Below are positions 1 to 64,000 of a stretch of DNA of 64,000 bases, piece by piece; position 1 is the first letter of the stretch, and each line of letters starts with the position of its first letter. The stretch is from NCBI GenBank assembly GCA_947054455.1, contig CAMRWN010000001.1:138966-202965 (forward strand). Reading direction: 5' to 3'. The position numbers and the translations under genes are program-made. The notes beneath the pieces were generated by a model that ran no database searches, had not been told where the DNA came from, and worked only from the letters and a program-made list of their open reading frames with translations. This DNA is from an uncultured Alphaproteobacteria bacterium. Its GTDB lineage: Bacteria > Pseudomonadota > Alphaproteobacteria > Rs-D84.

Positions 1-997
1 AATCATCATCACGGAATCTGATTTTTATTTCCAGCGGACGAATTCCACCTTCTTCGGACAAATCACGTTTTGCGGTGAATCCCTCGATATCTGTGGACAT
101 GTCGCTGGCCACGTCAAAGCGGTCATCGATGCGCATTGCGGACAAATGTTTATTTTCCGACAGGAAGGTTTTTCTGAACGCCTTGCGCAGTTCGGTCGGC
201 GACATTTTCGTCATATCATCGCGAACTGCGGCGATGCGCGGCGATTCATTTTTTTCGACCGTGCGTACAACAACATCAGACGTCATCGGCACAACCATAC
301 GCGACAGCTTTACATCATTGTCATCACGCGCCGGAATTTGTGCATCGGACGCGGCGATTTTTTTATCGGACACCGCACGCGTGGGATTAGCAACAGACGC
401 TGCAACCGGTGCGGCGGCAATGCGTGTCGGCGCGACCGGCGCGCGCTGCTGCAAACTTTCGTCCGCACGGCGCTGTAATTCAACCAGCTTGGCAATCTGT
501 CCGTCCAGTTCCGCCATGGGGCGCGACACCGCGGTGCGGGTGGCGCGCGCATCGTCAGATTTATTTTTCACGGGCGCGGGCGCAACATCCAAACTTTCTT
601 CGGGCAAATCATAGTCAGCGCGCAGAACGGAAAATTCAGTCGGATCCGGCATACGCAGCGGCGTATCCGAACGCGCCCATAAATCCGCACTGGGGCGGCG
701 GGGCGCCAAAACATCGGCGGCGGCAATAATCTGTTCACCCGCATCAACCGCCGCACGCGATTTCTGTGGGGCGGCCGGTCGGCGTGCAACAACGGTCCGC
801 TTTTTATCTGATTTTTTTGTGGGTTCGGCGACGGCCACAGCGGCCGGCGCAACCGAAACGGTTTTGGGCGTATCCTCGCCAAATGCGGCGCGGGCGGAAA
901 CACTGCCCGCGGCAATGTTTACAACCGGCAGGCGGGCATCCGCCATGGCCGGCAAAGCAATCAATACTGTTAATACGGAAACTGTAATCCGACGCAT
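1..997 (-). CDS. Secreted protein of unknown function (3' end outside window)
   Basis: The frame stays open from an ATG at 997 to the left edge, about 332 codons, so the C-terminus is missing. The start is supported by an AAGGAAAGGA ribosome-binding site just upstream. Residues 1-19 form a signal peptide (MRR, hydrophobic core, A-M-A cleavage site), so the product should be periplasmic or outer-membrane. Residues about 35-230 are rich in Ala, Pro, Arg and Ser and look like a disordered linker. Order returns after about 240, with the motifs SPTELRKAFRKTF and RPLEIKIRFRDDD near the edge. It follows murG by 70 bases on the same strand, where murC or murB often lies in other proteobacteria, so it may belong to the cell-wall transcription unit. 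I do not recognise a family. Confidence 0.75.
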   Translation of the reverse strand, partial: MRRITVSVLTVLIALPAMADARLPVVNIAAGSVSARAAFGEDTPKTVSVAPAAVAVAEPTKKSDKKRTVVARRPAAPQKSRAAVDAGEQIIAAADVLAPRRPSADLWARSDTPLRMPDPTEFSVLRADYDLPEESLDVAPAPVKNKSDDARATRTAVSRPMAELDGQIAKLVELQRRADESLQQRAPVAPTRIAAAPVAASVANPTRAVSDKKIAASDAQIPARDDNDVKLSRMVVPMTSDVVVRTVEKNESPRIAAVRDDMTKMSPTELRKAFRKTFLSENKHLSAMRIDDRFDVASDMSTDIEGFTAKRDLSEEGGIRPLEIKIRFRDDD

Positions 998-1067
998 ATT
1001 CCTTTCCTTCCGTTTCAATCATAGAACAAATGACGAAACCCAGGCAAGCGGAAAAATGCGTGCAATG

Positions 1068-2114
1068 TTATTTTACAACCTCGTCCGAAATCAGGCGCAC
1101 CGCATTGTTTTCCACACGCGATTTTTCCGCCATGCGCGCCAGTCGCGCCGGGTTGTCAAACAATTCGGCAAGTGTCGCCGCCAGCCAGCGCGGGGTAAAG
1201 TTCGCCTGGGCTATGGCAAAGCCGCCGCCCAGTTTCGCAAAACTTTCCGCATTCGCCGCCTGGTCCGGATTAATCCCCAGCGGCACCAGTATCGCGCCGC
1301 GGCCTATTGTCTCAAGCTCTATCACGGTGCTGGCGCCGGCGCGGCTGACAACCAGCGAAGCATCCGCAATCGCGCCCGCCATGTCATGCACGAACGACAG
1401 CACGTTTGCGCGTATCTTGTTTTCCGCGTAAAATTTCTGCAGGCGCGCGACGTTTTCAGGCCGCGTCTGATGCATGACAAAAATCTTTTTATTTTTCATC
1501 TGCGCCAATGCGGCCGGAACCACATCGTCAAGAATCTGCGCCCCCAGCGACCCGCCCGTTATCATCAGCTTTGGCGTTGTCGGCATGGGCGCGCCGGCAT
1601 GGGCCAGGAAATCACGCCGCACCGGCAACCCGGTATAGACAACCCGCGCGCGCGCACCGGCCGGCATGCCTGAAACGGTGGGAAAACTGGTCATCAACGT
1701 GCGCACCCAGCGCATTGCGAATTTATTCGCGCGCCCGATTGCCGCATTCTGTTCATGCAAAAATGTCGGCACGCGCCAAACATGCGCCGCAAAGACCGGC
1801 GCGACAGACGCATATCCGCCGAACGCGACAACGCGGTCGGGTCTTGAAACCGCAAAACGCGCAATCAACGCCGCCGCAGACACACCGATTTTAAACAGTG
1901 CGTACATCTGCTGGACGCGGCTTTTTGCGCCGACGCCCGACGCCCAAACGCGAACCATCCGCGCGCCGGACGGCCGGTTTCCCGCAACCATTTTCCGCAC
2001 ACGCCCGTCGCACGAAATCGTTATCCTGTGCCCGCGCGCCGCCAGTTCGTCTGCCACGCTGAGTGCCGGGAACACATGCCCGCCCGTTCCGCCTGTTGCA
2101 ATCCATATTTTCAT
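1068..2114 (-). CDS. murG: MurG, lipid II synthase (UDP-GlcNAc transferase)
   Basis: MurG adds GlcNAc from UDP-GlcNAc to lipid I to make lipid II on the inner face of the cytoplasmic membrane. The 348-residue product has the usual MurG length and fold markers: the N-terminal glycine loop ATGGTGGHVFPAL (residues 6-18), HEQNAAIGRANKF in the acceptor domain, GGSLGAQ opening the C-terminal Rossmann domain, and the donor-binding segment SRAGASTVIELETIG followed by PLGINPDQAANA. It starts 16 bases after the ftsW stop, so mraY, ftsW and murG are probably one transcript. A murC or murB gene does not follow. The assignment is secure from the motifs. Confidence 0.97.
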   Translation of the reverse strand: MKIWIATGGTGGHVFPALSVADELAARGHRITISCDGRVRKMVAGNRPSGARMVRVWASGVGAKSRVQQMYALFKIGVSAAALIARFAVSRPDRVVAFGGYASVAPVFAAHVWRVPTFLHEQNAAIGRANKFAMRWVRTLMTSFPTVSGMPAGARARVVYTGLPVRRDFLAHAGAPMPTTPKLMITGGSLGAQILDDVVPAALAQMKNKKIFVMHQTRPENVARLQKFYAENKIRANVLSFVHDMAGAIADASLVVSRAGASTVIELETIGRGAILVPLGINPDQAANAESFAKLGGGFAIAQANFTPRWLAATLAELFDNPARLARMAEKSRVENNAVRLISDEVVK

Positions 2115-2130
2115 ATCCGCCCCCGTATTT

Positions 2131-3273
2131 TTATTTCCACTTGTCTTCGCGCACCAACGCCAGAATCATCCCGAACAGCAGACAGAACGCGACAAACGAG
2201 CTGCCGCCATACGATATGAACGGCAGTGTCATTCCCTTTACCGCGAACATGCGCAGCGTCGACATCATGTTGATGCACACCTGCACGCCGAACAGGGCCG
2301 CCGCACCGCCCGCCGCATAAAACACAAACGGGTTGCGCGCCGACAACGCATCGGTCGTCAAACGCTTTATAACAAAAAACAACGGCCCCAGAATCACAAT
2401 GCAGGCCATGATGGCGCCCAAATCCTCTGCTATGGCTGCAAAGATAAAGTCCGTATGCGCGTCGGGCAGCGACTGCTTTACAAACGCGTCGTCCCCACTG
2501 CCCAGCAGCCCGCCGTGCTGGATTGACTGTATCGACTGGCGCACCTGGTATGTGTCGCCCGCACCGGTCGCCCATGAAATAATACGGTTGTGAAAGTGCG
2601 ACATTGTAAAGAACGCCACCAGACCAAACAATCCGACAACACCGACCAGCACCGGAATCGCCGCAATTGGCAGTCCGGCCATAAACATCATCGCGGAAAA
2701 CGTCGCAAAATATAATGCAAATGTTCCAACATCGGGATGCTTGAATATAATCAGGATTGTCGGCACGAACAGCGCCAGATACGGCCACCAACTGAGCCAC
2801 CGAAACCGCCATGCGTCCTTGTTCAGAAATATGTTGCCGCCGAACTTTTCATGCATCCGCGCCAGAAACCACGCCGTCAATATGATAAAGCCCGGCTTCA
2901 TTATATCGGCCGGCATGACGTTAAACGGCCCCAGCGCAACAAAACGCGCCGAACCTTTGATTATATGGGGTGCCACCACCGTCAGCGGCAGCAGCGCCAG
3001 CCCCGCCAAAACATTCAGCGCGGCGATACCCTTGACCCACCGCGTGTTCATCATGCTGACCGCGAACAGTGTCGCCAGCCCGATGCAGTAAAACGGCAGC
3101 GCCTTTACAATAAAGAAATGCCACGGCATCCCTATGCGTTCGGCCGCGACGGAACCTGCCGACACCATGAACACCATGCTGATTGCAACCAGCAGCAGCA
3201 CGCACCCCAACAGACGGCGGTCTATTTCAAAATACCAGCTTGTTATTTTACTTTCTTCGGTTCTCTTAAACAT
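2131..3273 (-). CDS. ftsW: FtsW, septal SEDS peptidoglycan glycosyltransferase
   Basis: SEDS-family polymerase that works with a class B PBP to make septal peptidoglycan from lipid II. The 380-residue protein has a short cytoplasmic N-terminus and about ten hydrophobic segments. Diagnostic features are SAGSVAAERIG in the first periplasmic loop region, RQSIQSIQHGGLLGSG, the segment HTDFIFAAIAEDLG with the conserved acidic residue of the large periplasmic loop, and GGSSFVAFCLLFG near the end. RodA is the main alternative, but position between mraY and murG favours FtsW. In the usual dcw order murD lies between mraY and ftsW; here the gap is only 15 bases, so murD must be elsewhere. Confidence 0.93.
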   Translation of the reverse strand: MFKRTEESKITSWYFEIDRRLLGCVLLLVAISMVFMVSAGSVAAERIGMPWHFFIVKALPFYCIGLATLFAVSMMNTRWVKGIAALNVLAGLALLPLTVVAPHIIKGSARFVALGPFNVMPADIMKPGFIILTAWFLARMHEKFGGNIFLNKDAWRFRWLSWWPYLALFVPTILIIFKHPDVGTFALYFATFSAMMFMAGLPIAAIPVLVGVVGLFGLVAFFTMSHFHNRIISWATGAGDTYQVRQSIQSIQHGGLLGSGDDAFVKQSLPDAHTDFIFAAIAEDLGAIMACIVILGPLFFVIKRLTTDALSARNPFVFYAAGGAAALFGVQVCINMMSTLRMFAVKGMTLPFISYGGSSFVAFCLLFGMILALVREDKWK

Positions 3274-3288
3274 ATCGCATCACGTGTA

Positions 3289-4377
3289 TCAGGCAAATTT
3301 CAACAGCACCAGCGCCAATCCCGAAAACAGAACGGACATTATGAAGAAACGTTCAACAATCTTGGTTTCGGTCCAGCCCAGTTCTTCGAAATGATGATGC
3401 AGGGGCGCGCGCAGAAACACACGCCGTCCCGTTCCCGACAGTTTGCGCGTGGCCTTGAAATAAAGGGTCTGAATCATCGAGGACAGCAATATCAACACCA
3501 TCATGCCTGCAGCCACACCCATGATAATTTCGGATTTCAACAGCATCGCAACCGTACCCATGAATCCCCCCAGCGCCAGCGAGCCCACATCGCCCATGAA
3601 AATCGACGCCGGCTTGCAGTTATACCACAAAAATCCGAGAACCGCGCCAAATGCCGCCCCCAGAACTGCGTACAGACCGCTGGCCGACGGCAGGAACATG
3701 ACCGTGTCCATAAAACCTATGCGCGTCGCACCGTATAGCGCCACCACCAACACAACCAGCACCGGCAGATACAACTTTGACAGCATTCCGTCCAACCCGT
3801 CGGTGATGTTTGTCGCATTCGCAGAACCGCATATCACGAAATATGCAAACACGTAATACAAAATCCCCAGCGGCAGAATTATCCCAAACGGCAGCGCCAG
3901 CGACAGTTCCGGAATATACGGCGGCATCGTCCGGTTTACCAGCCACGCCAGAATAACGACAAACAACGCCTCTGCAATCAGGCGCGTGCGCGGCGACAGA
4001 CCGTTTGATGCCTTTTTCGACTGGCTTCTGACCTTTTTATAATCATCCGCAAACCCCAGCGCACCAAACATCACCAGCGCCAGCAGGGCAATCCATCCCG
4101 TCGGATTTTGCATCGGCATGAACAACACGCTTGGAACGACGATGGCCAGAACAATCAAAATTCCGCCCATGGTCGGCGTACCGGATTTCTGGCGATGCGC
4201 CGCCGGAACGTTTTCACTTATCGGCTGTCCCTTTTTCTGGATACTACGCATTGCGCGCACAAACGGCCGCCCCAACAACAGCATTATCATAAAAGCCGCG
4301 CCGAACGCCGCCGCAAACTGCATCCAACCACTGGCAAAATATGTCGCGCCGGCCCCTAAGAAAAAATCAGTCAGCAT
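3289..4377 (-). CDS. mraY: MraY, phospho-MurNAc-pentapeptide transferase
   Basis: Integral membrane enzyme that transfers phospho-MurNAc-pentapeptide to undecaprenyl phosphate, giving lipid I. The 362 residues match family length. The catalytic aspartates are visible: FADDYKK (Asp111-Asp112), NATNITDGLDGM (186-198) and FMGDVGSLALGG (260-271), and the histidine motif PLHHHFE lies near 325-331. It has about ten transmembrane segments. The start ATG at 4377 has a GGAG ribosome-binding site, and both sit in an inverted repeat listed separately. This is the first gene of a likely mraY-ftsW-murG transcript with its own promoter; murE and murF, usually upstream, are replaced by an unrelated lipoprotein gene. 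Confidence 0.97.
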   Translation of the reverse strand: MLTDFFLGAGATYFASGWMQFAAAFGAAFMIMLLLGRPFVRAMRSIQKKGQPISENVPAAHRQKSGTPTMGGILIVLAIVVPSVLFMPMQNPTGWIALLALVMFGALGFADDYKKVRSQSKKASNGLSPRTRLIAEALFVVILAWLVNRTMPPYIPELSLALPFGIILPLGILYYVFAYFVICGSANATNITDGLDGMLSKLYLPVLVVLVVALYGATRIGFMDTVMFLPSASGLYAVLGAAFGAVLGFLWYNCKPASIFMGDVGSLALGGFMGTVAMLLKSEIIMGVAAGMMVLILLSSMIQTLYFKATRKLSGTGRRVFLRAPLHHHFEELGWTETKIVERFFIMSVLFSGLALVLLKFA

Positions 4378-4401
4378 AAAAATTCTCCTTTTTATGCTGA
4401 C
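4370..4401 (-). promoter_or_regulatory. mraY: Inverted repeat around the mraY ribosome-binding site and start codon
   Basis: A perfect 13-base inverted repeat (4370-4382 with 4389-4401) surrounds a six-base loop. On the coding strand the loop is GGAGAA, the Shine-Dalgarno site, and the 3' arm contains the mraY ATG. If transcription starts about seven bases after the -10 box (near 4395), only the inner six or seven A-U pairs would be in the mRNA, so the hairpin would be weak and at the extreme 5' end. A role in restraining mraY translation is inference. Confidence 0.5.
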
Positions 4402-4430
4402 ATTTTATCACAAAGAAATCAGAATGGAAA
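4402..4430 (-). promoter_or_regulatory. Predicted promoter of mraY-ftsW-murG
   Basis: On the minus strand, TTTCCA (4425-4430), a 17-base spacer and TAAAAT (4402-4407) resemble sigma-70 elements. The predicted start point is near 4395, about 18 bases before the mraY ATG. It lies just beyond the mliC-like stop codon at 4433. Confidence 0.5.
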
Positions 4431-4432
4431 TG

Positions 4433-4735
4433 TTATTTGGCGTCGCACGGTACAACCATGTCATCATCCAGAATCATTGTCCATTCGCGGCCCTTTTCCC
4501 ACAAAACGACAGGCGTGTCATTGACGGCGCCTTCGTATTTTGCGCCGGATGCGGAAACCGCGCGCGCCATGTCGACCGTATCGCCGTTTATATCCGCGCA
4601 CAGCGTGTCGCCATTATTTGAAAATTCAACCCTGACATCATATCCGCCGCATGTCAGTACAACCGCGTCATCATCGCTTTTTCCGCACGCATACAGCGTC
4701 GCTGCAATCAGTGCGGCAAAAATCATCTTTTTCAT
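4433..4735 (-). CDS. MliC-like lysozyme-inhibitor lipoprotein
   Basis: A 100-residue lipoprotein. The first 16 residues end in the lipobox LYAC, so the mature protein should carry a lipid on Cys16. The mature part fits the MliC family (membrane-bound inhibitors of c-type lysozyme): CGGYDVRVEF at its start, the conserved SGAKY motif, a W-x-KG-x-E type segment (LWEKGREWT), and a C-terminal Cys that could pair with the first mature-domain Cys. In known members the SGxxY loop enters the lysozyme active site. I chose the ATG at 4735 rather than an upstream start because it gives a proper signal peptide and has AAGGGGGA upstream. That ribosome-binding site is also the 3' arm of the terminator following the PBP1a gene. 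Protection from host lysozyme would suit a host-associated bacterium; this is inference. Confidence 0.75.
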   Translation of the reverse strand: MKKMIFAALIAATLYACGKSDDDAVVLTCGGYDVRVEFSNNGDTLCADINGDTVDMARAVSASGAKYEGAVNDTPVVLWEKGREWTMILDDDMVVPCDAK

Positions 4736-4760
4736 AAAAAATCCCCCTTGTACGGGGGAT
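4736..4760 (-). terminator. Terminator after PBP1a that doubles as the mliC-like ribosome-binding site
   Basis: On the minus strand ATCCCCC (4760-4754), a six-base loop and GGGGGAT (4747-4741) form a hairpin followed by TTTTT, and the ATG of the next gene begins at once at 4735. The 3' arm AAGGGGGA is the only purine-rich Shine-Dalgarno candidate for that gene. Confidence 0.8.
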
Positions 4761-4788
4761 ATTATATCACAAATCAGGTGCCGTCGCA

Positions 4789-6828
4789 TCAAAATACGCC
4801 GCCGACTATCGCACCCGTGGCGGATGCGGCGCGCTTTGGCGCGGGATTGGGTCCCTGGCCGGGCTTGAAGGCCTCGGTTATAATCATGCCTGACGGGTCG
4901 TCGGATGCGGCGGCGCCGCTGCGGCGGTTTACACGGCGGAACGTCAGTCCGTCCGGTACGGCAAACGGCTGATTCTTTTCACCCGCCAGCGCAGTTTTCA
5001 TAAAATCGGCAAACACGCGCGCGGCCATATGACTGCCTGCACCACGCCCCAGCGGACGCGGCGTGTCAAACCCCAGATACACCCCGGCAATCAGATTCTT
5101 GGAAAATCCGACGAACCATATGTCCTTTACGTCGTTGGTGGTGCCGGTTTTGCCCGCAATGGTGTGTCCGGGGACGCGGGCCTGCTTTCCCGTTCCGCGT
5201 TCCACCGCGCCCTGCAGTATGGAAACCATCTGATACAGGCTTTGCGCATCGGACAGCGCCGCCACCGTATCCGCCGGGTCGGGCGGCGTCAAATCCGCGC
5301 TCCATTCTATAATCTCAGGTTGCGCGCCGCCAATGACGCGGCCGTATCTGTCTTCGATGTAATCGACCAGTTTCGGCTGTATCGCGCGACCGCCGTTTAC
5401 AAACGCCGAATATCCCAAAACCAGTTTTTCCAGCGTCGTCTCGCCCGAACCCAGGGCCATGGACAAATTGATGTTTTCCATATCGGCGGGATAAACGCCG
5501 AAACGCTGTGCAACCTCTATGGCGTTGGGCGCGCCGATTTGTTCAACCAAACGCACGCTGGGGACGTTGCGCGACGTTTCCAGCGACAGGCGCAGCGGCA
5601 CATCACCCAAAAATTTCTTGTCATAATTTTCCGGCTTCCACTGTGCGTTGTTGGCGCGCACGCCCACAATCGGCGCATCCAGCAGCATCGCCTGCGGCGA
5701 CATTCCGCGTTCCAGCGCCGCCAGATATACGAACGGTTTTATCGTACTGCCAATTTGACGCATTGCCTGGGTCGCGCGGTTAAAAGAGCTTTCCGAAAAA
5801 GACCGTCCACCCGCCATTGCAACAATACGACCCGTATGCGGGTTCATTGCTATAATCGCGCCCTGCAGCTTTTCACGACGGTCCCGGTTGTATGCATCCA
5901 GTTCCTTGTTCAGGGCCGCGGACGCCGCGCGCTGCAGTTCGGGGACAATCGTTGTTTTGATGTACAGTCCCTGGTTGTACAACGTCTCGCGCCCCAGCGT
6001 CCCCAGCAACTGGCGACGAACGTCTTCGGCAAAGTATTGAAAATCTTCTTCCATTTGGGCGGTAAATCCGCTGTTTATATTCAACTCCTCGGCGGCGGCG
6101 GCGCTGGCCTGGGCGGGGGTTATATATCCTTCTTCCTGCATGCGGCGCAAAACATAGTTGCGTCGTTCGACCGCACGGTTTCGGTCATTGGGCGCCTTTG
6201 GCAGCGACGCCAGAAACGCGCACTGCGCCAGCGTCAAATCAGACACGGGCTTGTTAAAATACATCAGCGCCGCCGACCCCACGCCGTATGCGCGCGCGCC
6301 CAAAAATATCTGGTTCAGGTACAATGTCAGAATATGCTGCTTTGAAAATGTGCGTTCCAGCCGCAGTGCCAAAATCGCCTCTTTAATCTTGCGCGACAGG
6401 CTGCGTTCAGAAGTCAGAAAGAAATTCTTGGCCACCTGCTGGGTGATTGTCGACGCACCGGAAAAGCTGGTATTAAAACCCATCACACGCGCCCCGTTGT
6501 TTACCACCGCACGAATTATGCCCTGAACATCGACGCCCGGATGCGTCCAGAAATTCTGGTCTTCGGCGGCGATGAATGCATTAACCAGCTGGGGCGGCAT
6601 GTCGGCATAATCGATAAAGACGCGCCGTTCTTCCGCATATTCTATCAGCAGCGAACCGTCCGCCGCATACAGACGCGTCGCCACCGGCGGCGCATAGGTC
6701 GCCAGTTTGCGATAGTCGGGCAAATCGTTTCCATAAACCATCACCAGCACGGCCAATGCGGCAATCGCCGCAGTCAGTCCCCAAAATACAACATTCAAAA
6801 AAATGCGCAGAATCTTTTTAATTTTCAT
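4789..6828 (-). CDS. mrcA: PBP1a, bifunctional class A penicillin-binding protein
   Basis: Polymerises and cross-links peptidoglycan in the periplasm. After a short basic N-terminus and one transmembrane helix (about 10-31) comes a GT51 glycosyltransferase domain with the catalytic AAEDQNFWTHPG motif (Glu89) and the second signature ASTITQQVAKN. The transpeptidase domain shows the active-site serine tetrad GSTIKPF (Ser361, Lys364), SRN (419-421) and KTGTT (Lys560). At 679 residues it is shorter than enterobacterial PBP1a (about 850), with little room for the OB-type insertion between the two domains. It is followed by a terminator and the MliC-like gene. The start gives a normal membrane anchor. 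Confidence 0.95.
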   Translation of the reverse strand: MKIKKILRIFLNVVFWGLTAAIAALAVLVMVYGNDLPDYRKLATYAPPVATRLYAADGSLLIEYAEERRVFIDYADMPPQLVNAFIAAEDQNFWTHPGVDVQGIIRAVVNNGARVMGFNTSFSGASTITQQVAKNFFLTSERSLSRKIKEAILALRLERTFSKQHILTLYLNQIFLGARAYGVGSAALMYFNKPVSDLTLAQCAFLASLPKAPNDRNRAVERRNYVLRRMQEEGYITPAQASAAAAEELNINSGFTAQMEEDFQYFAEDVRRQLLGTLGRETLYNQGLYIKTTIVPELQRAASAALNKELDAYNRDRREKLQGAIIAMNPHTGRIVAMAGGRSFSESSFNRATQAMRQIGSTIKPFVYLAALERGMSPQAMLLDAPIVGVRANNAQWKPENYDKKFLGDVPLRLSLETSRNVPSVRLVEQIGAPNAIEVAQRFGVYPADMENINLSMALGSGETTLEKLVLGYSAFVNGGRAIQPKLVDYIEDRYGRVIGGAQPEIIEWSADLTPPDPADTVAALSDAQSLYQMVSILQGAVERGTGKQARVPGHTIAGKTGTTNDVKDIWFVGFSKNLIAGVYLGFDTPRPLGRGAGSHMAARVFADFMKTALAGEKNQPFAVPDGLTFRRVNRRSGAAASDDPSGMIITEAFKPGQGPNPAPKRAASATGAIVGGVF

Positions 6829-6941
6829 GATGCAGAAAGTTTAAGACATTTGCCGCGCGTTTGCAAGTTTTGTTGCAAGAAAATCAAACGCTGCGCCCGC
6901 GCGCCCGGCGGCAAATGTTTGTACATTTCAGAAAACAAATA

Positions 6942-6970
6942 AAAAAACACCGGCATGCGCCGGCGTTTTT
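6942..6970 (-). terminator. Terminator of rplU-rpmA
   Basis: Directly after the rpmA stop the minus strand reads CGCCGGC, GCAT, GCCGGTG and then a run of seven T, a standard intrinsic terminator with one G-U pair. Confidence 0.85.
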
Positions 6971-7237
6971 TTATTTCGCGTCTTCTTCGGGAACAACGGA
7001 AACCGTCTTGCGGTTGCCCAGACCCTTTTTGAATTTAACAATGCCCGCGATTTTCGCAAACAGTGTGTGATCCTTGCCCATGCCGACGTTCGCACCCGGA
7101 TGCACGGCTGTACCGCGCTGACGAATAATGATGTTGCCCGGGATAACACGGCTGCCGCCGCCCTTTTTCACGCCCAGCCTGCGTCCCGCTGAGTCGCGTC
7201 CGTTCGCAGATGAGGTACCCGCTTTCTTATGTGCCAT
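6971..7237 (-). CDS. rpmA: Ribosomal protein L27
   Basis: Large-subunit protein L27, whose N-terminus reaches the peptidyl-transferase centre. The 88 residues have the family's usual start [16 protein letters not shown], followed by [11 protein letters not shown] and the conserved [18 protein letters not shown]. There is no Firmicutes-type cleavable N-terminal extension. It lies 51 bases downstream of rplU on the same strand, the near-universal L21-L27 pairing, and ends at a terminator. The obg gene that often follows is absent. Confidence 0.98.
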
Positions 7238-7288
7238 AATTTAGCTCCTTTTGGAATTACTGATTTCTGATTTTAACAAAACCGGAAA

Positions 7289-7588
7289 TTAGCCCTTGAT
7301 ATCCGTTATCTTCAGTACGGTGATATACTGACGATGCCCCTTGGTGCGACGATAGTTCTGGCGACGCTTTTTCTTGAACACCAAAATCTTGTCCCCGCGC
7401 TTTTGTTCAACGACGGTCGCGACAACCTTGGCGCCCGCCACATTCGGCGTGCCGATTTTATCGCCAACCATCAACACCTGGTCGAATTCAACCGTACCTT
7501 CGGCATCCAGTTTTTCAACCTTTACAATATCGCCGACTGCGACACGATACTGTTTGCCACCGGTCTGAAAGATTGCAAAATCGCTCAT
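7289..7588 (-). CDS. rplU: Ribosomal protein L21
   Basis: Large-subunit protein L21, which binds 23S rRNA. The 99-residue product begins [17 protein letters not shown], the family signature, and carries the basic C-terminal stretch [17 protein letters not shown] followed by T-V-L-K-I. The start has a purine-rich AAGAGAAAGAA upstream. It is the first gene of the rplU-rpmA unit, with a predicted promoter about 65-92 bases upstream and a perfect 18-base palindrome just beyond the -35 box. Confidence 0.98.
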
Positions 7589-7652
7589 ATTCTTTCTCTT
7601 TGCTTTTTGTTTTTGTTATTTCTTTCGCATATTTGTCGAAAAGTTTATGCAA

Positions 7653-7680
7653 ATAATACGTTTTTTAACCCAAAAGTCAA
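7653..7680 (-). promoter_or_regulatory. Predicted promoter of rplU-rpmA
   Basis: TTGACT (7675-7680), a 16-base spacer and TATTAT (7653-7658) on the minus strand closely match sigma-70 consensus. The start point would be near 7646, giving a leader of about 58 bases. Confidence 0.75.
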
Positions 7681-7686
7681 GCATTA

Positions 7687-7704
7687 TGTAGAATATATTC
7701 TACA
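7687..7704. promoter_or_regulatory. Perfect 18-base palindrome upstream of the rplU promoter
   Basis: The bases TGTAGAATATATTCTACA are a perfect palindrome located six bases beyond the -35 box of the rplU promoter, at about -42 to -59. The shape suits a dimeric DNA-binding protein. Which regulator is unknown. Confidence 0.5.
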
Positions 7705-7722
7705 AAAAAGCACGGTTTCACA

Positions 7723-7752
7723 TAAAAAATCCCCCAAATGGGGGATTTTTTA
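7723..7752. terminator. Terminator after the cysteine-rich protein gene
   Basis: ATCCCCC (7729-7735), a four-base loop and GGGGGAT (7740-7746) are flanked by A and T runs on both sides, so it can end transcripts on either strand. It lies just beyond the stop at 7756. Confidence 0.85.
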
Positions 7753-7755
7753 TTA

Positions 7756-10248
7756 TCAGGATTCGGAATTAATAGCCTTGCACACACCATTAATTATCTG
7801 ATATCCGGATTTGCATTCCACCAAAGCACATGCACTCCATCCGTTGATGGACGCAATCCAAGTCTGCTGGCCGCGATACGCATTGGGGTCGGCGTCATAT
7901 TCGCACTTCTGTATATTTGAGACACATTTATCGTTGTCCTTGTGATAATTAGCAACACAACTGTTAATCGTGCATACGCTCCATTTTTTCGCTGCTGTGT
8001 CCCATGTCTGCTGACCGATTGCATTTGCATCCCCGACTATCGTGCATGTGCGCGTATTCGATTGGCAGCCGCCATTTACGGAATGGTACCCTTCGGGACA
8101 GTCGCCATCATCAACACTCCATCCGACGTTTGTATCGGAACTGCTGCGCGCCCAATCACGCACGCCTTCGATACCGTTGCGCTGCAGGCATGCCTCACGC
8201 ATCTGGACAGACGAGCCTTGGGCCGCGCCTGCCGCATACGAACCACTCAGTATTTCGGATATCGTAATCAGATTACGGCACGTATTGGTCGAGAAATCCG
8301 TAGTATTGCTGCACGCCTTGGTTGCATCATCGGTCTTGTCAATCACCGCCTGCAGGCTGCTGTTCGGCGCGCCGCAAATCATCGGCTCATAGCAATGCGG
8401 TGCGTTTGACACCTGTGAGCAGTATGACTTGATACGGCTGGTGCTCCAATTCTTGTTGCTCTCTTCCTGTGTGTTATAGCAATCATACAGTTCGGCCAGA
8501 CATTCGTTGAAATTCGAAATAGCCGCCTTGTAGTCGCTGGATATTTGTGCAATTTCATCGTTCGCAAATTCCAGACGCTTTTGCTGCAATGCCTGCGCCG
8601 CCGCCACTTTTTGATAGCTGACGTTTTGCGCGGTTGCACGCAGTTGTTCACCATAGACATCGCATGCCGCGTTCGCATCCAGCGCATATTTCTGCAATAT
8701 GCTGCGACGGGCGTCGGCCACCGGGCCGCGCAAATTCGCATAAGGGTCGGTCGACGATGACGAATAGCCATAGCAGCTGGGGTTGGTCGATGCACTGCCA
8801 CCGCTGGTTCCCTGTACAAAATTCAAATCATTCGTCGCCGTATTGGTGCTGATTGTCGAATTAAAGTTGAACGGACACTGACTGGCACCGTTTGCACATT
8901 TCCGCCCGCCGGACGGCGCGCCGCATGATTCATAAATACCGTTAAAGCAAGAATCCAGCACGCGGTTGCAAACATTGTTGTGCGCATACACAAACAGGTC
9001 ATATCCCCATGTATTGGCCAGCTTGTCCTTTGAAATATCATCCTGTGTAAGCTGCGAAACATTTATCCCGGCCAGGTTGGATACGATATTGGATATGTTA
9101 TCGAATGAATCTTTCAAATTATCATTATTCTTGTACAAGTCTGTAATGGCCTCATCCCTGGCTTTGGAATAAGAAACCAGCTGGGCCAAAATATCGCTGC
9201 TGTCACCGTCTATTTTGGAAACATCAAAACCAAAGTTATTACCATCTGTAGAGCAATACACAGGCTTTGCACATGATGTCAGTTCAGCGCCGTCTTTGCC
9301 ATAAATGCTGTGGTTGGTACACCATTCAATGGCTTCTTTAGAGCTTATTCCATATCTGCCTGTTACCTCCTGCCAGGAGACACAGTTCATAACCTTTTCC
9401 GCATCGGTCAGCTGGAACGCCTGGCTGACATCCTTGCCCTTGTTGGCAATCAACAACGCCAGCTCGCCCGACACCTTGATTAATTCTTCGTTTGCCTGTT
9501 CCAACGCGGTTTCGGCGGCGGCAAAAGACTTTATGCGCCCCGCGCACGCACAGCGTCCCTGGGACGCACTGCGGGCGGTACAGATTTCATCCATGCAGGT
9601 ATAATATGATTCCATGCAGTTGTTATACGCATCCGCAGAAATCAGACCGGTTGTGGAATCGATTATATTTGAATAGTTGCCGGTATACAGCTTGTTAGAC
9701 AGATATGTGTATGTTGATGTGGACGCCTTGCTGCCGCGGATTGCACTGCCGGTCAGGGATACACGCGAACGGCTGTTCGGCGACGCGGCGGCGGTGCGTG
9801 CCGTAACGCTGCGCGCGGATGTGGCACGTGATGAAACGGGCGCGGTCGCAGTGCGCGAAACCACTGTGCGTGATGAAACCGCACGCGAAGATGTGGCGGA
9901 CGGCGCCGCAGTTGTTGTGCGAACGTTTGTCGCCGCGCGTGATGCGTTTCCCCGGGCGGATACACTGCGCGATGACGTGGTGGTTGTGGGCGCCGCGCTG
10001 GTCGTGCGCGCAACGGTTGCAGGCGCGGCGTTTCCGCGAGGGCTGGCGGTGCGGGAAGACGCACGCGACGACGCGGCGGCGCGCGGCGATTGCGCGGTCA
10101 TTTGTACCGCATCATACACCGGCGCCACCGGATCGGCAAACACCGCACGCATCGAAACCAACGTTGAACAAACGAAAAACGCCCCGGCCAGCAAAAACAC
10201 CGTTCCAACGGCATTTTTACAAAAATCTGCGACATTACGGCTCTTCAT
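7756..10248 (-). CDS. Large cysteine-rich secreted protein with Ser/Arg/Ala-rich N-terminal region
   Basis: An 830-residue protein of no family I can name. The ATG at 10248 has a good AGGAGAG site and gives a basic start, a hydrophobic segment and a likely signal-peptide cleavage after VFA. Residues about 45-165 are low complexity, almost all Ser, Ala, Arg and Thr. A cysteine-containing region follows, including NCMESYYTCMDEICTA and later VCNRVLDSCFNG and FNECLAELYDCYN. These resemble the C-x3-Y-x2-C modules of the 24814-27900 protein. The last about 100 residues hold two tandem copies of a motif with GQQTW, a Trp and four cysteines, ending in Y-x6-C. Disulphide bonding outside the cytoplasm is likely. 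It has its own promoter (10334-10362), an 80-base leader and a terminator. A surface-exposed role is inference. Confidence 0.85.
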   Translation of the reverse strand: MKSRNVADFCKNAVGTVFLLAGAFFVCSTLVSMRAVFADPVAPVYDAVQMTAQSPRAAASSRASSRTASPRGNAAPATVARTTSAAPTTTTSSRSVSARGNASRAATNVRTTTAAPSATSSRAVSSRTVVSRTATAPVSSRATSARSVTARTAAASPNSRSRVSLTGSAIRGSKASTSTYTYLSNKLYTGNYSNIIDSTTGLISADAYNNCMESYYTCMDEICTARSASQGRCACAGRIKSFAAAETALEQANEELIKVSGELALLIANKGKDVSQAFQLTDAEKVMNCVSWQEVTGRYGISSKEAIEWCTNHSIYGKDGAELTSCAKPVYCSTDGNNFGFDVSKIDGDSSDILAQLVSYSKARDEAITDLYKNNDNLKDSFDNISNIVSNLAGINVSQLTQDDISKDKLANTWGYDLFVYAHNNVCNRVLDSCFNGIYESCGAPSGGRKCANGASQCPFNFNSTISTNTATNDLNFVQGTSGGSASTNPSCYGYSSSSTDPYANLRGPVADARRSILQKYALDANAACDVYGEQLRATAQNVSYQKVAAAQALQQKRLEFANDEIAQISSDYKAAISNFNECLAELYDCYNTQEESNKNWSTSRIKSYCSQVSNAPHCYEPMICGAPNSSLQAVIDKTDDATKACSNTTDFSTNTCRNLITISEILSGSYAAGAAQGSSVQMREACLQRNGIEGVRDWARSSSDTNVGWSVDDGDCPEGYHSVNGGCQSNTRTCTIVGDANAIGQQTWDTAAKKWSVCTINSCVANYHKDNDKCVSNIQKCEYDADPNAYRGQQTWIASINGWSACALVECKSGYQIINGVCKAINSES

Positions 10249-10333
10249 AAATACTCTCCTGTTTTCCGGAAACGCCCGGAAACCCGTTGATTTTAAGCTG
10301 CGCAACAAATGCTGCGCACCATTTTTATAATTT

Positions 10334-10362
10334 ATTATATCATTTTTGGCCCAGTCTGTAAA
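10334..10362 (-). promoter_or_regulatory. Predicted promoter of the 7756-10248 gene
   Basis: TTTACA (10357-10362), 17-base spacer, TATAAT (10334-10339) on the minus strand. The leader of about 80 bases contains a small GCGCA/TGCGC hairpin. Confidence 0.7.
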
Positions 10363-10399
10363 TAAGAAAACCCGCGACGGAAAATGCCAATCTTACCTG

Positions 10400-10428
10400 T
10401 TGCCGCGCCGCGACAATTAATGTATAAT
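10400..10428 (+). promoter_or_regulatory. Predicted promoter, leaderless, of the PagL-like gene
   Basis: TTGCCG (10400-10405), 17-base spacer and TATAAT (10423-10428). The -10 box ends seven bases before the ATG at 10436, so transcription should begin at or next to the start codon. No Shine-Dalgarno site is present. Confidence 0.75.
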
Positions 10429-10435
10429 ACGCCAC

Positions 10436-10990
10436 ATGAAAGCAATTATCGCATTATCTTTGATACTGGGCGCGATATCCGGCGCACGCGCGCAAAATCC
10501 GATGTTCGGTGCCGAACATCAAAACGCCGTGGCCCTGCATATGGCCCAAGGCACGGGCAGCGGGTCGCTGTTCAAACTGGTGGACCCGGTGCTGTGGGAT
10601 GTTTCGCCGATGACGTCCCTGATGCTGCAGTACAGCCAGCCGATGGAGATATTCCGCCTGCCGGCGCGAATGAATCTGAACATCGTACAGAATTTTGCAT
10701 ATCACAGTTCGCACGGCCTGTCCTTTTTCGCGGCGGGCGTGTCATGGGACGTGGCACTGGTGAACTGGCGCGGATTTTATATCGGACTGGGGCTGGGGCC
10801 GTACATGCGCGACAGTCATGACCGATATGTCGAAAGCCGCCTGGTCTTTGGTGAAAAGGTTTTCATAGGCAAGAACATTTCCGACGCCTGGCGGGTAGAG
10901 CTGTTTACACTGCACTTTTCAAACGGGGACTTTACCGAAACAAACCGCGGTTTTAACTTTGCGGGCGTCGCCCTGGGATACAGCTTTTAA
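10436..10990 (+). CDS. PagL-like outer-membrane lipid A 3-O-deacylase
   Basis: A 184-residue protein with a cleavable signal peptide (residues 1-19, A-R-A) and alternating short strands typical of a small outer-membrane barrel. The C-terminus ends in an aromatic residue (GYSF). The segment LFTLHFSNGDFTETNRGFNF has the H-x-S pair and the trailing N-x-G-x-N seen at the active site of PagL-type acyloxyacyl hydrolases, which remove the 3-O-linked acyl chain of lipid A. The length agrees with the family. If correct, it would alter LPS and possibly host recognition. The assignment rests mainly on the C-terminal motif, so another small barrel is possible. The gene is transcribed divergently from the cysteine-rich gene and appears leaderless. 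Confidence 0.65.
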   Translation: MKAIIALSLILGAISGARAQNPMFGAEHQNAVALHMAQGTGSGSLFKLVDPVLWDVSPMTSLMLQYSQPMEIFRLPARMNLNIVQNFAYHSSHGLSFFAAGVSWDVALVNWRGFYIGLGLGPYMRDSHDRYVESRLVFGEKVFIGKNISDAWRVELFTLHFSNGDFTETNRGFNFAGVALGYSF

Positions 10991-10993
10991 AAT

Positions 10994-11545
10994 TTAATCA
11001 AACGGCCGGCTCAGATACGGGGATTGTGCAATTCCAAAACGCCACGGCAAGGCTGCATCGTCGCCGGCATAATCTATTCCGATGCGCGGCCCGGACAATA
11101 TTTCGGGAACAAAATCGCGCGGTTCAACCCACATATGCGCACCACTGCATAAATCCGTCTTGTTGTCCGCACGGGTTATCCCCAGTGTGCGGCACAATTT
11201 TCCCGGCCCGTCGCAGCCATCCATCTCTAATGCGCGCACCAGCACCGCGATACCAACCCCCGCATCACCCAGAACTATATTAAGCATGTTGTGCAATCCA
11301 TAGCACAAATAAACATAAGTATGGCCGCCATCCATAAACATCGCATCGTTTCGCGGCGTGCAACGCCCGCCAAATGCGTGGCATCCGCGTTCGCACTGAT
11401 GATATAGTTCAACCTCTGCTATTCTGGCGCGAACCACGCGTCCGTCCGGCATCATGCGGCACAGCCACGCCCCGACCAAGGCGCGCGCGGCGTCAATCGG
11501 CGTCTGATGATAAAAATCACGCGTTGAAATCATTTCAATATGCAT
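10994..11545 (-). CDS. 3-methyladenine DNA glycosylase (AAG/MPG family)
   Basis: Removes alkylated purines such as 3-methyladenine in base-excision repair. The 183 residues match the bacterial AAG family: RIAEVELYHQCERGCHAF with the catalytic-region Glu, YVYLCYGLHNMLNIV containing the DNA-intercalating loop region, GPGKLCRTLGI, and the C-terminal GPRIGIDYAGDDAALPWRF. The ATG at 11545 and a second one four codons later are both possible starts; neither has a convincing Shine-Dalgarno site. It is convergent with the PagL-like gene (3 bases apart) and divergent from tsaC. Confidence 0.92.
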   Translation of the reverse strand: MHIEMISTRDFYHQTPIDAARALVGAWLCRMMPDGRVVRARIAEVELYHQCERGCHAFGGRCTPRNDAMFMDGGHTYVYLCYGLHNMLNIVLGDAGVGIAVLVRALEMDGCDGPGKLCRTLGITRADNKTDLCSGAHMWVEPRDFVPEILSGPRIGIDYAGDDAALPWRFGIAQSPYLSRPFD

Positions 11546-11562
11546 TGTGCCGCAAAAATATC

Positions 11563-11591
11563 TTTACAGCAATAAATATAAGTCATATCTT
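11563..11591 (+). promoter_or_regulatory. Possible promoter of tsaC
   Basis: TTTACA (11563-11568), 17-base spacer and TATCTT (11586-11591). It would place the transcript start within about two bases of the ATG at 11600, the same leaderless geometry as several other genes here. The -10 box is only a fair match. Confidence 0.4.
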
Positions 11592-11599
11592 TGCATATT

Positions 11600-12178
11600 A
11601 TGACAGATTTGAATAATCCAGAATTTATACGTGAACTGAATGCGCATCTGGCCCGGGGCGGCGTCATCGCCTTTCCGACCGACACGGTGTGGGGACTGGG
11701 CGCGCTGCCGCAGGCGGCGGGGGCCGACGCACTGTATCGTATCAAGCAGCGCCCGCGTGAAAAACATCTGATAATAATGTCGGACAGCATTGAACACATC
11801 ATGCCGCACATGGCCGGATATCCGGATGCGGCGTTTGATTTAGCGCGCAAATACTGGCCGGGCGCACTGACACTGGCGCGACCGGTTCCGGACGCAGCAA
11901 CAATGCTGTTCGGCGGTGTGCGGGTTCCGAAATACAAACCGTTCCATGAATTGTGCGCTGTTGTTGACGGCCACTGTCTGGCAACAACATCGGCAAACAT
12001 ATCCGGACGGCCGCCATTGGAATCGGCGGACGAAATACGTCGCACATTCCCGGACATAATTGTTATTGACAACGGATGCGCCCCGTGCGCGGGCGCCCCC
12101 AGCACAATCGCCCTTATCACCGAGCAAGACGTAAAAATCCTGCGCCAGGGTGCGGTGAATGTTGAATTGGACATGTGA
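11600..12178 (+). CDS. tsaC: TsaC/YrdC threonylcarbamoyl-AMP synthase
   Basis: Makes threonylcarbamoyl-AMP from threonine, bicarbonate and ATP, the first step of the t6A37 modification of tRNAs reading ANN codons. The 192-residue single-domain form lacks the C-terminal Sua5 domain. Family motifs are GGVIAFPTDTVWGLGA, a KQRPREKHLIIM segment that binds substrate, and later TTSANISGRPP. I prefer the ATG at 11600; an in-frame TTG nine bases upstream (11591) is possible but has no better ribosome site. It diverges from the glycosylase gene with about 55 bases between the two starts. Confidence 0.93.
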   Translation: MTDLNNPEFIRELNAHLARGGVIAFPTDTVWGLGALPQAAGADALYRIKQRPREKHLIIMSDSIEHIMPHMAGYPDAAFDLARKYWPGALTLARPVPDAATMLFGGVRVPKYKPFHELCAVVDGHCLATTSANISGRPPLESADEIRRTFPDIIVIDNGCAPCAGAPSTIALITEQDVKILRQGAVNVELDM

Positions 12179-12226
12179 AATCATTCCCGATACCGACGAC
12201 GGCGCGGTGTGATATACTGATGTCAA

Positions 12227-12721
12227 ATGACATCTGAAAAATGCAACTTTAAATATGCCGGCGCAATGGTTCTGGGGATGCACGACGCGCTGGTTGAAAT
12301 AACCGGCATTGTGGCGGGCGTGGCCTTTGCAATCGACAGCCGCCGCATTATCGTCATGACGGCCGTCATCGCCGCCGTTGCGGCCAGCCTGTCCATGGCC
12401 GCCGCCAACTATATGGCCCAGCGAACCGACAACAATCCCGACGCAGGACTCTGCGCGACATACACCGGTCTTATGTACATCGGAACCAGCATGGCGATAA
12501 TAGCGCCGTTTTGCGTCATAGAAAACAGATTTGCCGCACTGGGTGCAATGGCGGCGATTGCAGTTTTGATAATACTGCTGTTCAACCTGTACACACGCCG
12601 CGGCTCAAACCGGCCGACATGGCGTCGTTTTCTGGAAATGCTGGGTGTGTGTGCAGGCGTATCGACTGCGTCGTTCCTTATCGGACAGGCTGCGAAATAC
12701 TTTCTGGGAACAAATATATGA
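12227..12721 (+). CDS. VIT1/CCC1-family membrane transporter
   Basis: A 164-residue membrane protein with about five hydrophobic helices. GMHDALVEITGIVAGVAFA, then SLSMAAANYMAQR, a Y-T-G-L-x-Y segment and the C-terminal FLEMLGVCAGVSTASFLIG follow the pattern of the vacuolar-iron-transporter (VIT1/CCC1) family, which exports Fe(II) or Mn(II). The bacterial short form has this length. The substrate is not determined by sequence. A TATACT box at 12213-12218 ends eight bases before the ATG and there is no Shine-Dalgarno site, so the mRNA is probably leaderless or nearly so. Confidence 0.8.
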   Translation: MTSEKCNFKYAGAMVLGMHDALVEITGIVAGVAFAIDSRRIIVMTAVIAAVAASLSMAAANYMAQRTDNNPDAGLCATYTGLMYIGTSMAIIAPFCVIENRFAALGAMAAIAVLIILLFNLYTRRGSNRPTWRRFLEMLGVCAGVSTASFLIGQAAKYFLGTNI

Positions 12722-12793
12722 TATTATCTATCACGCGTGGTTTACGCATGTCATGCGTGTGGCATTTCATTATGCCTTTATGATGGGGGGAAG

Positions 12794-13360
12794 TTAAAGC
12801 GGAACTATTAAAAATTCTGAATTATCCATGGAACCGCTGGTGTACAAATTTCTTATCTTTCTGTATTCATTACATTGTACAAAATCATCGCGCGGCGTTA
12901 TGGCGCCAATTAAATACTTGGGTCTTCCGGCTAACGCCTCTATAAAGCGGCCCTTTTCAATTACGCCATCAATCCATTTTAATTCCTTTCGGCCCGGATC
13001 AAACGCACATAATTTGCCGTCTTTTTCAACCGCTATTATTTGATGACCATTTATAATATTATTTCCACCGGCCTTTGCCGCCAGCCAGTCTTTATAATTT
13101 GCAGTTGCCAGAACATAACACTCCATCCCCTTTGTCGCGGCATACTTGCAAAACACTTTGGCGATACCGGTACATCCGGCAACCCGTGCGGGAATTTTGT
13201 TATTTATAATGTCATCGGCGGATAATGAAAAAGAATAGTTAATATCAAATGGAATGTTATTTTCGCGCATATATTCACGCCGGTTTCGCTGTCCGACCGC
13301 ATTACGAAAGATTTCGTGAATATCGTTTAAAATTAATTGGATTTGCTGCTGTGTTTCCAT
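12794..13360 (-). CDS. Transglutaminase-like cysteine peptidase-fold protein
   Basis: A 188-residue cytoplasmic-looking protein. The order Cys (ARVAGCTGIAKVFCKY), His (NGHQIIAVEKDG) and Asp (AFDPGRKE) is that of the transglutaminase-like papain-fold superfamily, which includes peptidases and amidases. Substrate and role are unknown. I start at the ATG at 13360 because the upstream in-frame extension crosses the predicted promoter. Its base composition is clearly more A/T-rich than most neighbours, suggesting relatively recent acquisition. It lies just downstream of the rRNA operon terminator, with its own promoter whose -10 box is nine bases ahead of the ATG. Confidence 0.7.
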   Translation of the reverse strand: METQQQIQLILNDIHEIFRNAVGQRNRREYMRENNIPFDINYSFSLSADDIINNKIPARVAGCTGIAKVFCKYAATKGMECYVLATANYKDWLAAKAGGNNIINGHQIIAVEKDGKLCAFDPGRKELKWIDGVIEKGRFIEALAGRPKYLIGAITPRDDFVQCNEYRKIRNLYTSGSMDNSEFLIVPL

Positions 13361-13369
13361 AACCGTTTT

Positions 13370-13399
13370 ATTATAAACAAATATATATTTATAATACAA
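13370..13399 (-). promoter_or_regulatory. Predicted promoter of the transglutaminase-like gene
   Basis: TTGTAT (13394-13399), 18-base spacer and TATAAT (13370-13375) on the minus strand. The ATG at 13360 is nine bases past the -10 box, so the leader would be only two or three bases. Confidence 0.65.
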
Positions 13400-13401
13400 A
13401 T

Positions 13402-13426
13402 AAAAAAACATCCCCAAAGGGATGTT
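13402..13426 (-). terminator. rRNA operon terminator
   Basis: AACATCCC and GGGATGTT (13407-13426) form an eight-pair stem on the minus strand, followed by a T run (13402-13408). It is about 37 bases past the 5S gene. Confidence 0.85.
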
Positions 13427-13463
13427 AAATTATAATTCGGTTTTTAATATCGAGAACTGGATT

Positions 13464-13583
13464 TACTCTGGCGACGACCTACTCTTCCGTGGCTTAAGCC
13501 AAAGTACCATCGGCGATACGGGGTTTCCCTGTCTGGTTCGGGATGGAACAGAGGGTGGCTCCCGCTCAATAATCACCAGAATA
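13464..13583 (-). rRNA. rrf: 5S rRNA
   Basis: About 120 bases with terminal complementary ends (TTCTGGTGATTA and GTCGTCGCCAGAGTA), the CCGAACC loop and the GAGTAGG segment of bacterial 5S rRNA. It is the last gene of the operon. The ends are estimated to within a few bases. Confidence 0.93.
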
Positions 13584-13626
13584 AATCCAGCGAACATCAT
13601 AATACATGATTCAAGAATCAATGTCA

Positions 13627-13676
13627 ACGTTCTCTTCAAGCATTCGTTTGATTTAAAACCAAACGATAAGATAAAA
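13627..13676 (-). other. 3' half of the 23S rRNA processing stem, with an extra hairpin
   Basis: The bases flanking the 23S 3' end are complementary to those flanking its 5' end (16412-16440), forming the long helix normally cut by RNase III. The 3' half is interrupted by a separate hairpin, CGTTTG (13645-13650) with CAAACG (13660-13665), absent from the 5' half. Confidence 0.7.
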
Positions 13677-16416
<2,740 letters not shown>

Positions 16417-16719
16417 TTATCTTATGCTTGAAGAGAATGTCTTCGCGCATATTTAAAAGAACTTAATGAGTTTTTTAAGCATTTAAGTTGATTCTTGCTT
16501 TTCCAATTGAATTATCACTTTCGTGATTACTCTATTTAGAAAGATTTTTGAGATTACGATGTTCAACAAATCAAAAATTATGTTTCCATAAAGTTTAATT
16601 TGCGACATTAAAAACCGATTCACAATGTATTGCTATATAAAAGCAGATTCCGAAGATATTCAGGGAACATCTGGAATCAAAAATGATTTTCATTTTTGAT
16701 TCCAACCTCATCATTAAAG

Positions 16720-16796
16720 TGGTGGGTCAGGAAGAACTCGAATCTTCGACCTCCGCTGTATCAGAGCGGCATTCTAACCAACTGAACTACTGACCC
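16720..16796 (-). tRNA. tRNA-Ile(GAU)
   Basis: A 77-base cloverleaf with acceptor arms GGGTCAG/CTGACCC, anticodon stem CCGCT/AGCGG and loop CTGATAC giving anticodon GAU. CCA is encoded. It sits in the 16S-23S spacer; the tRNA-Ala(UGC) that usually accompanies it in alphaproteobacteria is absent. Confidence 0.96.
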
Positions 16797-16879
16797 AGCA
16801 GAAATATACCCATTCAAAAAGAGATGTTCAGACAGTCGCACTTGGATTTGACCGTTTTCGTGGAAACGGTATTCTCTAT

Positions 16880-18380
<1,501 letters not shown>

Positions 18381-18741
18381 CTAAAAAACTTGTGGTTTAA
18401 GTCCCGTGCATAAAACAAAGCTGACATAAATATCAGTTCGTCTTTACATATAATTATTCGCAAGACAAGTTTTTAACGAGGTTTAATATGTAAACCTACT
18501 ACCTGTCTAGGATATGCACATTTGACTTAGTCAAAGTTTGGATAATTCCAAATTCAACTGTCTGCACATCCCTTCTTGAATTGATTCTTGATTTGCATCA
18601 AAGAACCATTTGATGAGCTGCTTTTATTCACAATGTTTGCGTATTTACCAGGAACCCTTTTCATTTGGTCGTCCCGTAAACCGCAGAATTTCAGGGGTTA
18701 AGATTTCTTTTTTTCGTTCGTCTTAACTTGAAAGCCCGCTT

Positions 18742-18770
18742 AGTATGAGTCGAAACCTTCAAAAAGTCAA
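18742..18770 (-). promoter_or_regulatory. Predicted rRNA operon promoter
   Basis: TTGACT (18765-18770), 17-base spacer and CATACT (18742-18747) on the minus strand, with an A/T-rich stretch immediately upstream (18771-18900) that could act as an UP element. The leader to the 16S is about 355 bases. Confidence 0.75.
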
Positions 18771-18923
18771 GCGCTTTTTCAAAAATAATTTTAAAAAAGT
18801 TTGGCCCGGCACCCCAAAATATAGGAAAAGTCCCGGATTTCCGCCATTTTATCCTAAAAATTTTTTTTTGATTTTTTTCTTTTTTTTGTGTTTTTTTATT
18901 TCAAATCTGATTCGGAACGGGCC

Positions 18924-19022
18924 AAAAAACCGATTCTGTGGGTCAAAAAAACAGAATCGGTGCCACGATTCGTCGAAAAAACGCAATACGCATGCCAGGC
19001 GGCATCAAAATTCGCCCTATAT
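18924..19022 (-). ncRNA. Candidate small RNA upstream of the rRNA operon
   Basis: On the minus strand TTGGTT (19051-19056), 16-base spacer and TATTAT (19029-19034) predict a start near 19022. About 60 bases on comes an 11-pair perfect hairpin, ACCGATTCTGT with ACAGAATCGGT (18929-18961), followed by six T: an intrinsic terminator with no gene to end. A small ATGCC/GGCAT hairpin precedes it. No open frame of note is present. Alternatively the hairpin only insulates the rRNA promoter from upstream transcription. Confidence 0.35.
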
Positions 19023-19100
19023 ATACATATAATATGCAAAAAGGCCCCAAAACCAATTTTGTATTTTCAAAGAATGCTTTTTTATGATATGATTCGTATT

Positions 19101-20357
19101 ATGAAAACGAGAATAGCTACTTTTTCGTACCTGCTGATATTATGCGGGGCGATTCCGGCGCTGGCGTCTGAATGCACGGGCGACGGATGCAATATTGAAC
19201 AAATATCATATACGGCGGTTTCGGCGCCCGCGCCGATGGGCTATATCGCACCGGCCCCGACTGCGGCCGCCTATGCCGTACCGGTTGAATATGTATATGA
19301 AACACAAATCCCGATGCGCAGTGTCAAAACCCTGTCGATAAAGCCGGTACCCGAAGATACCCGTGCGCCCCTGTGGGACGGCACAAACGGCAATTACAAG
19401 GCGCGCGGATACGACAAAACCGTTGATTGGCGCGACGGCGTACCAATCTGGGACGATTCGATTGTCAATTATCGGGCCAAGGATTTCAGCGACTGGTTCC
19501 TGGAACCCACCCCGGAAATATATTTAAGAGAGGTTGACGCCCCCGTCGCTGCGCAAACCGTTGACATTGCGGAAATGTATGCGCAAAACATGGCCGACGC
19601 GGCCGCAACGCGCGCACGGGTCGAAGAACTGCTGGCCCCGCAGAAGCCGCAGACAAACCTGTGGACGGACGATGAAATTCAAATCACGCTGCCGGCGCCG
19701 AAACCGCAATACGCGGCCCAGGACATGACGGAAATCGTGCAAATCACATTTTCCGACGGCGACGGATGCCCGTTCGAATCGGAAACCGAATGCGAGATAT
19801 GGCGCCGCAAGCCCATTGTCCGCGAAACCGTCGCCCCGCGCAGTCCAAAAATCCGTGCGGAAAAAATGGCGGCCTTTATCGACGCGGCAAAATGCAATAA
19901 AAACATATCGGCCACCGACCCGGTTGCCGCACCACTGTTGGACAGATACAAGATGCTGATGCGGTCGGCCAACGCGTGCTGTACCGACGGGATGGCGTAT
20001 TCGCTGAAACAGGCGGGTGCGACCGACGGCCTGGTATACAAATTTATGGCGGACGACGCGAACTTTTACGGATTCGGTGCGCGTTGCCTGATGATGACGG
20101 ACACGGAACTGGATACCAAGTATCCCAACACCGCGACCGCGGCGGTTGCCGCAGACGTGCGCAACGGATGCCTGTGCCGCGGGCGCCAATGGTTCCAGGC
20201 GATGCTGGCCCCGTTTGTAGAGGCATATAACGCCGCGCCCGAATTTGCGCAGCAAAAGTTCTTTTATACATATACGGACGGCCTGCAGCGTCAGACCACG
20301 GTATCAATCAACACTGACGTCCAAAATGTGTTGAATCAGCTGGCCCTGTGTCCATAA
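19101..20357 (+). CDS. Secreted protein of unknown function
   Basis: A 418-residue protein with a signal peptide (MKTRIATF start, cleavage after A-L-A near residue 22) and cysteines at the mature N-terminus (SECTGDGC) and in the C-terminal half. Residues about 30-230 are rich in Pro, Ala and aromatic residues, with two related segments containing PLWDGT..NYKARGYDKTVDW and PIWDDS..NYRAKDFSDWF. The ordered C-terminal half contains NACCTDGMAYSLKQAG and NGCLCRGRQWFQAM. I do not recognise a family. I use the ATG at 19101 because it begins the signal peptide; a TATGAT box ends seven bases before it and no Shine-Dalgarno site is seen. It is transcribed away from the rRNA operon and ends at a terminator. 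Confidence 0.8.
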   Translation: MKTRIATFSYLLILCGAIPALASECTGDGCNIEQISYTAVSAPAPMGYIAPAPTAAAYAVPVEYVYETQIPMRSVKTLSIKPVPEDTRAPLWDGTNGNYKARGYDKTVDWRDGVPIWDDSIVNYRAKDFSDWFLEPTPEIYLREVDAPVAAQTVDIAEMYAQNMADAAATRARVEELLAPQKPQTNLWTDDEIQITLPAPKPQYAAQDMTEIVQITFSDGDGCPFESETECEIWRRKPIVRETVAPRSPKIRAEKMAAFIDAAKCNKNISATDPVAAPLLDRYKMLMRSANACCTDGMAYSLKQAGATDGLVYKFMADDANFYGFGARCLMMTDTELDTKYPNTATAAVAADVRNGCLCRGRQWFQAMLAPFVEAYNAAPEFAQQKFFYTYTDGLQRQTTVSINTDVQNVLNQLALCP

Positions 20358-20358
20358 G

Positions 20359-20384
20359 AAAACGCCCCACGGGGCGTTTTTTAT
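20359..20384. terminator. Bidirectional terminator
   Basis: AACGCCCC (20361-20368) and GGGGCGTT (20371-20378) flanked by A and T runs. It serves the + strand gene ending at 20357 and the convergent small regulator ending at 20384. Confidence 0.85.
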
Positions 20385-20590
20385 TATGCATCAATGCGCG
20401 CAGCGCCAAACGCAAACCATATGCGCACGAATTCATGCGCCGTGTGGGGGGCGCCCCGCTCTATCTCGCGATAGCGTACATCGCCAATCCCCGCCATGCG
20501 TGCGATATCGGCCGCCGAATGCCCGCGCCGCACGCGCGCGGCGACAAACATATCGCCCATCTGAGCATAGAAACTTTCTTCGTCTGTCAT
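20384..20590 (-). CDS. Small XRE-type helix-turn-helix protein
   Basis: A 68-residue protein whose middle, MFVAARVRRGHSAADIARMAG then YREIERG, fits the first helices of the lambda-repressor-like XRE fold, ending with a region like the fifth helix (EFVRIWFAFG). It is near minimal size for a DNA-binding domain and has no other domain. The ATG at 20590 has AAAGGA upstream. It may regulate itself or its neighbours; target unknown. It could also be a degraded longer regulator, because palindromic repeats begin 37 bases upstream. Confidence 0.6.
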   Translation of the reverse strand: MTDEESFYAQMGDMFVAARVRRGHSAADIARMAGIGDVRYREIERGAPHTAHEFVRIWFAFGAARIDA

Positions 20591-20626
20591 TTCGGTTCCT
20601 TTTATTGCTTTTCATTATCATTTTTT

Positions 20627-20789
20627 CTGGATTGCGTCGCTGCGCTCGCAATGACAAAAGTGTTTAATGGCTTGGCAATTAATAACCTCTGTCATCGCGA
20701 GCGAAGCGTGGCGATCCAGTCAATTGATGTGCCTTGCCGCTTTACTTCTGGATTGCTTCGCTACGCTCGCAATGACAAAAGTGTTTAAC
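20627..20789. repeat. Nested palindromic repeat cluster 1
   Basis: One half element (20627-20660) and one complete element (about 20688-20784), joined by a linker related to GTTATTAATTGCC. The ends are CTGGATTGC and GCTCGCAATGACA or their complements, and the centre contains TCAATTGATGTGCCTTGCCG. The same parts recur at 21640-21770 and 24477-24714. No coding capacity is evident. Confidence 0.85.
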
Positions 20790-20800
20790 AGTCCAGCCAA

Positions 20801-21148
20801 TTAACGCAACGCCAGGCGGTCAATCAACGCGCAGACCATTGCGCGGTCAGCCGCGGACATCGTACACAGCGCGTCAACCGCCCGACGCGTATTCGCATCG
20901 TATATATCGCCGCGACCCAGCTCTGTAAACACCCCGTCAAACGGTGCATCCAGTATTTTCAAAATATTATAAAATCGCGAAACCGACATGCGGTTTTCAC
21001 CGCATTCGTATTTCTGCATTTGCTGAAATGTTATCCCCAATTGCGCGGCCAACGCCTTTTGCGACAGGCCTTGCCTGCGGCGCAATATACCGACCAGATT
21101 TCCCGCCCGTATATCAATGGCCGTGGGCCTGAATGGTTTTCCGGACAT
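20801..21148 (-). CDS. XRE-family transcriptional regulator
   Basis: A 115-residue regulator. Residues about 15-70 form a classic helix-turn-helix: GILRRRQGLSQKALAAQLG, TFQQMQKYECGENRMS, and FYNILKILDAP. The Q-K-Y-E variant is common in alphaproteobacterial XRE regulators. The C-terminal 45 residues (RRAVDALCTMSAADRAMVCALI) look helical and may dimerise. I choose the ATG at 21148, which has GGGGGGA four bases upstream, over the one four codons earlier. It starts 22 bases after the terminator of a candidate RNA on the same strand, so its expression may depend on readthrough or on a weak internal promoter (TTGTTT, 16 bases, TAGAAT). Confidence 0.88.
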   Translation of the reverse strand: MSGKPFRPTAIDIRAGNLVGILRRRQGLSQKALAAQLGITFQQMQKYECGENRMSVSRFYNILKILDAPFDGVFTELGRGDIYDANTRRAVDALCTMSAADRAMVCALIDRLALR

Positions 21149-21170
21149 GCATCCCCCCATGTTGTCTTAA

Positions 21171-21204
21171 ACAAAAAACCACCGGAAATTAATTCTAGGT
21201 GGTT
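21171..21204 (-). terminator. Terminator of candidate RNA 2
   Basis: AACCACC (minus strand 21204-21198) and GGTGGTT (21183-21177) pair around a 14-base loop, followed by TTTT. The same 15 bases, GGTGGTTTTTTGTTT, occur again at 21606-21620. Confidence 0.7.
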
Positions 21205-21356
21205 GGAGGTTCAAAACAATCCAAGAGAATTGCCTGGTGCCTTCGATATATAACACCAGCCTCCAACCATGCTGGTTGAAGTTGCGCCTGCGCCTGCCTC
21301 AGGCGCACTCTTGGAGAGGTTTTGAAGCCTCACATTCGCAATGGGATACGAATTAT
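21171..21356 (-). ncRNA. Candidate structured RNA 2 (about 186 bases)
   Basis: A promoter (21363-21390) and a terminator (21171-21204) bracket a region with no convincing open frame. On the minus strand a closing helix pairs 21319-21331 with 21206-21217 (one bulge), continued by CCAAGAG/CTCTTGG (21308-21314 with 21221-21227). It encloses three hairpins: TGCGCCTG/CAGGCGCA (21289-21307), CTTCAACCA/TGGTTGGAG (21261-21281) and CTGGTG/CACCAG (21234-21259). I do not see the signatures of 6S, tmRNA, RNase P or SRP RNA. It precedes an XRE regulator gene, so a cis-acting leader is the main alternative. Confidence 0.55.
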
Positions 21357-21362
21357 GCGTTT

Positions 21363-21390
21363 ATTATATCCCACCATTTGAAAAAATCAA
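21363..21390 (-). promoter_or_regulatory. Predicted promoter of candidate RNA 2
   Basis: TTGATT (21385-21390), 16-base spacer and TATAAT (21363-21368) on the minus strand; start predicted near 21356. Confidence 0.65.
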
Positions 21391-21395
21391 ACGGT

Positions 21396-21427
21396 AAAAT
21401 AAAACCCGCCGTCAAAGACAAAGCGGG
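21396..21427 (-). terminator. Terminator of candidate RNA 1
   Basis: CCCGC (minus strand 21427-21423) and GCGGG (21409-21405) pair around a loop that has a small GTC/GAC stem, followed by TTTTATTTT. Confidence 0.6.
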
Positions 21428-21572
21428 ACTGGAGCTAACAAATGCACAGCAAGATGCACGTGGTTTATTGAATATTCACCACCATCCAGTCCCATTGGAC
21501 TGGTATGTTTGTCGCACATACAGGCGCTTGCTGTGCGGGTTTGTTAGGCCCGCATAATGGTTTTCCATTACA
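21396..21572 (-). ncRNA. Candidate structured RNA 1 (about 177 bases)
   Basis: Also bracketed by its own promoter (21579-21607) and terminator (21396-21427). A ten-pair helix joins GCACAGCAAG (21536-21527) to CTTGCTGTGC (21453-21444) and encloses three hairpins at 21503-21521, 21486-21503 (CCAGTCC/GGACTGG) and 21460-21482. Two hairpins precede the helix. The loop of the second (CCTAACAAA, within 21535-21553) is complementary over eight bases to TTTGTTAG at 21442-21435, predicting a pseudoknot. TCCAGTCCC just before the terminator could pair with GGGACTGGA inside, competing with the terminator. I recognise no known family. Confidence 0.55.
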
Positions 21573-21578
21573 ACAGGC

Positions 21579-21607
21579 ATTATATCTCAGAATATATAGA
21601 ATTGCAA
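21579..21607 (-). promoter_or_regulatory. Predicted promoter of candidate RNA 1
   Basis: TTGCAA (21602-21607), 17-base spacer and TATAAT (21579-21584) on the minus strand, one of the best matches in the window; start near 21572. Confidence 0.7.
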
Positions 21608-21639
21608 ACAAAAAACCACCTCCTCATCGCGATACCAAA

Positions 21640-21770
21640 GGTTATTAATCGCCTGGGCCATTAAACACCCTTGTCATTGCGAGGGAGCATATGCGACCGC
21701 GGCAATCCAGAAGTAAAGTGGCAAGGTACATCAATTGACTGGATTGCTTCGCTACGCTCGCAATGACAGA
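21640..21770. repeat. Nested palindromic repeat cluster 2
   Basis: A linker (GGTTATTAATCGCCTGGGCC) followed by one complete element from CTTGTCATTGCGAGGG to GCTCGCAATGACAGAGG. The inner sequence AAGTAAAGTGGCAAGG and CATCAATTGACTGGATTG matches clusters 1 and 3. Confidence 0.85.
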
Positions 21771-21832
21771 GGAGATGAAGAGAGTGTATCGCCAAATGCT
21801 TATAGCGCGCGCGGCGTTAGCTGTCGGCAAAT

Positions 21833-21859
21833 AAAAAATCCCCCGCCGGGGGATTTTTA
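21833..21859. terminator. Terminator after the 21870-22625 gene
   Basis: ATCCCCC (21838-21844), GCC loop, GGGGGAT (21848-21854), flanked by A and T runs on both strands. It lies 11 bases past the stop. Confidence 0.85.
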
Positions 21860-21869
21860 ACGTTAATTA

Positions 21870-22625
21870 TCATTGTTTTTGTGTCTGCTGTTTTTGTCGT
21901 TGCTGTTCGGCGGCATATCTGGCCAATTGAACATTTAATTGCTGGGCACATTGCAGGATTGTATCACGCTTGCTGGCGCTCATCGTATTACATGCCGTTA
22001 TTGTTTGCCATTTGTCGTTCTCCTTGGTTATTACCCCCCAAGTATTCGCAACATCCAAGTCTTTTAACAATTGCTTGCGCGCATCACTGGAATTGCCGCT
22101 GTTGATTGCGTTTATAACGATTCTGACATTCGACTGCATACAATCAATCGCAGCCTCAGGCGTCCCCATCAGCATACAATTCTGGGTCCCGGCCAAAACG
22201 ATATTCTTGTCCTTGGATACAGAACCACCCACAGATGCCGCCCCCGTCGTGCCGGTCGACGCACCCGCCATTTGCAGCTTGCTGGTCAAAACCGCCTTTT
22301 CCAATTGCGTCTTGAAACGCTTTATCATTGCGTCCATGTATTCGTATTGTTTGTACATCTGCTGTGTTATAACCGTGGTTTTCAGTGCGACAACATCCTG
22401 CATCAACTGTTTCTGGGCGGCATCGTCGGGATTATGGCTTTGGCCGATGTTATATGCATGCACTGTGCACAGCGCCAATTCCGGCGTGATTCGGTCGTTT
22501 TTTTCATCATTGCAACCGTAATTGGTCAGCGCATGCGCCGAACCACACGCGGCCGCCATAAAAAGCACGGCACCCGCAATGCAGAACCTGCCCAGTTTCA
22601 AACCATGATTACAAATCAACGCCAT
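21870..22625 (-). CDS. Secreted or membrane-anchored protein of unknown function
   Basis: A 251-residue protein. The N-terminus has a hydrophobic segment (CIAGAVLFMAAACGSAHA) that could be a signal peptide cleaved after A-H-A near residue 33, or a lipobox at AAAC. The mature part starts with a cysteine-bearing NYGCNDEKNDRITPELALC, is helical, contains a Gly/Ser/Thr linker (GASTGTTGAASVGGSVS) and ends in a Gln/Lys-rich tail. I recognise no family. The ATG overlaps the upstream stop as TAATG, so translation is probably coupled to the 22625-24406 gene, and the two products may act together. A terminator follows. Confidence 0.8.
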   Translation of the reverse strand: MALICNHGLKLGRFCIAGAVLFMAAACGSAHALTNYGCNDEKNDRITPELALCTVHAYNIGQSHNPDDAAQKQLMQDVVALKTTVITQQMYKQYEYMDAMIKRFKTQLEKAVLTSKLQMAGASTGTTGAASVGGSVSKDKNIVLAGTQNCMLMGTPEAAIDCMQSNVRIVINAINSGNSSDARKQLLKDLDVANTWGVITKENDKWQTITACNTMSASKRDTILQCAQQLNVQLARYAAEQQRQKQQTQKQ

Positions 22626-24406
22626 TATTTTTTGCCCCCGCTGACACACCTGAAATCGGTATTATCCCAGGTTTCATTTGACTCGCATATACATTTACCA
22701 GAGCTCCATGTTGCACCCGCGCGGTCGCATGTACATTGAGCATAACTGGTATAAGGCTTATCCCCCCCCGCCAATGGAAATAATTTGGACCACTCATGGC
22801 ACTGGCGTGCGATACTGTCGACATATGCGGTACCCGTGTCGCCGGAAACCAACATACCTTCGTTATCCAAAATTTGAATCAGACGTCCGTCCGGCACGCA
22901 TATCTGGGTCGGCAAAGATTTCAGGTTGACGATTTTTTCCAAATCCTGGTACATGTTCGGGCCGACATTGCAATATTTTATTCCGTCGGGGTTGGGCTTG
23001 CTGGACGTGCCGAAGCGCGTACCGTACGTCTGGGGCGCGTCCTGGGCGATTATGTTTCGCAGGATATCGATATCTATGTTCGCCTGCTTTTTTCTGCCGC
23101 TGAAAAATGCGGATGTTTCCAATGCCGCCGACGCGCATCCGATGCGTATCATCGTGTCGTCGCCCGTTTCCGGTTCCAACCATTCGCGGCGGACGGTATC
23201 CGCCTCGGCATCGGTCAGTGTCTTGACCAATGTGCAGGACGGGCTGTCTTCGACCGGAATCGCCTGGCCGTAGACACATTCATGCCCCCCGCGGGTTGCA
23301 CCGCCATAAATTGCCTCGCCATTGCTTTTGTGGCCAACAGCGGAATATGCTATTGATTTACCGTTTGGACAGTTGTCGGTAGAGTATCTGCCCAGATTTC
23401 CGGTACCAGTACAAACATACTGTCCCCAGACATTACAGCTGCCGTTAAGCATCATATAGATATCGGTGATATCCACACCCACCGACTGCGCCAGCACCAA
23501 GGCATCATACAATTCATCCAAAATCGTTTCATACGGGTCAAAGAATTCCAACGCACGCTGCTTAAAAACCTTGACGCGTTTCGGCCCCAGGCAATCGTTG
23601 CCGCGCGTGTCGCATCGCGCGTACTGGAACACGTTCTGCATTGTGGCATTCAGTGTTTTCAATGACACTTCGGCATTTTCAATACTGCTTAGAATCTGGC
23701 CGGCAACCTGTTCGCGCGCCAAAACGTCGTCGGAAACACCGCGCATTGCGGCCGCGGACTGCGTCGCGCTTAGCCCGTCAATCGTCAACACCGCATTCGG
23801 GTCCGCCACCGTCGCCGCAGCCGCAGCGTTTTGCGCGGCGGCATCCGCAATTGCCTGGGCGGTTTGTTGCTGCTGGGCGGCCAATGCGCTTTGCAGTTGG
23901 GCAACCGTCTCTGCATTTTGGGCGGCCATTTGTGATTGCATCTGCTGCATTTGCTGCTGCATCTGTTGAATTTGCGCGGCACTTTGCGCGGCGGCGTTCT
24001 GGGCGGCCGCATTCTGCATGGCGGCGGCCTGTTCATTGGCGCGCGCCGCGGCGCCGGACACCAGCTGGGCCGAAATATATTCAATCAAATCGTCGCCGTA
24101 TTGCTTGCACGATGCGTTTGACTGAACACACCCGGAAACAATCGGGCGCGCAACATCCATCGACGTGCATCCGGCACACTTTGGCTGCGCACAGCGCAAT
24201 ATCAGTGCATTACAGTTGCCGAAATCGGCCGCCGCCGGTGTGGTGCGACTGTTCATCAAACTGTTCCAGTTATTATTGTCGCGTGCGCCGGACGCCCCGT
24301 TGTACGCGGTAAGATTACTGCCGGCCGTTGTCGCAACAACCGCATGGGCGCCGCCAAACGGCACCAGCAACAAAGCCATGGCCAAAAAACGTGTCAGTGA
24401 TTTCAT
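22625..24406 (-). CDS. Secreted cysteine-containing protein with Ala/Gln-rich coiled coil
   Basis: A 593-residue protein with a signal peptide (residues 1-22, A-H-A). A short cysteine-rich segment follows (NALILRCAQPKCAGCTSMD). Residues about 120-205 are almost entirely Ala, Gln, Met and Asn with heptad-like spacing, a likely coiled coil. The C-terminal half carries about fifteen cysteines, including CNVWGQYVC and the closing CTCDRAGATWSSGKCICESNE, which resembles an EGF-like disulphide knot. An AGAGAG site supports the ATG. It begins a two-gene unit with the overlapping 21870-22625 gene. No family is recognised; a cell-surface or envelope-spanning filament is one possibility, unproven. Confidence 0.82.
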   Translation of the reverse strand: MKSLTRFLAMALLLVPFGGAHAVVATTAGSNLTAYNGASGARDNNNWNSLMNSRTTPAAADFGNCNALILRCAQPKCAGCTSMDVARPIVSGCVQSNASCKQYGDDLIEYISAQLVSGAAARANEQAAAMQNAAAQNAAAQSAAQIQQMQQQMQQMQSQMAAQNAETVAQLQSALAAQQQQTAQAIADAAAQNAAAAATVADPNAVLTIDGLSATQSAAAMRGVSDDVLAREQVAGQILSSIENAEVSLKTLNATMQNVFQYARCDTRGNDCLGPKRVKVFKQRALEFFDPYETILDELYDALVLAQSVGVDITDIYMMLNGSCNVWGQYVCTGTGNLGRYSTDNCPNGKSIAYSAVGHKSNGEAIYGGATRGGHECVYGQAIPVEDSPSCTLVKTLTDAEADTVRREWLEPETGDDTMIRIGCASAALETSAFFSGRKKQANIDIDILRNIIAQDAPQTYGTRFGTSSKPNPDGIKYCNVGPNMYQDLEKIVNLKSLPTQICVPDGRLIQILDNEGMLVSGDTGTAYVDSIARQCHEWSKLFPLAGGDKPYTSYAQCTCDRAGATWSSGKCICESNETWDNTDFRCVSGGKK

Positions 24407-24476
24407 ATTCTCTCTTGTTTTTTAATTTTAACATAAAAATAAAACATAGCAAAGCAAAAAGATACCGTCCGCCAAC

Positions 24477-24714
24477 TCTGGATTGCCGCGGTTGCATATG
24501 CTCCCTCGCAATGACAAGGGTTATTAATTGCCTGGCTCTTAAACACTCTTGTCATTGCGAGCGACATCGGGCCCCGCGCGAACCTGTTCGCGTGGGTGAT
24601 ACACGAAGCAATCCATAAGTAAAACGGCAAAGTGCATCAATTGAATGGATCGCCACGCTGCGCTCGCGATGACAAAGGGGATGAAGAGACTGGATTGCCA
24701 CGGTCGCGATGATA
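24477..24714. repeat. Nested palindromic repeat cluster 3
   Basis: A half element (24477-24517), the linker (GTTATTAATTGCCTGGC), a long complete element (24548-24680) with an extra GC-rich inner hairpin (GCGCGAACCTGTTCGCG), and a fragment (24689-24714). With the terminator at 24784-24807 this accounts for the 408 bases between neighbouring genes. Confidence 0.85.
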
Positions 24715-24783
24715 ATGGATATTTTTTTCGCCCGGCCCCCGCGCAAATAAATTTACGCGGCGCCCGGGCGACAACAGGCGCAA

Positions 24784-24807
24784 CAAAAAAACGCCCCGAA
24801 GGGCGTT
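24784..24807 (-). terminator. Terminator of the 24814-27900 gene
   Basis: AACGCCC, TTCG, GGGCGTT then a T run on the minus strand; the loop is a stable UUCG tetraloop. Confidence 0.9.
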
Positions 24808-24813
24808 TCAGTT

Positions 24814-27800
24814 TTAGTCCAGTCCGATACTGAATACCGTACCATAGTTTCCAGCCGGTTCACTGCCGATATAGCAGCTGATGTGTTTTCCGACGGAATC
24901 CATCCAGTCGTTGATTGTATCCTGCTTCAGCTTGTCATTCTGGCCGTCCTGGATATCCTTGGTCGCAAAGTACAGCGTCGCACCACCAGCCGCACCCAAT
25001 GCAGCCGACGACACACCAGATATCCATTTTTTCCCAGATTCCGATGAATCAGATGAAGAATCATCTTTTTCTTTGGCTTGGCATTGAAGCATCAGACGAT
25101 CCAACGCGGTCTGTGCTGCTGCTTCCGCGGTCTCCTTATTCGGATTATCATTACTCTCATACGTATCCTTCAGTGCGTTAACTGCGGTCTGTGCTGCTGT
25201 TATTATATTTACATCAACCGAAACCTTCATCGCCGCGGTAATAGCCACATCAGCATTCTGTTTGACACTGGCAGCGCTGTTACCTATATAACTCTTGGCC
25301 ATATTCGCATATTGGACGCAACGTGTTGCCTCTTTATCATCGGTGCCGCTGTCCTTCTTTAATCCGGTCAAACCGCCCAGCACGTCGCCCGTTCGGATGG
25401 ATTCGCCCAACGCCAGACCACCGGTCGCACCGCCAACCGTCCCCAGCGCGGTCATCCAATTTCTGACACGGTTCTGGGCCGCAGATTTGTCGTCAACCTT
25501 CTTTTGCGCGACATTCTCGGCAATGATGGTCAGGGCGTCGGACGGAATCCAGCTGCCACAGGTGATGGTGTCGCCCGTCGCAAAGTACGCCGTACCCCAT
25601 GTTGAATTGTTAATCGCGTTTTGAATATCGCGGTCATCCGACTGCAGTGTTACGCGAACACGGCAGAACGAACCGTACAAATCATTGCTGGCCACGAACT
25701 GGTTCGCCGACAGACCGGAAACCGTATAGTTCGACGGAACTTTGCCCGATTTCAGCTTTACCCACATATATGTGCTGCCGGTATCCTTGTTGCCCATAAC
25801 GCCGCCGTTGTTCAGGGACATGCACATGTTCTGTTCCTGGGTCAGTTTGGCGTTATATTTGGCCTGTGCCTCTTTTTCCAAGTCATAAATCAAATCCTTG
25901 AACAGGCTGCTGGCCGCCTGGGACTGTATATATGTATCATATCCGATTATTACCGGTTCGTCATATATATTGCCCGCCGCGTCGACAAAACCACATGTGT
26001 TTTGACCGGCGCCCTTTTTGGACGTGCACAGATTGTTGCCGTTTTCATCCGTTGCATAGATTTCATCCTTGGCGTCCAGTTTGGTCGCGCCGCCCGCATC
26101 AATCCAGCCGCCGCGAACGCTTGTCGCCGCCCCCCAGGATGCAGTTTTGCTTTCAGAATTTTTCAACTTGTTGCGCTCTATCGCCAAGTGTTCTTCGCAT
26201 ACGGATGCGTTTTTAACCGTATCCAGGCACAGCCCCAGCACGATTGTATAATCCAGCACACCGCCGACCTTGTTCATGGACTTGTCAAATGTGGCGGTAC
26301 CCGTATTGGTCAAATCGGAATACACGTCGGTGCGGTTGCGATAGCAGTTTGCATAATCCGTCCCGCACATCGAACGCACGCATGACGTGGCGACCGTTTG
26401 GCACTGGCGCTTCATCTGGGCGATGGCCGCAGTGCTATAGCTGGTGGCCAAGGACGAGTTCAGAGATGCCACAACCCCAATCGGATCGGTTGCCGTATCA
26501 TCATATTCCGGGAACAGCGTATCAAACGCATCGCCGGCGATATATGCATAAGAATACGTGCCGACGCCCGACGGATTGGCCGCCGCATACTGACAGTTTG
26601 CATCCGTGTTTACAACCGCCGCGCAACCCGTCTTGATATCTTCGCGTGTATTTTTGTTGTTGATGGACCGGCTGGCGTCGTCAAACACCTCTTTATAACA
26701 GGCCGCGCCACTGCCGCCACCGCATACGCGCATTGCGCATGCCGTAATTGTCTCGCTGCACTTGGTCTTGGCACGAGTATCGAACTTTTCAACCAGTTCG
26801 CTGATTTTCGCCTTCATCGACGTGTTCATGCGGGCGGCATAAGCCTCCTGATAAATTTCATCCTGGTTGTCTTCATCGCGCAGTTGGGCGTTGGACGGCA
26901 TTTTGCCGTTTCCGATGAACGTGGCATAGCAGTATTTGTTCGACCCGATTGTATCCGCGCACTGATTTTTGATATATCCCGCGATATTCGATTTTGTCGT
27001 CGCCGATGATGCAGACACCTTTTCATCGGATACAGCATTCAAATCGCCGGCACCGATTGCCGCGGCCAGACGCGCCAATTCATCGGTTCCGTTTTCATAG
27101 CACTTGTACGGATTCGTGGCGCATGCGTTCAGTATGCACTGGTCAACGACCTTATAACATGTCGAAACCGCGTTCACGGCCGCCAAATCGGCACCTTCCT
27201 TAATCAAGTCCCGAACACGGCTGCCGGCCATGGGGGTGTTGACGGCAGACGTGCTGCCAAACAGTTCTGTCAAACCATCGCCCTGGCAACGCGCCAACGT
27301 GGAATCACAGAACACGCGCTGCTTTTTAAATTCGGTGTCGGTCGTGCAAAGTTCAAAATCGCTGCCGCAGACACTGTCCTTTTTCAAACAGGAGGTATAG
27401 CGGCGCACGCACGTAGACGTATCGTATTTATTGGTGATTGCGGCCCCGATAATCATCTGCCCCAGAACACTGCCGTCGGTGGGATAGGTGTAATCAGAAA
27501 CCTCGCCGTATGAATTTTTAGATGCGACATTCGACAATGCCGTAGTCGCGGTCGTACCAAACAGGCTGTTTATTCCGGCGGTCGAACACTGGGCCAGCGT
27601 ACTGAGACACTGGGGCATTTTGCCATGGAACAAAACCTTGGTCGTGCATTCTTCAAAATCGGTGCCACAGACGTCGCTGCCCTTCATGCATTCCGTATAC
27701 GCGTCTATGCAGTCCGTATCCTTTAGCAATGACGAAGCACTGGCCGTGCCGGATGTTGCAACATTGCTGACAGATGTTGTCATTGTCGGCATGCGGGACG

Positions 27801-27900
27801 ACACGGCACCCATGACACTGGGGCGCGCGGTCAGCGCAAACGCCGCCGGCAACACGCTGAAAACAGCCACAAAACTGATTGTTTTTGTAAAGAAATGCAT
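24814..27900 (-). CDS. Very large cysteine-rich secreted protein with repeated modules
   Basis: A 1,028-residue protein with a signal peptide (MHFFTKTISF start, A-F-A near residue 23). The ATG at 27900 has GGAG eight bases upstream; a GTG nine bases earlier is less likely. Two close copies of a six-cysteine module lie at about 64-105 and 164-205 (C-x3-Y-x2-C, then VCG-x-DFE-x-C and later two more Cys). Looser copies follow, such as CAMRVCGGG and CVRSMCGTDYANCY. Near the C-terminus two glycine-rich hydrophobic segments (about 835-865 and 965-985) could insert in a membrane. The modules recall the cysteine segments of the 7756-10248 protein, suggesting a shared family. It has its own promoter and terminator. 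No known family is recognised. Confidence 0.85.
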   Translation of the reverse strand: MHFFTKTISFVAVFSVLPAAFALTARPSVMGAVSSRMPTMTTSVSNVATSGTASASSLLKDTDCIDAYTECMKGSDVCGTDFEECTTKVLFHGKMPQCLSTLAQCSTAGINSLFGTTATTALSNVASKNSYGEVSDYTYPTDGSVLGQMIIGAAITNKYDTSTCVRRYTSCLKKDSVCGSDFELCTTDTEFKKQRVFCDSTLARCQGDGLTELFGSTSAVNTPMAGSRVRDLIKEGADLAAVNAVSTCYKVVDQCILNACATNPYKCYENGTDELARLAAAIGAGDLNAVSDEKVSASSATTKSNIAGYIKNQCADTIGSNKYCYATFIGNGKMPSNAQLRDEDNQDEIYQEAYAARMNTSMKAKISELVEKFDTRAKTKCSETITACAMRVCGGGSGAACYKEVFDDASRSINNKNTREDIKTGCAAVVNTDANCQYAAANPSGVGTYSYAYIAGDAFDTLFPEYDDTATDPIGVVASLNSSLATSYSTAAIAQMKRQCQTVATSCVRSMCGTDYANCYRNRTDVYSDLTNTGTATFDKSMNKVGGVLDYTIVLGLCLDTVKNASVCEEHLAIERNKLKNSESKTASWGAATSVRGGWIDAGGATKLDAKDEIYATDENGNNLCTSKKGAGQNTCGFVDAAGNIYDEPVIIGYDTYIQSQAASSLFKDLIYDLEKEAQAKYNAKLTQEQNMCMSLNNGGVMGNKDTGSTYMWVKLKSGKVPSNYTVSGLSANQFVASNDLYGSFCRVRVTLQSDDRDIQNAINNSTWGTAYFATGDTITCGSWIPSDALTIIAENVAQKKVDDKSAAQNRVRNWMTALGTVGGATGGLALGESIRTGDVLGGLTGLKKDSGTDDKEATRCVQYANMAKSYIGNSAASVKQNADVAITAAMKVSVDVNIITAAQTAVNALKDTYESNDNPNKETAEAAAQTALDRLMLQCQAKEKDDSSSDSSESGKKWISGVSSAALGAAGGATLYFATKDIQDGQNDKLKQDTINDWMDSVGKHISCYIGSEPAGNYGTVFSIGLD

Positions 27901-27926
27901 TCGACTCACTCCATTATTATTATTTT

Positions 27927-27954
27927 ATTATATCATAAAATCAATTTCTGACAA
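27927..27954 (-). promoter_or_regulatory. Predicted promoter of the 24814-27900 gene
   Basis: TTGTCA (27949-27954), 16-base spacer and TATAAT (27927-27932) on the minus strand; start near 27920, leader about 20 bases with a GGAG site. Confidence 0.75.
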
Positions 27955-27981
27955 ATAAAAAGTACATGGAATCAGTCGGTT

Positions 27982-28938
27982 TTAACAATCCCCGTCCAGT
28001 ATATATTTCAATTCCGCCATGTCCGCCGGCAGCGGCGCCTTGAACCGCATCGGGCGCCCCGTCGTGGGATGCGCAAATTCCAACAGTTCGGCATGCAGCA
28101 TCTGGCCGTCGTGCGTTTTTATAAATTCCAACAAATCAGGGTCCCGGACACTGCCCAGGCGCGCGGCGCCGCGGCCATAGACAGGGTCGCACAGAACCGG
28201 AAATCCATGCGCGGACAAATGGACGCGTATCTGGTGCGTGCGCCCGGTATACAGCGTACACCGAAACTGCGACACGCCCGTGCGCGGCCACGCCGCCATC
28301 ACAACAACAGACGTATGGGCCGGTTTGCCGCCGGTCTTTACCATGGTCATCTTTTGCCGGTTGCGCGAAGAACGTGCAATATTGCCGGTGATGTCCGCCC
28401 CTTCCCACGGGGGGACGCCCCACACGAATGCCACATATTTGCGCGTCAGGTCGTGGGCCGAAAAAACCTTTACCAGATTGCGGTACGCCGCGTCGGATTT
28501 TGCAAAAACCATGACGCCGCTGGTATCCTTGTCCAGACGATGCACAACGCCCGGTCGCGTCGCCCCGCCCAGCGCGGACAGATGCGTATACGCCAAAATA
28601 TTCTGCACCAGCGTCCCGGTCATATTTCCCGCCGACGGATACATGACGACGCCGCGCGGCTTGTTTATGACGATGATGTCGTCATCCTCGAACAAAATGT
28701 CCAAATCAAAATCCGACGATATGTTGTCGGCCGCCGCGGTTGAAGACGGCGCGTCCGGCACATCAACCAAAAACACGTCGCCCGCGCGGACTTTTTCCGA
28801 AAACTTTACCTGCGCGCCGCCGCGTGAAACGGCAAAGCGCTGAATCTCGCTGCGGGAAAATTCCGGCATCTGCGCCGCCAGGAACTTGTCCAGGCGAATG
28901 CCCGCATCGGTGTCTGAAACTGTAAATTCACGCTGCAT
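27982..28938 (-). CDS. RluD/RluC-type 23S rRNA pseudouridine synthase
   Basis: Converts specific uridines of 23S rRNA to pseudouridine. The 318-residue protein has an N-terminal S4-like domain (GIRLDKFLAAQMPEFSRSEIQR) and the RluA-family catalytic motif GVVHRLDKDTSGVMVFAK with its nucleophilic Asp. The later TGRTHQIRVHLSAHGFPVLCDPVYG is also diagnostic. Length and domain order fit RluC and RluD; sequence alone does not decide between them. It starts 11 bases after the stop of the 28950-29441 gene and ends near the promoter of the cysteine-rich gene. Confidence 0.9.
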   Translation of the reverse strand: MQREFTVSDTDAGIRLDKFLAAQMPEFSRSEIQRFAVSRGGAQVKFSEKVRAGDVFLVDVPDAPSSTAAADNISSDFDLDILFEDDDIIVINKPRGVVMYPSAGNMTGTLVQNILAYTHLSALGGATRPGVVHRLDKDTSGVMVFAKSDAAYRNLVKVFSAHDLTRKYVAFVWGVPPWEGADITGNIARSSRNRQKMTMVKTGGKPAHTSVVVMAAWPRTGVSQFRCTLYTGRTHQIRVHLSAHGFPVLCDPVYGRGAARLGSVRDPDLLEFIKTHDGQMLHAELLEFAHPTTGRPMRFKAPLPADMAELKYILDGDC

Positions 28939-28949
28939 ACAAAACCCGT

Positions 28950-29441
28950 TTATTTATATTGCGACCAATCCTTGCCCTTGACGCATTTGTTCATGTTGAT
29001 TATCAATTCGCGGCCATTGTCCGAAACCGGACACGTCAGCAGTCCGGTCCCCTTTGCATCATCCGCATCGCGTGCGGCGTTGCGCCATGAAAACTTAATC
29101 TCGGCCGGGGCATGAACGCACGCCAGGCGCAGTTCCCCGTCGCGTCGGTTGTTCGGCCCCATCCATATGCGCACCCCTTCGCCCAGACCATAGCACGGAA
29201 AACCGTCCAGATAATACAGCACCACGCCCTTTGGCCCGACGATTTTTGAATCCGGAATAAACGTGCCGCGATATTCCGACAGCTGCAGGCCGGTAATCGC
29301 CTGCCAGTCGGTGCTGGTGGAAAACAGGCTGATGCGGCGGACAACCGGTGTCTCGTCCTTGTCCGATTTGGCGGGCGCGTCCGCGGCGTGTGCCGACACA
29401 CACACCAACCCCATCATCAATGACGCAATAATCCGTTTCAT
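28950..29441 (-). CDS. Secreted protein of unknown function
   Basis: A 163-residue protein starting MKRIIASLMMGLVCVSAHA, a clear signal peptide. The mature region contains FSTSTDWQAITGLQLSEYRG, a P-KGVVLYYLDGFPCYGLGEG segment and two further cysteines (RLACVHAP, LLTCPVS). I recognise no family. The start ATG overlaps the stop of the zinc-ribbon gene as ATGA, so translation is coupled. The three genes 29953 to 27982 probably form one transcript. A longer in-frame extension upstream is a shadow of the neighbouring gene. Confidence 0.8.
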   Translation of the reverse strand: MKRIIASLMMGLVCVSAHAADAPAKSDKDETPVVRRISLFSTSTDWQAITGLQLSEYRGTFIPDSKIVGPKGVVLYYLDGFPCYGLGEGVRIWMGPNNRRDGELRLACVHAPAEIKFSWRNAARDADDAKGTGLLTCPVSDNGRELIINMNKCVKGKDWSQYK

Positions 29442-29953
29442 TTCGCATCCCCCATGTCCAACAGTTCCACGGTGATTTTTTTCACGCCCGCCGTCGGCGC
29501 CGACAGCGTGTGCGAAAATTCCGCCGACGCGCCCGCATCCAACAGGGTCGCCGACGGCATAAATTTCTGGTGCGCGACCGGACGACCGTCGGCATCGCGC
29601 GATACAATCAGCAAATCGGGAACGCCATATATCTCTGTTGAACGGTTTGTTATCGCGCCGCTGACGACAAAGTGCGGGGCGCCGGCGGCGTCTATTACCG
29701 TCCGAACGTTCGATATCTGTGCGACCAGGGGGCGGTCTTCTATTGTGTTTATCCGGTGCCGCGCCATTACCGCAACCGCAAAAACCGCCGCCGACAACAG
29801 CGCGCACAACGACGCCACAAACATCAGCGCCGCCCCACGGCGCGACGGTGCCTGCGCCGTCCACACATGGCCGCACACCGCGCAGCGTACCGGTCCGGTC
29901 GGCGCGCGGTTCAGCGAATATTCCGTCTTGCAAAAATCACATGTCGTTTTCAT
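29438..29953 (-). CDS. Zinc-ribbon, single-TM protein (MJ0042/DUF3426-like)
   Basis: A 171-residue protein. The N-terminus CDFCKTEYSLN...CAVCGHVW has two C-x2-C pairs, the MJ0042-type zinc ribbon common at the N-terminus of alphaproteobacterial proteins. A transmembrane helix (about 41-63) follows, then a DUF3426-like domain with VSGAITNRSTEIYGVPDL, probably periplasmic. Function is not established. A TATAAA box ends seven bases before the ATG with no Shine-Dalgarno site, so it appears leaderless. Confidence 0.82.
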   Translation of the reverse strand: MKTTCDFCKTEYSLNRAPTGPVRCAVCGHVWTAQAPSRRGAALMFVASLCALLSAAVFAVAVMARHRINTIEDRPLVAQISNVRTVIDAAGAPHFVVSGAITNRSTEIYGVPDLLIVSRDADGRPVAHQKFMPSATLLDAGASAEFSHTLSAPTAGVKKITVELLDMGDAK

Positions 29954-29960
29954 AATTCGA

Positions 29961-29988
29961 TTTATACCACAATTTATTCCAAATTCAA
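29961..29988 (-). promoter_or_regulatory. Predicted promoter of the zinc-ribbon gene
   Basis: TTGAAT (29983-29988), 16-base spacer and TATAAA (29961-29966) on the minus strand, overlapping the last codons of the preceding gene. The start point would fall at or within a base or two of the ATG at 29953. Confidence 0.55.
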
Positions 29989-31290
29989 CAGGCGATATTT
30001 CGTGCGAACGCGCATCTGGATTTCCGCGATTGCGTTCATGAAATCCGCGGCAGTTGCGTTTTTATTCGCCGCGACCGCACCAAATATTCGCGCCGCGTCG
30101 CCCCCGTTCGCAGATTCACGACGCACCGCCACAGGCGCCATCCGCGTCAGTTCGGCCAGCGAAACATCATAAAAATTCGCGCTACGCGACGTCATGTCCC
30201 AATAGAACGACGGATTTGTCGAATCCTCTATGCGTTCATTGACCACCAGCCGCGGCGTGATAGAACCCGCAAACCCGACGGTTGCATAAATCGTGTCTAT
30301 GCGCCCCAGCGTGATGTCCAGCGCACGGTTTACCTTCAAAACAGCGGCGGTCGCGGCGGCGTCTATGCTGATTCCCGTCAGCGTCAGTCCGCCCGTCCAC
30401 AAATCCTGGGTCGTGAAATTGGAAAATTTTCCAACGTCGGACAATGCAAAGACACCTGAAACCTCCATATTTCTGGAATCGGCGGACAACGACCCGGCGC
30501 ACGTGGCGTTCTGGGTGAAAAAGTTCTTGTCCATGGTGGTTCTGTTTTGAAACACAACCTTGTCCGCAACCGCGCGCCCGACATGCAGCGTTTCACCAAA
30601 ACGCACGCTGGACCCGTCAAAAAAACGCGCGTCCGATATGTCGTGACCACCCAGATTCAGCGCACTCATCATCGTGGCGTCGGCCGCCGCACCCGACGGC
30701 ACACGCCACAGGTAGAGCGCGTCGTCATGCCGCACGCCGGTCGTGCCAACAATTCCGTCAGGTGCGGCGACACCCAAATCAATCGTATCCGCGCGCCATG
30801 CGCCGTATGTTCCGTATGCGCGCGTGCCATCAATGAACCCCATGTCCCCGCCGCCCATTGCGACTATCTGGCGCGTGCGCAGCGGGCTGATTTGTTCATC
30901 GGTAAAAACGACCACACCCTGCAGCGTCGCCCGGCCGGTTGCATCGCCCGACTTTACCACCCGCAGCTGATACCGGTCGCCCGCCGATGCAACCAGGTTT
31001 TCGTTGACACCGTATTCCAGTAAATCACGCATGTTAACACGCGTTATGTTTCGCCCGACAACCGACATCAGTTCATCGCGACGCCCAACGATATAGCGTT
31101 CCAGCGCATCCTGAATGTTTTCCATGTTCCGCACAACAGACACGTTCTGCGCGCGAACAACCGCATCATGCTGATACCCGAACAGAAACGGCATGACCAG
31201 CGCGACCAACGCGACACTGACCAGCAGTTCAATCAGCATGTCCCCGCGCTGACTGTTTTTTTGCGAAAATATTCGTGTTCGTTTTGTCAT
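29974..31290 (-). CDS. Large prepilin-like protein 3
   Basis: A 438-residue protein with a type IV prepilin-like N-terminus: basic leader, then RGDMLIELLVSVALVALVMPF, where Gly16 precedes the cleavage site and Glu21 is the +5 glutamate. The rest is much longer than a major pilin. It includes LNLGGHDISDARFFDG, a motif shared in register with the two upstream genes, and repetitive strand-rich sequence after it. Processing by a prepilin peptidase and display at a pilus tip are inference. The ATG overlaps the upstream stop (ATGA). It is the last gene of a three-gene unit. Confidence 0.8.
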   Translation of the reverse strand: MTKRTRIFSQKNSQRGDMLIELLVSVALVALVMPFLFGYQHDAVVRAQNVSVVRNMENIQDALERYIVGRRDELMSVVGRNITRVNMRDLLEYGVNENLVASAGDRYQLRVVKSGDATGRATLQGVVVFTDEQISPLRTRQIVAMGGGDMGFIDGTRAYGTYGAWRADTIDLGVAAPDGIVGTTGVRHDDALYLWRVPSGAAADATMMSALNLGGHDISDARFFDGSSVRFGETLHVGRAVADKVVFQNRTTMDKNFFTQNATCAGSLSADSRNMEVSGVFALSDVGKFSNFTTQDLWTGGLTLTGISIDAAATAAVLKVNRALDITLGRIDTIYATVGFAGSITPRLVVNERIEDSTNPSFYWDMTSRSANFYDVSLAELTRMAPVAVRRESANGGDAARIFGAVAANKNATAADFMNAIAEIQMRVRTKYRLLNLE

Positions 31291-32492
31291 TTGATTTGAT
31301 TCCGTGGATTATATTCCTGCCACCCGGACGAGAACAGAACCCCAAATTCCGTTCGGGCCGGCACCGCCGGGCGCGGCGCGCGCACCAGATTCATTTCCGA
31401 AAACCGGGGCGGCGTCGTGGATGGGAACGTCCATCCCCCCAGCTTTAACGGGGGCGTGGTGGACATCAGCAATTCGCCCGAAACAGTCAGACCGAAATTT
31501 TCATAAAACACCATTTCCACCGCAGATATGTACGGCGCGACAACCGAGTTGGTTTTTATGCCTGCAAACCCGCTTATTGTGCGCGACGTGTCTGATTTCA
31601 AAACCAAATCGCGCGCCACATTCACAGAATTCAAAACCGTGGCGCGGTCCGTGATAATCCGTCCGGCGGTCGTGTATCCCGCCCCGTTAAGCCGGTCGGC
31701 ATAAATATTTCTAAAACCGCCGATGTCGCCCGTTATCCGCAGCGCGCCCATCAACGCGTCGCCGCCATCCATATTCGCGCCATCAGAAAAATATATCGCA
31801 TCGGACACTATGTTTTCTGCATCGACGAATTCGGCGGCGGCGTCTTTCATTTTTGCCGACGACGCGCGAACCGTCCCCACATCCAGCAGCGCGTATCCGC
31901 CCATGTTCAAGTCGCGCATCATCTTGTTCAAATCATCCTGGCCGGTGCCGGCGCGGTGCAGATATTTTGACATGTCGTCCCCTGCGACATCGCGCGTTAT
32001 TCGATAAATCAAATCACCGGGCGCAAAATCCGGCGCGGCAACCGCCCACGCATTTCCATAGGCGACGCCATCGGCGCCGACAACCGCGGCATCATCGCCG
32101 ATATGCCGCGCGATGCGCGCCGCGCGCAAATCACCGGCAGGCACGCCGAACGCCAGATACACGTCGGTTATCGCCGCGCCGCGCACCGAATACTTGTCTA
32201 TAAAACCGGCACGCGCGCCGTCCGATATTGCGGCCAGTTCACCCTCATCAAGACGTATCTGCGCGACGTCGGGCCACTTGTCCTGGTTGACGCGCACGAA
32301 ATTCAGCACCGGCGCGCGCAGTGCGATTATGTCGCGCGCGGCGGCCATGTCGCGTATTTCATTGTTCGTATCGGCTATTTTTTCATATGCGAACGGCGCC
32401 GTCATCGCGATAATCGCCATCGCCAGCAAAACGTTCAGCATGCCGGCGCCGCGTGTTTGGTCAACAAAAATTCGCGTTTTAAATACAGCCAC
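31287..32492 (-). CDS. Large prepilin-like protein 2
   Basis: A 401-residue protein, middle gene of the set. The N-terminus has a basic leader followed by RGAGMLNVLLAMAIIAMTAPF. The +5 glutamate of ordinary pilins is not present, as in some minor pseudopilins. Residues about 215-230 (DLNMGGYALLDVGTVRAS) match the shared motif of its neighbours. No family beyond the prepilin-like N-terminus is recognised. It overlaps the end of gene 1 by 14 bases and the start of gene 3 by four, so the three are very likely translated together. Confidence 0.78.
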   Translation of the reverse strand: MAVFKTRIFVDQTRGAGMLNVLLAMAIIAMTAPFAYEKIADTNNEIRDMAAARDIIALRAPVLNFVRVNQDKWPDVAQIRLDEGELAAISDGARAGFIDKYSVRGAAITDVYLAFGVPAGDLRAARIARHIGDDAAVVGADGVAYGNAWAVAAPDFAPGDLIYRITRDVAGDDMSKYLHRAGTGQDDLNKMMRDLNMGGYALLDVGTVRASSAKMKDAAAEFVDAENIVSDAIYFSDGANMDGGDALMGALRITGDIGGFRNIYADRLNGAGYTTAGRIITDRATVLNSVNVARDLVLKSDTSRTISGFAGIKTNSVVAPYISAVEMVFYENFGLTVSGELLMSTTPPLKLGGWTFPSTTPPRFSEMNLVRAPRPAVPARTEFGVLFSSGWQEYNPRNQIK

Positions 32493-33834
32493 TTTTTCCC
32501 GCCATCAAACACTGTTTAATATCGATGCGCCGTTCCAGACGCTGCCAATAGACATACTGGCATATAATATACTGTGCCATCGAACGCTGGTTGTATGTTC
32601 CGCCCAACGCGGATATCACCGAACGGCATTCGACGGTCTTTGCGTCATTGCCGGCCGGATTGTCTATAATCGAAAAGGACGCGTTGTCAATTGTGTCGAT
32701 GCGCGCATCCGGCAGCAGCGATGTCCCCGCCGGACGAACGTCGACAATCACCGCCCCGTTTCCACCGCCGGCAATCGCGTCGGACGTCTGGTCGCGCATG
32801 GTTATATTTGACGCATAGAGTGTGTCCACCTCTATCCCGGTGCGGCTGCTGTATTCCAGTTCGTCCGGGTTTATGTACACATCCTGGCCGCGGGTGGCGT
32901 TTATATGCGCCTCGACATCCAGACGTTCGACCCGGAAACTTACGCGGTTCGACACCACGTTTCCACGCACATCCCATTTTTCAGGCCCCGTAAATCCGGT
33001 CCGCCCCGCTGTCATTGAAAAATCGTCAACCGACGCCGCCAGCGAAGAGAAATTCCCCGTCTCGCCAAAGCGCGCGACCGTCCGCCCCGACACACTGTCC
33101 GCAAACAGCGTCCCGCGCGTCAGCGACAATGCCGATTCCCCGGTGCGGCTTTGAAAAATTGTCTTTACCGCCTCCATGCTGGCGATGTTGCTGCGAACCT
33201 TGCGACCGTTTTCAGTACCCACAACAGACAGGGTTCCAAACTGCGCCGTTTCAAAATCACCGCGACGTGCAATAACGCGCCCAGCATTTTCCAGCGAAAA
33301 ATTTCCCATGTCCAAATCCGTCATAAATTCGGTGTTGTTGATGTCCGGCTCATTACGCCGCACAACGTCGAAATACATCGCCTCCAGCGCGACGGCCACG
33401 CGCACCCCGTCGTCGGTCGCGGCGGCATAAAACCCAATTCTGCGGACCAATTCCGCACGGCGCAGCGCCCCCAGACCGCCGCCCGTCAGTTCCAGATACG
33501 CGGATACGTCCGACGGCGTCTTGTCTATTACCAGGGATATATCCTGGCCCAGCGGCGTGCGCGGCACAAACCCCATCGGCAGACCATAAGGTTCCAAAAT
33601 ATCGGCAAATGAATCACCCGCAACAACAGTTCTCTCATAGGGCAGGTTCGCGGCGTTTTCACGCAAAAAAATACGGGCGGCGGCGGCGGCGTTTTCAACC
33701 TGGCGCGTGGCCGTGTACATGCGGGCGTCGCCTTCGCGTCCGGACAGGCGCGTGGCAACAAACGGCACAAAGGCGAAGACCAGTGTCAACGCCAGCAACG
33801 CCTGCAACAAAAGATTTCCGCGCTGAGCTTGCAA
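32479..33834 (-). CDS. Large prepilin-like protein 1 (TTG start)
   Basis: First gene of the set, 451 residues. No ATG precedes the prepilin-like helix. A TTG at 33834 has a strong AGGAGG site six bases upstream and yields the short leader MQAQRG followed by NLLLQALLALTLVFAFVPF, with Gln instead of Glu at +5. The body includes DLDMGNFSLENAGRVIAR, the motif shared with genes 2 and 3, and cysteines near the C-terminus (VECRS, YIICQY, KQCLM, SGC). An upstream TTG at 33885 is possible but overlaps the promoter -35 box. Function unknown; probably a minor pilin or pilus-linked adhesin. Confidence 0.75.
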   Translation of the reverse strand: MQAQRGNLLLQALLALTLVFAFVPFVATRLSGREGDARMYTATRQVENAAAAARIFLRENAANLPYERTVVAGDSFADILEPYGLPMGFVPRTPLGQDISLVIDKTPSDVSAYLELTGGGLGALRRAELVRRIGFYAAATDDGVRVAVALEAMYFDVVRRNEPDINNTEFMTDLDMGNFSLENAGRVIARRGDFETAQFGTLSVVGTENGRKVRSNIASMEAVKTIFQSRTGESALSLTRGTLFADSVSGRTVARFGETGNFSSLAASVDDFSMTAGRTGFTGPEKWDVRGNVVSNRVSFRVERLDVEAHINATRGQDVYINPDELEYSSRTGIEVDTLYASNITMRDQTSDAIAGGGNGAVIVDVRPAGTSLLPDARIDTIDNASFSIIDNPAGNDAKTVECRSVISALGGTYNQRSMAQYIICQYVYWQRLERRIDIKQCLMAGKSGCI

Positions 33835-33856
33835 ATGCAGCCCTCCTACGGGGTTC

Positions 33857-33885
33857 AGGATAGCAACAGAAAAAAAATATTGCAA
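33857..33885 (-). promoter_or_regulatory. Predicted promoter of the three prepilin-like genes
   Basis: TTGCAA (33880-33885), 17-base spacer and TATCCT (33857-33862) on the minus strand; start near 33850, so the leader of about 16 bases just includes the AGGAGG site. Confidence 0.65.
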
Positions 33886-33980
33886 TCAGTTTTAAGATGC
33901 TTTATCATCCCCACTGTTTAACAGCGGCAGCAGTAAAATTATTGCTGTCAAAGATATGTTTTCCTGACAAAAGAAACAAC

Positions 33981-34274
33981 ATGCAAAACAAGAAAAACCA
34001 GGCGTCTGTGGGCCAGATGATTCAACGTTGTCATAAATGGCGCCAGAAAAGAAAACAATATATCGACCAAGCGCGGCAGACATCGGACGAAATCGAACGC
34101 GAACGCCTGCTGCAGACTGCGGAACACTATGGCCGCATCGTCGCAACCGAACAGGGAAAAATTGATTCCACCCGCGCGCCCGGCGAAAAAATGCCCGCCC
34201 CGGCCCAGGAATGCCCGGACGCGGACAGCGATGAAGACGCGGGTTTCCCCGACTTTATCACAAACCTGAAATAA
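33981..34274 (+). CDS. Small basic protein, DUF4167-like
   Basis: A 97-residue protein. The core QYIDQARQTSDEIERERLLQTAEHYGRIVATEQGK resembles the DUF4167 domain of alphaproteobacteria, where a similar LQHAEHY-R motif follows helices rich in Arg. The C-terminal tail is acidic and proline-containing. Function unknown. The ATG at 33981 starts a run in keeping with the family; the Shine-Dalgarno match (AAAGAAAC) is weak. It lies ahead of dnaX on the same strand and diverges from the prepilin operon. Confidence 0.6.
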   Translation: MQNKKNQASVGQMIQRCHKWRQKRKQYIDQARQTSDEIERERLLQTAEHYGRIVATEQGKIDSTRAPGEKMPAPAQECPDADSDEDAGFPDFITNLK

Positions 34275-34298
34275 TTGGCGCACGGCGTTTTTTAATTC

Positions 34299-34326
34299 TT
34301 GAAATCCGGGACGGGTCTGCTACACT
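34299..34326 (+). promoter_or_regulatory. Predicted dnaX promoter
   Basis: TTGAAA (34299-34304), 16-base spacer and TACACT (34321-34326); start near 34333, leader about 15 bases with AAGGAAG. Confidence 0.6.
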
Positions 34327-34347
34327 TTTTGCAAAAGGAAGTGTCGC

Positions 34348-35886
<1,539 letters not shown>

Positions 35887-35910
35887 CCAAAACAACAGGG
35901 GGGGACGCAA

Positions 35911-36366
35911 ATGCGCAGCGAATACGGACGTTCACTGATAGAAATCATGGGTGTTATGGCAATCGGGGCCGTCATGACGGTCAGCGCGGTCGCCGCATAC
36001 AGAATGATACGGCAAAGCCAGGCACGCACAATCGCGGACGCCGAACTGGCCCAGACGGCGAAAAATGTAAAAATCCTGATGGAACTGCGCGGGGATTATT
36101 CCGGGGTGTCGGTCGACTATCTGACCAAGGCCGGCGCATTGAAAAATCCGCGCGCGCCAATCGGAAACCAGTGGTCTGTTGCGGCCGTACGCGACGGGAC
36201 GGCATTTGCAATAAATCTGGAAGGGCTGAGCCGCAGCGACTGCCAATACTTTGCGGCCGCGCCGCACGCATGGGCCAGCGCAATCGTTGTCAACGGATAT
36301 GAAACACAGCCCGACGACCATTGCTTTTCATCCGCAACAAACCAGATTTCATTCATCGTGGAATAA
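35911..36366 (+). CDS. PilS-like type IV pilin
   Basis: A 151-residue pilin. A very short leader MRSEYG is followed by RSLIEIMGVMAIGAVMTVSA, with Gly6 before the cleavage site and Glu11 at +5. Length, the A-K-N-V-K-I-L segment after the helix and two C-terminal cysteines (SDCQYF, DHCFSS) resemble PilS of type IVb or conjugative thin pili. Membrane insertion followed by peptidase processing is expected. GGGGG upstream supports the ATG. It follows dnaX and is followed without a gap by an OmpA-like lipoprotein gene. The assembly ATPase and peptidase are not in the window. Confidence 0.8.
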   Translation: MRSEYGRSLIEIMGVMAIGAVMTVSAVAAYRMIRQSQARTIADAELAQTAKNVKILMELRGDYSGVSVDYLTKAGALKNPRAPIGNQWSVAAVRDGTAFAINLEGLSRSDCQYFAAAPHAWASAIVVNGYETQPDDHCFSSATNQISFIVE

Positions 36367-37038
36367 ATGAATCCGAAAAACGTTATTTTTTCTGTTTTGC
36401 TGGCGACCGCACTGGGCGGATGCGCCGCATACCGCAGCCCCGCGCGTGAAACATGGCCGCAATACCTGCGCGGCGTCAGTTTCACAGACATGACGGAAAC
36501 GTCGCGCGTGGCAAAGCGGCCGGTCTTTCTGGGGGCGGGCGGACAACTGGTGCCGGCGGCGGATGATGTGATGTACGGCGACAAGACCGCAAACGACAAC
36601 GCGGCGGCGACACAATATATGGCGAACTTGGAATACACGTTGTACGACGCCCTGCGCAAGCCGGGAATTTCGGTCCAGCGCGCCGGCACGGACGTCGTGG
36701 TGATACTGGTGCGCGACGCGATTATGGAAATCGATGTTCCCGAAATATCCGCAACCGGGGCGGACACGCTGCGCACGATATCGAAAATATTGAAAAAGTA
36801 CAACGCCACGTTCATTGAAATCGCAGGATACACCGACGCGATGCGCAACGCGGATGCGGCCTATGCATTGTCGTCGGACATGGCGCGGCGCGTGGCGGTG
36901 TTCTTTGCACGCCACGGCATAATAACCGCCCGGATGTTTGTTGCAGGACGCGGCGCCGCCCGCCCAATCGCCGCCCAGGACGACATTGGCCGCCTGACCA
37001 ACCGGCGCGTTGAAATCCGCATTGCGCCCGCCAGATAA
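36367..37038 (+). CDS. OmpA-family outer-membrane lipoprotein
   Basis: A 223-residue lipoprotein: signal peptide ending in the lipobox LGGC (Cys19). Residues about 115-220 form an OmpA-like peptidoglycan-binding domain (IEIAGYTDAMRNADAAYALS, then RMFVAGRGAARPIAAQDD and NRRVEIRI), which anchors the outer membrane to the wall. The ATG directly follows the pilin stop (TAAATG), so the two may be co-translated. Pal is an alternative, but the tol genes are absent and the N-terminal 100 residues are not Pal-like. Confidence 0.85.
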   Translation: MNPKNVIFSVLLATALGGCAAYRSPARETWPQYLRGVSFTDMTETSRVAKRPVFLGAGGQLVPAADDVMYGDKTANDNAAATQYMANLEYTLYDALRKPGISVQRAGTDVVVILVRDAIMEIDVPEISATGADTLRTISKILKKYNATFIEIAGYTDAMRNADAAYALSSDMARRVAVFFARHGIITARMFVAGRGAARPIAAQDDIGRLTNRRVEIRIAPAR

Positions 37039-37055
37039 CCACGGACAAGTTTCTC

Positions 37056-37084
37056 TTTTCATTTCAATTTTTTATTGCTATAGT
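37056..37084 (+). promoter_or_regulatory. Predicted skp promoter
   Basis: TTTTCA (37056-37061), 17-base spacer and TATAGT (37079-37084); start near 37091. Confidence 0.5.
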
Positions 37085-37116
37085 GTCTGCGACCAAATAA
37101 ACAAAGGAAGGAAAAC

Positions 37117-37782
37117 ATGGCAAACAAGAAAAACGTTAATCCGGCCGCGAAAAAATATGCGCGCACCGGCATTATCGCGGCTGTGGTAATCGCGGTCGCG
37201 GCTGTGGGACTGTGGACGGTGTCGGCAATAAACGGCCGCGGCGGCACATCGGTCGAAGAATCACTGGCGGTGGTGTCAACCGACGCTGCAAACGGTGCGA
37301 ATCTGCGCATTGCGGTAATCCGCATGGATGCGATTCAATCCGAAGCCAAGGTTCTGCAGGACCTGCGCAAGCAAAAGGAATCATATGAATCCAAACTGCG
37401 CGATGAACTGACCCGCGACCAAAAGGCGCTGGAAAAGGAAAAAACCGAAATTGAAAAGTCCCAGGACGTTCTGTCGCGCGAAGCGCTGCAACGCCGCGTT
37501 GTCGACTATCAAAACCGCGTATCCAAACTGCAGCGTGATTTGACCGAACGCGCCCAGAGCGTTGAAATGTCATTCCAAAAGGCGCTTAACGAAATCCAGT
37601 CAAAGCATCTGGATCCGATTATCGAAGGCATAATCGCCAAGAAAAACCTGTCGCTGGTAATTGACGGCCGCTTTGCGCGCACGGGTGCCAACGCCGAAAA
37701 TCTGGACATCACCAGCGAGGTGGTATCCGCCCTGGACAAGAAGGTGTCCGGTGTAAAGATGGACAAACCCCAGGGTTTCTAA
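37117..37782 (+). CDS. skp: Skp/OmpH-family periplasmic chaperone
   Basis: A 221-residue protein with an N-terminal hydrophobic segment (about 17-38) that may be an uncleaved anchor or signal. NLRIAVIRMDAIQSEAK starts the OmpH domain, and residues about 85-170 are a long charged coiled coil (the grasping arms of Skp), ending with NLSLVIDGRF. Skp holds unfolded outer-membrane proteins in the periplasm. An AAAGGAAGG site precedes the ATG. The order skp-lpxD-fabZ is common; bamA, normally just upstream, is absent. Confidence 0.88.
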   Translation: MANKKNVNPAAKKYARTGIIAAVVIAVAAVGLWTVSAINGRGGTSVEESLAVVSTDAANGANLRIAVIRMDAIQSEAKVLQDLRKQKESYESKLRDELTRDQKALEKEKTEIEKSQDVLSREALQRRVVDYQNRVSKLQRDLTERAQSVEMSFQKALNEIQSKHLDPIIEGIIAKKNLSLVIDGRFARTGANAENLDITSEVVSALDKKVSGVKMDKPQGF

Positions 37783-37804
37783 TCCATTTTGCGAAATATC
37801 GCAT

Positions 37805-37827
37805 ACCGCCCCACGGGGCGGTTTTTT
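37805..37827 (+). terminator. Terminator between skp and lpxD
   Basis: ACCGCCCC and GGGGCGGT followed by TTTTT. It separates skp from lpxD, which has its own -10 box further on. Confidence 0.8.
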
Positions 37828-37868
37828 CATAAAAGGCAATATTTTCTTTTATTTTGATTTTTTTCGTC

Positions 37869-37874
37869 TATAAT
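37869..37874 (+). promoter_or_regulatory. -10 box of a leaderless lpxD transcript
   Basis: TATAAT ends six bases before the lpxD ATG at 37881, so transcription should start at the initiation codon. No clear -35 box is seen at the right distance, only a T-rich stretch. Confidence 0.45.
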
Positions 37875-37880
37875 CGCGGC

Positions 37881-38924
37881 ATGTTCAATATTATAAAATC
37901 TTTACTGGCGCCTGCGGCGGCACAAACAACGGCCGGGACACTGGCGGAAAAATTCGGACTGCAGCTGCGGGGCAATCCCGACACGCCCGTGCGCGGCGTC
38001 GCGCCAATTGCGGACGCACGTCCCGGCGATTTGGCGTTCTATTCAACCGAACGCAACAGCGCGGCCTTTAAAATACTGCCGATAGAGGTGCTGCACAACA
38101 CGCGTGCGACCGTCATTTTGCTGCAGCCGGAACAGGCCGATGCGGCGCCGGCGGGGGCGACACTGCTGATTACCGACAGCCCGCGCGGCAACATTGTCAA
38201 AATACTGGGCGAAATTTATCGTGAAAAGCCGCGCCGCGGAATCCGCCGGCACGCCAATGTCGAACGCGGCGTGTTCTTTAGAAAAAAACGAAGCGTATAC
38301 GTGGGCCGCTTTGCCACCATAGAACGCGGCGCCGTAATAGAAGAAGATGTAAAAATCTATCCCAATGCATATATCGGCCCCAACGTCCACATCGGACGCG
38401 GCACAATCGTCCAGACGGGCGCGCACATTGAAAACGCGACAATCGGTGCGGAATGCGTCATAAACGCCGGCGCCGTTATCGGCAAGGACGGATTTGGATA
38501 CACCCGCCAGGACGGCCGCAACGTATTTATTCCGCATGTTGGTCGCGTTGTTATCGGCGACCGTGTTTCGGTCGGCGCGAACACATGCATCGACCGCGGC
38601 GCGATGACCGACACAATGGTGGGCGACGGAACCAAGATTGACAACCTGTGCCAGATTGCGCACGGCGTAGTCATAGGACGCGAATGCTTTCTGGCGGCGG
38701 GCGTCGGCATTGCGGGCGGTGTCAAAATCGGCGACCGCGCGCTGCTGGCCGGTCATGTCGGAATCGCAAACGGCGTCAAAATCGGAAACGATGCGGAGGT
38801 TGGCGCCAACAGCGGCGTATTCCGCGACATACCGGACGGTGCGCGCCACATGGGTTATCCGGCGGCGCCGGGTACGGAATTTCTGCGCCATTATGCATGG
38901 CTGAAAAAACACGCAAACAAATAA
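37881..38924 (+). CDS. lpxD: LpxD, UDP-3-O-acyl-glucosamine N-acyltransferase
   Basis: Third step of lipid A synthesis: adds a hydroxyacyl chain to the 2-amino group of UDP-3-O-acyl-GlcN, using acyl-ACP. The 347-residue protein has the N-terminal uridine-binding domain ([20 protein letters not shown]) and a left-handed beta helix of hexapeptide repeats, with the catalytic His in [14 protein letters not shown] and the C-terminal helical extension. I use the ATG at 37881; an upstream TTG in frame lies before the -10 box. It is followed 18 bases later by fabZ. Confidence 0.95.
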
Positions 38925-38942
38925 ACACACAAGGAGAGACAT

Positions 38943-39380
38943 ATGATAGATGCAGCAGGCATTGAAAAAATCATCCCCCACCGCGGGCATATGCGTCTGA
39001 TTGATGAAATACGCGAATTCAACGAAACCAGCGGTGTCGGCATAAAATACGTCCGCGATGACGAGTTCTGGTGCGCAGGCCATTTCCCGGGCAAACCGAT
39101 TATGCCCGGCGTTCTGCAGGTCGAAGCGCTGGCCCAGACGGCGTGCTTTATCGCACTGAAAAAGCTGGGTGCGGTCGACGGCAACACGCTGGGGTATTTC
39201 ACCACGATGGAAAAGATTAAGTTTTCACACATGGTAATGCCGGGCGATACGCTGGAATTGCACGTTGAACTGCTGATGAGCAAGATGCGCCTGTATAAAT
39301 TCCACGGAATCGCAATGGTTGGCGGCAAAAAAGTGGCAGAAGCGACATTTTCCGCAATAATGGAATCGCGCGATAAATAA
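38943..39380 (+). CDS. fabZ: FabZ, 3-hydroxyacyl-ACP dehydratase
   Basis: Dehydrates hydroxyacyl-ACP in fatty-acid elongation, competing with the lipid A enzymes for the same substrate. The 145 residues include IIPHRGHMRLIDEI, the catalytic His47 in AGHFPGKPIMPGVLQVEALAQ and Glu61. AAGGAGAG precedes the ATG. The normal next gene lpxA is absent; tRNA-Val follows. Confidence 0.96.
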   Translation: MIDAAGIEKIIPHRGHMRLIDEIREFNETSGVGIKYVRDDEFWCAGHFPGKPIMPGVLQVEALAQTACFIALKKLGAVDGNTLGYFTTMEKIKFSHMVMPGDTLELHVELLMSKMRLYKFHGIAMVGGKKVAEATFSAIMESRDK

Positions 39381-39385
39381 ATCAC

Positions 39386-39414
39386 TGGACAACACGAAAA
39401 AAATGATTTATTAT
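39386..39414 (+). promoter_or_regulatory. Predicted tRNA-Val promoter
   Basis: TGGACA (39386-39391), 17-base spacer and TATTAT (39409-39414); start about five bases before the tRNA. Confidence 0.6.
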
Positions 39415-39425
39415 GGCGACGCTTT

Positions 39426-39502
39426 GGGTGTTTAGCTCAGTTGATTAGAGCATCTCGTTTACACCGAGAGGGTCGGGGGTTTGAGTCCCTCAACACCCAC
39501 CA
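39426..39502 (+). tRNA. tRNA-Val(UAC)
   Basis: A 77-base cloverleaf: acceptor GGGTGTT/AACACCC, anticodon stem TCTCG/CGAGA, loop TTTACAC with anticodon UAC, T arm GGGGG-TTTGAGT-CCCTC, CCA encoded. It has its own promoter and terminator. Confidence 0.96.
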
Positions 39503-39510
39503 GAATAAAC

Positions 39511-39540
39511 AAAAAAGTCCGTCAAAAGACGGATTTTTTA
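39511..39540 (+). terminator. Terminator of tRNA-Val
   Basis: GTCCGTC, AAAA loop, GACGGAT then a T run. Confidence 0.85.
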
Positions 39541-39561
39541 TCCAAGAAAAATAGGACAAAA

Positions 39562-39783
39562 ATGAAAAACGACAACAAAGTGCATATTTATAATTTTCTG
39601 GCCGTGGGAAAACCGATTGCCATATTGGGCATGCTGATTTTTTGCATGCAGCGGATGAACGCTTCACATCAGGAAAAAATCCAAAAGGCCAAAATTCAAA
39701 TAGACGCACCCGCACGACACACCAACGGCAAAGCCACCGCATACGAATTTCATATGCCGCGCGACACGTCCAAGACCAGATAA
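39562..39783 (+). CDS. Small single-TM protein of unknown function
   Basis: A 73-residue open frame with an AGGA site five bases before the ATG. Residues 14-29 (AVGKPIAILGMLIFCM) form one hydrophobic helix, followed by a basic, soluble tail. No family is recognised. Being short, it could be a chance frame, but the ribosome site, the helix and the terminator just after it favour a real gene. Confidence 0.5.
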   Translation: MKNDNKVHIYNFLAVGKPIAILGMLIFCMQRMNASHQEKIQKAKIQIDAPARHTNGKATAYEFHMPRDTSKTR

Positions 39784-39785
39784 AA

Positions 39786-39813
39786 TCAGCGCCCGCGCAC
39801 AGCGGGCGTTTTC
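39786..39813. terminator. Convergent terminator before nth
   Basis: CGCCCGC (39790-39796), GCACA, GCGGGCG (39802-39808) then TTTT on the + strand, overlapping the nth stop. In the other direction the T run is short. Confidence 0.7.
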
Positions 39814-40468
39814 ATACGGTTTTATCACGCGCGGCGCATAAATTTGCAACCGGGCAATCCGCACACTTGGGCCGCAGCGCCTTGCAAATATAACGGCCAT
39901 GCAGAACCATCACGTGATTTACAATCCCGTGATATTTTTTCGGAATTTTTTTCAGCAGCTGTTCCTCGACCTTCTCAGGCGTGTTGGCGTCGCCGCCGAC
40001 CCATCCGTACCGGTGCGCGTTTCGAAACACATGGGTGTCCACACCGATGTTCGGCGCACCCCACAGCACGTTCATGATGACATTGGCCGTCTTTTGCCCC
40101 ACGCCCGGCAACGTCATCAGACTGTCCCTGTTGTGATAACGGGCCGGAAATTTATAGTTTTCGTCGTTGTTTCCGTCCTCGTCCATCAGGCGCGCGGCCA
40201 GCCCCATTATACTTTTCGCCTTGTTGTTAAAAAACGATATGACGCGTATATGTGATTTCAGACCGTCTTCGCCCAGCGCCAGCATGCGCGCCGGCGTGGG
40301 CGCGGCCGCAAACAGCGCCGGGGTTATTTCGTTCACCTTTTTGTCGGTGGCCTGGGCGGACAATATCACCGCAACAGCAAACGTGAATTCGTTTGTTGAA
40401 TACAGCTCCGACCGGATGTTCATATCCACGGATTTAGGTACACGTTCAAAATACTGTTCCGGTGTCAT
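39812..40468 (-). CDS. nth: Endonuclease III
   Basis: DNA glycosylase/AP lyase for oxidised pyrimidines. In the 218-residue form from ATG 40468, the helix-hairpin-helix TLPGVGQKTANVI carries the catalytic Lys126, GVDTHVFRN carries Asp144, and C195-x6-C202-x2-C205-x5-C211 binds the 4Fe-4S cluster. An in-frame TTG six bases upstream is possible. It follows ileS by 16 bases and is probably co-transcribed with it. Confidence 0.95.
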   Translation of the reverse strand: MTPEQYFERVPKSVDMNIRSELYSTNEFTFAVAVILSAQATDKKVNEITPALFAAAPTPARMLALGEDGLKSHIRVISFFNNKAKSIMGLAARLMDEDGNNDENYKFPARYHNRDSLMTLPGVGQKTANVIMNVLWGAPNIGVDTHVFRNAHRYGWVGGDANTPEKVEEQLLKKIPKKYHGIVNHVMVLHGRYICKALRPKCADCPVANLCAARDKTV

Positions 40469-40484
40469 TATCAATCAATACCGT

Positions 40485-43400
40485 TTATTTAACCTTGGCA
40501 ATGCGGATTTCCAGATTGTATCCCTCTATTTCCGTTGCGACATCACCGGCGCCCGCACGCATGTCCGTTATCAGCGCATCGCGCATTATGCGCTTTTTAT
40601 GCGCATCCAGCGCCATGGCCAGCGCAGGGTCCGCCGCATATGTCATCGTGATGCGGTCGGAAACATCAAATCCCATCGCCTTGCGCGTGTCCTGGATAAA
40701 GCGCAGCGCGTCGTTGACCAAACCTTCGGCCACCAGTTCAGAATTTATTTCCGTGTCCAGCACCACCACCGCCGTATTGTCCGGCAGTGCGGCACCCGCA
40801 ATCCCGTCGCGAACCGTCAGACGGGTTTCAAACTCGCCCGCATTCAGTTGCGCGCCGGCCGCAATCAGATTGTCGCCGCGGATTTCATAATCCCCACGTT
40901 TTACCGCCGGTATTATTTCACGCAGCGCGCCACCCAAACGCGCCCCAATGCGCGGCGTGATAAGGTATACGAAACTTTCCGCGACAGCATTGACTGAATC
41001 CGTAAATTCGACGGATTTGACGTTCAGTTCATCCTTTATAATATCGGCGTATGCTGTCAAATCTGCGCCCGCCACCGTCAGTTTATTCAGCGGCAGCCGG
41101 TTGCGCAGTCTGTATTGTTCACGCAGCTGCTTGCCGACCGACACAATCGACTGAACACGGCGCATGTCGGCGACGATGCTGTCGTCGAATGATTCCGCGG
41201 ACGGGAAATCGGCCAGATGCACAGATTCGCGCCCCGTCAGGTTTTTGTAAATATAATCCGATACAAACGGCGCAAACGGGGCCAGCACGCGGCAAAAAGT
41301 TGTCAAAACATGGCACAGCGTGTCAAAAGCCGCCTGTTCTTCGTCCCAGAAGCGTGCGCGCGACCGACGTATGTACCAGTTGTTCAACACGTCCAGGAAA
41401 CGCACAAACGCCGAAATCGCAACATCCGGCTTGTACTGGGACAATGCGACGTCGGATGTACGAACCAAATCGCTTAATTCCGCGACAATATATTTATCCA
41501 ACATATTGCCCGAACGTACATCGGGGCGCGCGGTGATGTTGCCCGCGTTCGCATACAGCGTAAAGAAATGATACGCATTCCACAGCGGCGTTAAAATTGT
41601 CTTTGTAGCTTCGCTGAAAACCTTGCCCTCTTTGTCAACGGGGACTGGTTCGGCCTTCATGAAATTCGACCCCAGAATAAACAGTCGTATTGCATCGGCG
41701 CCGAACTGTTCAATCTGTGCCTCGGGATTTACAAAGTTCTGCAGCGATTTTGAAAACTTCTTTTTGTTTTCATCAACGACCATTCCGTTCGCCGACACCG
41801 TGCGAAACGCCGGGCTGTCAAACATGGCGGTCGCCAACACCATCAGGGCATAAAACCATCCGCGGGTTTGGTCTTGGCCCTCGATAATATAATCGGCCGG
41901 GAAAGTCGCATCGAATTTGTCTTTGTTCTCGAACGGATAATGCAGCGACGCCCACGGCATCGAACCCGATTCAACCCAGCAATCCAGAACGTCCGGTATG
42001 CGCGTCCAACCGTCGCGCGTCAATGCGTCCAGCGTCGGGCGGTGCAAATCGTCAATCTTGGTGCCAAAGAATTCTTCCAGTTCGGCGATTGAACCGAACA
42101 CCTTGAATTCCCCGTCGCGCTGCCAAATCGGCAGGGGCGTTCCCCAGAAACGGTTGCGCGATATCGACCACGGACGCGCGTTTTCAATCCAGCTGCGGAA
42201 TCGTTCACCGGCCGATGTCCAGTGTACTTTTTCATTGTTGGCAATCAGACGCTCCTTGATTTTAGGCACATCGATGTACCACGAATCCGTCGCGCGATAG
42301 ATTAATTTTTCCTTGGACCGGTCGCCATAGGGGTACGAGTGCTTGTACTGTTCCTTTTTAACAACATGTCCGCGCGATTTCAGCATGTCCATAATTTTTG
42401 CATTTGCCGCGAATATGTTTTCGCCCGCAAAATCACGCACGGTTTCATCGAAATTGCCGTATGCGTCCACATTCAGCAGAACCGGGAATTTCGGGTCTAT
42501 GGCCTTGGCCGCCCAGAAATCGTCCGCGCCGAACGCCGGTGCAATATGCACGATGCCCGTGCCGTCGGAATCGGATACATATTCGGCCGGAATAACCTGG
42601 TAGAGTAAATCTGACGTGCCGGCATAATAATCAAACAGCGGCGTGTATCGCATCCCAACCAAATCGGTGCCGGTCATATCGCCTATTTTTGTGGCACCGG
42701 CCAACTGCTTTTCATATGCTTTTAATCTGGACTCGGCGATAATATAAACGGCGCCGTCCGCATCCTGCATCCGGACGTATTTCATCGACGGATTGACCGC
42801 CAGGCAAGAATTGGCCGGCAGCGTCCACGGCGTCGTCGTCCATGCAACCACGCGGTCGCCGTTTTCCAATTCGAACCACACCGTCAGCGCATCGTCAACC
42901 ACGTCGCGGTAATCCTGGGACGCCTCTGAATTAGAAACGACCGTGCCGTTGACCCAGTCGAACGGATTGACCGAATAATCCTTGTACAGCAGTCCCTTGT
43001 CATACAACGACTTCAACGTCCACAGCATGGATTCCATATAGTTTTTATCCATGGTCTTGTATCCGTATCCGTCGCCTACATCAACCCAGCGCCCAATGCG
43101 CGCAATAAATTTTTCCCATTCCTGGGTATAGGTCATAACATCCGTGCGGCACATGTCGCAAAACGCCGCCAGACCGTCCGTTTCAACAATGTTCTTTGCA
43201 GTGCGGCGCTGCTTTTTCTCGACACTGTTTTCGGCCGGCAGACCGTGGCAATCCCACCCCAGTTCGCGCCGGACAAAGCGTCCCTTCATCGTCTGATATC
43301 GGCAAACCATGTCTTTGACCGCCGAAACGCCCAAATGTCCCCAGTGCGGCAAACCGTTTCCAAAGGGCGGCCCGTCAAAGAAAGAAAACGGATGTCCCTG

Positions 43401-43511
43401 CTTTGTTTTTTCCAGCGTCTTGTGGAACGTGTCGTCAGCGCGCCAAAACGCCAGTACTTCCTGTTCCAGCTGTGGGAAATCGGCCTTTGGGTCGGTTTTC
43501 GGATATGCCAT
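40485..43511 (-). CDS. ileS: Isoleucyl-tRNA synthetase, eukaryote-like type
   Basis: Charges tRNA-Ile. The 1,008 residues contain the HIGH equivalent HWGHL (56-60) in FFDGPPFGNGLPHWGHL and the KMSKS equivalent KKFSKS (about 583-588), with the class I WTTTPWTLPANSCLAVN editing-domain signature between them. The GLPHWGH form is typical of the eukaryote/archaea-like IleRS (IleS2), often mupirocin-tolerant; standard bacterial enzymes have a D-I-H-I-GH version. The C-terminal zinc-binding cysteines of bacterial IleRS are not evident. AAGG precedes the ATG. Upstream lies a leader peptide and an attenuator hairpin (43537-43619), so expression probably responds to isoleucyl-tRNA supply. Confidence 0.95.
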   Translation of the reverse strand: MAYPKTDPKADFPQLEQEVLAFWRADDTFHKTLEKTKQGHPFSFFDGPPFGNGLPHWGHLGVSAVKDMVCRYQTMKGRFVRRELGWDCHGLPAENSVEKKQRRTAKNIVETDGLAAFCDMCRTDVMTYTQEWEKFIARIGRWVDVGDGYGYKTMDKNYMESMLWTLKSLYDKGLLYKDYSVNPFDWVNGTVVSNSEASQDYRDVVDDALTVWFELENGDRVVAWTTTPWTLPANSCLAVNPSMKYVRMQDADGAVYIIAESRLKAYEKQLAGATKIGDMTGTDLVGMRYTPLFDYYAGTSDLLYQVIPAEYVSDSDGTGIVHIAPAFGADDFWAAKAIDPKFPVLLNVDAYGNFDETVRDFAGENIFAANAKIMDMLKSRGHVVKKEQYKHSYPYGDRSKEKLIYRATDSWYIDVPKIKERLIANNEKVHWTSAGERFRSWIENARPWSISRNRFWGTPLPIWQRDGEFKVFGSIAELEEFFGTKIDDLHRPTLDALTRDGWTRIPDVLDCWVESGSMPWASLHYPFENKDKFDATFPADYIIEGQDQTRGWFYALMVLATAMFDSPAFRTVSANGMVVDENKKKFSKSLQNFVNPEAQIEQFGADAIRLFILGSNFMKAEPVPVDKEGKVFSEATKTILTPLWNAYHFFTLYANAGNITARPDVRSGNMLDKYIVAELSDLVRTSDVALSQYKPDVAISAFVRFLDVLNNWYIRRSRARFWDEEQAAFDTLCHVLTTFCRVLAPFAPFVSDYIYKNLTGRESVHLADFPSAESFDDSIVADMRRVQSIVSVGKQLREQYRLRNRLPLNKLTVAGADLTAYADIIKDELNVKSVEFTDSVNAVAESFVYLITPRIGARLGGALREIIPAVKRGDYEIRGDNLIAAGAQLNAGEFETRLTVRDGIAGAALPDNTAVVVLDTEINSELVAEGLVNDALRFIQDTRKAMGFDVSDRITMTYAADPALAMALDAHKKRIMRDALITDMRAGAGDVATEIEGYNLEIRIAKVK

Positions 43512-43536
43512 TGTTTCAACCTTTTTTTGTTTTATT

Positions 43537-43559
43537 AAAAAACGGGCGCGGTGCGCCCG
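43537..43559 (-). terminator. Attenuator terminator in the ileS leader
   Basis: CGGGCGC (43559-43553), ACC loop, GCGCCCG (43549-43543) then six T on the minus strand. It stands 26 bases ahead of ileS and 28 bases after the leader-peptide stop. TGCGC (43578-43574) can instead pair with GCGCA (43556-43552), with two extra G-U pairs, preventing this hairpin. Confidence 0.8.
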
Positions 43560-43586
43560 GGCAACATGCCAAAGCGCAGCTGCCGA

Positions 43587-43619
43587 TTATCTAATAATAA
43601 TTATCGTCTTGTTGTTCAT
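43587..43619 (-). CDS. ileS leader peptide (MNNKTIIIIR)
   Basis: A ten-codon frame, ATG at 43619 and TAA at 43587-43589, reading MNNKTIIIIR with four consecutive Ile codons (ATA ATT ATT ATT). It follows the predicted promoter directly (start near 43622), so the leader mRNA begins almost at the ATG; no strong Shine-Dalgarno site is present. Known attenuators of amino-acid operons use such runs of regulatory codons to stall the ribosome when the charged tRNA is scarce. The complementary segments that follow, and the gene for isoleucyl-tRNA synthetase, make this reading strong. It is too short to be found by ordinary gene calling. Confidence 0.8.
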   Translation of the reverse strand: MNNKTIIIIR

Positions 43620-43628
43620 TTCTGGATA

Positions 43629-43657
43629 ATTTTAATATATTTTTTTCAGATTTCCAG
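43629..43657 (-). promoter_or_regulatory. Predicted promoter of the ileS leader
   Basis: CTGGAA (43652-43657), 17-base spacer and TAAAAT (43629-43634). The -35 box is weak, but the surrounding 12 bases (AGTACTGGAAAT) recur at the tRNA-Thr promoter at the same spacing. Confidence 0.5.
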
Positions 43658-43689
43658 TACTTATTTTTCCCCGCCAAATTGCTGTAAAA

Positions 43690-43713
43690 CAAAAAGCCGC
43701 CCATAAAGGCGAC
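43690..43713 (-). terminator. Terminator of tRNA-Thr
   Basis: GTCGCC (43713-43708) and GGCGGC (43701-43696) pair around a six-base loop on the minus strand, followed by TTTTT. Confidence 0.75.
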
Positions 43714-43718
43714 TAATC

Positions 43719-43794
43719 TGGTGCCGGTGATAGGACTTGAACCTACGACCCCCTCATTACGAATGAGATGCTCTACCAGCTGAGCTACACCGGC
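43719..43794 (-). tRNA. tRNA-Thr(CGU)
   Basis: A 76-base cloverleaf: acceptor GCCGGTG/CACCGGC, anticodon stem TCTCA/TGAGG and loop TTCGTAA with anticodon CGU; T loop TTCAAGT; CCA encoded. It lies between the ileS leader and the DUF421 gene with its own promoter and terminator. Confidence 0.95.
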
Positions 43795-43804
43795 GATGCG
43801 CAAA

Positions 43805-43833
43805 TATTAATACATGTTTTAACGAATTTCCAG
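43805..43833 (-). promoter_or_regulatory. Predicted tRNA-Thr promoter
   Basis: CTGGAA (43828-43833), 17-base spacer and TTAATA (43805-43810); start about four bases before the tRNA. The -35 region matches that of the ileS leader. Confidence 0.45.
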
Positions 43834-43922
43834 TACTAAATTCATATTTTTTTTAGGATTTCTATCGTGTATCAAAAACACGGTGTGTGCAGTATGCTGC
43901 CGTTAAACCAAAGGCACATAAA

Positions 43923-44573
43923 ATGTGGGATTTTTTTATAAACTATGGACTGACCACCATAAAGCTGGTAATGGCGATAATCGTCGCCGTGGTATACCTG
44001 CGCTTTTTCAACACGGCCGGTGCATTGAAACAAATGACGCCGATGGACATCATAATAAATTTTCTGCTCAGCGCGATTTTGTCCGACTTTATATTGGACA
44101 ACCACACGACAATCACCGACTTTGCATTTATCGTGGTGATATACGGCATACTGCTGTACGCATTGAACAAGCTGACGTTCCGCACAAACGTCGGGCGGCG
44201 AATATTTATCGGCGTGCCGCGCGTTATAATTCAAAACGGCGAAATAGACAGCGACATGATGGAACGCCTGAACATATCGGGACACGACCTGGCACTGGCC
44301 ATGCGCCGCCAGCAGATAAAATCACTCAAAGACATTGAAATGGCCCAGATAGAACCGAACGGCGATTTCACGATTGTAAAAAAGGGCGCGAAAAAATACT
44401 CGGTCGTGGTCATCGACAACGGCGACGTCGACCCCGACGCGCTGATAAAAATAAAACGCAGTGAAAAATGGCTGCACCAGCAGTTGCGCAAAAAGAAAAT
44501 AAAGGACATGTCCGATGTCCTGATTGCCCAGTGGCACAACGGCCGCCTGCAGATAATAAAAAAGCGCGACTGA
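43923..44573 (+). CDS. DUF421/YetF-family membrane protein
   Basis: A 216-residue protein: three transmembrane helices in the first 90 residues (KLVMAIIVAVVYLRFF, IIINFLLSAILSDFIL, FIVVIYGILLYAL) followed by a soluble domain with RRIFIGVPRVIIQNGEID, GHDLALAMRRQQIKSLKDIEMAQIEPNGDFTIV, the pattern of YetF/DUF421 proteins. Their role is poorly known; in Bacillus relatives affect spore or stress properties. The ATG at 43923 is preferred because the upstream extension has no ribosome site. It is convergent with mnmG. Confidence 0.82.
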   Translation: MWDFFINYGLTTIKLVMAIIVAVVYLRFFNTAGALKQMTPMDIIINFLLSAILSDFILDNHTTITDFAFIVVIYGILLYALNKLTFRTNVGRRIFIGVPRVIIQNGEIDSDMMERLNISGHDLALAMRRQQIKSLKDIEMAQIEPNGDFTIVKKGAKKYSVVVIDNGDVDPDALIKIKRSEKWLHQQLRKKKIKDMSDVLIAQWHNGRLQIIKKRD

Positions 44574-44586
44574 CGCCGCGCCCATT

Positions 44587-46233
44587 TCATCCGCGCCGTA
44601 TCTTGCGCAGAACAACCATTATGCCCGCAGGCGTCATCCCCGGTATACGCGAGAGTGCGGCAATATTTTCCGGTCTTGTCGTGGTCAGTTTTTCAACCAG
44701 TTCGTTTGTCAGTCCCGGCATCGCGCGATAATCAAAATCACGCGGAATCTTCAGCGCCATATCACGCCGGTATGCATCCATTTCGCGGCGGTTGCGTTCG
44801 ATATATCCGGCATAGAACCGGTCGTTTTCCGCAATTATGGACGCGCGGCGTTCATATTTTTCATCAAATTCCGCGCGCGATATCAGGCCCAATTCCACCG
44901 CCGCACCCCCCAGGCGCGCAATCGCGTTGTCCGCCCGCAGATGCAGTCTGTATTCCGCGCGCGACGTGAACATGCGGTATGGTTCATCAACCCCCAGCGT
45001 CGTTATGTCGTCAATCATCACGCCTATCATTGAATTGGTGCGGTCCAGCGCCAGCGGCGCCAGATTCAACGCATGTGCCGCCGCATTCGCACCGGCAACC
45101 AAGCCTTGGGCGGCGGCTTCTTCATATCCGGATGTGCCGTTTATCTGGCCCGCAAAAAACAAATGCGGCAAATCCTTGGACTGCAGGCAGGAATTCAGCG
45201 CGCGCGCATCAATCGCGTCATATTCAATCGCATATCCGTACCGCGCGACACGCGCATTTTCCAATCCCGGAATCGTACGTATCCATTTGTCCTGGATATC
45301 GGCGCCGAAACTGGTCGATATTCCGTTGGGATAAATCAAATCGCTGTCCAGTCCCTCGGGTTCTAAAAACACATGATGAGACAGGTGTTCCGGAAAACGC
45401 ATCACCTTGTCTTCCAGACTGGGGCAATATCGCGGCCCTGTGCCGCGTATGTCGCCGTTGTACATCGGCGCGCTTGCTATGTTTTCACGGATAATCGCGT
45501 GCGTCGCATCCGTTGTGTGTGTTATATAGCATGCAACCTCGCGATTATTTCGCGCGTCGGGTGCGCTGAACCATTCGTGCGGGTTGTCGGCCGGCTGCAC
45601 CTCGCATACGTCGAAATTTATCGAATCACGCAGTATGCGCGCCGGTGTTCCGGTCTTCAGACGCATGATATGAAATCCCGCATCCGCCAAAATCCCGGAA
45701 ATATTTTTATCCGGCGCCTGGTACGTGCCGTCGTCGCACAGGCGCCCCGACGGAATTTTTTCAGCACCGCGCGTGGCCAGTCCGTTTAAAAACGTACCTG
45801 TTGTAAATACCAGTGCGCCCGCACTGTACGAACCGTTTACCGTCGCCGCGGTCAAATCAATGCTCTCTACCGTTTCAAACGCAATCGTCAAATTTGGATG
45901 TTCATTCAGCATCGCGACCACCGCGTCATGATACAGCCCGCGGTCAATCTGGGCCCGCAGCGCGCGTGTCGCCGCGCCATGCGACGCGTTCAGCGTTCTG
46001 AAATGAATTCCCGCCGCATCGGCCGCCCGTGCCATGATTCCGCCCATGGCATCGATTTCAGCGACCATCTGAGATTTCCCGGGCCCACCGATGCTGGGGT
46101 TGCACGACATCGCACCCAAATCCGACGCACGCTGCGTCATCAGCAGCGTGCGCGCACCGCGCCGTGCGGCGGCGGCGGCGGCCTCTACCCCGGCGTGTCC
46201 GCCGCCTATAACGATAACGTCAAAGTGCTGCAT
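44587..46233 (-). CDS. mnmG: MnmG (GidA), tRNA wobble-uridine modification enzyme
   Basis: FAD protein that with MnmE installs the carboxymethylaminomethyl group at U34 of several tRNAs. The FAD-binding GGGHAGVEAA (10-19), the CNPSIGGPGKSQMVAEIDA signature, FTTGTFLNG and GQINGTSGYEEAAAQGLVAG confirm it. The C-terminal MPGLTNELVEKL and IPGMTPAGIMVVL motifs are intact. At 548 residues it is about 70-80 shorter than E. coli MnmG (629); the loss lies in the helical region between the FAD domains and the C-terminus (about 450-490). It starts three bases after fabG, an unusual neighbour. Confidence 0.93.
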   Translation of the reverse strand: MQHFDVIVIGGGHAGVEAAAAAARRGARTLLMTQRASDLGAMSCNPSIGGPGKSQMVAEIDAMGGIMARAADAAGIHFRTLNASHGAATRALRAQIDRGLYHDAVVAMLNEHPNLTIAFETVESIDLTAATVNGSYSAGALVFTTGTFLNGLATRGAEKIPSGRLCDDGTYQAPDKNISGILADAGFHIMRLKTGTPARILRDSINFDVCEVQPADNPHEWFSAPDARNNREVACYITHTTDATHAIIRENIASAPMYNGDIRGTGPRYCPSLEDKVMRFPEHLSHHVFLEPEGLDSDLIYPNGISTSFGADIQDKWIRTIPGLENARVARYGYAIEYDAIDARALNSCLQSKDLPHLFFAGQINGTSGYEEAAAQGLVAGANAAAHALNLAPLALDRTNSMIGVMIDDITTLGVDEPYRMFTSRAEYRLHLRADNAIARLGGAAVELGLISRAEFDEKYERRASIIAENDRFYAGYIERNRREMDAYRRDMALKIPRDFDYRAMPGLTNELVEKLTTTRPENIAALSRIPGMTPAGIMVVLRKIRRG

Positions 46234-46236
46234 GAA

Positions 46237-46965
46237 TTAAAACCTTCCCATGCCGCCGTTGACATGCAGCGTCTGGCCGTTTATATAAGACGCCTCGTCA
46301 GAGGCCAAGAACACACATGCGTTTGCTATGTCATCCGGTTCGCCAAAACGGCCCGCCGGAATCTGCGCCAGATACGCCTGCTTTAAATCATCGGACAATA
46401 CGTCGGTCATCGGCGTCTTGATGAATCCCGGCGCAATGCAGTTTGCCGTTATACCGCGGGATGCAACCTCTGCGGCGATAGATTTTGTCATGGCAATCAT
46501 TCCGCCCTTGCTTGCCGCATAGTTCGCCTGGCCCGGGCCGCCGATTGCACCAATGATAGACGCCATGTTGATAATGCGTCCAAAACGGTTCTTCATCATC
46601 GGCATGATGCATGCGCGGCATATCTTGAACGTTGCGCGCAGATTTGTGTTTATCACTTCGTCGAACTGTTCGTCGGTCATACGCATCAGCAGCGTGTCGC
46701 GTGTTATGCCCGCATTGTTGATGACAATGTCGATTTTGCCTGCAGCCTCGATAGTGTTCATCACCAGTTCAACCGCCCCGCCGTCCGCAGACAAGTCGCA
46801 CGGCATCTTGATATATTCGTCGCCGAATTCGGCGTTCAGTTTTTGAATATTGCGTCCTGACACGACAACCGTCGCGCCGGCCTGTTTCATCTTTTTGGCA
46901 ATCGCGCCGCCGATTCCGCCCGTGGCGCCTGTGATTAATGCAACTTTTCCAGTCAGGTCAAACAT
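46237..46965 (-). CDS. fabG: FabG, 3-oxoacyl-ACP reductase
   Basis: NADPH-dependent reductase of fatty-acid elongation. The 242 residues have TGATGGIGGAIA (NADP-binding, 12-23), NNAG, the catalytic Tyr and Lys in YAASKGGM, and the C-terminal NGGMGRF. GGAGA precedes the ATG at 46965. It lies two bases after fabD, a common pair; acpP and fabF, often next, are missing and mnmG follows. Confidence 0.95.
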   Translation of the reverse strand: MFDLTGKVALITGATGGIGGAIAKKMKQAGATVVVSGRNIQKLNAEFGDEYIKMPCDLSADGGAVELVMNTIEAAGKIDIVINNAGITRDTLLMRMTDEQFDEVINTNLRATFKICRACIMPMMKNRFGRIINMASIIGAIGGPGQANYAASKGGMIAMTKSIAAEVASRGITANCIAPGFIKTPMTDVLSDDLKQAYLAQIPAGRFGEPDDIANACVFLASDEASYINGQTLHVNGGMGRF

Positions 46966-46967
46966 AA

Positions 46968-47843
46968 TTAAATCTCCAATTTTTTTGCTGTTAATTCCGG
47001 ACAAATACGCGGCGCCAGACCGGTCAGGACACTGCCCGGACCAACCTCTGTCATTTCCGTTATGCCCAATTTGCACATGTTCTGCACGCTTTCGCGCCAG
47101 CGCACGCCGTGCGTCATCTGATAAACCAGTGCGTCCTTGATTTCGGCGGCATCGGTCATCGGCAACGCCGTCTTGTTTGAAATAAATGTTGCCGACGGCG
47201 TTCTGATTTCAACATCCGAGAGCGCCGCGCGCATTTCGTCGGCAGCCGACGCCTGCATGCGGCAGTGAACCGGCACCGACAACGCCAATGCCATCGCACG
47301 CTTGGCACCCGCATCCTTGGCCGCGGCCATTGCGGATTCCACCGCATCACGCGGACCCGAAATCACAACCTGGCCGGGCGAATTATCGTTTGCAACATCG
47401 CATCCCGCATCCGCACATATTTCGCGAACCCGGTCGATATCCAACCCCAGAATGACCGCGGTCAGACCGGCGCCCAGTGGTGCCGCGCGCTGCATCGCGT
47501 CGCCGCGCAGACGCAGCAGCCTTGCCGTATCCGCCAAAGACAGCGCCCCAGCCGCGCACAGCGCCGTATATTCACCAAGCGAATGCCCCGCAACATATTC
47601 CGGCAATTGCGCGCCATAGGCACGCAGCATCGCAATCGACGTCGCCATAATCGCGGGCTGAACATTGCGGGTCAGGGTCAAATCCTCCATCGGGCCGTTG
47701 AATATGATGTCCGACAGTTTTTCATTCAGGCAATCGTCAACCTCGTCAAACACTGCGCGCGCGGCCGCATTATTTTCATATAAGTCCCGCGCCATTCCAA
47801 CCGTCTGGGAACCCTGGCCCGGGAATACAAATATTGATGACAT
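46968..47843 (-). CDS. fabD: FabD, malonyl-CoA:ACP transacylase
   Basis: Loads malonyl groups on acyl-carrier protein for fatty-acid synthesis. The 291-residue product starts FVFPGQGSQTVGMA, has the nucleophile Ser88 in AGHSLGEYTAL, an active-site His in VPVHCRM, and ends with GPGSVLTGLAPRI, as in the family. The ATG at 47843 has AAAGGAG and gives the normal N-terminus. First gene of a fabD-fabG-mnmG unit with a strong promoter. Confidence 0.96.
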   Translation of the reverse strand: MSSIFVFPGQGSQTVGMARDLYENNAAARAVFDEVDDCLNEKLSDIIFNGPMEDLTLTRNVQPAIMATSIAMLRAYGAQLPEYVAGHSLGEYTALCAAGALSLADTARLLRLRGDAMQRAAPLGAGLTAVILGLDIDRVREICADAGCDVANDNSPGQVVISGPRDAVESAMAAAKDAGAKRAMALALSVPVHCRMQASAADEMRAALSDVEIRTPSATFISNKTALPMTDAAEIKDALVYQMTHGVRWRESVQNMCKLGITEMTEVGPGSVLTGLAPRICPELTAKKLEI

Positions 47844-47865
47844 AAATACTCCTTTGATGTGGATT

Positions 47866-47894
47866 ATTATAGACGCGCAAAAGCATATTCGCAA
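47866..47894 (-). promoter_or_regulatory. Predicted fabD promoter
   Basis: TTGCGA (47889-47894), 17-base spacer and TATAAT (47866-47871) on the minus strand; start near 47859, leader about 16 bases with AAAGGAG. Confidence 0.75.
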
Positions 47895-47948
47895 ATATTT
47901 TAAAAACACTTGACGCAATATGGTTTGGTCTATTTAAAAAAGAAAAAT

Positions 47949-47976
47949 AAAAGACCGGGAATTCCCGGTCTTTTTT
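47949..47976. terminator. Terminator after queH
   Basis: AAGACCGGGAATTCCCGGTCTT, a perfect palindrome, flanked by A and T runs; works in both directions. It overlaps the queH stop codon. Confidence 0.85.
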
Positions 47977-48517
47977 AAACCTTTCGAATACTGAATTCAC
48001 ATCCGCAATAATTTTGCCGATAGAAATCTGACGCGCGGCCGATTTGTACACGCAGATTTTCATTCCATTTGACGGGCATATAACACACCCCGTCGGTGCA
48101 TGCGGCGACGGCGGCGGCATCCACCTGATTCTGGTCCTTGTGCCGGGACACACCCAATACCGACGCCACCGCGTCATACCCGTTTTCACGCGCGAACGCC
48201 GCCGCGCGGCGAAACCGGTATTCAAAACACACGCCGCATCTGGCGCCGCGTTCGGGCGCATCTTCCAGACCGCGCACCGTATCACGCCACGCATCGTGGT
48301 CGTATTCCAGTTCCGCATGTCTGACCCCCAGACCGTCGCAGTATCTGATTTGTTCCCGCATGCGTTTTTCATATTCGCCGGCCGGGAAAATATTGGGGTT
48401 AAAAAACAAAACGACAAAATCATCCACGCCCGGTATTTCGCCGTCCGCCAACTGTTTAATCGCACCGGCACTGCACGGCGCACAGCAGGACACCAAAACC
48501 AGACGCATTCCCGGCAT
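47975..48517 (-). CDS. queH: QueH, epoxyqueuosine reductase
   Basis: Last step of queuosine synthesis in tRNA, an alternative to QueG. The 180 residues show the cysteine pairs of the family: VSCCAPCSAG (Cys11, Cys12), RCGVCFEYRF and YCGCEFS, which hold the metal cluster, and FFNPNIFPAGEYEKR. The ATG overlaps the upstream stop as TAATG, so translation is coupled to the unknown gene before it. Other queuosine genes are not in the window. Confidence 0.92.
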   Translation of the reverse strand: MPGMRLVLVSCCAPCSAGAIKQLADGEIPGVDDFVVLFFNPNIFPAGEYEKRMREQIRYCDGLGVRHAELEYDHDAWRDTVRGLEDAPERGARCGVCFEYRFRRAAAFARENGYDAVASVLGVSRHKDQNQVDAAAVAACTDGVCYMPVKWNENLRVQIGRASDFYRQNYCGCEFSIRKV

Positions 48518-48984
48518 TATTTACTGCGCCCCCGCATTTGTTTCATGGGATAAATCTGCTGCAGTTTTTTGTTTAAAACAATGTCGCATTCCGGATTTAA
48601 AATATGGGCAAACGCTACAACATTTTCGCCCGCTTTCCTCTCAATAATCACCGGGGCCGACAACGGAATCTCATCTTCATCCGAGTCGTGCAGACAGTAA
48701 TCATATTCTTTAATAAACTCGCCGCATGTTTTCAACTTGTCCGCAATATAAAATGACCTCGCAGAGACTTTGCCGCGAACCAGACGCGCCGGGGACAGGC
48801 CGTAAGTGTTTACAATCTTAAACACCTCCAGTTTATACACATCCGTCAAATCCTGGGCCAAAATCGCCGACTTTAATTTCTTTAAATTCTTACATGGCTG
48901 CCTCAGCGGATTATGCACTTCAGTTGCGCTATCCGTTTTGTGCAAACTAAAATCAAACATGCATTCGTCATAAGAAGTTATCAT
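48517..48984 (-). CDS. Protein of unknown function
   Basis: A 155-residue cytoplasmic protein without signal peptide or membrane segment. It has a stretch of charged helix (KNLKKLKSAILAQDL) and the motif YDYCLHDSDEDEIPLSAPVIIERK. No family is recognised. The gene is noticeably more A/T-rich than metG and queH around it, suggesting a later arrival. It begins one base after the metG stop with AAGGTG upstream, and ends overlapping queH, so it is locked into the operon. Confidence 0.75.
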   Translation of the reverse strand: MITSYDECMFDFSLHKTDSATEVHNPLRQPCKNLKKLKSAILAQDLTDVYKLEVFKIVNTYGLSPARLVRGKVSARSFYIADKLKTCGEFIKEYDYCLHDSDEDEIPLSAPVIIERKAGENVVAFAHILNPECDIVLNKKLQQIYPMKQMRGRSK

Positions 48985-48985
48985 A

Positions 48986-50986
48986 TTATTTCACCTTGTA
49001 TTCTGTACCCGGCACGGCATCACCGGCCAGTTCGATTATTTCATCCGCCCCGCCCTGCTGCCCCAGTTCCGCGGCCGCGCACATCATGCCATATGATTCG
49101 GTTCCCGCAACCGTGCGTTGCGCAATCGGTTTCTTTTGCCCCGGCAGTTTGCATCCAACCGGCGCCAGAACCGAAACCAGACCCGCGCGCGCGTTCGGCG
49201 CCGCGCAGACAATCTGCAAATCGTGATTCGTGCCGTCGTCGACCGTTAAAATACGCAGGCCTTCGCGCGTCGGATGCGCGGCCGCCGCGACAATTTTTGC
49301 GACCACCGGACGCGGCGCGTCGTCATTTTTCGGCGAAAATCTTTCCACCAGTTCCGCAACGCGCGCATCATCAATGCGTTCAAACAGATTTTCCGGCACG
49401 ACGAACACATCGCCGTCCGAAATGCGGCGTTCAAACGCGACGGGCCACGACAGATCGCGCACCGCGGTAAAGACGTTGCGAATTTTTTCAGCCGCATCCG
49501 GTATAAACGGCACGGACACGCGGGCATACAAATCAATCAGCTGGAAACAATTGTTCAGCACCGCGCCCGCCGCGTCCAATTCACCATTTTTAACCAACGC
49601 CCACGGCGCCATTTGCGTCATGTATTCGTTGCCAATCGCATACAGACCGCGCAGCGCGACAATGGCCGCACGAAATTCGCACGCATCCAGCGCCGCCGTC
49701 AATTCCGCAATTTTTTCGTTCACCGACGCGGCCAGTTTTTCATCCCATTCGCCGGCCGCGGGAACCGCAAGGCCGAAATTTTTCTCAGTCAGTTTGGCGA
49801 CCCGCGACACAAAATTCCCCAGCATGCCGTTCAAATCCTTGTTCACGATATCGGCAAAGCGTTCAATCTTGAAATCGGTGTCGTCCGTTTCCGGTGCGGA
49901 CGCCATCAGCGCATAGCGCCATGCGTCGCTGGGCGCGATATCAATCGCCGCATCCAGAAAGATTCCGCGTTTTTGCGATTTGGAAAATTTTCCGCCTTCG
50001 AAATTTAAAAAATTCATGGATTTCAGCTGGTCTACGGTTTTCCATCCGTCGTCCACCGCCAGCTGCTGTTCCGGGAAAAACACGGCGTGGAATTTCACGT
50101 TGTCCTTGCCCATGAACTGCGCATAGTGCGTGTCCGGATTTTTCCACCACGACGCCCAGTCGGGGGTCGCCGCCTGGGAAATCGAAACGTATCCCCACGG
50201 CGCGTCAAACCAGACATAGAAAACTTTGTTTTCATAACCCGGTTTGTTTACCGGTATACCCCACGGCAAATCACGCGTAATGGATGTGTCAAACAATTCG
50301 TCGTTTGCCCAGCCCATGGCGATTGCGCCGGCTGTTTTCGACCATTTGGGTGCCGCCGTCCGCAACCATTTCCGCCATGTATCCTGTACGCGCGACGCCA
50401 AAAAGAACAGATTTTTCGTCGGGCGCATTTCAATTTTGTCGGAACCGGAAATCGTGCTGCGCGGGTTTAGCAGTTCGGTCGCCTCGTACGTGGCGCTGCA
50501 TTTATCACACTGGTCGCCGCGCGCGCCGTCAAAACCGCATTTCGGGCATGTGCCGACCAGCTGGCGGTCGGCCAGAAACATGTTGTCATCAACGGAAAAC
50601 GGCTGGACGGTTTCACGCTCTTCAATTAATCCGCGCGCATCAAGCCGCGAAAACAAATCGTGAATAAGTTTTTCCTGCAAATCCGTGTGGGTGCGTCCGT
50701 ACAAATCAAATGACAAATTAAAATCACGCACCGCGCGCAAATGCTTTTCATAATATTTATTATTATATTCGATGACGGGTACCCCTTCTTTGGCGGCGCC
50801 GACCACCGCGGGCGTACCGTGTTCGTCCGCCCCGCAGACATACAAAACATCACGGCCGCGCGCGCGACAATAACGCGCATACACATCCGACGGCAGCCAG
50901 CATCCGACCAAATGTCCCAGATGCAGTTCGCCGTTGACATACGGCAGTGCGGACGTAATCAAATATTTTTGTTTTGTATCGCTCAT
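48986..50986 (-). CDS. metG: Methionyl-tRNA synthetase
   Basis: Charges tRNA-Met. The 666-residue class I enzyme has ALPYVNGELHLGHLVG (HIGH), zinc-binding CPKC and CDKC, the KFSKS version of KMSKS in GGKFSKSQKRG, and a C-terminal tRNA-binding domain (VVAKIVAAAAHPTREGLRIL..., PVGCKLPGQKKPIAQRTVAGTES is its core region), as in MetRS with a dimerising EMAP-II-like end. GAGG precedes the ATG. It lies just beyond the tRNA-Val terminator with no separate promoter visible. Confidence 0.96.
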   Translation of the reverse strand: MSDTKQKYLITSALPYVNGELHLGHLVGCWLPSDVYARYCRARGRDVLYVCGADEHGTPAVVGAAKEGVPVIEYNNKYYEKHLRAVRDFNLSFDLYGRTHTDLQEKLIHDLFSRLDARGLIEERETVQPFSVDDNMFLADRQLVGTCPKCGFDGARGDQCDKCSATYEATELLNPRSTISGSDKIEMRPTKNLFFLASRVQDTWRKWLRTAAPKWSKTAGAIAMGWANDELFDTSITRDLPWGIPVNKPGYENKVFYVWFDAPWGYVSISQAATPDWASWWKNPDTHYAQFMGKDNVKFHAVFFPEQQLAVDDGWKTVDQLKSMNFLNFEGGKFSKSQKRGIFLDAAIDIAPSDAWRYALMASAPETDDTDFKIERFADIVNKDLNGMLGNFVSRVAKLTEKNFGLAVPAAGEWDEKLAASVNEKIAELTAALDACEFRAAIVALRGLYAIGNEYMTQMAPWALVKNGELDAAGAVLNNCFQLIDLYARVSVPFIPDAAEKIRNVFTAVRDLSWPVAFERRISDGDVFVVPENLFERIDDARVAELVERFSPKNDDAPRPVVAKIVAAAAHPTREGLRILTVDDGTNHDLQIVCAAPNARAGLVSVLAPVGCKLPGQKKPIAQRTVAGTESYGMMCAAAELGQQGGADEIIELAGDAVPGTEYKVK

Positions 50987-51008
50987 CGAATACCTCGTAT
51001 ATAAAAAC

Positions 51009-51030
51009 AGACGCCAACCGGGCGCCGCGT
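51009..51030 (-). terminator. Terminator of tRNA-Val(GAC), upstream of metG
   Basis: GGCGCC and GGCGTC pair around a five-base loop on the minus strand and are followed by TGTTTTT. metG starts about 20 bases further on. Confidence 0.6.
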
Positions 51031-51041
51031 ATTAACAAAAG

Positions 51042-51118
51042 TGGTGGGTGGTATTGGACTCGAACCAACGACCTTTACGATGTCAACGTAACGCTCTAAC
51101 CAACTGAGCTAACCACCC
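51042..51118 (-). tRNA. tRNA-Val(GAC)
   Basis: A 77-base cloverleaf: acceptor GGGTGGT/ACCACCC, anticodon stem TTACG/CGTAA and loop TTGACAT with anticodon GAC; CCA encoded. It is the second valine tRNA in the window. Confidence 0.96.
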
Positions 51119-51129
51119 ATGCACCGCGC

Positions 51130-51157
51130 ATTATAACAAAGAAAAATAGGATTGCAA
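51130..51157 (-). promoter_or_regulatory. Predicted tRNA-Val(GAC)-metG promoter
   Basis: TTGCAA (51152-51157), 16-base spacer and TATAAT (51130-51135) on the minus strand; start near 51123. Confidence 0.75.
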
Positions 51158-51194
51158 TATTAATTTATAAATAGGCGCCGTTTATTCAAAATAT

Positions 51195-51224
51195 AAAAAA
51201 ATCCCCCGCACGGGGGGGGGAATT
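51195..51224 (-). terminator. Terminator of nusA-infB
   Basis: A run of eight C (minus strand), GTG(C) loop and GGGGG, followed by ATTTTTTT, just past the infB stop. The unequal G/C tract (eight versus five) leaves several registers of pairing. Confidence 0.8.
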
Positions 51225-51225
51225 T

Positions 51226-53604
51226 TTACAACTGGGCGCGTATTTCTTCGACCTCATAGCATTCAACGCGGTCGCCTTCCTTCAGGTCGTTGTACTTGTC
51301 AAACGACATTCCGAATTCAACGCCGCCCGATACTTCACGGACTTCGTTCTTTTCACGACGCAGCTGGCCGATTTTGCCGTCATAAATAACGACATTGTCG
51401 CGCAGCAGTCGCACAAACGCATCCTTTTTCACCACGCCTTCGGTCATGCGGCATCCCGCGACGCGCACGCCCTTGCCGACGGTGAACAACGCGATTACAT
51501 CCGCGTATCCGATAAATGTTTCGCGGCGTTCCGGCGCCAGTTTTCCCGACAAGATTTCCTTGATTTCATCGGTGATGCGGTAAACGACGCTGTGATAGCG
51601 GATGTCAACACCCGCGCCGCGCGCCATGTCGCGCACCGCCGCGTCCGCACGTACGTTAAAGGCGATAATGACCGCGTTCGATGCAGATGCCAGACGGATG
51701 TCCCCTTCGGTTATCTGACCGACACCGGCGGACAAAACCTCGACCCCGACTTTGTCCGTCTTGATATCCTTTAGCATGTCGTTAATCGCCTCGACGCTGC
51801 CCTGCACGTCGGCGCGCAGAATAATCGGCAGTATCAATTTCTTGTTGTCGTCGCGTTTTGCAAACAATTCTTCCAGCGAAGAACGCTTGATTGCATTCGC
51901 CTTGTCCTTGGCCTTTTGCGCACGGTACTGTGCGACTTCGCGGGTTTGCGCTTCGGTCTCCATCACGCGCAGTTCGTCCCCGGCCAGCGGCACGGAATTC
52001 AGCCCCAGCACGACGGCCGGCTGACCCGGGCGCACAGATTTAACGCGTTCGCCGACCGAATTAATCAGACCACGCACACGTCCGAACGTTTCGCCGACGA
52101 CAAACACATCGCCAATCTTCAACGTTCCCTGGCGCACCAGAATCGTTGCGACCGCACCCAGACCGCGTTCCATCTTCGCCTCTACCACGTGGGCGACGGC
52201 CGGCATTTCCGGATCCGCCTTTAAATCCATCATTTCCGCCTGCAGCAAAATCGCGTCTTCCAATTTGTCCAGATTAATTTTCTTGGTTGCGGAAATTTCC
52301 ACGCACTGGACGTCGCCGCCCATTTCTTCTACCTGAACTTCCTGCTGCAGCAGGTCTGTTTTCACGCGTGTCGGATTGGCTTCGGGCAAATCGATTTTAT
52401 TGATTGCGACGATAAAGGGTACATTGGCCGCGCGAATGTGGTTTATAGCCTCAATAGTCTGGGGCATTATCGAATCGTTGGCCGCCACGACCAGAACAAC
52501 TATGTCTGCCATCTGGGCGCCGCGCGCACGCATTGCCGTGAACGTTTCGTGTCCGGGCGTATCCAGGAACGTAATCATTTGTCCGGATTTTGTCTTCACC
52601 TCATAAGATGAGACGTGCTGGGTTATACCGCCGGCCTCGCCCGCGGCGACGCGCGCATTGCGGAACGCGTCCAGCAGCGATGTCTTGCCGTGGTCGACGT
52701 GTCCGACGACGGTGACCACCGGTGCGCGCGGCTGCAGTTTTTCCGGATTCGGGGCACGCTCTAACTGGTCGGCGTACGGTTTTGCGTCAACACGTTTTAC
52801 CGTTGCGCCGAATTCAGTTGCAATCAGTTCTGCCGTATCGGCGTCAATGGACTGGTTCTGGGACGCCATCATGCCCATTTCCATTAATTTCTTGATAACG
52901 TTTCCGACCTTTTCCGCCATGGCCGCGGCCAGGTCCTTGACCGTAATGGTGTCGCCCAAGACGACTTCGTGTGCAACCTTTTGCGGCGCGTTGAACATTG
53001 CACGCGCCTTTTCGCGAAAGCGTTTCAGCGACGCTTCGGAACGGCGGCGGTTCGCGCCGCGTATTCCTATTTCATCATCGTCTTCGCCGTCGCCCATAAC
53101 AATGTCGTGCAGCGATATCTTGCCGCTTTTCTTAAAGTCTTTCTTACCGCCGCCCATTTTTGTCGGACGGGCGTCTTCTTCTTCACGGCGTGCACCGCGT
53201 GCAGGCGCGGGCGCCGACTGGGGTGCGACATGCTTTTTCTGAACCGCATCTTCGCGTTTTTCATCGGCATCGGATTCTGCGACATTGCGCGCGGCCAACT
53301 GTTCCTTGACCTGTTCGTATTCGCGTGTTTCGCGCGCAATTTCGGCATCACGCGCGGCGCGGGCGGCCTCTTCTGCGGCGGCGCGGGCCTTGCGTTCCTC
53401 TTCACGGGCGCGGGCTGCTTCCAACACGGCGCGCAGTTTTTCATCCGCGGCGTTTCGGGGCGCGGCCGGTGCCGTCGGTTCCTCGCGCAGTTCCTTGCTG
53501 CCGGGCGCCACGACGCGGCGGCGGCGTTCAACAAAAACGGCGTCGCCCTTTTTGCTTTGCACCGCATCAATTGTTACAGATTTTCCAAGTGTCAGTGTTG
53601 CCAT
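51226..53604 (-). CDS. infB: Translation initiation factor IF-2
   Basis: GTPase that brings fMet-tRNA to the ribosome. The 792-residue protein has a basic N-terminal IF2 domain ([18 protein letters not shown]), a charged Ala/Glu/Arg-rich linker (50-145), then the G domain with [11 protein letters not shown] (301-309), DTPGHETF and NKIDLPEA, and the C-terminal barrels. It follows nusA by 63 bases. rbfA, the usual next gene, is not here; truB and rpsO lie separately at 60-62 kb. No alternative shorter start is obvious, though IF-2 genes often have one. Confidence 0.97.
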
Positions 53605-53667
53605 GTATAATCACTCCCACACGGGGTGGACGCGACCGCGAACAGCGGCCGGCCCCCACGCGTTTTG

Positions 53668-55206
53668 TTATTCTTCGTCCTGCTTGATGTCATAGGCCAG
53701 TTCGCGCGCCTTCATGACGACGCGGCCCGCCAGACGGTTGCTCATGGTGTCCTCGCCCAGGATTTCAACCAGTTCATCGGCCGCCAAATCCGCCAAATCC
53801 GCCAGTGATTTGATACCGGCCGCCCCCAGCTTCATTATGACCGGGCGCTTGATGAAATCAAAGCCCAGCAAATCGTCGGACATTCCTATTTTGTGGCCTT
53901 CGTCCAGATAATCCTGTTCGATTTTGGCCAGATAATCCTTGGCGCGCTTTTGCAGTTCTGCGGCCAGTTCGCTGTTGAATCCCTCGATTGATTCCAATTC
54001 GCCGGCGTCGACAAAGGCAATTTCCTCTATCGTGCGGAAACCTTCGGTAATCAACAGGTGCGCAATCATTTCGTCGACGTCCAGACCACGGATGAACAAT
54101 TCGGTCTTTTCCTTGAATTCCTTGGCGCGACGTTCCTGTTCTTCGGTTTCGTTCATGACATCGATGTTCCATCCCGTCAGCTGCGACGCCAGACGTACGT
54201 TCTGTCCGCGACGTCCGATTGCCAGCGACTGTTGGTCTTCGTTGACGACGACGGCCGCGCTGCGCGTGTCCTCGTCCACGATGATTTTTGCGACCTTGGC
54301 CGGCTGCATCGCATTGACGATAAACACCGCCGGGTCTTCGGAATACAGAATGACGTCTATTTTTTCACCGTGGCATTCATTGATAACCGGCTGGATTCGC
54401 GTTCCCTTGATTCCGACGGTCATGCCGACTGCATCAATTGACGGATCCTGGGTTTCGACGGCGATTTTCGCGTGCGAACCCGGCGCGCGCGCAACCGATT
54501 TGATTTTAATTACACCCTCGTATATTTCGGGTACTTCCTGCACGAACAGTTTTTCCATGAACATGGGATGCGTGCGGGTCAGGAAAATCTGCGGGCAGGA
54601 ATTGCTGCGCGCAACATCCATAATCAGCGCGCGTACGCGGTCGCCCACCGTCAGGCGTTCGCCCGGAATCAGTTCGGTTCCCTTGATATATCCCTCGGCC
54701 TTGCCGTTGATATCCACAAAGACATTTCCAAATTCGATACGCTTTACAACGCCCGATACAATGTCGCCAATGTTGTCCTTGAATTCTTCGAACTGGCGGC
54801 CCTTTTCGGCGTCGCGGACGCGGGTCGTCATAATCTGCTTTGCCGTCTGGAACGCCATGCGGCCGAATTCCGGTTCCGGCAGCGGGTCTTCAACAACATC
54901 GCCGACAACCGGATTTTTGCTGTATTTGCGCGCCTGAGAGACGGTCAGCATAGTATTGGCGTCATATTCATCGCCGGCCTCCTCTGGCGACGCGATAACC
55001 GTAAACAGACGCTTTACATAAATCGCCCCGTTCTTGCGGTCGATATCCGCAACGATATTGAATTCTTCGCCGTACTTGTGCTTTGCGATTTTGGCAATCG
55101 CCGCCTCTAAAGATTCGATGACGATTTCACGGTCAATCTGCTTTTCCTGGGCCAAAGAATCAATGGCCAGCAGCAGGTCTTGACGGGGCATGGAAACAAA
55201 AGACAT
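53668..55206 (-). CDS. nusA: Transcription elongation factor NusA
   Basis: Binds RNA polymerase and promotes pausing, termination and antitermination. The 512-residue protein has the N-terminal domain (SLEAAIAKIAKHKYG), S1 domain (GDIVSGVVKRIEFGNVFVDING), two KH domains including GIKGTRIQPVINECHGEKID and SLAIGRRGQNVRLASQLTG, and acidic C-terminal helix-hairpin repeats. AAGGAG supports the ATG at 55206. rimP, normally directly upstream, is absent. A strong hairpin lies in its leader. Confidence 0.97.
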   Translation of the reverse strand: MSFVSMPRQDLLLAIDSLAQEKQIDREIVIESLEAAIAKIAKHKYGEEFNIVADIDRKNGAIYVKRLFTVIASPEEAGDEYDANTMLTVSQARKYSKNPVVGDVVEDPLPEPEFGRMAFQTAKQIMTTRVRDAEKGRQFEEFKDNIGDIVSGVVKRIEFGNVFVDINGKAEGYIKGTELIPGERLTVGDRVRALIMDVARSNSCPQIFLTRTHPMFMEKLFVQEVPEIYEGVIKIKSVARAPGSHAKIAVETQDPSIDAVGMTVGIKGTRIQPVINECHGEKIDVILYSEDPAVFIVNAMQPAKVAKIIVDEDTRSAAVVVNEDQQSLAIGRRGQNVRLASQLTGWNIDVMNETEEQERRAKEFKEKTELFIRGLDVDEMIAHLLITEGFRTIEEIAFVDAGELESIEGFNSELAAELQKRAKDYLAKIEQDYLDEGHKIGMSDDLLGFDFIKRPVIMKLGAAGIKSLADLADLAADELVEILGEDTMSNRLAGRVVMKARELAYDIKQDEE

Positions 55207-55242
55207 CCGTTTTCTCCTTGGGTTATTTCATGTCTTTACGAT

Positions 55243-55270
55243 AAGAGCGGGGTTTCGCAACCCCGCCCTT
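55243..55270 (-). promoter_or_regulatory. Stable hairpin in the nusA leader
   Basis: AAGGGCGGGGTT and AACCCCGCTCTT pair around GCGA (a tetraloop) with one G-U pair. No T run follows on either strand, so it is not an ordinary terminator. A weak promoter (TTGATT 55318-55323, 16 bases, TAATAA 55296-55301) upstream would put it in the nusA mRNA. Autoregulation is a possibility only. Confidence 0.45.
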
Positions 55271-55344
55271 AAAAATTATTTTAAGAACATAACAATTATT
55301 AACACCGAATCGCCAAAAATCAAGGATATTTTGAACATTATCAT

Positions 55345-55373
55345 TTGACGCTTGGACTTTTGGGATTTATACT
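55345..55373 (+). promoter_or_regulatory. Predicted leaderless promoter of lptF
   Basis: TTGACG (55345-55350), 17-base spacer and TATACT (55368-55373). The ATG at 55382 is nine bases past the -10 box, so the leader is about two bases; no Shine-Dalgarno site. Confidence 0.75.
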
Positions 55374-55381
55374 GCGTACAT

Positions 55382-56440
55382 ATGAAAATACTCAACAGAT
55401 ATTTTTTACGGCAATTGTTCGCCATATTTGTCATGCTGCTGCTGGTGCTGACGGGGCTGGCATGGATGGTTCAGATAATGTCCATGATGAAGCTGCTGCT
55501 GAATTATGGCATTAACATAGGCAGCTTTCTGGGACTGACGTTGCTGATGCTGCCGTTTATCGTGTCGATTATCGTGCCGTTCGTGTCGTTTATCGCGGTA
55601 ATATTCGTATACAACAAAATGATTTCCGATAACGAAATAACAGTGATGGCCGCATCGGGTCTGTCGCCGCGCCAAATGGCGCGTCCGGCGCTGCGGCTGG
55701 CCGCGGTGCTGACACTGGCGCATCTGGCGCTGAACATATGGATTGTCCCGGCCAGTCAGGCGCAGTTTTACGACACGCAGTGGAATCTGCGCTATGGGTT
55801 GGCGCATATGAAGCTGCAGGAATCCGCATTCACGGAACTGGCCGACGGCCTGGTCGTCTATGTGGACAAGGTTTCCGGCCACGACCTGTCGCAGGTTATG
55901 CTGTCCGACATGCGCGATAAAAAGTCAGAGATGACCATTTTCGCAGAAAAAGGCAAACTGGTTTCAACCGTGCGCGGCCTGTCGATTGTTATGACAAACG
56001 GTTCGCTGCAGGCCAACGGGGACGCCATAACAACTGGCACGTTCGAAAGTTTTGACATGGATTTGAACATCGCGGACAGAAGTGGCGGCGGTTCGTTCAA
56101 GGTTCGGCGCGTTTCGTCGCTGGGGCTGGTAAAATCCGTGCTGGATTCACCGACGGCCAAACAGCACAAGACTGTTCTGGCGGAAATGTCGACCCGGTTT
56201 CTGAGTCCGATTATGAACCTGATTCTGGTGGCGCTGTGTCTGGCGGTGCTGCTGCGCTCTTCGCTGTTGCGGCGACGCGCCAGTTTTGCGCCGGCCGTCG
56301 CGGTTGGCGCCATGGCCGTCGCCATGGCCGCATTCATGTCGTCTTCGAACATGATAGAAAGCCTGACGCAGTTCGGGATTCTGGCGCTGGGGCAGATGGC
56401 GGCCTTGGCTGTAATATTGTTTGTGTTGTTTAAGAAATGA
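55382..56440 (+). CDS. lptF: LptF, LPS export permease
   Basis: Inner-membrane subunit of the ABC transporter that extracts LPS. The 352-residue protein begins MKILNRYFLRQL with six transmembrane helices arranged three plus three and a periplasmic domain between them (residues about 125-255). VYNKMISDNEITVMAASGLSPRQMARP is characteristic of LptF, and the first helix fits LptF better than LptG. Usually lptG follows; here lptD follows directly (ATGA overlap), so lptG must be elsewhere or missing. The mRNA is probably leaderless. Confidence 0.9.
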   Translation: MKILNRYFLRQLFAIFVMLLLVLTGLAWMVQIMSMMKLLLNYGINIGSFLGLTLLMLPFIVSIIVPFVSFIAVIFVYNKMISDNEITVMAASGLSPRQMARPALRLAAVLTLAHLALNIWIVPASQAQFYDTQWNLRYGLAHMKLQESAFTELADGLVVYVDKVSGHDLSQVMLSDMRDKKSEMTIFAEKGKLVSTVRGLSIVMTNGSLQANGDAITTGTFESFDMDLNIADRSGGGSFKVRRVSSLGLVKSVLDSPTAKQHKTVLAEMSTRFLSPIMNLILVALCLAVLLRSSLLRRRASFAPAVAVGAMAVAMAAFMSSSNMIESLTQFGILALGQMAALAVILFVLFKK

Positions 56441-58446
56441 AGAAACTGTGTCCGCTGTTTGTAATGTTTTCGACCGCACCGCTGATGGCGGCGTCGGTCG
56501 ATTTTGACGAGCCGAAAACAATAACCGCGTCAAAAATCGAATACGATGTAAAATCGGAAAGCATACGCACGTCCGGAAAAACAGAAATCGTAAACTCTTC
56601 GGGCCAGCGTCTGACCCTGACCGATTCATATATTTCAAAAACCGGCGATGAACTGTCCGGCGACGACATAAAGCTGTGGCTGGGCCAGCATGTGTATGTC
56701 GAATCAGATTCCATAACGCGCGCCGGCGACGAGACAATCGCCCGCCACGCAATGTTCACCGCATGCGACAACTGCGACCCGTACGGCGATGCATGGCAGA
56801 TAACCGCCACAAAAATCGTCCACGATATGGACAGCAGAATGCTGCGCTTCTATAACCCGGTGCTGTGGACATACGACGTGCCGCTGCTGTGGTTTCCGTA
56901 CTATGCGATGCCCGACCCCGGCGTAAAGCACAAGACCGGCCTGCTGATGCCCGATTTCGAATCGACAAACAAGATGGGCACCCAGATAAACATCCCGGTG
57001 TACTTTTCACTGTCGGATACGCATGATTTGACGTTCACGCTGTCGTATCTGACCCAGGAAAACCCGCTGTTCAAACTGGAACACAGATTGAACATGGCGC
57101 ATTCGCAATACAGAACGCGTGGGTCGTTCACACACAACCGCGACGGCGAAAACCGCTGGCACATATTCAACGACGACATAATCGAACTGGGCGAATACGC
57201 CCGTGCGACGGTGTATCTGGAACGCGCGTCGGACAAGACATACCTGCAGAAATACGGATTCTATGGCGACCAGCCGTATCTGGATTCCGGCGCCAAGATA
57301 GAACTGTTCGGTCAAAGCAGCTATGCCGTCGCCGACGCGCATATATTCCAGGAATTGCGCAGCAACAGCACGCACTATTCTGTTCCGTCGGGCAATATAC
57401 TGCCCAACATACGCGCCGCGCACCAGACGGCGCCGTTATTCCACGAAACATATATGACATTCGGCGCCGACGTATTGGGCATTTCCGGTTCCGACGCATC
57501 GTCCCAGCGCCTGATTGGCGACGCGCGCATAACGTCTCCGTGGACGCTGTGGGGTGGCAACAGACTGACCGCGTCGGTCGCCGCCCGGTATGACATTTAC
57601 AATTTCGACAACACCCAAATGGAAGACGGCGACGTCTTTTCCGGCCTGAAAACGCGTTTCCTGCCCAGTGGTTATGTCGAATGGGGCCTGCCGCTGATGC
57701 GGGCCGCCACCGAATGGACCCAGATAATAGAGCCGCGCGCACGCCTGACCGTCATGCGGCACATCAGGGACGAAGAATTTGCCCTTAACAATGATTCGGC
57801 CGGTGCGTTCCTGTCAGATTCCACCCTGTTTTCCGACAACCGCTTTGCCGGACTGGACCTGTGGGAAAACGGTACGTTTGCCGATTACGGCGTCCGCATG
57901 GCGGCATTTAATTCCGACGGACGCACGTTCGAACTGTTCCTGGGCCAGTCGTACGATTTCACGGACCGCGCGGCCACCGACCCCAACAGCGGATTCCACA
58001 ACGGTGCATCCGACTATGTTGGACGCGTGGAATTCAACAACACGCGCTGGCTGGATATTTCAAGCCGTTTTCGTTTGGCGGAAACCGACCTGTCGCTGCG
58101 CCATATGGAAACGTCGGCAAACATCGGCACATCGCGCAATTACATGACACTGGGGCACATATGGTCGCAGCGCTTTATCGACCTGCAGACCCAGGGCGAT
58201 AATATAAACGAGGCCGTCGCCGGGATAGGTATCCAATTGACCGACCGCTGGTCTATGCGCTTTAATGCGATATACAACATGACATACGGCGAGTTTCAGC
58301 GACACACAGGCGGATTCTTTTACAACCATCCGTGCTATTATTTTTCGGTTGAATACCGCCGCGACAACGCGGTCAAGGAAGACTATGTCGGAACGACGAC
58401 TTTCCAGTTCCGCTTCGGCATGAGCATCGAAGGCCAGCAATATTAA
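56437..58446 (+). CDS. lptD: LptD, outer-membrane LPS translocon
   Basis: Forms with LptE the outer-membrane pore that inserts LPS. The 669-residue protein has a signal peptide (to about residue 18, M-A-A), an OstA-type jellyroll domain (ASKIEYDVKSESIRTSGKTEI, YISKTGDELSG), then a C-terminal beta barrel with the conserved PVLWTYDVPLLWFPYYAMPDPGVKHKTGLLMP. CDNC near residue 106 may take part in the disulphides seen in LptD. The ATG overlaps the lptF stop. Confidence 0.93.
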   Translation: MKKLCPLFVMFSTAPLMAASVDFDEPKTITASKIEYDVKSESIRTSGKTEIVNSSGQRLTLTDSYISKTGDELSGDDIKLWLGQHVYVESDSITRAGDETIARHAMFTACDNCDPYGDAWQITATKIVHDMDSRMLRFYNPVLWTYDVPLLWFPYYAMPDPGVKHKTGLLMPDFESTNKMGTQINIPVYFSLSDTHDLTFTLSYLTQENPLFKLEHRLNMAHSQYRTRGSFTHNRDGENRWHIFNDDIIELGEYARATVYLERASDKTYLQKYGFYGDQPYLDSGAKIELFGQSSYAVADAHIFQELRSNSTHYSVPSGNILPNIRAAHQTAPLFHETYMTFGADVLGISGSDASSQRLIGDARITSPWTLWGGNRLTASVAARYDIYNFDNTQMEDGDVFSGLKTRFLPSGYVEWGLPLMRAATEWTQIIEPRARLTVMRHIRDEEFALNNDSAGAFLSDSTLFSDNRFAGLDLWENGTFADYGVRMAAFNSDGRTFELFLGQSYDFTDRAATDPNSGFHNGASDYVGRVEFNNTRWLDISSRFRLAETDLSLRHMETSANIGTSRNYMTLGHIWSQRFIDLQTQGDNINEAVAGIGIQLTDRWSMRFNAIYNMTYGEFQRHTGGFFYNHPCYYFSVEYRRDNAVKEDYVGTTTFQFRFGMSIEGQQY

Positions 58447-58466
58447 CCGCAAGGAAGGGACAAGGC

Positions 58467-59285
58467 ATGAAGAAAATCGGATTATTACTGTTTGCGCTGG
58501 GCACCGCGCCAGCATTCGGGGCCAGTGTCGTCGCATCCGTCGGCGGCGCGCCAATAACCGACACGGACATAACCACGCGAACCAAGCTGATGGCGCGCCA
58601 GGGAAAAACACCGACCGACAACCGGCGCGACGCGCTGCGTGCGATAATCGATGATCATATCAAGCTGGAATATGCAAAGAATTTTAATGCGGTTCCATCC
58701 GACCAGGACGTGGCCAAGGAAATCAGCCGAATGAAGCTGGACGACCTGCCCGCGGCCGAGGCAGCCATGGCACGCGACGCGGTCAAGGCCGACATCGCCT
58801 GGCAGATTGTTGTCGCCCGAACTGTCCTGCCGCTGGTCGATGTTTCGTCCGAAGACATCGCCGCCGAAAAAATAGAAATCATGCGGGCCCAGGGTCTGCC
58901 AATTGAAATGACAATCGTGCGTCTGGTCGATATTCCGGCCGACGCGGCGGCAAAACTGACGCGTCCAAAAAACTGCGACGATGCGATGGAAATGGCGCGC
59001 GCGCTGGGCGGCGCCCCCCAGAAATTCACCGCGGTTCAATACGAACTGTCCGAAGACATCAGAAGCCGCGTCGCGGGACTGGCGAAAATGACATGGTCGC
59101 CGCGCGCCGACGATTCCGTGCTGCTGGTGTGCGACACGAAAAAAACGGCGGAATACGGAAAACTGGACGACATGATAAAACAAAACACCATGTATAAAAA
59201 GGCCCTGTTCCTGGCGGACCAGCAGCTAAAGCAGCTGCGACGCAAGGCGGTCATAATAATCAACGACGGCAGATACAAGATATGA
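58467..59285 (+). CDS. SurA-like periplasmic chaperone, without a clear PPIase domain
   Basis: A 272-residue protein with signal peptide (cleavage after F-G-A near residue 19). Residues about 20-130 resemble the SurA N-terminal chaperone domain (SVGGAPITDTDITTRTKLM, DALRAIIDDHIKLEYAKNFN). The later region lacks convincing parvulin motifs such as the G-G-D-L-G core, and the total length is well below E. coli SurA (about 430). The C-terminal helix DQQLKQLRRKAVIIINDGR is like the SurA end. Position next to lptD, a main SurA client, supports the assignment. AAGGAAGGG precedes the ATG. Confidence 0.8.
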   Translation: MKKIGLLLFALGTAPAFGASVVASVGGAPITDTDITTRTKLMARQGKTPTDNRRDALRAIIDDHIKLEYAKNFNAVPSDQDVAKEISRMKLDDLPAAEAAMARDAVKADIAWQIVVARTVLPLVDVSSEDIAAEKIEIMRAQGLPIEMTIVRLVDIPADAAAKLTRPKNCDDAMEMARALGGAPQKFTAVQYELSEDIRSRVAGLAKMTWSPRADDSVLLVCDTKKTAEYGKLDDMIKQNTMYKKALFLADQQLKQLRRKAVIIINDGRYKI

Positions 59286-60385
59286 AACCGATATTATTCA
59301 ACATGACGGACGGCGAACTGGAACAGTTCATAACAGGCATGTCCCAGCCAAAATTCCGCGCGCGCCAGATTCGCGATTGGCTGCAGCGCGGCGCGCCGAC
59401 GGCGGCGGTGATGAAAAATCTGCCGGAAACGCTGCGGCGAGATTTGGATGCGGTCGCGCAGATGCAACCGGTGCGCATTGTAAAAAAACTGGAATCGGCG
59501 GACGGTGAAACGACCAAGTTCCTGCTGGAACTGGCGGACGGTGAACAAATCGAATGCGTCCTGATGCGCACCACATACGGCAACAGCGTCTGCGTCAGTT
59601 CCCAGGCCGGATGCGCCATGGGATGCAGATTCTGCGCGTCGACACTGCTGGGGTTGAAACGCAACCTGACCACCGATGAAATATTCGCCCAGATTTTGGT
59701 CGCACAGTGGGAACTGCGCGGCGACGCGATGCGCGACCGGCCCGTCCGGCCCAACGGCGACCCGAACAACAACGACGTTTCCCACATTGTCATAATGGGT
59801 ACGGGCGAACCGCTGCAAAATACGGAAAACGTAATCGGATTTATGGAGCGTGCAAACCGTGAAATGGGCATCGGATGGCGGCGAATAACGCTGTCGACAT
59901 GCGGCGTCGTTCCAGGCATCAACGACCTGATTAAGTGGGGACGGCCGATTAATCTGGCGATATCACTGCACGCGCCCACAGACGAACTGCGCGACCAGAT
60001 AATGCCGATAAACCACAAATACAAAATCGCGGACGTCATGGCGGCGGCCGACGCGTTCACCGCCCTGCACAACCGTCAGCTGATGATAGAATACATACTG
60101 CTGGGGCGCCGCGACCAAGACGGCGAAACAGTTCTGTTCAACGCCACGCAGCAGCATGCGGAAAAACTGGCCCAGCTGCTGACCGGCAAGAACTGTATGG
60201 TAAACCTGATACCGTGGAACGCGGTTGATGAACGCGACTTTGCCTCGCCATCCGGCAACGCGGTGCATCGCTTCCAAGACACGCTGATAAAATCCGGCGT
60301 TCACACGCGCATTCGCCGCGAACGCGGAACGGACATCGGTTCGGCATGCGGGCAACTGCGCCTTAACAGTGCGCGCGGCAAATAA
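59282..60385 (+). CDS. rlmN: RlmN, dual-specificity rRNA/tRNA A2503/A37 methyltransferase
   Basis: Radical SAM enzyme that methylates C2 of A2503 in 23S rRNA and A37 of some tRNAs. The 367 residues include the cluster motif C111-x3-C115-x2-C118 (CAMGCRFC), GTGEPLQN and STCGVVPGI, and the second catalytic cysteine near 355 (GSACGQL). The ATG overlaps the surA-like stop (ATGA), tying it to the lpt operon. Confidence 0.96.
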   Translation: MKPILFNMTDGELEQFITGMSQPKFRARQIRDWLQRGAPTAAVMKNLPETLRRDLDAVAQMQPVRIVKKLESADGETTKFLLELADGEQIECVLMRTTYGNSVCVSSQAGCAMGCRFCASTLLGLKRNLTTDEIFAQILVAQWELRGDAMRDRPVRPNGDPNNNDVSHIVIMGTGEPLQNTENVIGFMERANREMGIGWRRITLSTCGVVPGINDLIKWGRPINLAISLHAPTDELRDQIMPINHKYKIADVMAAADAFTALHNRQLMIEYILLGRRDQDGETVLFNATQQHAEKLAQLLTGKNCMVNLIPWNAVDERDFASPSGNAVHRFQDTLIKSGVHTRIRRERGTDIGSACGQLRLNSARGK

Positions 60386-60413
60386 AAAATCCCCCGAACG
60401 GGGGATTTTTTAT
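60384..60413. terminator. Bidirectional terminator between rlmN and rpsO
   Basis: ATCCCCC, GAAC, GGGGGAT with A and T runs; shared by the convergent rlmN and rpsO genes. Confidence 0.88.
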
Positions 60414-60685
60414 TATTTACGCAGACCCAATTTCTTAATCAGTTCTTCGTATTCAGCGACATCGTTCTTTTTGATGTACGCCAACAGCTTTTTGCGGCGG
60501 TTAACCATCAGCAACAGACCGCGCTTGGAATGCTGGTCCTTGTGGTTCGCCTTCATGTGTTCGGTCAAATTGCGAATGCGTTCCGTCAAAACCGCGACCT
60601 GGGACGCAGCGCTGCCGCCGTTGTCCTTGTCCGTTGTTTTGTATGCATTAATCAATTCAGCTGTCTTTGCCTTTGTAATGGACAT
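60413..60685 (-). CDS. rpsO: Ribosomal protein S15
   Basis: Small-subunit protein S15, an early binder of 16S rRNA. The 90 residues show [20 protein letters not shown] and [21 protein letters not shown], the family signature, ending in KLGLRK. The start has AAAGGAATAC upstream. It follows truB by 15 bases; pnp, usually next, is absent. Confidence 0.98.
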
Positions 60686-60700
60686 TTGTATTCCTTTTTT

Positions 60701-61573
60701 TTATAAAATTGTTCGTTTGGGCCGCAGTATGCCGTCCGACACGACGCCAATGCCGATAAATTTTTCGCCATTGTACACGCGCACCAGACCGTCGACCGGC
60801 CCCGCATCGACAAAGCCGCCATGGATGTATAAATCCGCGTCCCCGTCGTCCAGATTCGCAACCGGAATGTCCCCCAGTCCGAAATCCGCCGGCATCAGGT
60901 ATTGCCCGATGTCCGCACCATTATTAAACAGATTTTCCAAAAAATCAAGTTTTACCGCATTTTTAAGCGTAAAGCCGTTGGTTTCTGTGCGCCGTATCAT
61001 GTCAACCGTCGCCATTGCACCGCAGCGCCGCGCAATATCACGCCCCAGTGCGCGCACATATGTTCCGCGTGAACAACGCACGCGAAACAGCCAGCTGTCC
61101 CCGCACCGCCCCGTCATTTCCAGCTGATAAATTGTTATCGGACGCGGACGCATTTCCGGCACCACGCCGCGGCGCGCCATTTCATATGCGCGCGCACCGC
61201 CGACATGAACGGCGCTGAATGCGGGCGGTGTCTGCATTACACACCCGATAAAATGCTGCAACGATGCGCGCACGGCATTCTCGTCCGGGACAAAATCATC
61301 GCGCGCGGTCTGGACACCCGTTATGTCCAATGTATTCGTTTCAAATCCAAAGCGCATGCCAAACACGTATTCCTTGACGTTTTCGTGCGCATCCTCTAGA
61401 AAGGGAATCATCTTGGTCGCGTTGCCGATTGCAACCGGCAAAACGCCCGACGCCATCGGATCCAGCGTGCCGATATGCCCGAACTTTCGCGTCCCCAGCA
61501 TACGCGCCAGGCGACCGCCGGCCGTGCGGCTGAACAAACCCGTATCCTTGTCCAAGATAATCCAGCCGTCCAT
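60701..61573 (-). CDS. truB: TruB, tRNA pseudouridine-55 synthase
   Basis: Makes the pseudouridine of the T loop in almost all tRNAs. The 290 residues begin GWIILDKDTGLFSRTAGGRL and carry the catalytic HIGTLDPMASGVLPVAIG with its Asp, then the C-terminal domain ending with IGIGVVSDGILRPKRTI. It starts 9 bases after mutS on the same strand and precedes rpsO, the common truB-rpsO order. Confidence 0.97.
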   Translation of the reverse strand: MDGWIILDKDTGLFSRTAGGRLARMLGTRKFGHIGTLDPMASGVLPVAIGNATKMIPFLEDAHENVKEYVFGMRFGFETNTLDITGVQTARDDFVPDENAVRASLQHFIGCVMQTPPAFSAVHVGGARAYEMARRGVVPEMRPRPITIYQLEMTGRCGDSWLFRVRCSRGTYVRALGRDIARRCGAMATVDMIRRTETNGFTLKNAVKLDFLENLFNNGADIGQYLMPADFGLGDIPVANLDDGDADLYIHGGFVDAGPVDGLVRVYNGEKFIGIGVVSDGILRPKRTIL

Positions 61574-61582
61574 TTTCCAATC

Positions 61583-64000
61583 CTATCCGAACAGTGTCAG
61601 CTGCGGCGCAGCGGCCGGTGATTCAACCTTGGTCGCGCTGCGGCGCGCAGGCTTGTCCGATGCGGCGACCGGCGCCGGTGCAGCAAAGGCGGCACCATGC
61701 GATTCCAGCGCAGACAACACCGTCTGGGCGCGCGCCACCACAGAATCAGGCATGCCGGCCATCTTGGCGACATGTATCCCGTATGAACGGTTTGCAACGC
61801 CCGAGACTATCTTGTGCATAAACACAATTTCGTTGTTGTGTTCGCGCACGTCAATCGTCAGGCACGCGACCGACCCCAGTTGTCCGGCGCCATCACCCAC
61901 CAATCCGGTCAGTTCGTGATAATGCGTCGCAAACAGCGTACGCGGACGCATATCGTTAAGAAATTCCAGCACCGCCTGCGCAATCGCCATTCCGTCGTAT
62001 GTCGCCGTTCCGCGGCCGATTTCGTCGAATATGATAAATGAATTGCGCGTCGCGCGACGCAGGATGTTTGCGGTCTCGCTCATTTCCACCATGAACGTGG
62101 ACTGTCCCGCGGCCAGATTGTCCGATGCGCCGACACGGCTGAACAACTGGTCGCACACACCGATGCGCGCCGATGACGCCGGAACAAAAGACCCCATATG
62201 CGCCAGCACGACTATCAGTGCATTCTGGCGCAGGTACGTTGATTTTCCCGCCATGTTCGGCCCGGTCAGCAGGGCAATCGGACGCGCGTTCAAATTGCAG
62301 TCGTTTTTAACAAAGTTGTCCCCGCGCGACCGCAGCACGTATTCAATCACCGGATGCCGGCCGCCGACAACGTCCCACGCGCCGTCATCCGTTATTTCCG
62401 GACGAACCCACGAATAATCCTGGGCGCATGCCGCCAGCGCATACCATACATCAACGTCGGCCAGCGTATCGGCCGCGGCCAGCAAATCGTTCGACGCATC
62501 GCGCACGCGCGCGATTAAGTCGGCGACAATATCCGCCTCTATCGCGGCGGCCTTTTCCGCGGCGCTGCGTACATCGTTGTCCAAATCAATCAGCTGCGAC
62601 GTGGTAAACCGCATGTTGCCGGCCATTGTCTGGCGGTGTATAAATCCAGATTCCGGCTGCATCAGGCTGTCGGCGCGGGCGGACGGAACCTCTATAAAAT
62701 ACCCCAGTATATTGTTGTATTTTATCTTCAGCGTGGAAACACCGGTCTGGGACGCATAGCGCGCCTGCAGGCCGGCAATTGTTTCGCGCGCACCATGGGA
62801 CAGCGCACGCATGTTATCCAGCGCAGCGTCAAATCCTTCGCGTATCACGCCGCCGTCGCGAAAGAATGTCGGCAGTTCGTCCGCCAACGCCGACCGCAAC
62901 GCCAAAGCCAGTTCATCGTGCGTGTTTATTTCGGCAAAACGCGCCGCCAAATCCGCATCCAGTCGCCCGCCCAGCATTTTCGCATTCGGCAGCTCAATCA
63001 GGAAATCGCATATGTGGCGCATATCGCGCGGTGTGCCGCGCCCCGACAACAGACGCGTCATGCTGCGTCCGACATCCGGCACGCCCCCCAGTGTAAACGC
63101 CACCGACGCCATTACATCCGGATTCAGCAGCATGTGTCCAACATGCTGCTGGCGGGATTTTATCTCTGAAACCTCGGCCGACAGGTCGCGCAGATATCCG
63201 CGCAGCTTGCGCGCGCCGGCCGCTGTGCGCGTCTTGTCCAAAACATCCAGCAGGCAGGCCCCGCCGTCATTTAGCGGCGCATCAATCTCCAGACTTTTCC
63301 AGGTGGCAGAATCAATCAGCAGCTGGCGCCCGGATTTGAATTCATGCGGCGCGCGGAATGTTATCGCGGCCCCGCGCTGTGTATTGAACAGATACCCGGC
63401 CAGCAGGCATATCGCCCCGTCGGTTTCACGCGCCGCCGAATTGGGGTCGACCGCCCCGCCGAACACGCGCGCGACAATCTGGTCTATGTCCGCACGATGG
63501 TACAGCTTTTCATACACGGGCGTGGTCTTGAACGCGTCGCGTATGTGCAAGATGTCGTCATTTTCGGCCGCGGCGGCGGGATATATTATCTCGGCCGGAT
63601 TTATCCGCACCATGTCGTCCATGATGTCGCCCGTATGGCCCACAAAGAATTCGCCCGTTGAAATATCGCATCCGGCGACGTCAAAACGGCCGCCGGCCAT
63701 CGGCGCGACCGCCACCAAAAAGTTCGAATTCTTTGGCGTCAGCAGATTCTCGTCCGTCAGCGTTCCCGGCGTCAGAACGCGGATGACCTTGCGCTCTATG
63801 TACTTGTGGCCGCGGGCCTTGGCCTCGGCCGGGGTTTCCATCTGTTCCACCAACGCGACCTTGAAACCCGCGCGCACCAGGCGCCCGAAATAATTGTCGG
63901 CCGCATGCCACGGTATTCCGCACATCGGAATATTCTCGCCGTCGGCGTCCGTTCCACGCTGGGTCAGAACCAGCCCCAAATTTTCACTTATTGTACGTGC
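61583..64000 (-). CDS. mutS: MutS mismatch-repair ATPase (5' end outside window)
   Basis: Recognises mismatches and starts repair. About 805 codons are visible; the coding frame runs through the right edge (ARTISENLGLVLTQRG there), so the first 50-60 residues, including the mismatch-contacting Phe-x-Glu motif, lie outside. Visible features are the connector and lever domains, Walker A GPNMAGKST, FIIFDEIGRGTATYDG (Walker B with signature) and ATHYHEL. The C-terminal part is cut down to a short tail ending LTLFG, resembling the tetramer-forming end of MutS. The gene precedes truB, an unusual pair. Confidence 0.96.
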   Translation of the reverse strand, partial: ARTISENLGLVLTQRGTDADGENIPMCGIPWHAADNYFGRLVRAGFKVALVEQMETPAEAKARGHKYIERKVIRVLTPGTLTDENLLTPKNSNFLVAVAPMAGGRFDVAGCDISTGEFFVGHTGDIMDDMVRINPAEIIYPAAAAENDDILHIRDAFKTTPVYEKLYHRADIDQIVARVFGGAVDPNSAARETDGAICLLAGYLFNTQRGAAITFRAPHEFKSGRQLLIDSATWKSLEIDAPLNDGGACLLDVLDKTRTAAGARKLRGYLRDLSAEVSEIKSRQQHVGHMLLNPDVMASVAFTLGGVPDVGRSMTRLLSGRGTPRDMRHICDFLIELPNAKMLGGRLDADLAARFAEINTHDELALALRSALADELPTFFRDGGVIREGFDAALDNMRALSHGARETIAGLQARYASQTGVSTLKIKYNNILGYFIEVPSARADSLMQPESGFIHRQTMAGNMRFTTSQLIDLDNDVRSAAEKAAAIEADIVADLIARVRDASNDLLAAADTLADVDVWYALAACAQDYSWVRPEITDDGAWDVVGGRHPVIEYVLRSRGDNFVKNDCNLNARPIALLTGPNMAGKSTYLRQNALIVVLAHMGSFVPASSARIGVCDQLFSRVGASDNLAAGQSTFMVEMSETANILRRATRNSFIIFDEIGRGTATYDGMAIAQAVLEFLNDMRPRTLFATHYHELTGLVGDGAGQLGSVACLTIDVREHNNEIVFMHKIVSGVANRSYGIHVAKMAGMPDSVVARAQTVLSALESHGAAFAAPAPVAASDKPARRSATKVESPAAAPQLTLFG

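Follow-up and report, generated by a model that had tools for sequence, protein, structure and literature searches.

The window, by which we mean the whole 64,000-nt stretch of DNA analysed here, carries on its minus strand two tandem RNAs (RNA 1 and RNA 2), with a gene for an XRE-type helix-turn-helix (HTH) protein directly after RNA 2. The features of the locus, in the order of transcription, are as follows.

21602-21607, minus strand: -35 box of RNA 1, TTGCAA, 17 nt from the -10 box (promoter scan and sequence).
21579-21584, minus strand: -10 box of RNA 1, TATAAT, at the usual spot of the family, 31 nt before the model start.
21400-21572, minus strand: RNA 1, the upstream paralogue of the family; match to covariance model R2 at 21400-21553.
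21401-21427, minus strand: terminator of RNA 1, CCCGC..GCGGG (21405-21427) followed by T4; the helix covaries in the family.
21385-21390, minus strand: -35 box of RNA 2, TTGATT, 16 nt from the -10 box (promoter scan and sequence).
21363-21368, minus strand: -10 box of RNA 2, TATAAT (promoter scan and sequence).
21173-21356, minus strand: RNA 2, putative leader of the XRE gene; match to model R2 at 21173-21332.
21173-21204, minus strand: terminator of RNA 2, AACCACC..GGTGGTT followed by T6 (sequence).
20801-21160, minus strand: gene for an XRE-type HTH protein (PF01381, E 5e-7), putative target of RNA 2; start likely at 21148 or 21160, that is 12-25 nt past the T-run of RNA 2.

The first-pass annotation had placed two tandem RNAs here, each with promoter and terminator, just upstream of an XRE regulator and between palindromic repeats. 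Its coordinates on the minus strand are correct, the gene and the interspersed palindromic repeats are where it had put them, and only the T-run of the RNA 2 terminator had to be corrected, from four to six. The palindromes flanking the RNA pair (20640-20790 and 21655-21780) are imperfect, have the form CTGGATTGCTTCGCTACGCTCGCAATGAC and constitute a separate repeat family. Further out lie large, exported-looking neighbours of 489, 259, 593 and 1031 aa (18888-20357, plus strand; 21870-27909, minus strand), none of which matched a Pfam family. A 106-aa open reading frame on the plus strand was considered as a coding alternative and rejected, being at odds with the covariation and the paralogues.

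Both promoters are of the sigma-70-like type. Taken by itself, the promoter scan performs at chance level (3 promoters found versus 2.6 expected). The -10 boxes of the window are nevertheless convincing, because TATAAT-like boxes recur at the same place throughout the family, 31 to 33 nt ahead of the model start; a box between -45 and -21 is present in 186 of 214 copies, versus 76 of 214 after shuffling. Both RNAs fold, as had been claimed, into a closing helix around three hairpins, and do so far better than dinucleotide-shuffled sequences (z = -5.3 for RNA 1 and -7.0 for RNA 2). The R2 matches (E 9e-16 for RNA 1, 2e-21 for RNA 2) are not independent evidence, because copies of RNA 1 and RNA 2 itself sit in the model seed.

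Inspection of the loci by reading gave a single architecture for RNA 1 and RNA 2. In the family, the order from the 5' end is promoter, hairpin P0, hairpin A (with the 5' strand of helix Pk1 as its loop), 5' strand of helix P2, hairpins h3, h4 and h5, 3' strand of P2 flanked by the short helix P6, 3' strand of Pk1, terminator and start codon. The elements of RNA 1 are:

21555-21570, minus strand: P0, the 5' hairpin (sequence).
21535-21553, minus strand: hairpin A, GCGGG..CCCGC, with the 5' strand of Pk1 in its loop (covariation).
21540-21547, minus strand: 5' strand of Pk1, CTAACAAA, in the loop of hairpin A.
21435-21442, minus strand: 3' strand of Pk1, TTTGTTAG, partner of the hairpin A loop (covariation).
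21527-21535 and 21445-21453, minus strand: strands of P2, CACAGCAAG and CTTGCTGTG (covariation, sequence).
21486-21503, minus strand: hairpin h4, CCAGTCCAATGGGACTGG (covariation, sequence).
21485-21493 and 21425-21433, minus strand: 3' strand of h4 (h4-3'), GGGACTGGA, and its alternative, putative antiterminator partner, TCCAGTCCC (sequence, family covariation).
21460-21483, minus strand: hairpin h5, with the AAUA loop motif of the family (sequence, conservation).
21443-21458, minus strand: P6, TGCA..TGCA, enclosing the 3' strand of P2 (covariation, sequence).

Those of RNA 2 are:

21334-21353, minus strand: P0, the 5' hairpin (sequence).
21316-21333, minus strand: hairpin A; its loop contains the 5' strand of Pk1, CTTCAAAAC (21319-21327).
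21210-21217, minus strand: 3' strand of Pk1, GTTTTGAA (covariation, sequence).
21308-21315 and 21220-21227, minus strand: strands of P2, TCCAAGAG and CTCTTGGA (covariation).
21290-21306, minus strand: hairpin h3 (folding, sequence).
21261-21280, minus strand: hairpin h4 (folding, sequence).
21260-21268 and 21201-21209, minus strand: h4-3', GGTTGGAGG (also written GGUUGGAGG), and its alternative partner, CCTCCAACC, a putative antiterminator.
21234-21259, minus strand: hairpin h5 (folding, sequence).
21217-21232, minus strand: P6, CAAT..ATTG, enclosing the 3' strand of P2 (covariation, sequence).

The eight-base pseudoknot pairing proposed earlier for RNA 1, CCTAACAAA with TTTGTTAG, is real and supported by covariation. 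It is Pk1, the outermost closing helix of RNA 1, and is also present in RNA 2 (CTTCAAAAC with GTTTTGAA). Because the 5' strand sits in the loop of a short GGG/CCC hairpin, Pk1 is a pseudoknot if both helices form.

Judged from their sequences, RNA 1 and RNA 2 are paralogous members of one large RNA family, arranged in tandem. DNA searches of the same genome found two further whole copies of the RNA 1-RNA 2 cassette (79-83% identity) and several more of the 3' half of RNA 2, which also recurs many times per genome across the genus. A covariance model (R1) built from 25 seeds of the first loci, both window RNAs among them, detected 25 copies at E<1e-7 in the 0.73 Mb assembly of the window genome (Ca. 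Enterousia, order Rs-D84) and matched 37 of 39 genomes of the genus, with a maximum of 54 copies each. Enterousia is a reduced-genome lineage of this order (PMC12306168). Model R2 recognized the family in 108 of the 114 Rs-D84 genomes and, in a sample of the class Alphaproteobacteria, in 21 of 276 genera, whose genomes all measure at most about 2.2 Mb; per-genome copy numbers from the order, class and phylum searches are "at least" values. In a phylum sample of 398 genomes, matches were confined to two, both of the genus of the window, and the other 396 had no copy, so false positives must be rare. Named records with the exact core motif belong to Ca. Enterousia or to other uncultured Alphaproteobacteria or Rickettsiales metagenome-assembled genomes (MAGs), and many are titled as ruminant or other animal gut samples. 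The RNA also occurs on three IMG/VR contigs (L221 12039-12194, L222 8459-8614, L223 787-942); in L221 it adjoins a contractile-tail prophage (tail sheath, tape measure), probably with host flank.

Single copies are the rule, with arrays of two to six also present. The suspected undescribed RNA system has thus to be split: a new RNA is supported, and a special two-RNA unit working with the regulator is not, the RNAs being paralogues from a large family that usually occurs singly. Tandem arrays were seen in L198 3937-5044 (minus strand, five units), L210 99-1399 (minus strand, six) and L218 6432-7294 (minus strand, four). Within the L198 array, flanks and promoters are near-identical from unit to unit, Pk1 and P2 have been exchanged among units with compensation, and any two units differ in at least one of these helices.

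Compensatory change among homologues, on which the first-pass annotation had staked its proposal, is strong, and all helices covary. Among 99 distinct rows from the order Rs-D84 and about 15 other families, 94.3% of the cells of the nested structure are standard pairs and 38 of 39 pairs have changed on both sides; an earlier set of 116 rows agrees. The covariation score was 0.686, versus 0.206 for shuffled and at most 0.109 for slid controls, with the reservation that shuffle controls overstate significance because the alignment rows are related. The alignments (A2, A3, A5 and A6) were fitted to a model with the main helices, outside of which are the alternative helix described below, hairpin A and P6. 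Pairs outside the model covary as well, namely hairpin A, P6 and a long-range pair (6-94), and so does the terminator helix in the family alignment. Apart from compensated changes in Pk1 and P2, two orthologous leaders (L109 and L215) are near-identical, in contrast to their diverging coding sequence. In h5, the AAUA shows about 95-100% conservation among close and distant copies alike; as a conserved unpaired motif it is at most suggestive of ligand binding.

A tRNA-like anticodon loop in hairpin A (U-NNN-AA) was entertained and dropped, as positions 12-14 also change with compensation. Separately, in several distant loci (L103, L106, L236-L239 and others) the P0 loop (UGAUG-like) and the terminator loop (CAUCA-like) are complementary to each other, with covarying versions such as UGGCG and CGCCA in L237, a possible kissing contact between the 5' and 3' ends. 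In Enterousia, where the P0 loop is a recurrent G-N-R-U-U pentaloop, no such kissing was apparent (6.00 observed versus 6.03 with loops re-dealt).

The family has a second, alternative pairing. The h4-3' strand can form a 9-bp helix with the stretch that separates Pk1 from the terminator, taking in 2-4 nt of the terminator stem. Although absent from the model, this helix is paired in 97.4% of cells and has a covariation score of 0.371, versus 0.161 for shuffled (again with related rows) and at most 0.098 for slid controls. Covariation thus links h4-3' to two partners, one within its own hairpin and one in the 5' flank of the terminator; the terminator strand, in turn, can take either h4-3' or its own 3' arm as partner. 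Position 62 covaries with 53 (h4) and 124 (alternative helix), 124 with 62 and 145 (terminator), 63 with 52 and 123, and 67 with 48 and 119. Covariation of single positions with two partners each is the trace expected of a strand exchange between antiterminator and terminator. In RNA 2 all pairs can form (h4 8/8, alternative helix 9/9, terminator 7/7). For RNA 1 the alternative helix (GGGACTGGA with TCCAGTCCC) was taken straight from the sequence, because the alignment misplaces it and shows only 5/8 pairs. Distant copies retain the alternative helix (for example, GGCAGGAAG with CTTCCTGCC, GACTGGAAG with CTTCCAGTC, and GGGCGGATT with AATCCGCCC), even those with a poor 5' strand of h4.

The number of partners also accounts for the pattern of conservation. 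The h4-3' strand and the terminator flank, with two partners each, are the most conserved helix sequences, whereas Pk1 and P2 vary freely with compensation because their strands have one partner each. An orthogonality specific to tandem copies, considered as an explanation for the variable Pk1 and P2, is unnecessary, since one-partner strands drift and two-partner strands cannot. Mutually exclusive pairings that involve the terminator strand, as would be expected of a transcription-attenuating cis-regulatory RNA, thus have evolutionary support.

The position of the copies points in the same direction. According to a simple ORF heuristic, the next gene is on the same strand for 84 and on the opposite strand for 20 of 104 classifiable copies (binomial p 2e-10); 9 further copies are followed by another copy. 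For 70 of the 84 copies with a same-strand gene (70/104 of the classifiable copies), no more than 60 nt, mostly 20-35 nt, separate the T-run from the gene start, and among distant copies the downstream genes that could be read mostly begin 13-32 nt past the RNA. An intrinsic terminator thus lies close upstream of a same-strand start codon, the arrangement of an attenuator, and as the gap is too short for a second promoter, the gene must depend on read-through. About one copy in six is without a close same-strand gene behind it.

Targets are enriched for exported or membrane proteins and small XRE regulators, as in the window. Signal-peptide or membrane N-termini were assigned heuristically to 41 of 70 targets versus 218 of 758 background ORFs (p 1e-6), and 14 of 66 targets match an HTH family. 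Distant targets, named by sequence inspection, comprise lipoproteins, outer-membrane-like proteins, a pilin-like protein and an XRE protein. The XRE gene of the window is most likely a regulated target of RNA 2 and not a partner, because the family usually precedes a gene, which is not an HTH gene for about four fifths of targets. In one locus (L119 3349-5655), a leader copy lies 23 nt ahead of a GmrSD-type (DUF262) restriction gene, so that a defence gene may also be under leader control.

In several gene-less copies of the window genome, the RNA is followed by a second hairpin (L078 1683-1700; L081 1470-1486, minus strand; L086 1467-1484, minus strand; L089 1699-1716; L093 1467-1483, minus strand). 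Its stem is variable and its loop, CTCATCTCCACA(C)AACCAC, near-constant; this loop is similar to the terminator's 5' flank and could base-pair with the 3' arm of the terminator. This hairpin is absent from the window.

Together, a structured family with two alternative covarying pairings and a position before genes probably represents an undescribed class of cis-acting 5' leader RNA that acts by transcription attenuation of the next gene. The transcript would start right before P0 and fold into a pseudoknotted domain of A, Pk1, P2, h3, h4, h5 and P6 before the polymerase reaches the terminator, 10-35 nt ahead of the start codon. OFF would correspond to formation of h4 and the terminator. In the ON fold, h4-3' would exchange its hairpin for a 9-bp helix with the terminator's 5' flank, and the loss of 2-4 nt from the terminator stem would allow read-through into the gene. 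We infer that the two pairings are the ON and OFF states, with the choice made by a signal, be it a metabolite, an ion or a protein. Nested folding energies favour OFF by a mean of about 13 kcal/mol, a comparison that leaves pseudoknotted ON folds outside the scoring. The best reading is that the leader would be terminated by default and switched to read-through via the alternative helix. RNA 2 would then control the XRE regulator, and RNA 1, equipped with a promoter and terminator of its own, would be a tandem copy lying upstream.

The signal might be a dedicated RNA-binding antitermination protein, recognizing P0 or the AAUA loop of h5, instead of a small ligand. This special case of attenuation is possible, if rather unlikely: the 5' position of P0, its recurrent pentaloop in Enterousia and the near-invariant AAUA would all suit a protein, yet no candidate was found, and each of 13 genomes has a single NusG-family match.

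It is improbable that the copies are stand-alone small RNAs, trans-acting or protein-binding, that end at ~180 nt, with incidental read-through downstream. Every copy has its own promoter and terminator, arrays contain up to six self-contained units, and some copies have no gene behind them. Set against this, the placement 20-35 nt before start codons is tight and leaves no room for a second promoter, and a plain small RNA needs no conserved second partner for its terminator flank. Still, the self-promoted tandem units and the copies without a close same-strand gene do speak against a pure leader model, and they suggest a separate function for some terminated leaders. RNA 1 may be one of these, or it may serve as a second gate upstream.

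A mobile or selfish MITE-like repeat, inserting upstream of genes and structured by chance, would account for up to 54 copies per genome, tandem duplication and nearby interspersed palindromic repeats, but is very improbable for copies that are strongly diverged yet compensated, conserved across families, in register with the downstream start codon and, as orthologous leaders, better conserved than the adjoining coding sequence.

Returning to attenuation, a wider proposal can be put forward tentatively, namely that the family is at once a new riboswitch class, perhaps for a new signal, the basis of a surface and regulator regulon, and a source of some trans-acting copies. In genomes below about 1 Mb, the regulon would take in as much as roughly 5% of the genes, the two sequence-free helices would diversify quickly, and self-promoted, gene-less or tandem copies would partly act in trans as terminated RNAs. 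As a leader class, the family would be a main regulator of surface display in these uncultured bacteria. RNA leader classes with tens of copies per genome are few, and this family is among them, in gut bacteria whose DNA amounts to about 1 Mb or less and which have no detectable GGDEF proteins. Owing to the covariation of the alternative pairing, the switch can be tested directly in vitro with no culture of the organism; the signal offers ligand discovery a concrete target; and the covariance model allows annotation in MAGs of regions that otherwise pass for plain intergenic DNA.

Searches with Rfam 15 covariance models, the check that had been suggested, gave no match at gathering score and nothing credible at permissive thresholds (best match in the region snR68, E 0.25, 21.9 bits versus a cut-off of 80), in agreement with the earlier statement that signatures of 6S, tmRNA, RNase P and SRP RNA are lacking. 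No earlier description of the family was found in a literature search of incomplete coverage.

Type III toxin-antitoxin RNAs (ToxI) consist of a pseudoknotted RNA and a terminator followed by a gene. The same succession is seen here, but the family has no short tandem repeat units within the RNA, and its downstream genes are diverse, mostly encoding exported proteins or HTH regulators. In RfaH/LoaP-type processive antitermination, leader elements also lie ahead of surface genes; the present family differs by a complete terminator and switch inside the leader. We found one NusG match in each of the 13 genomes and not the additional paralogue on which LoaP- or RfaH-dependent leaders rely, and with a single NusG per genome such a mechanism is unlikely.

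T-box leaders occur in many copies per genome and exchange terminator and antiterminator, as the present family appears to do. It has no T-box match in Rfam, however, and its targets are not aminoacyl-tRNA genes, the sole target of this type being one TyrRS gene 99 nt away. The c-di-GMP riboswitches (GEMM-I/II) likewise have many copies per genome, some in tandem, and control surface proteins and regulators. The family resembles them in all three respects and differs in lacking a GEMM match in Rfam and in having hosts without GGDEF proteins, none of which were found in 20 genomes of the genus; because GGDEF domains are absent, c-di-GMP made by the cell is unlikely as a trigger. With transcription-terminating riboswitches, finally, the family, although without a match in Rfam 15, shares a pseudoknotted 5' leader, a core that is conserved and unpaired, a terminator strand that alternative pairing either releases or sequesters, and a gene start soon after the terminator.
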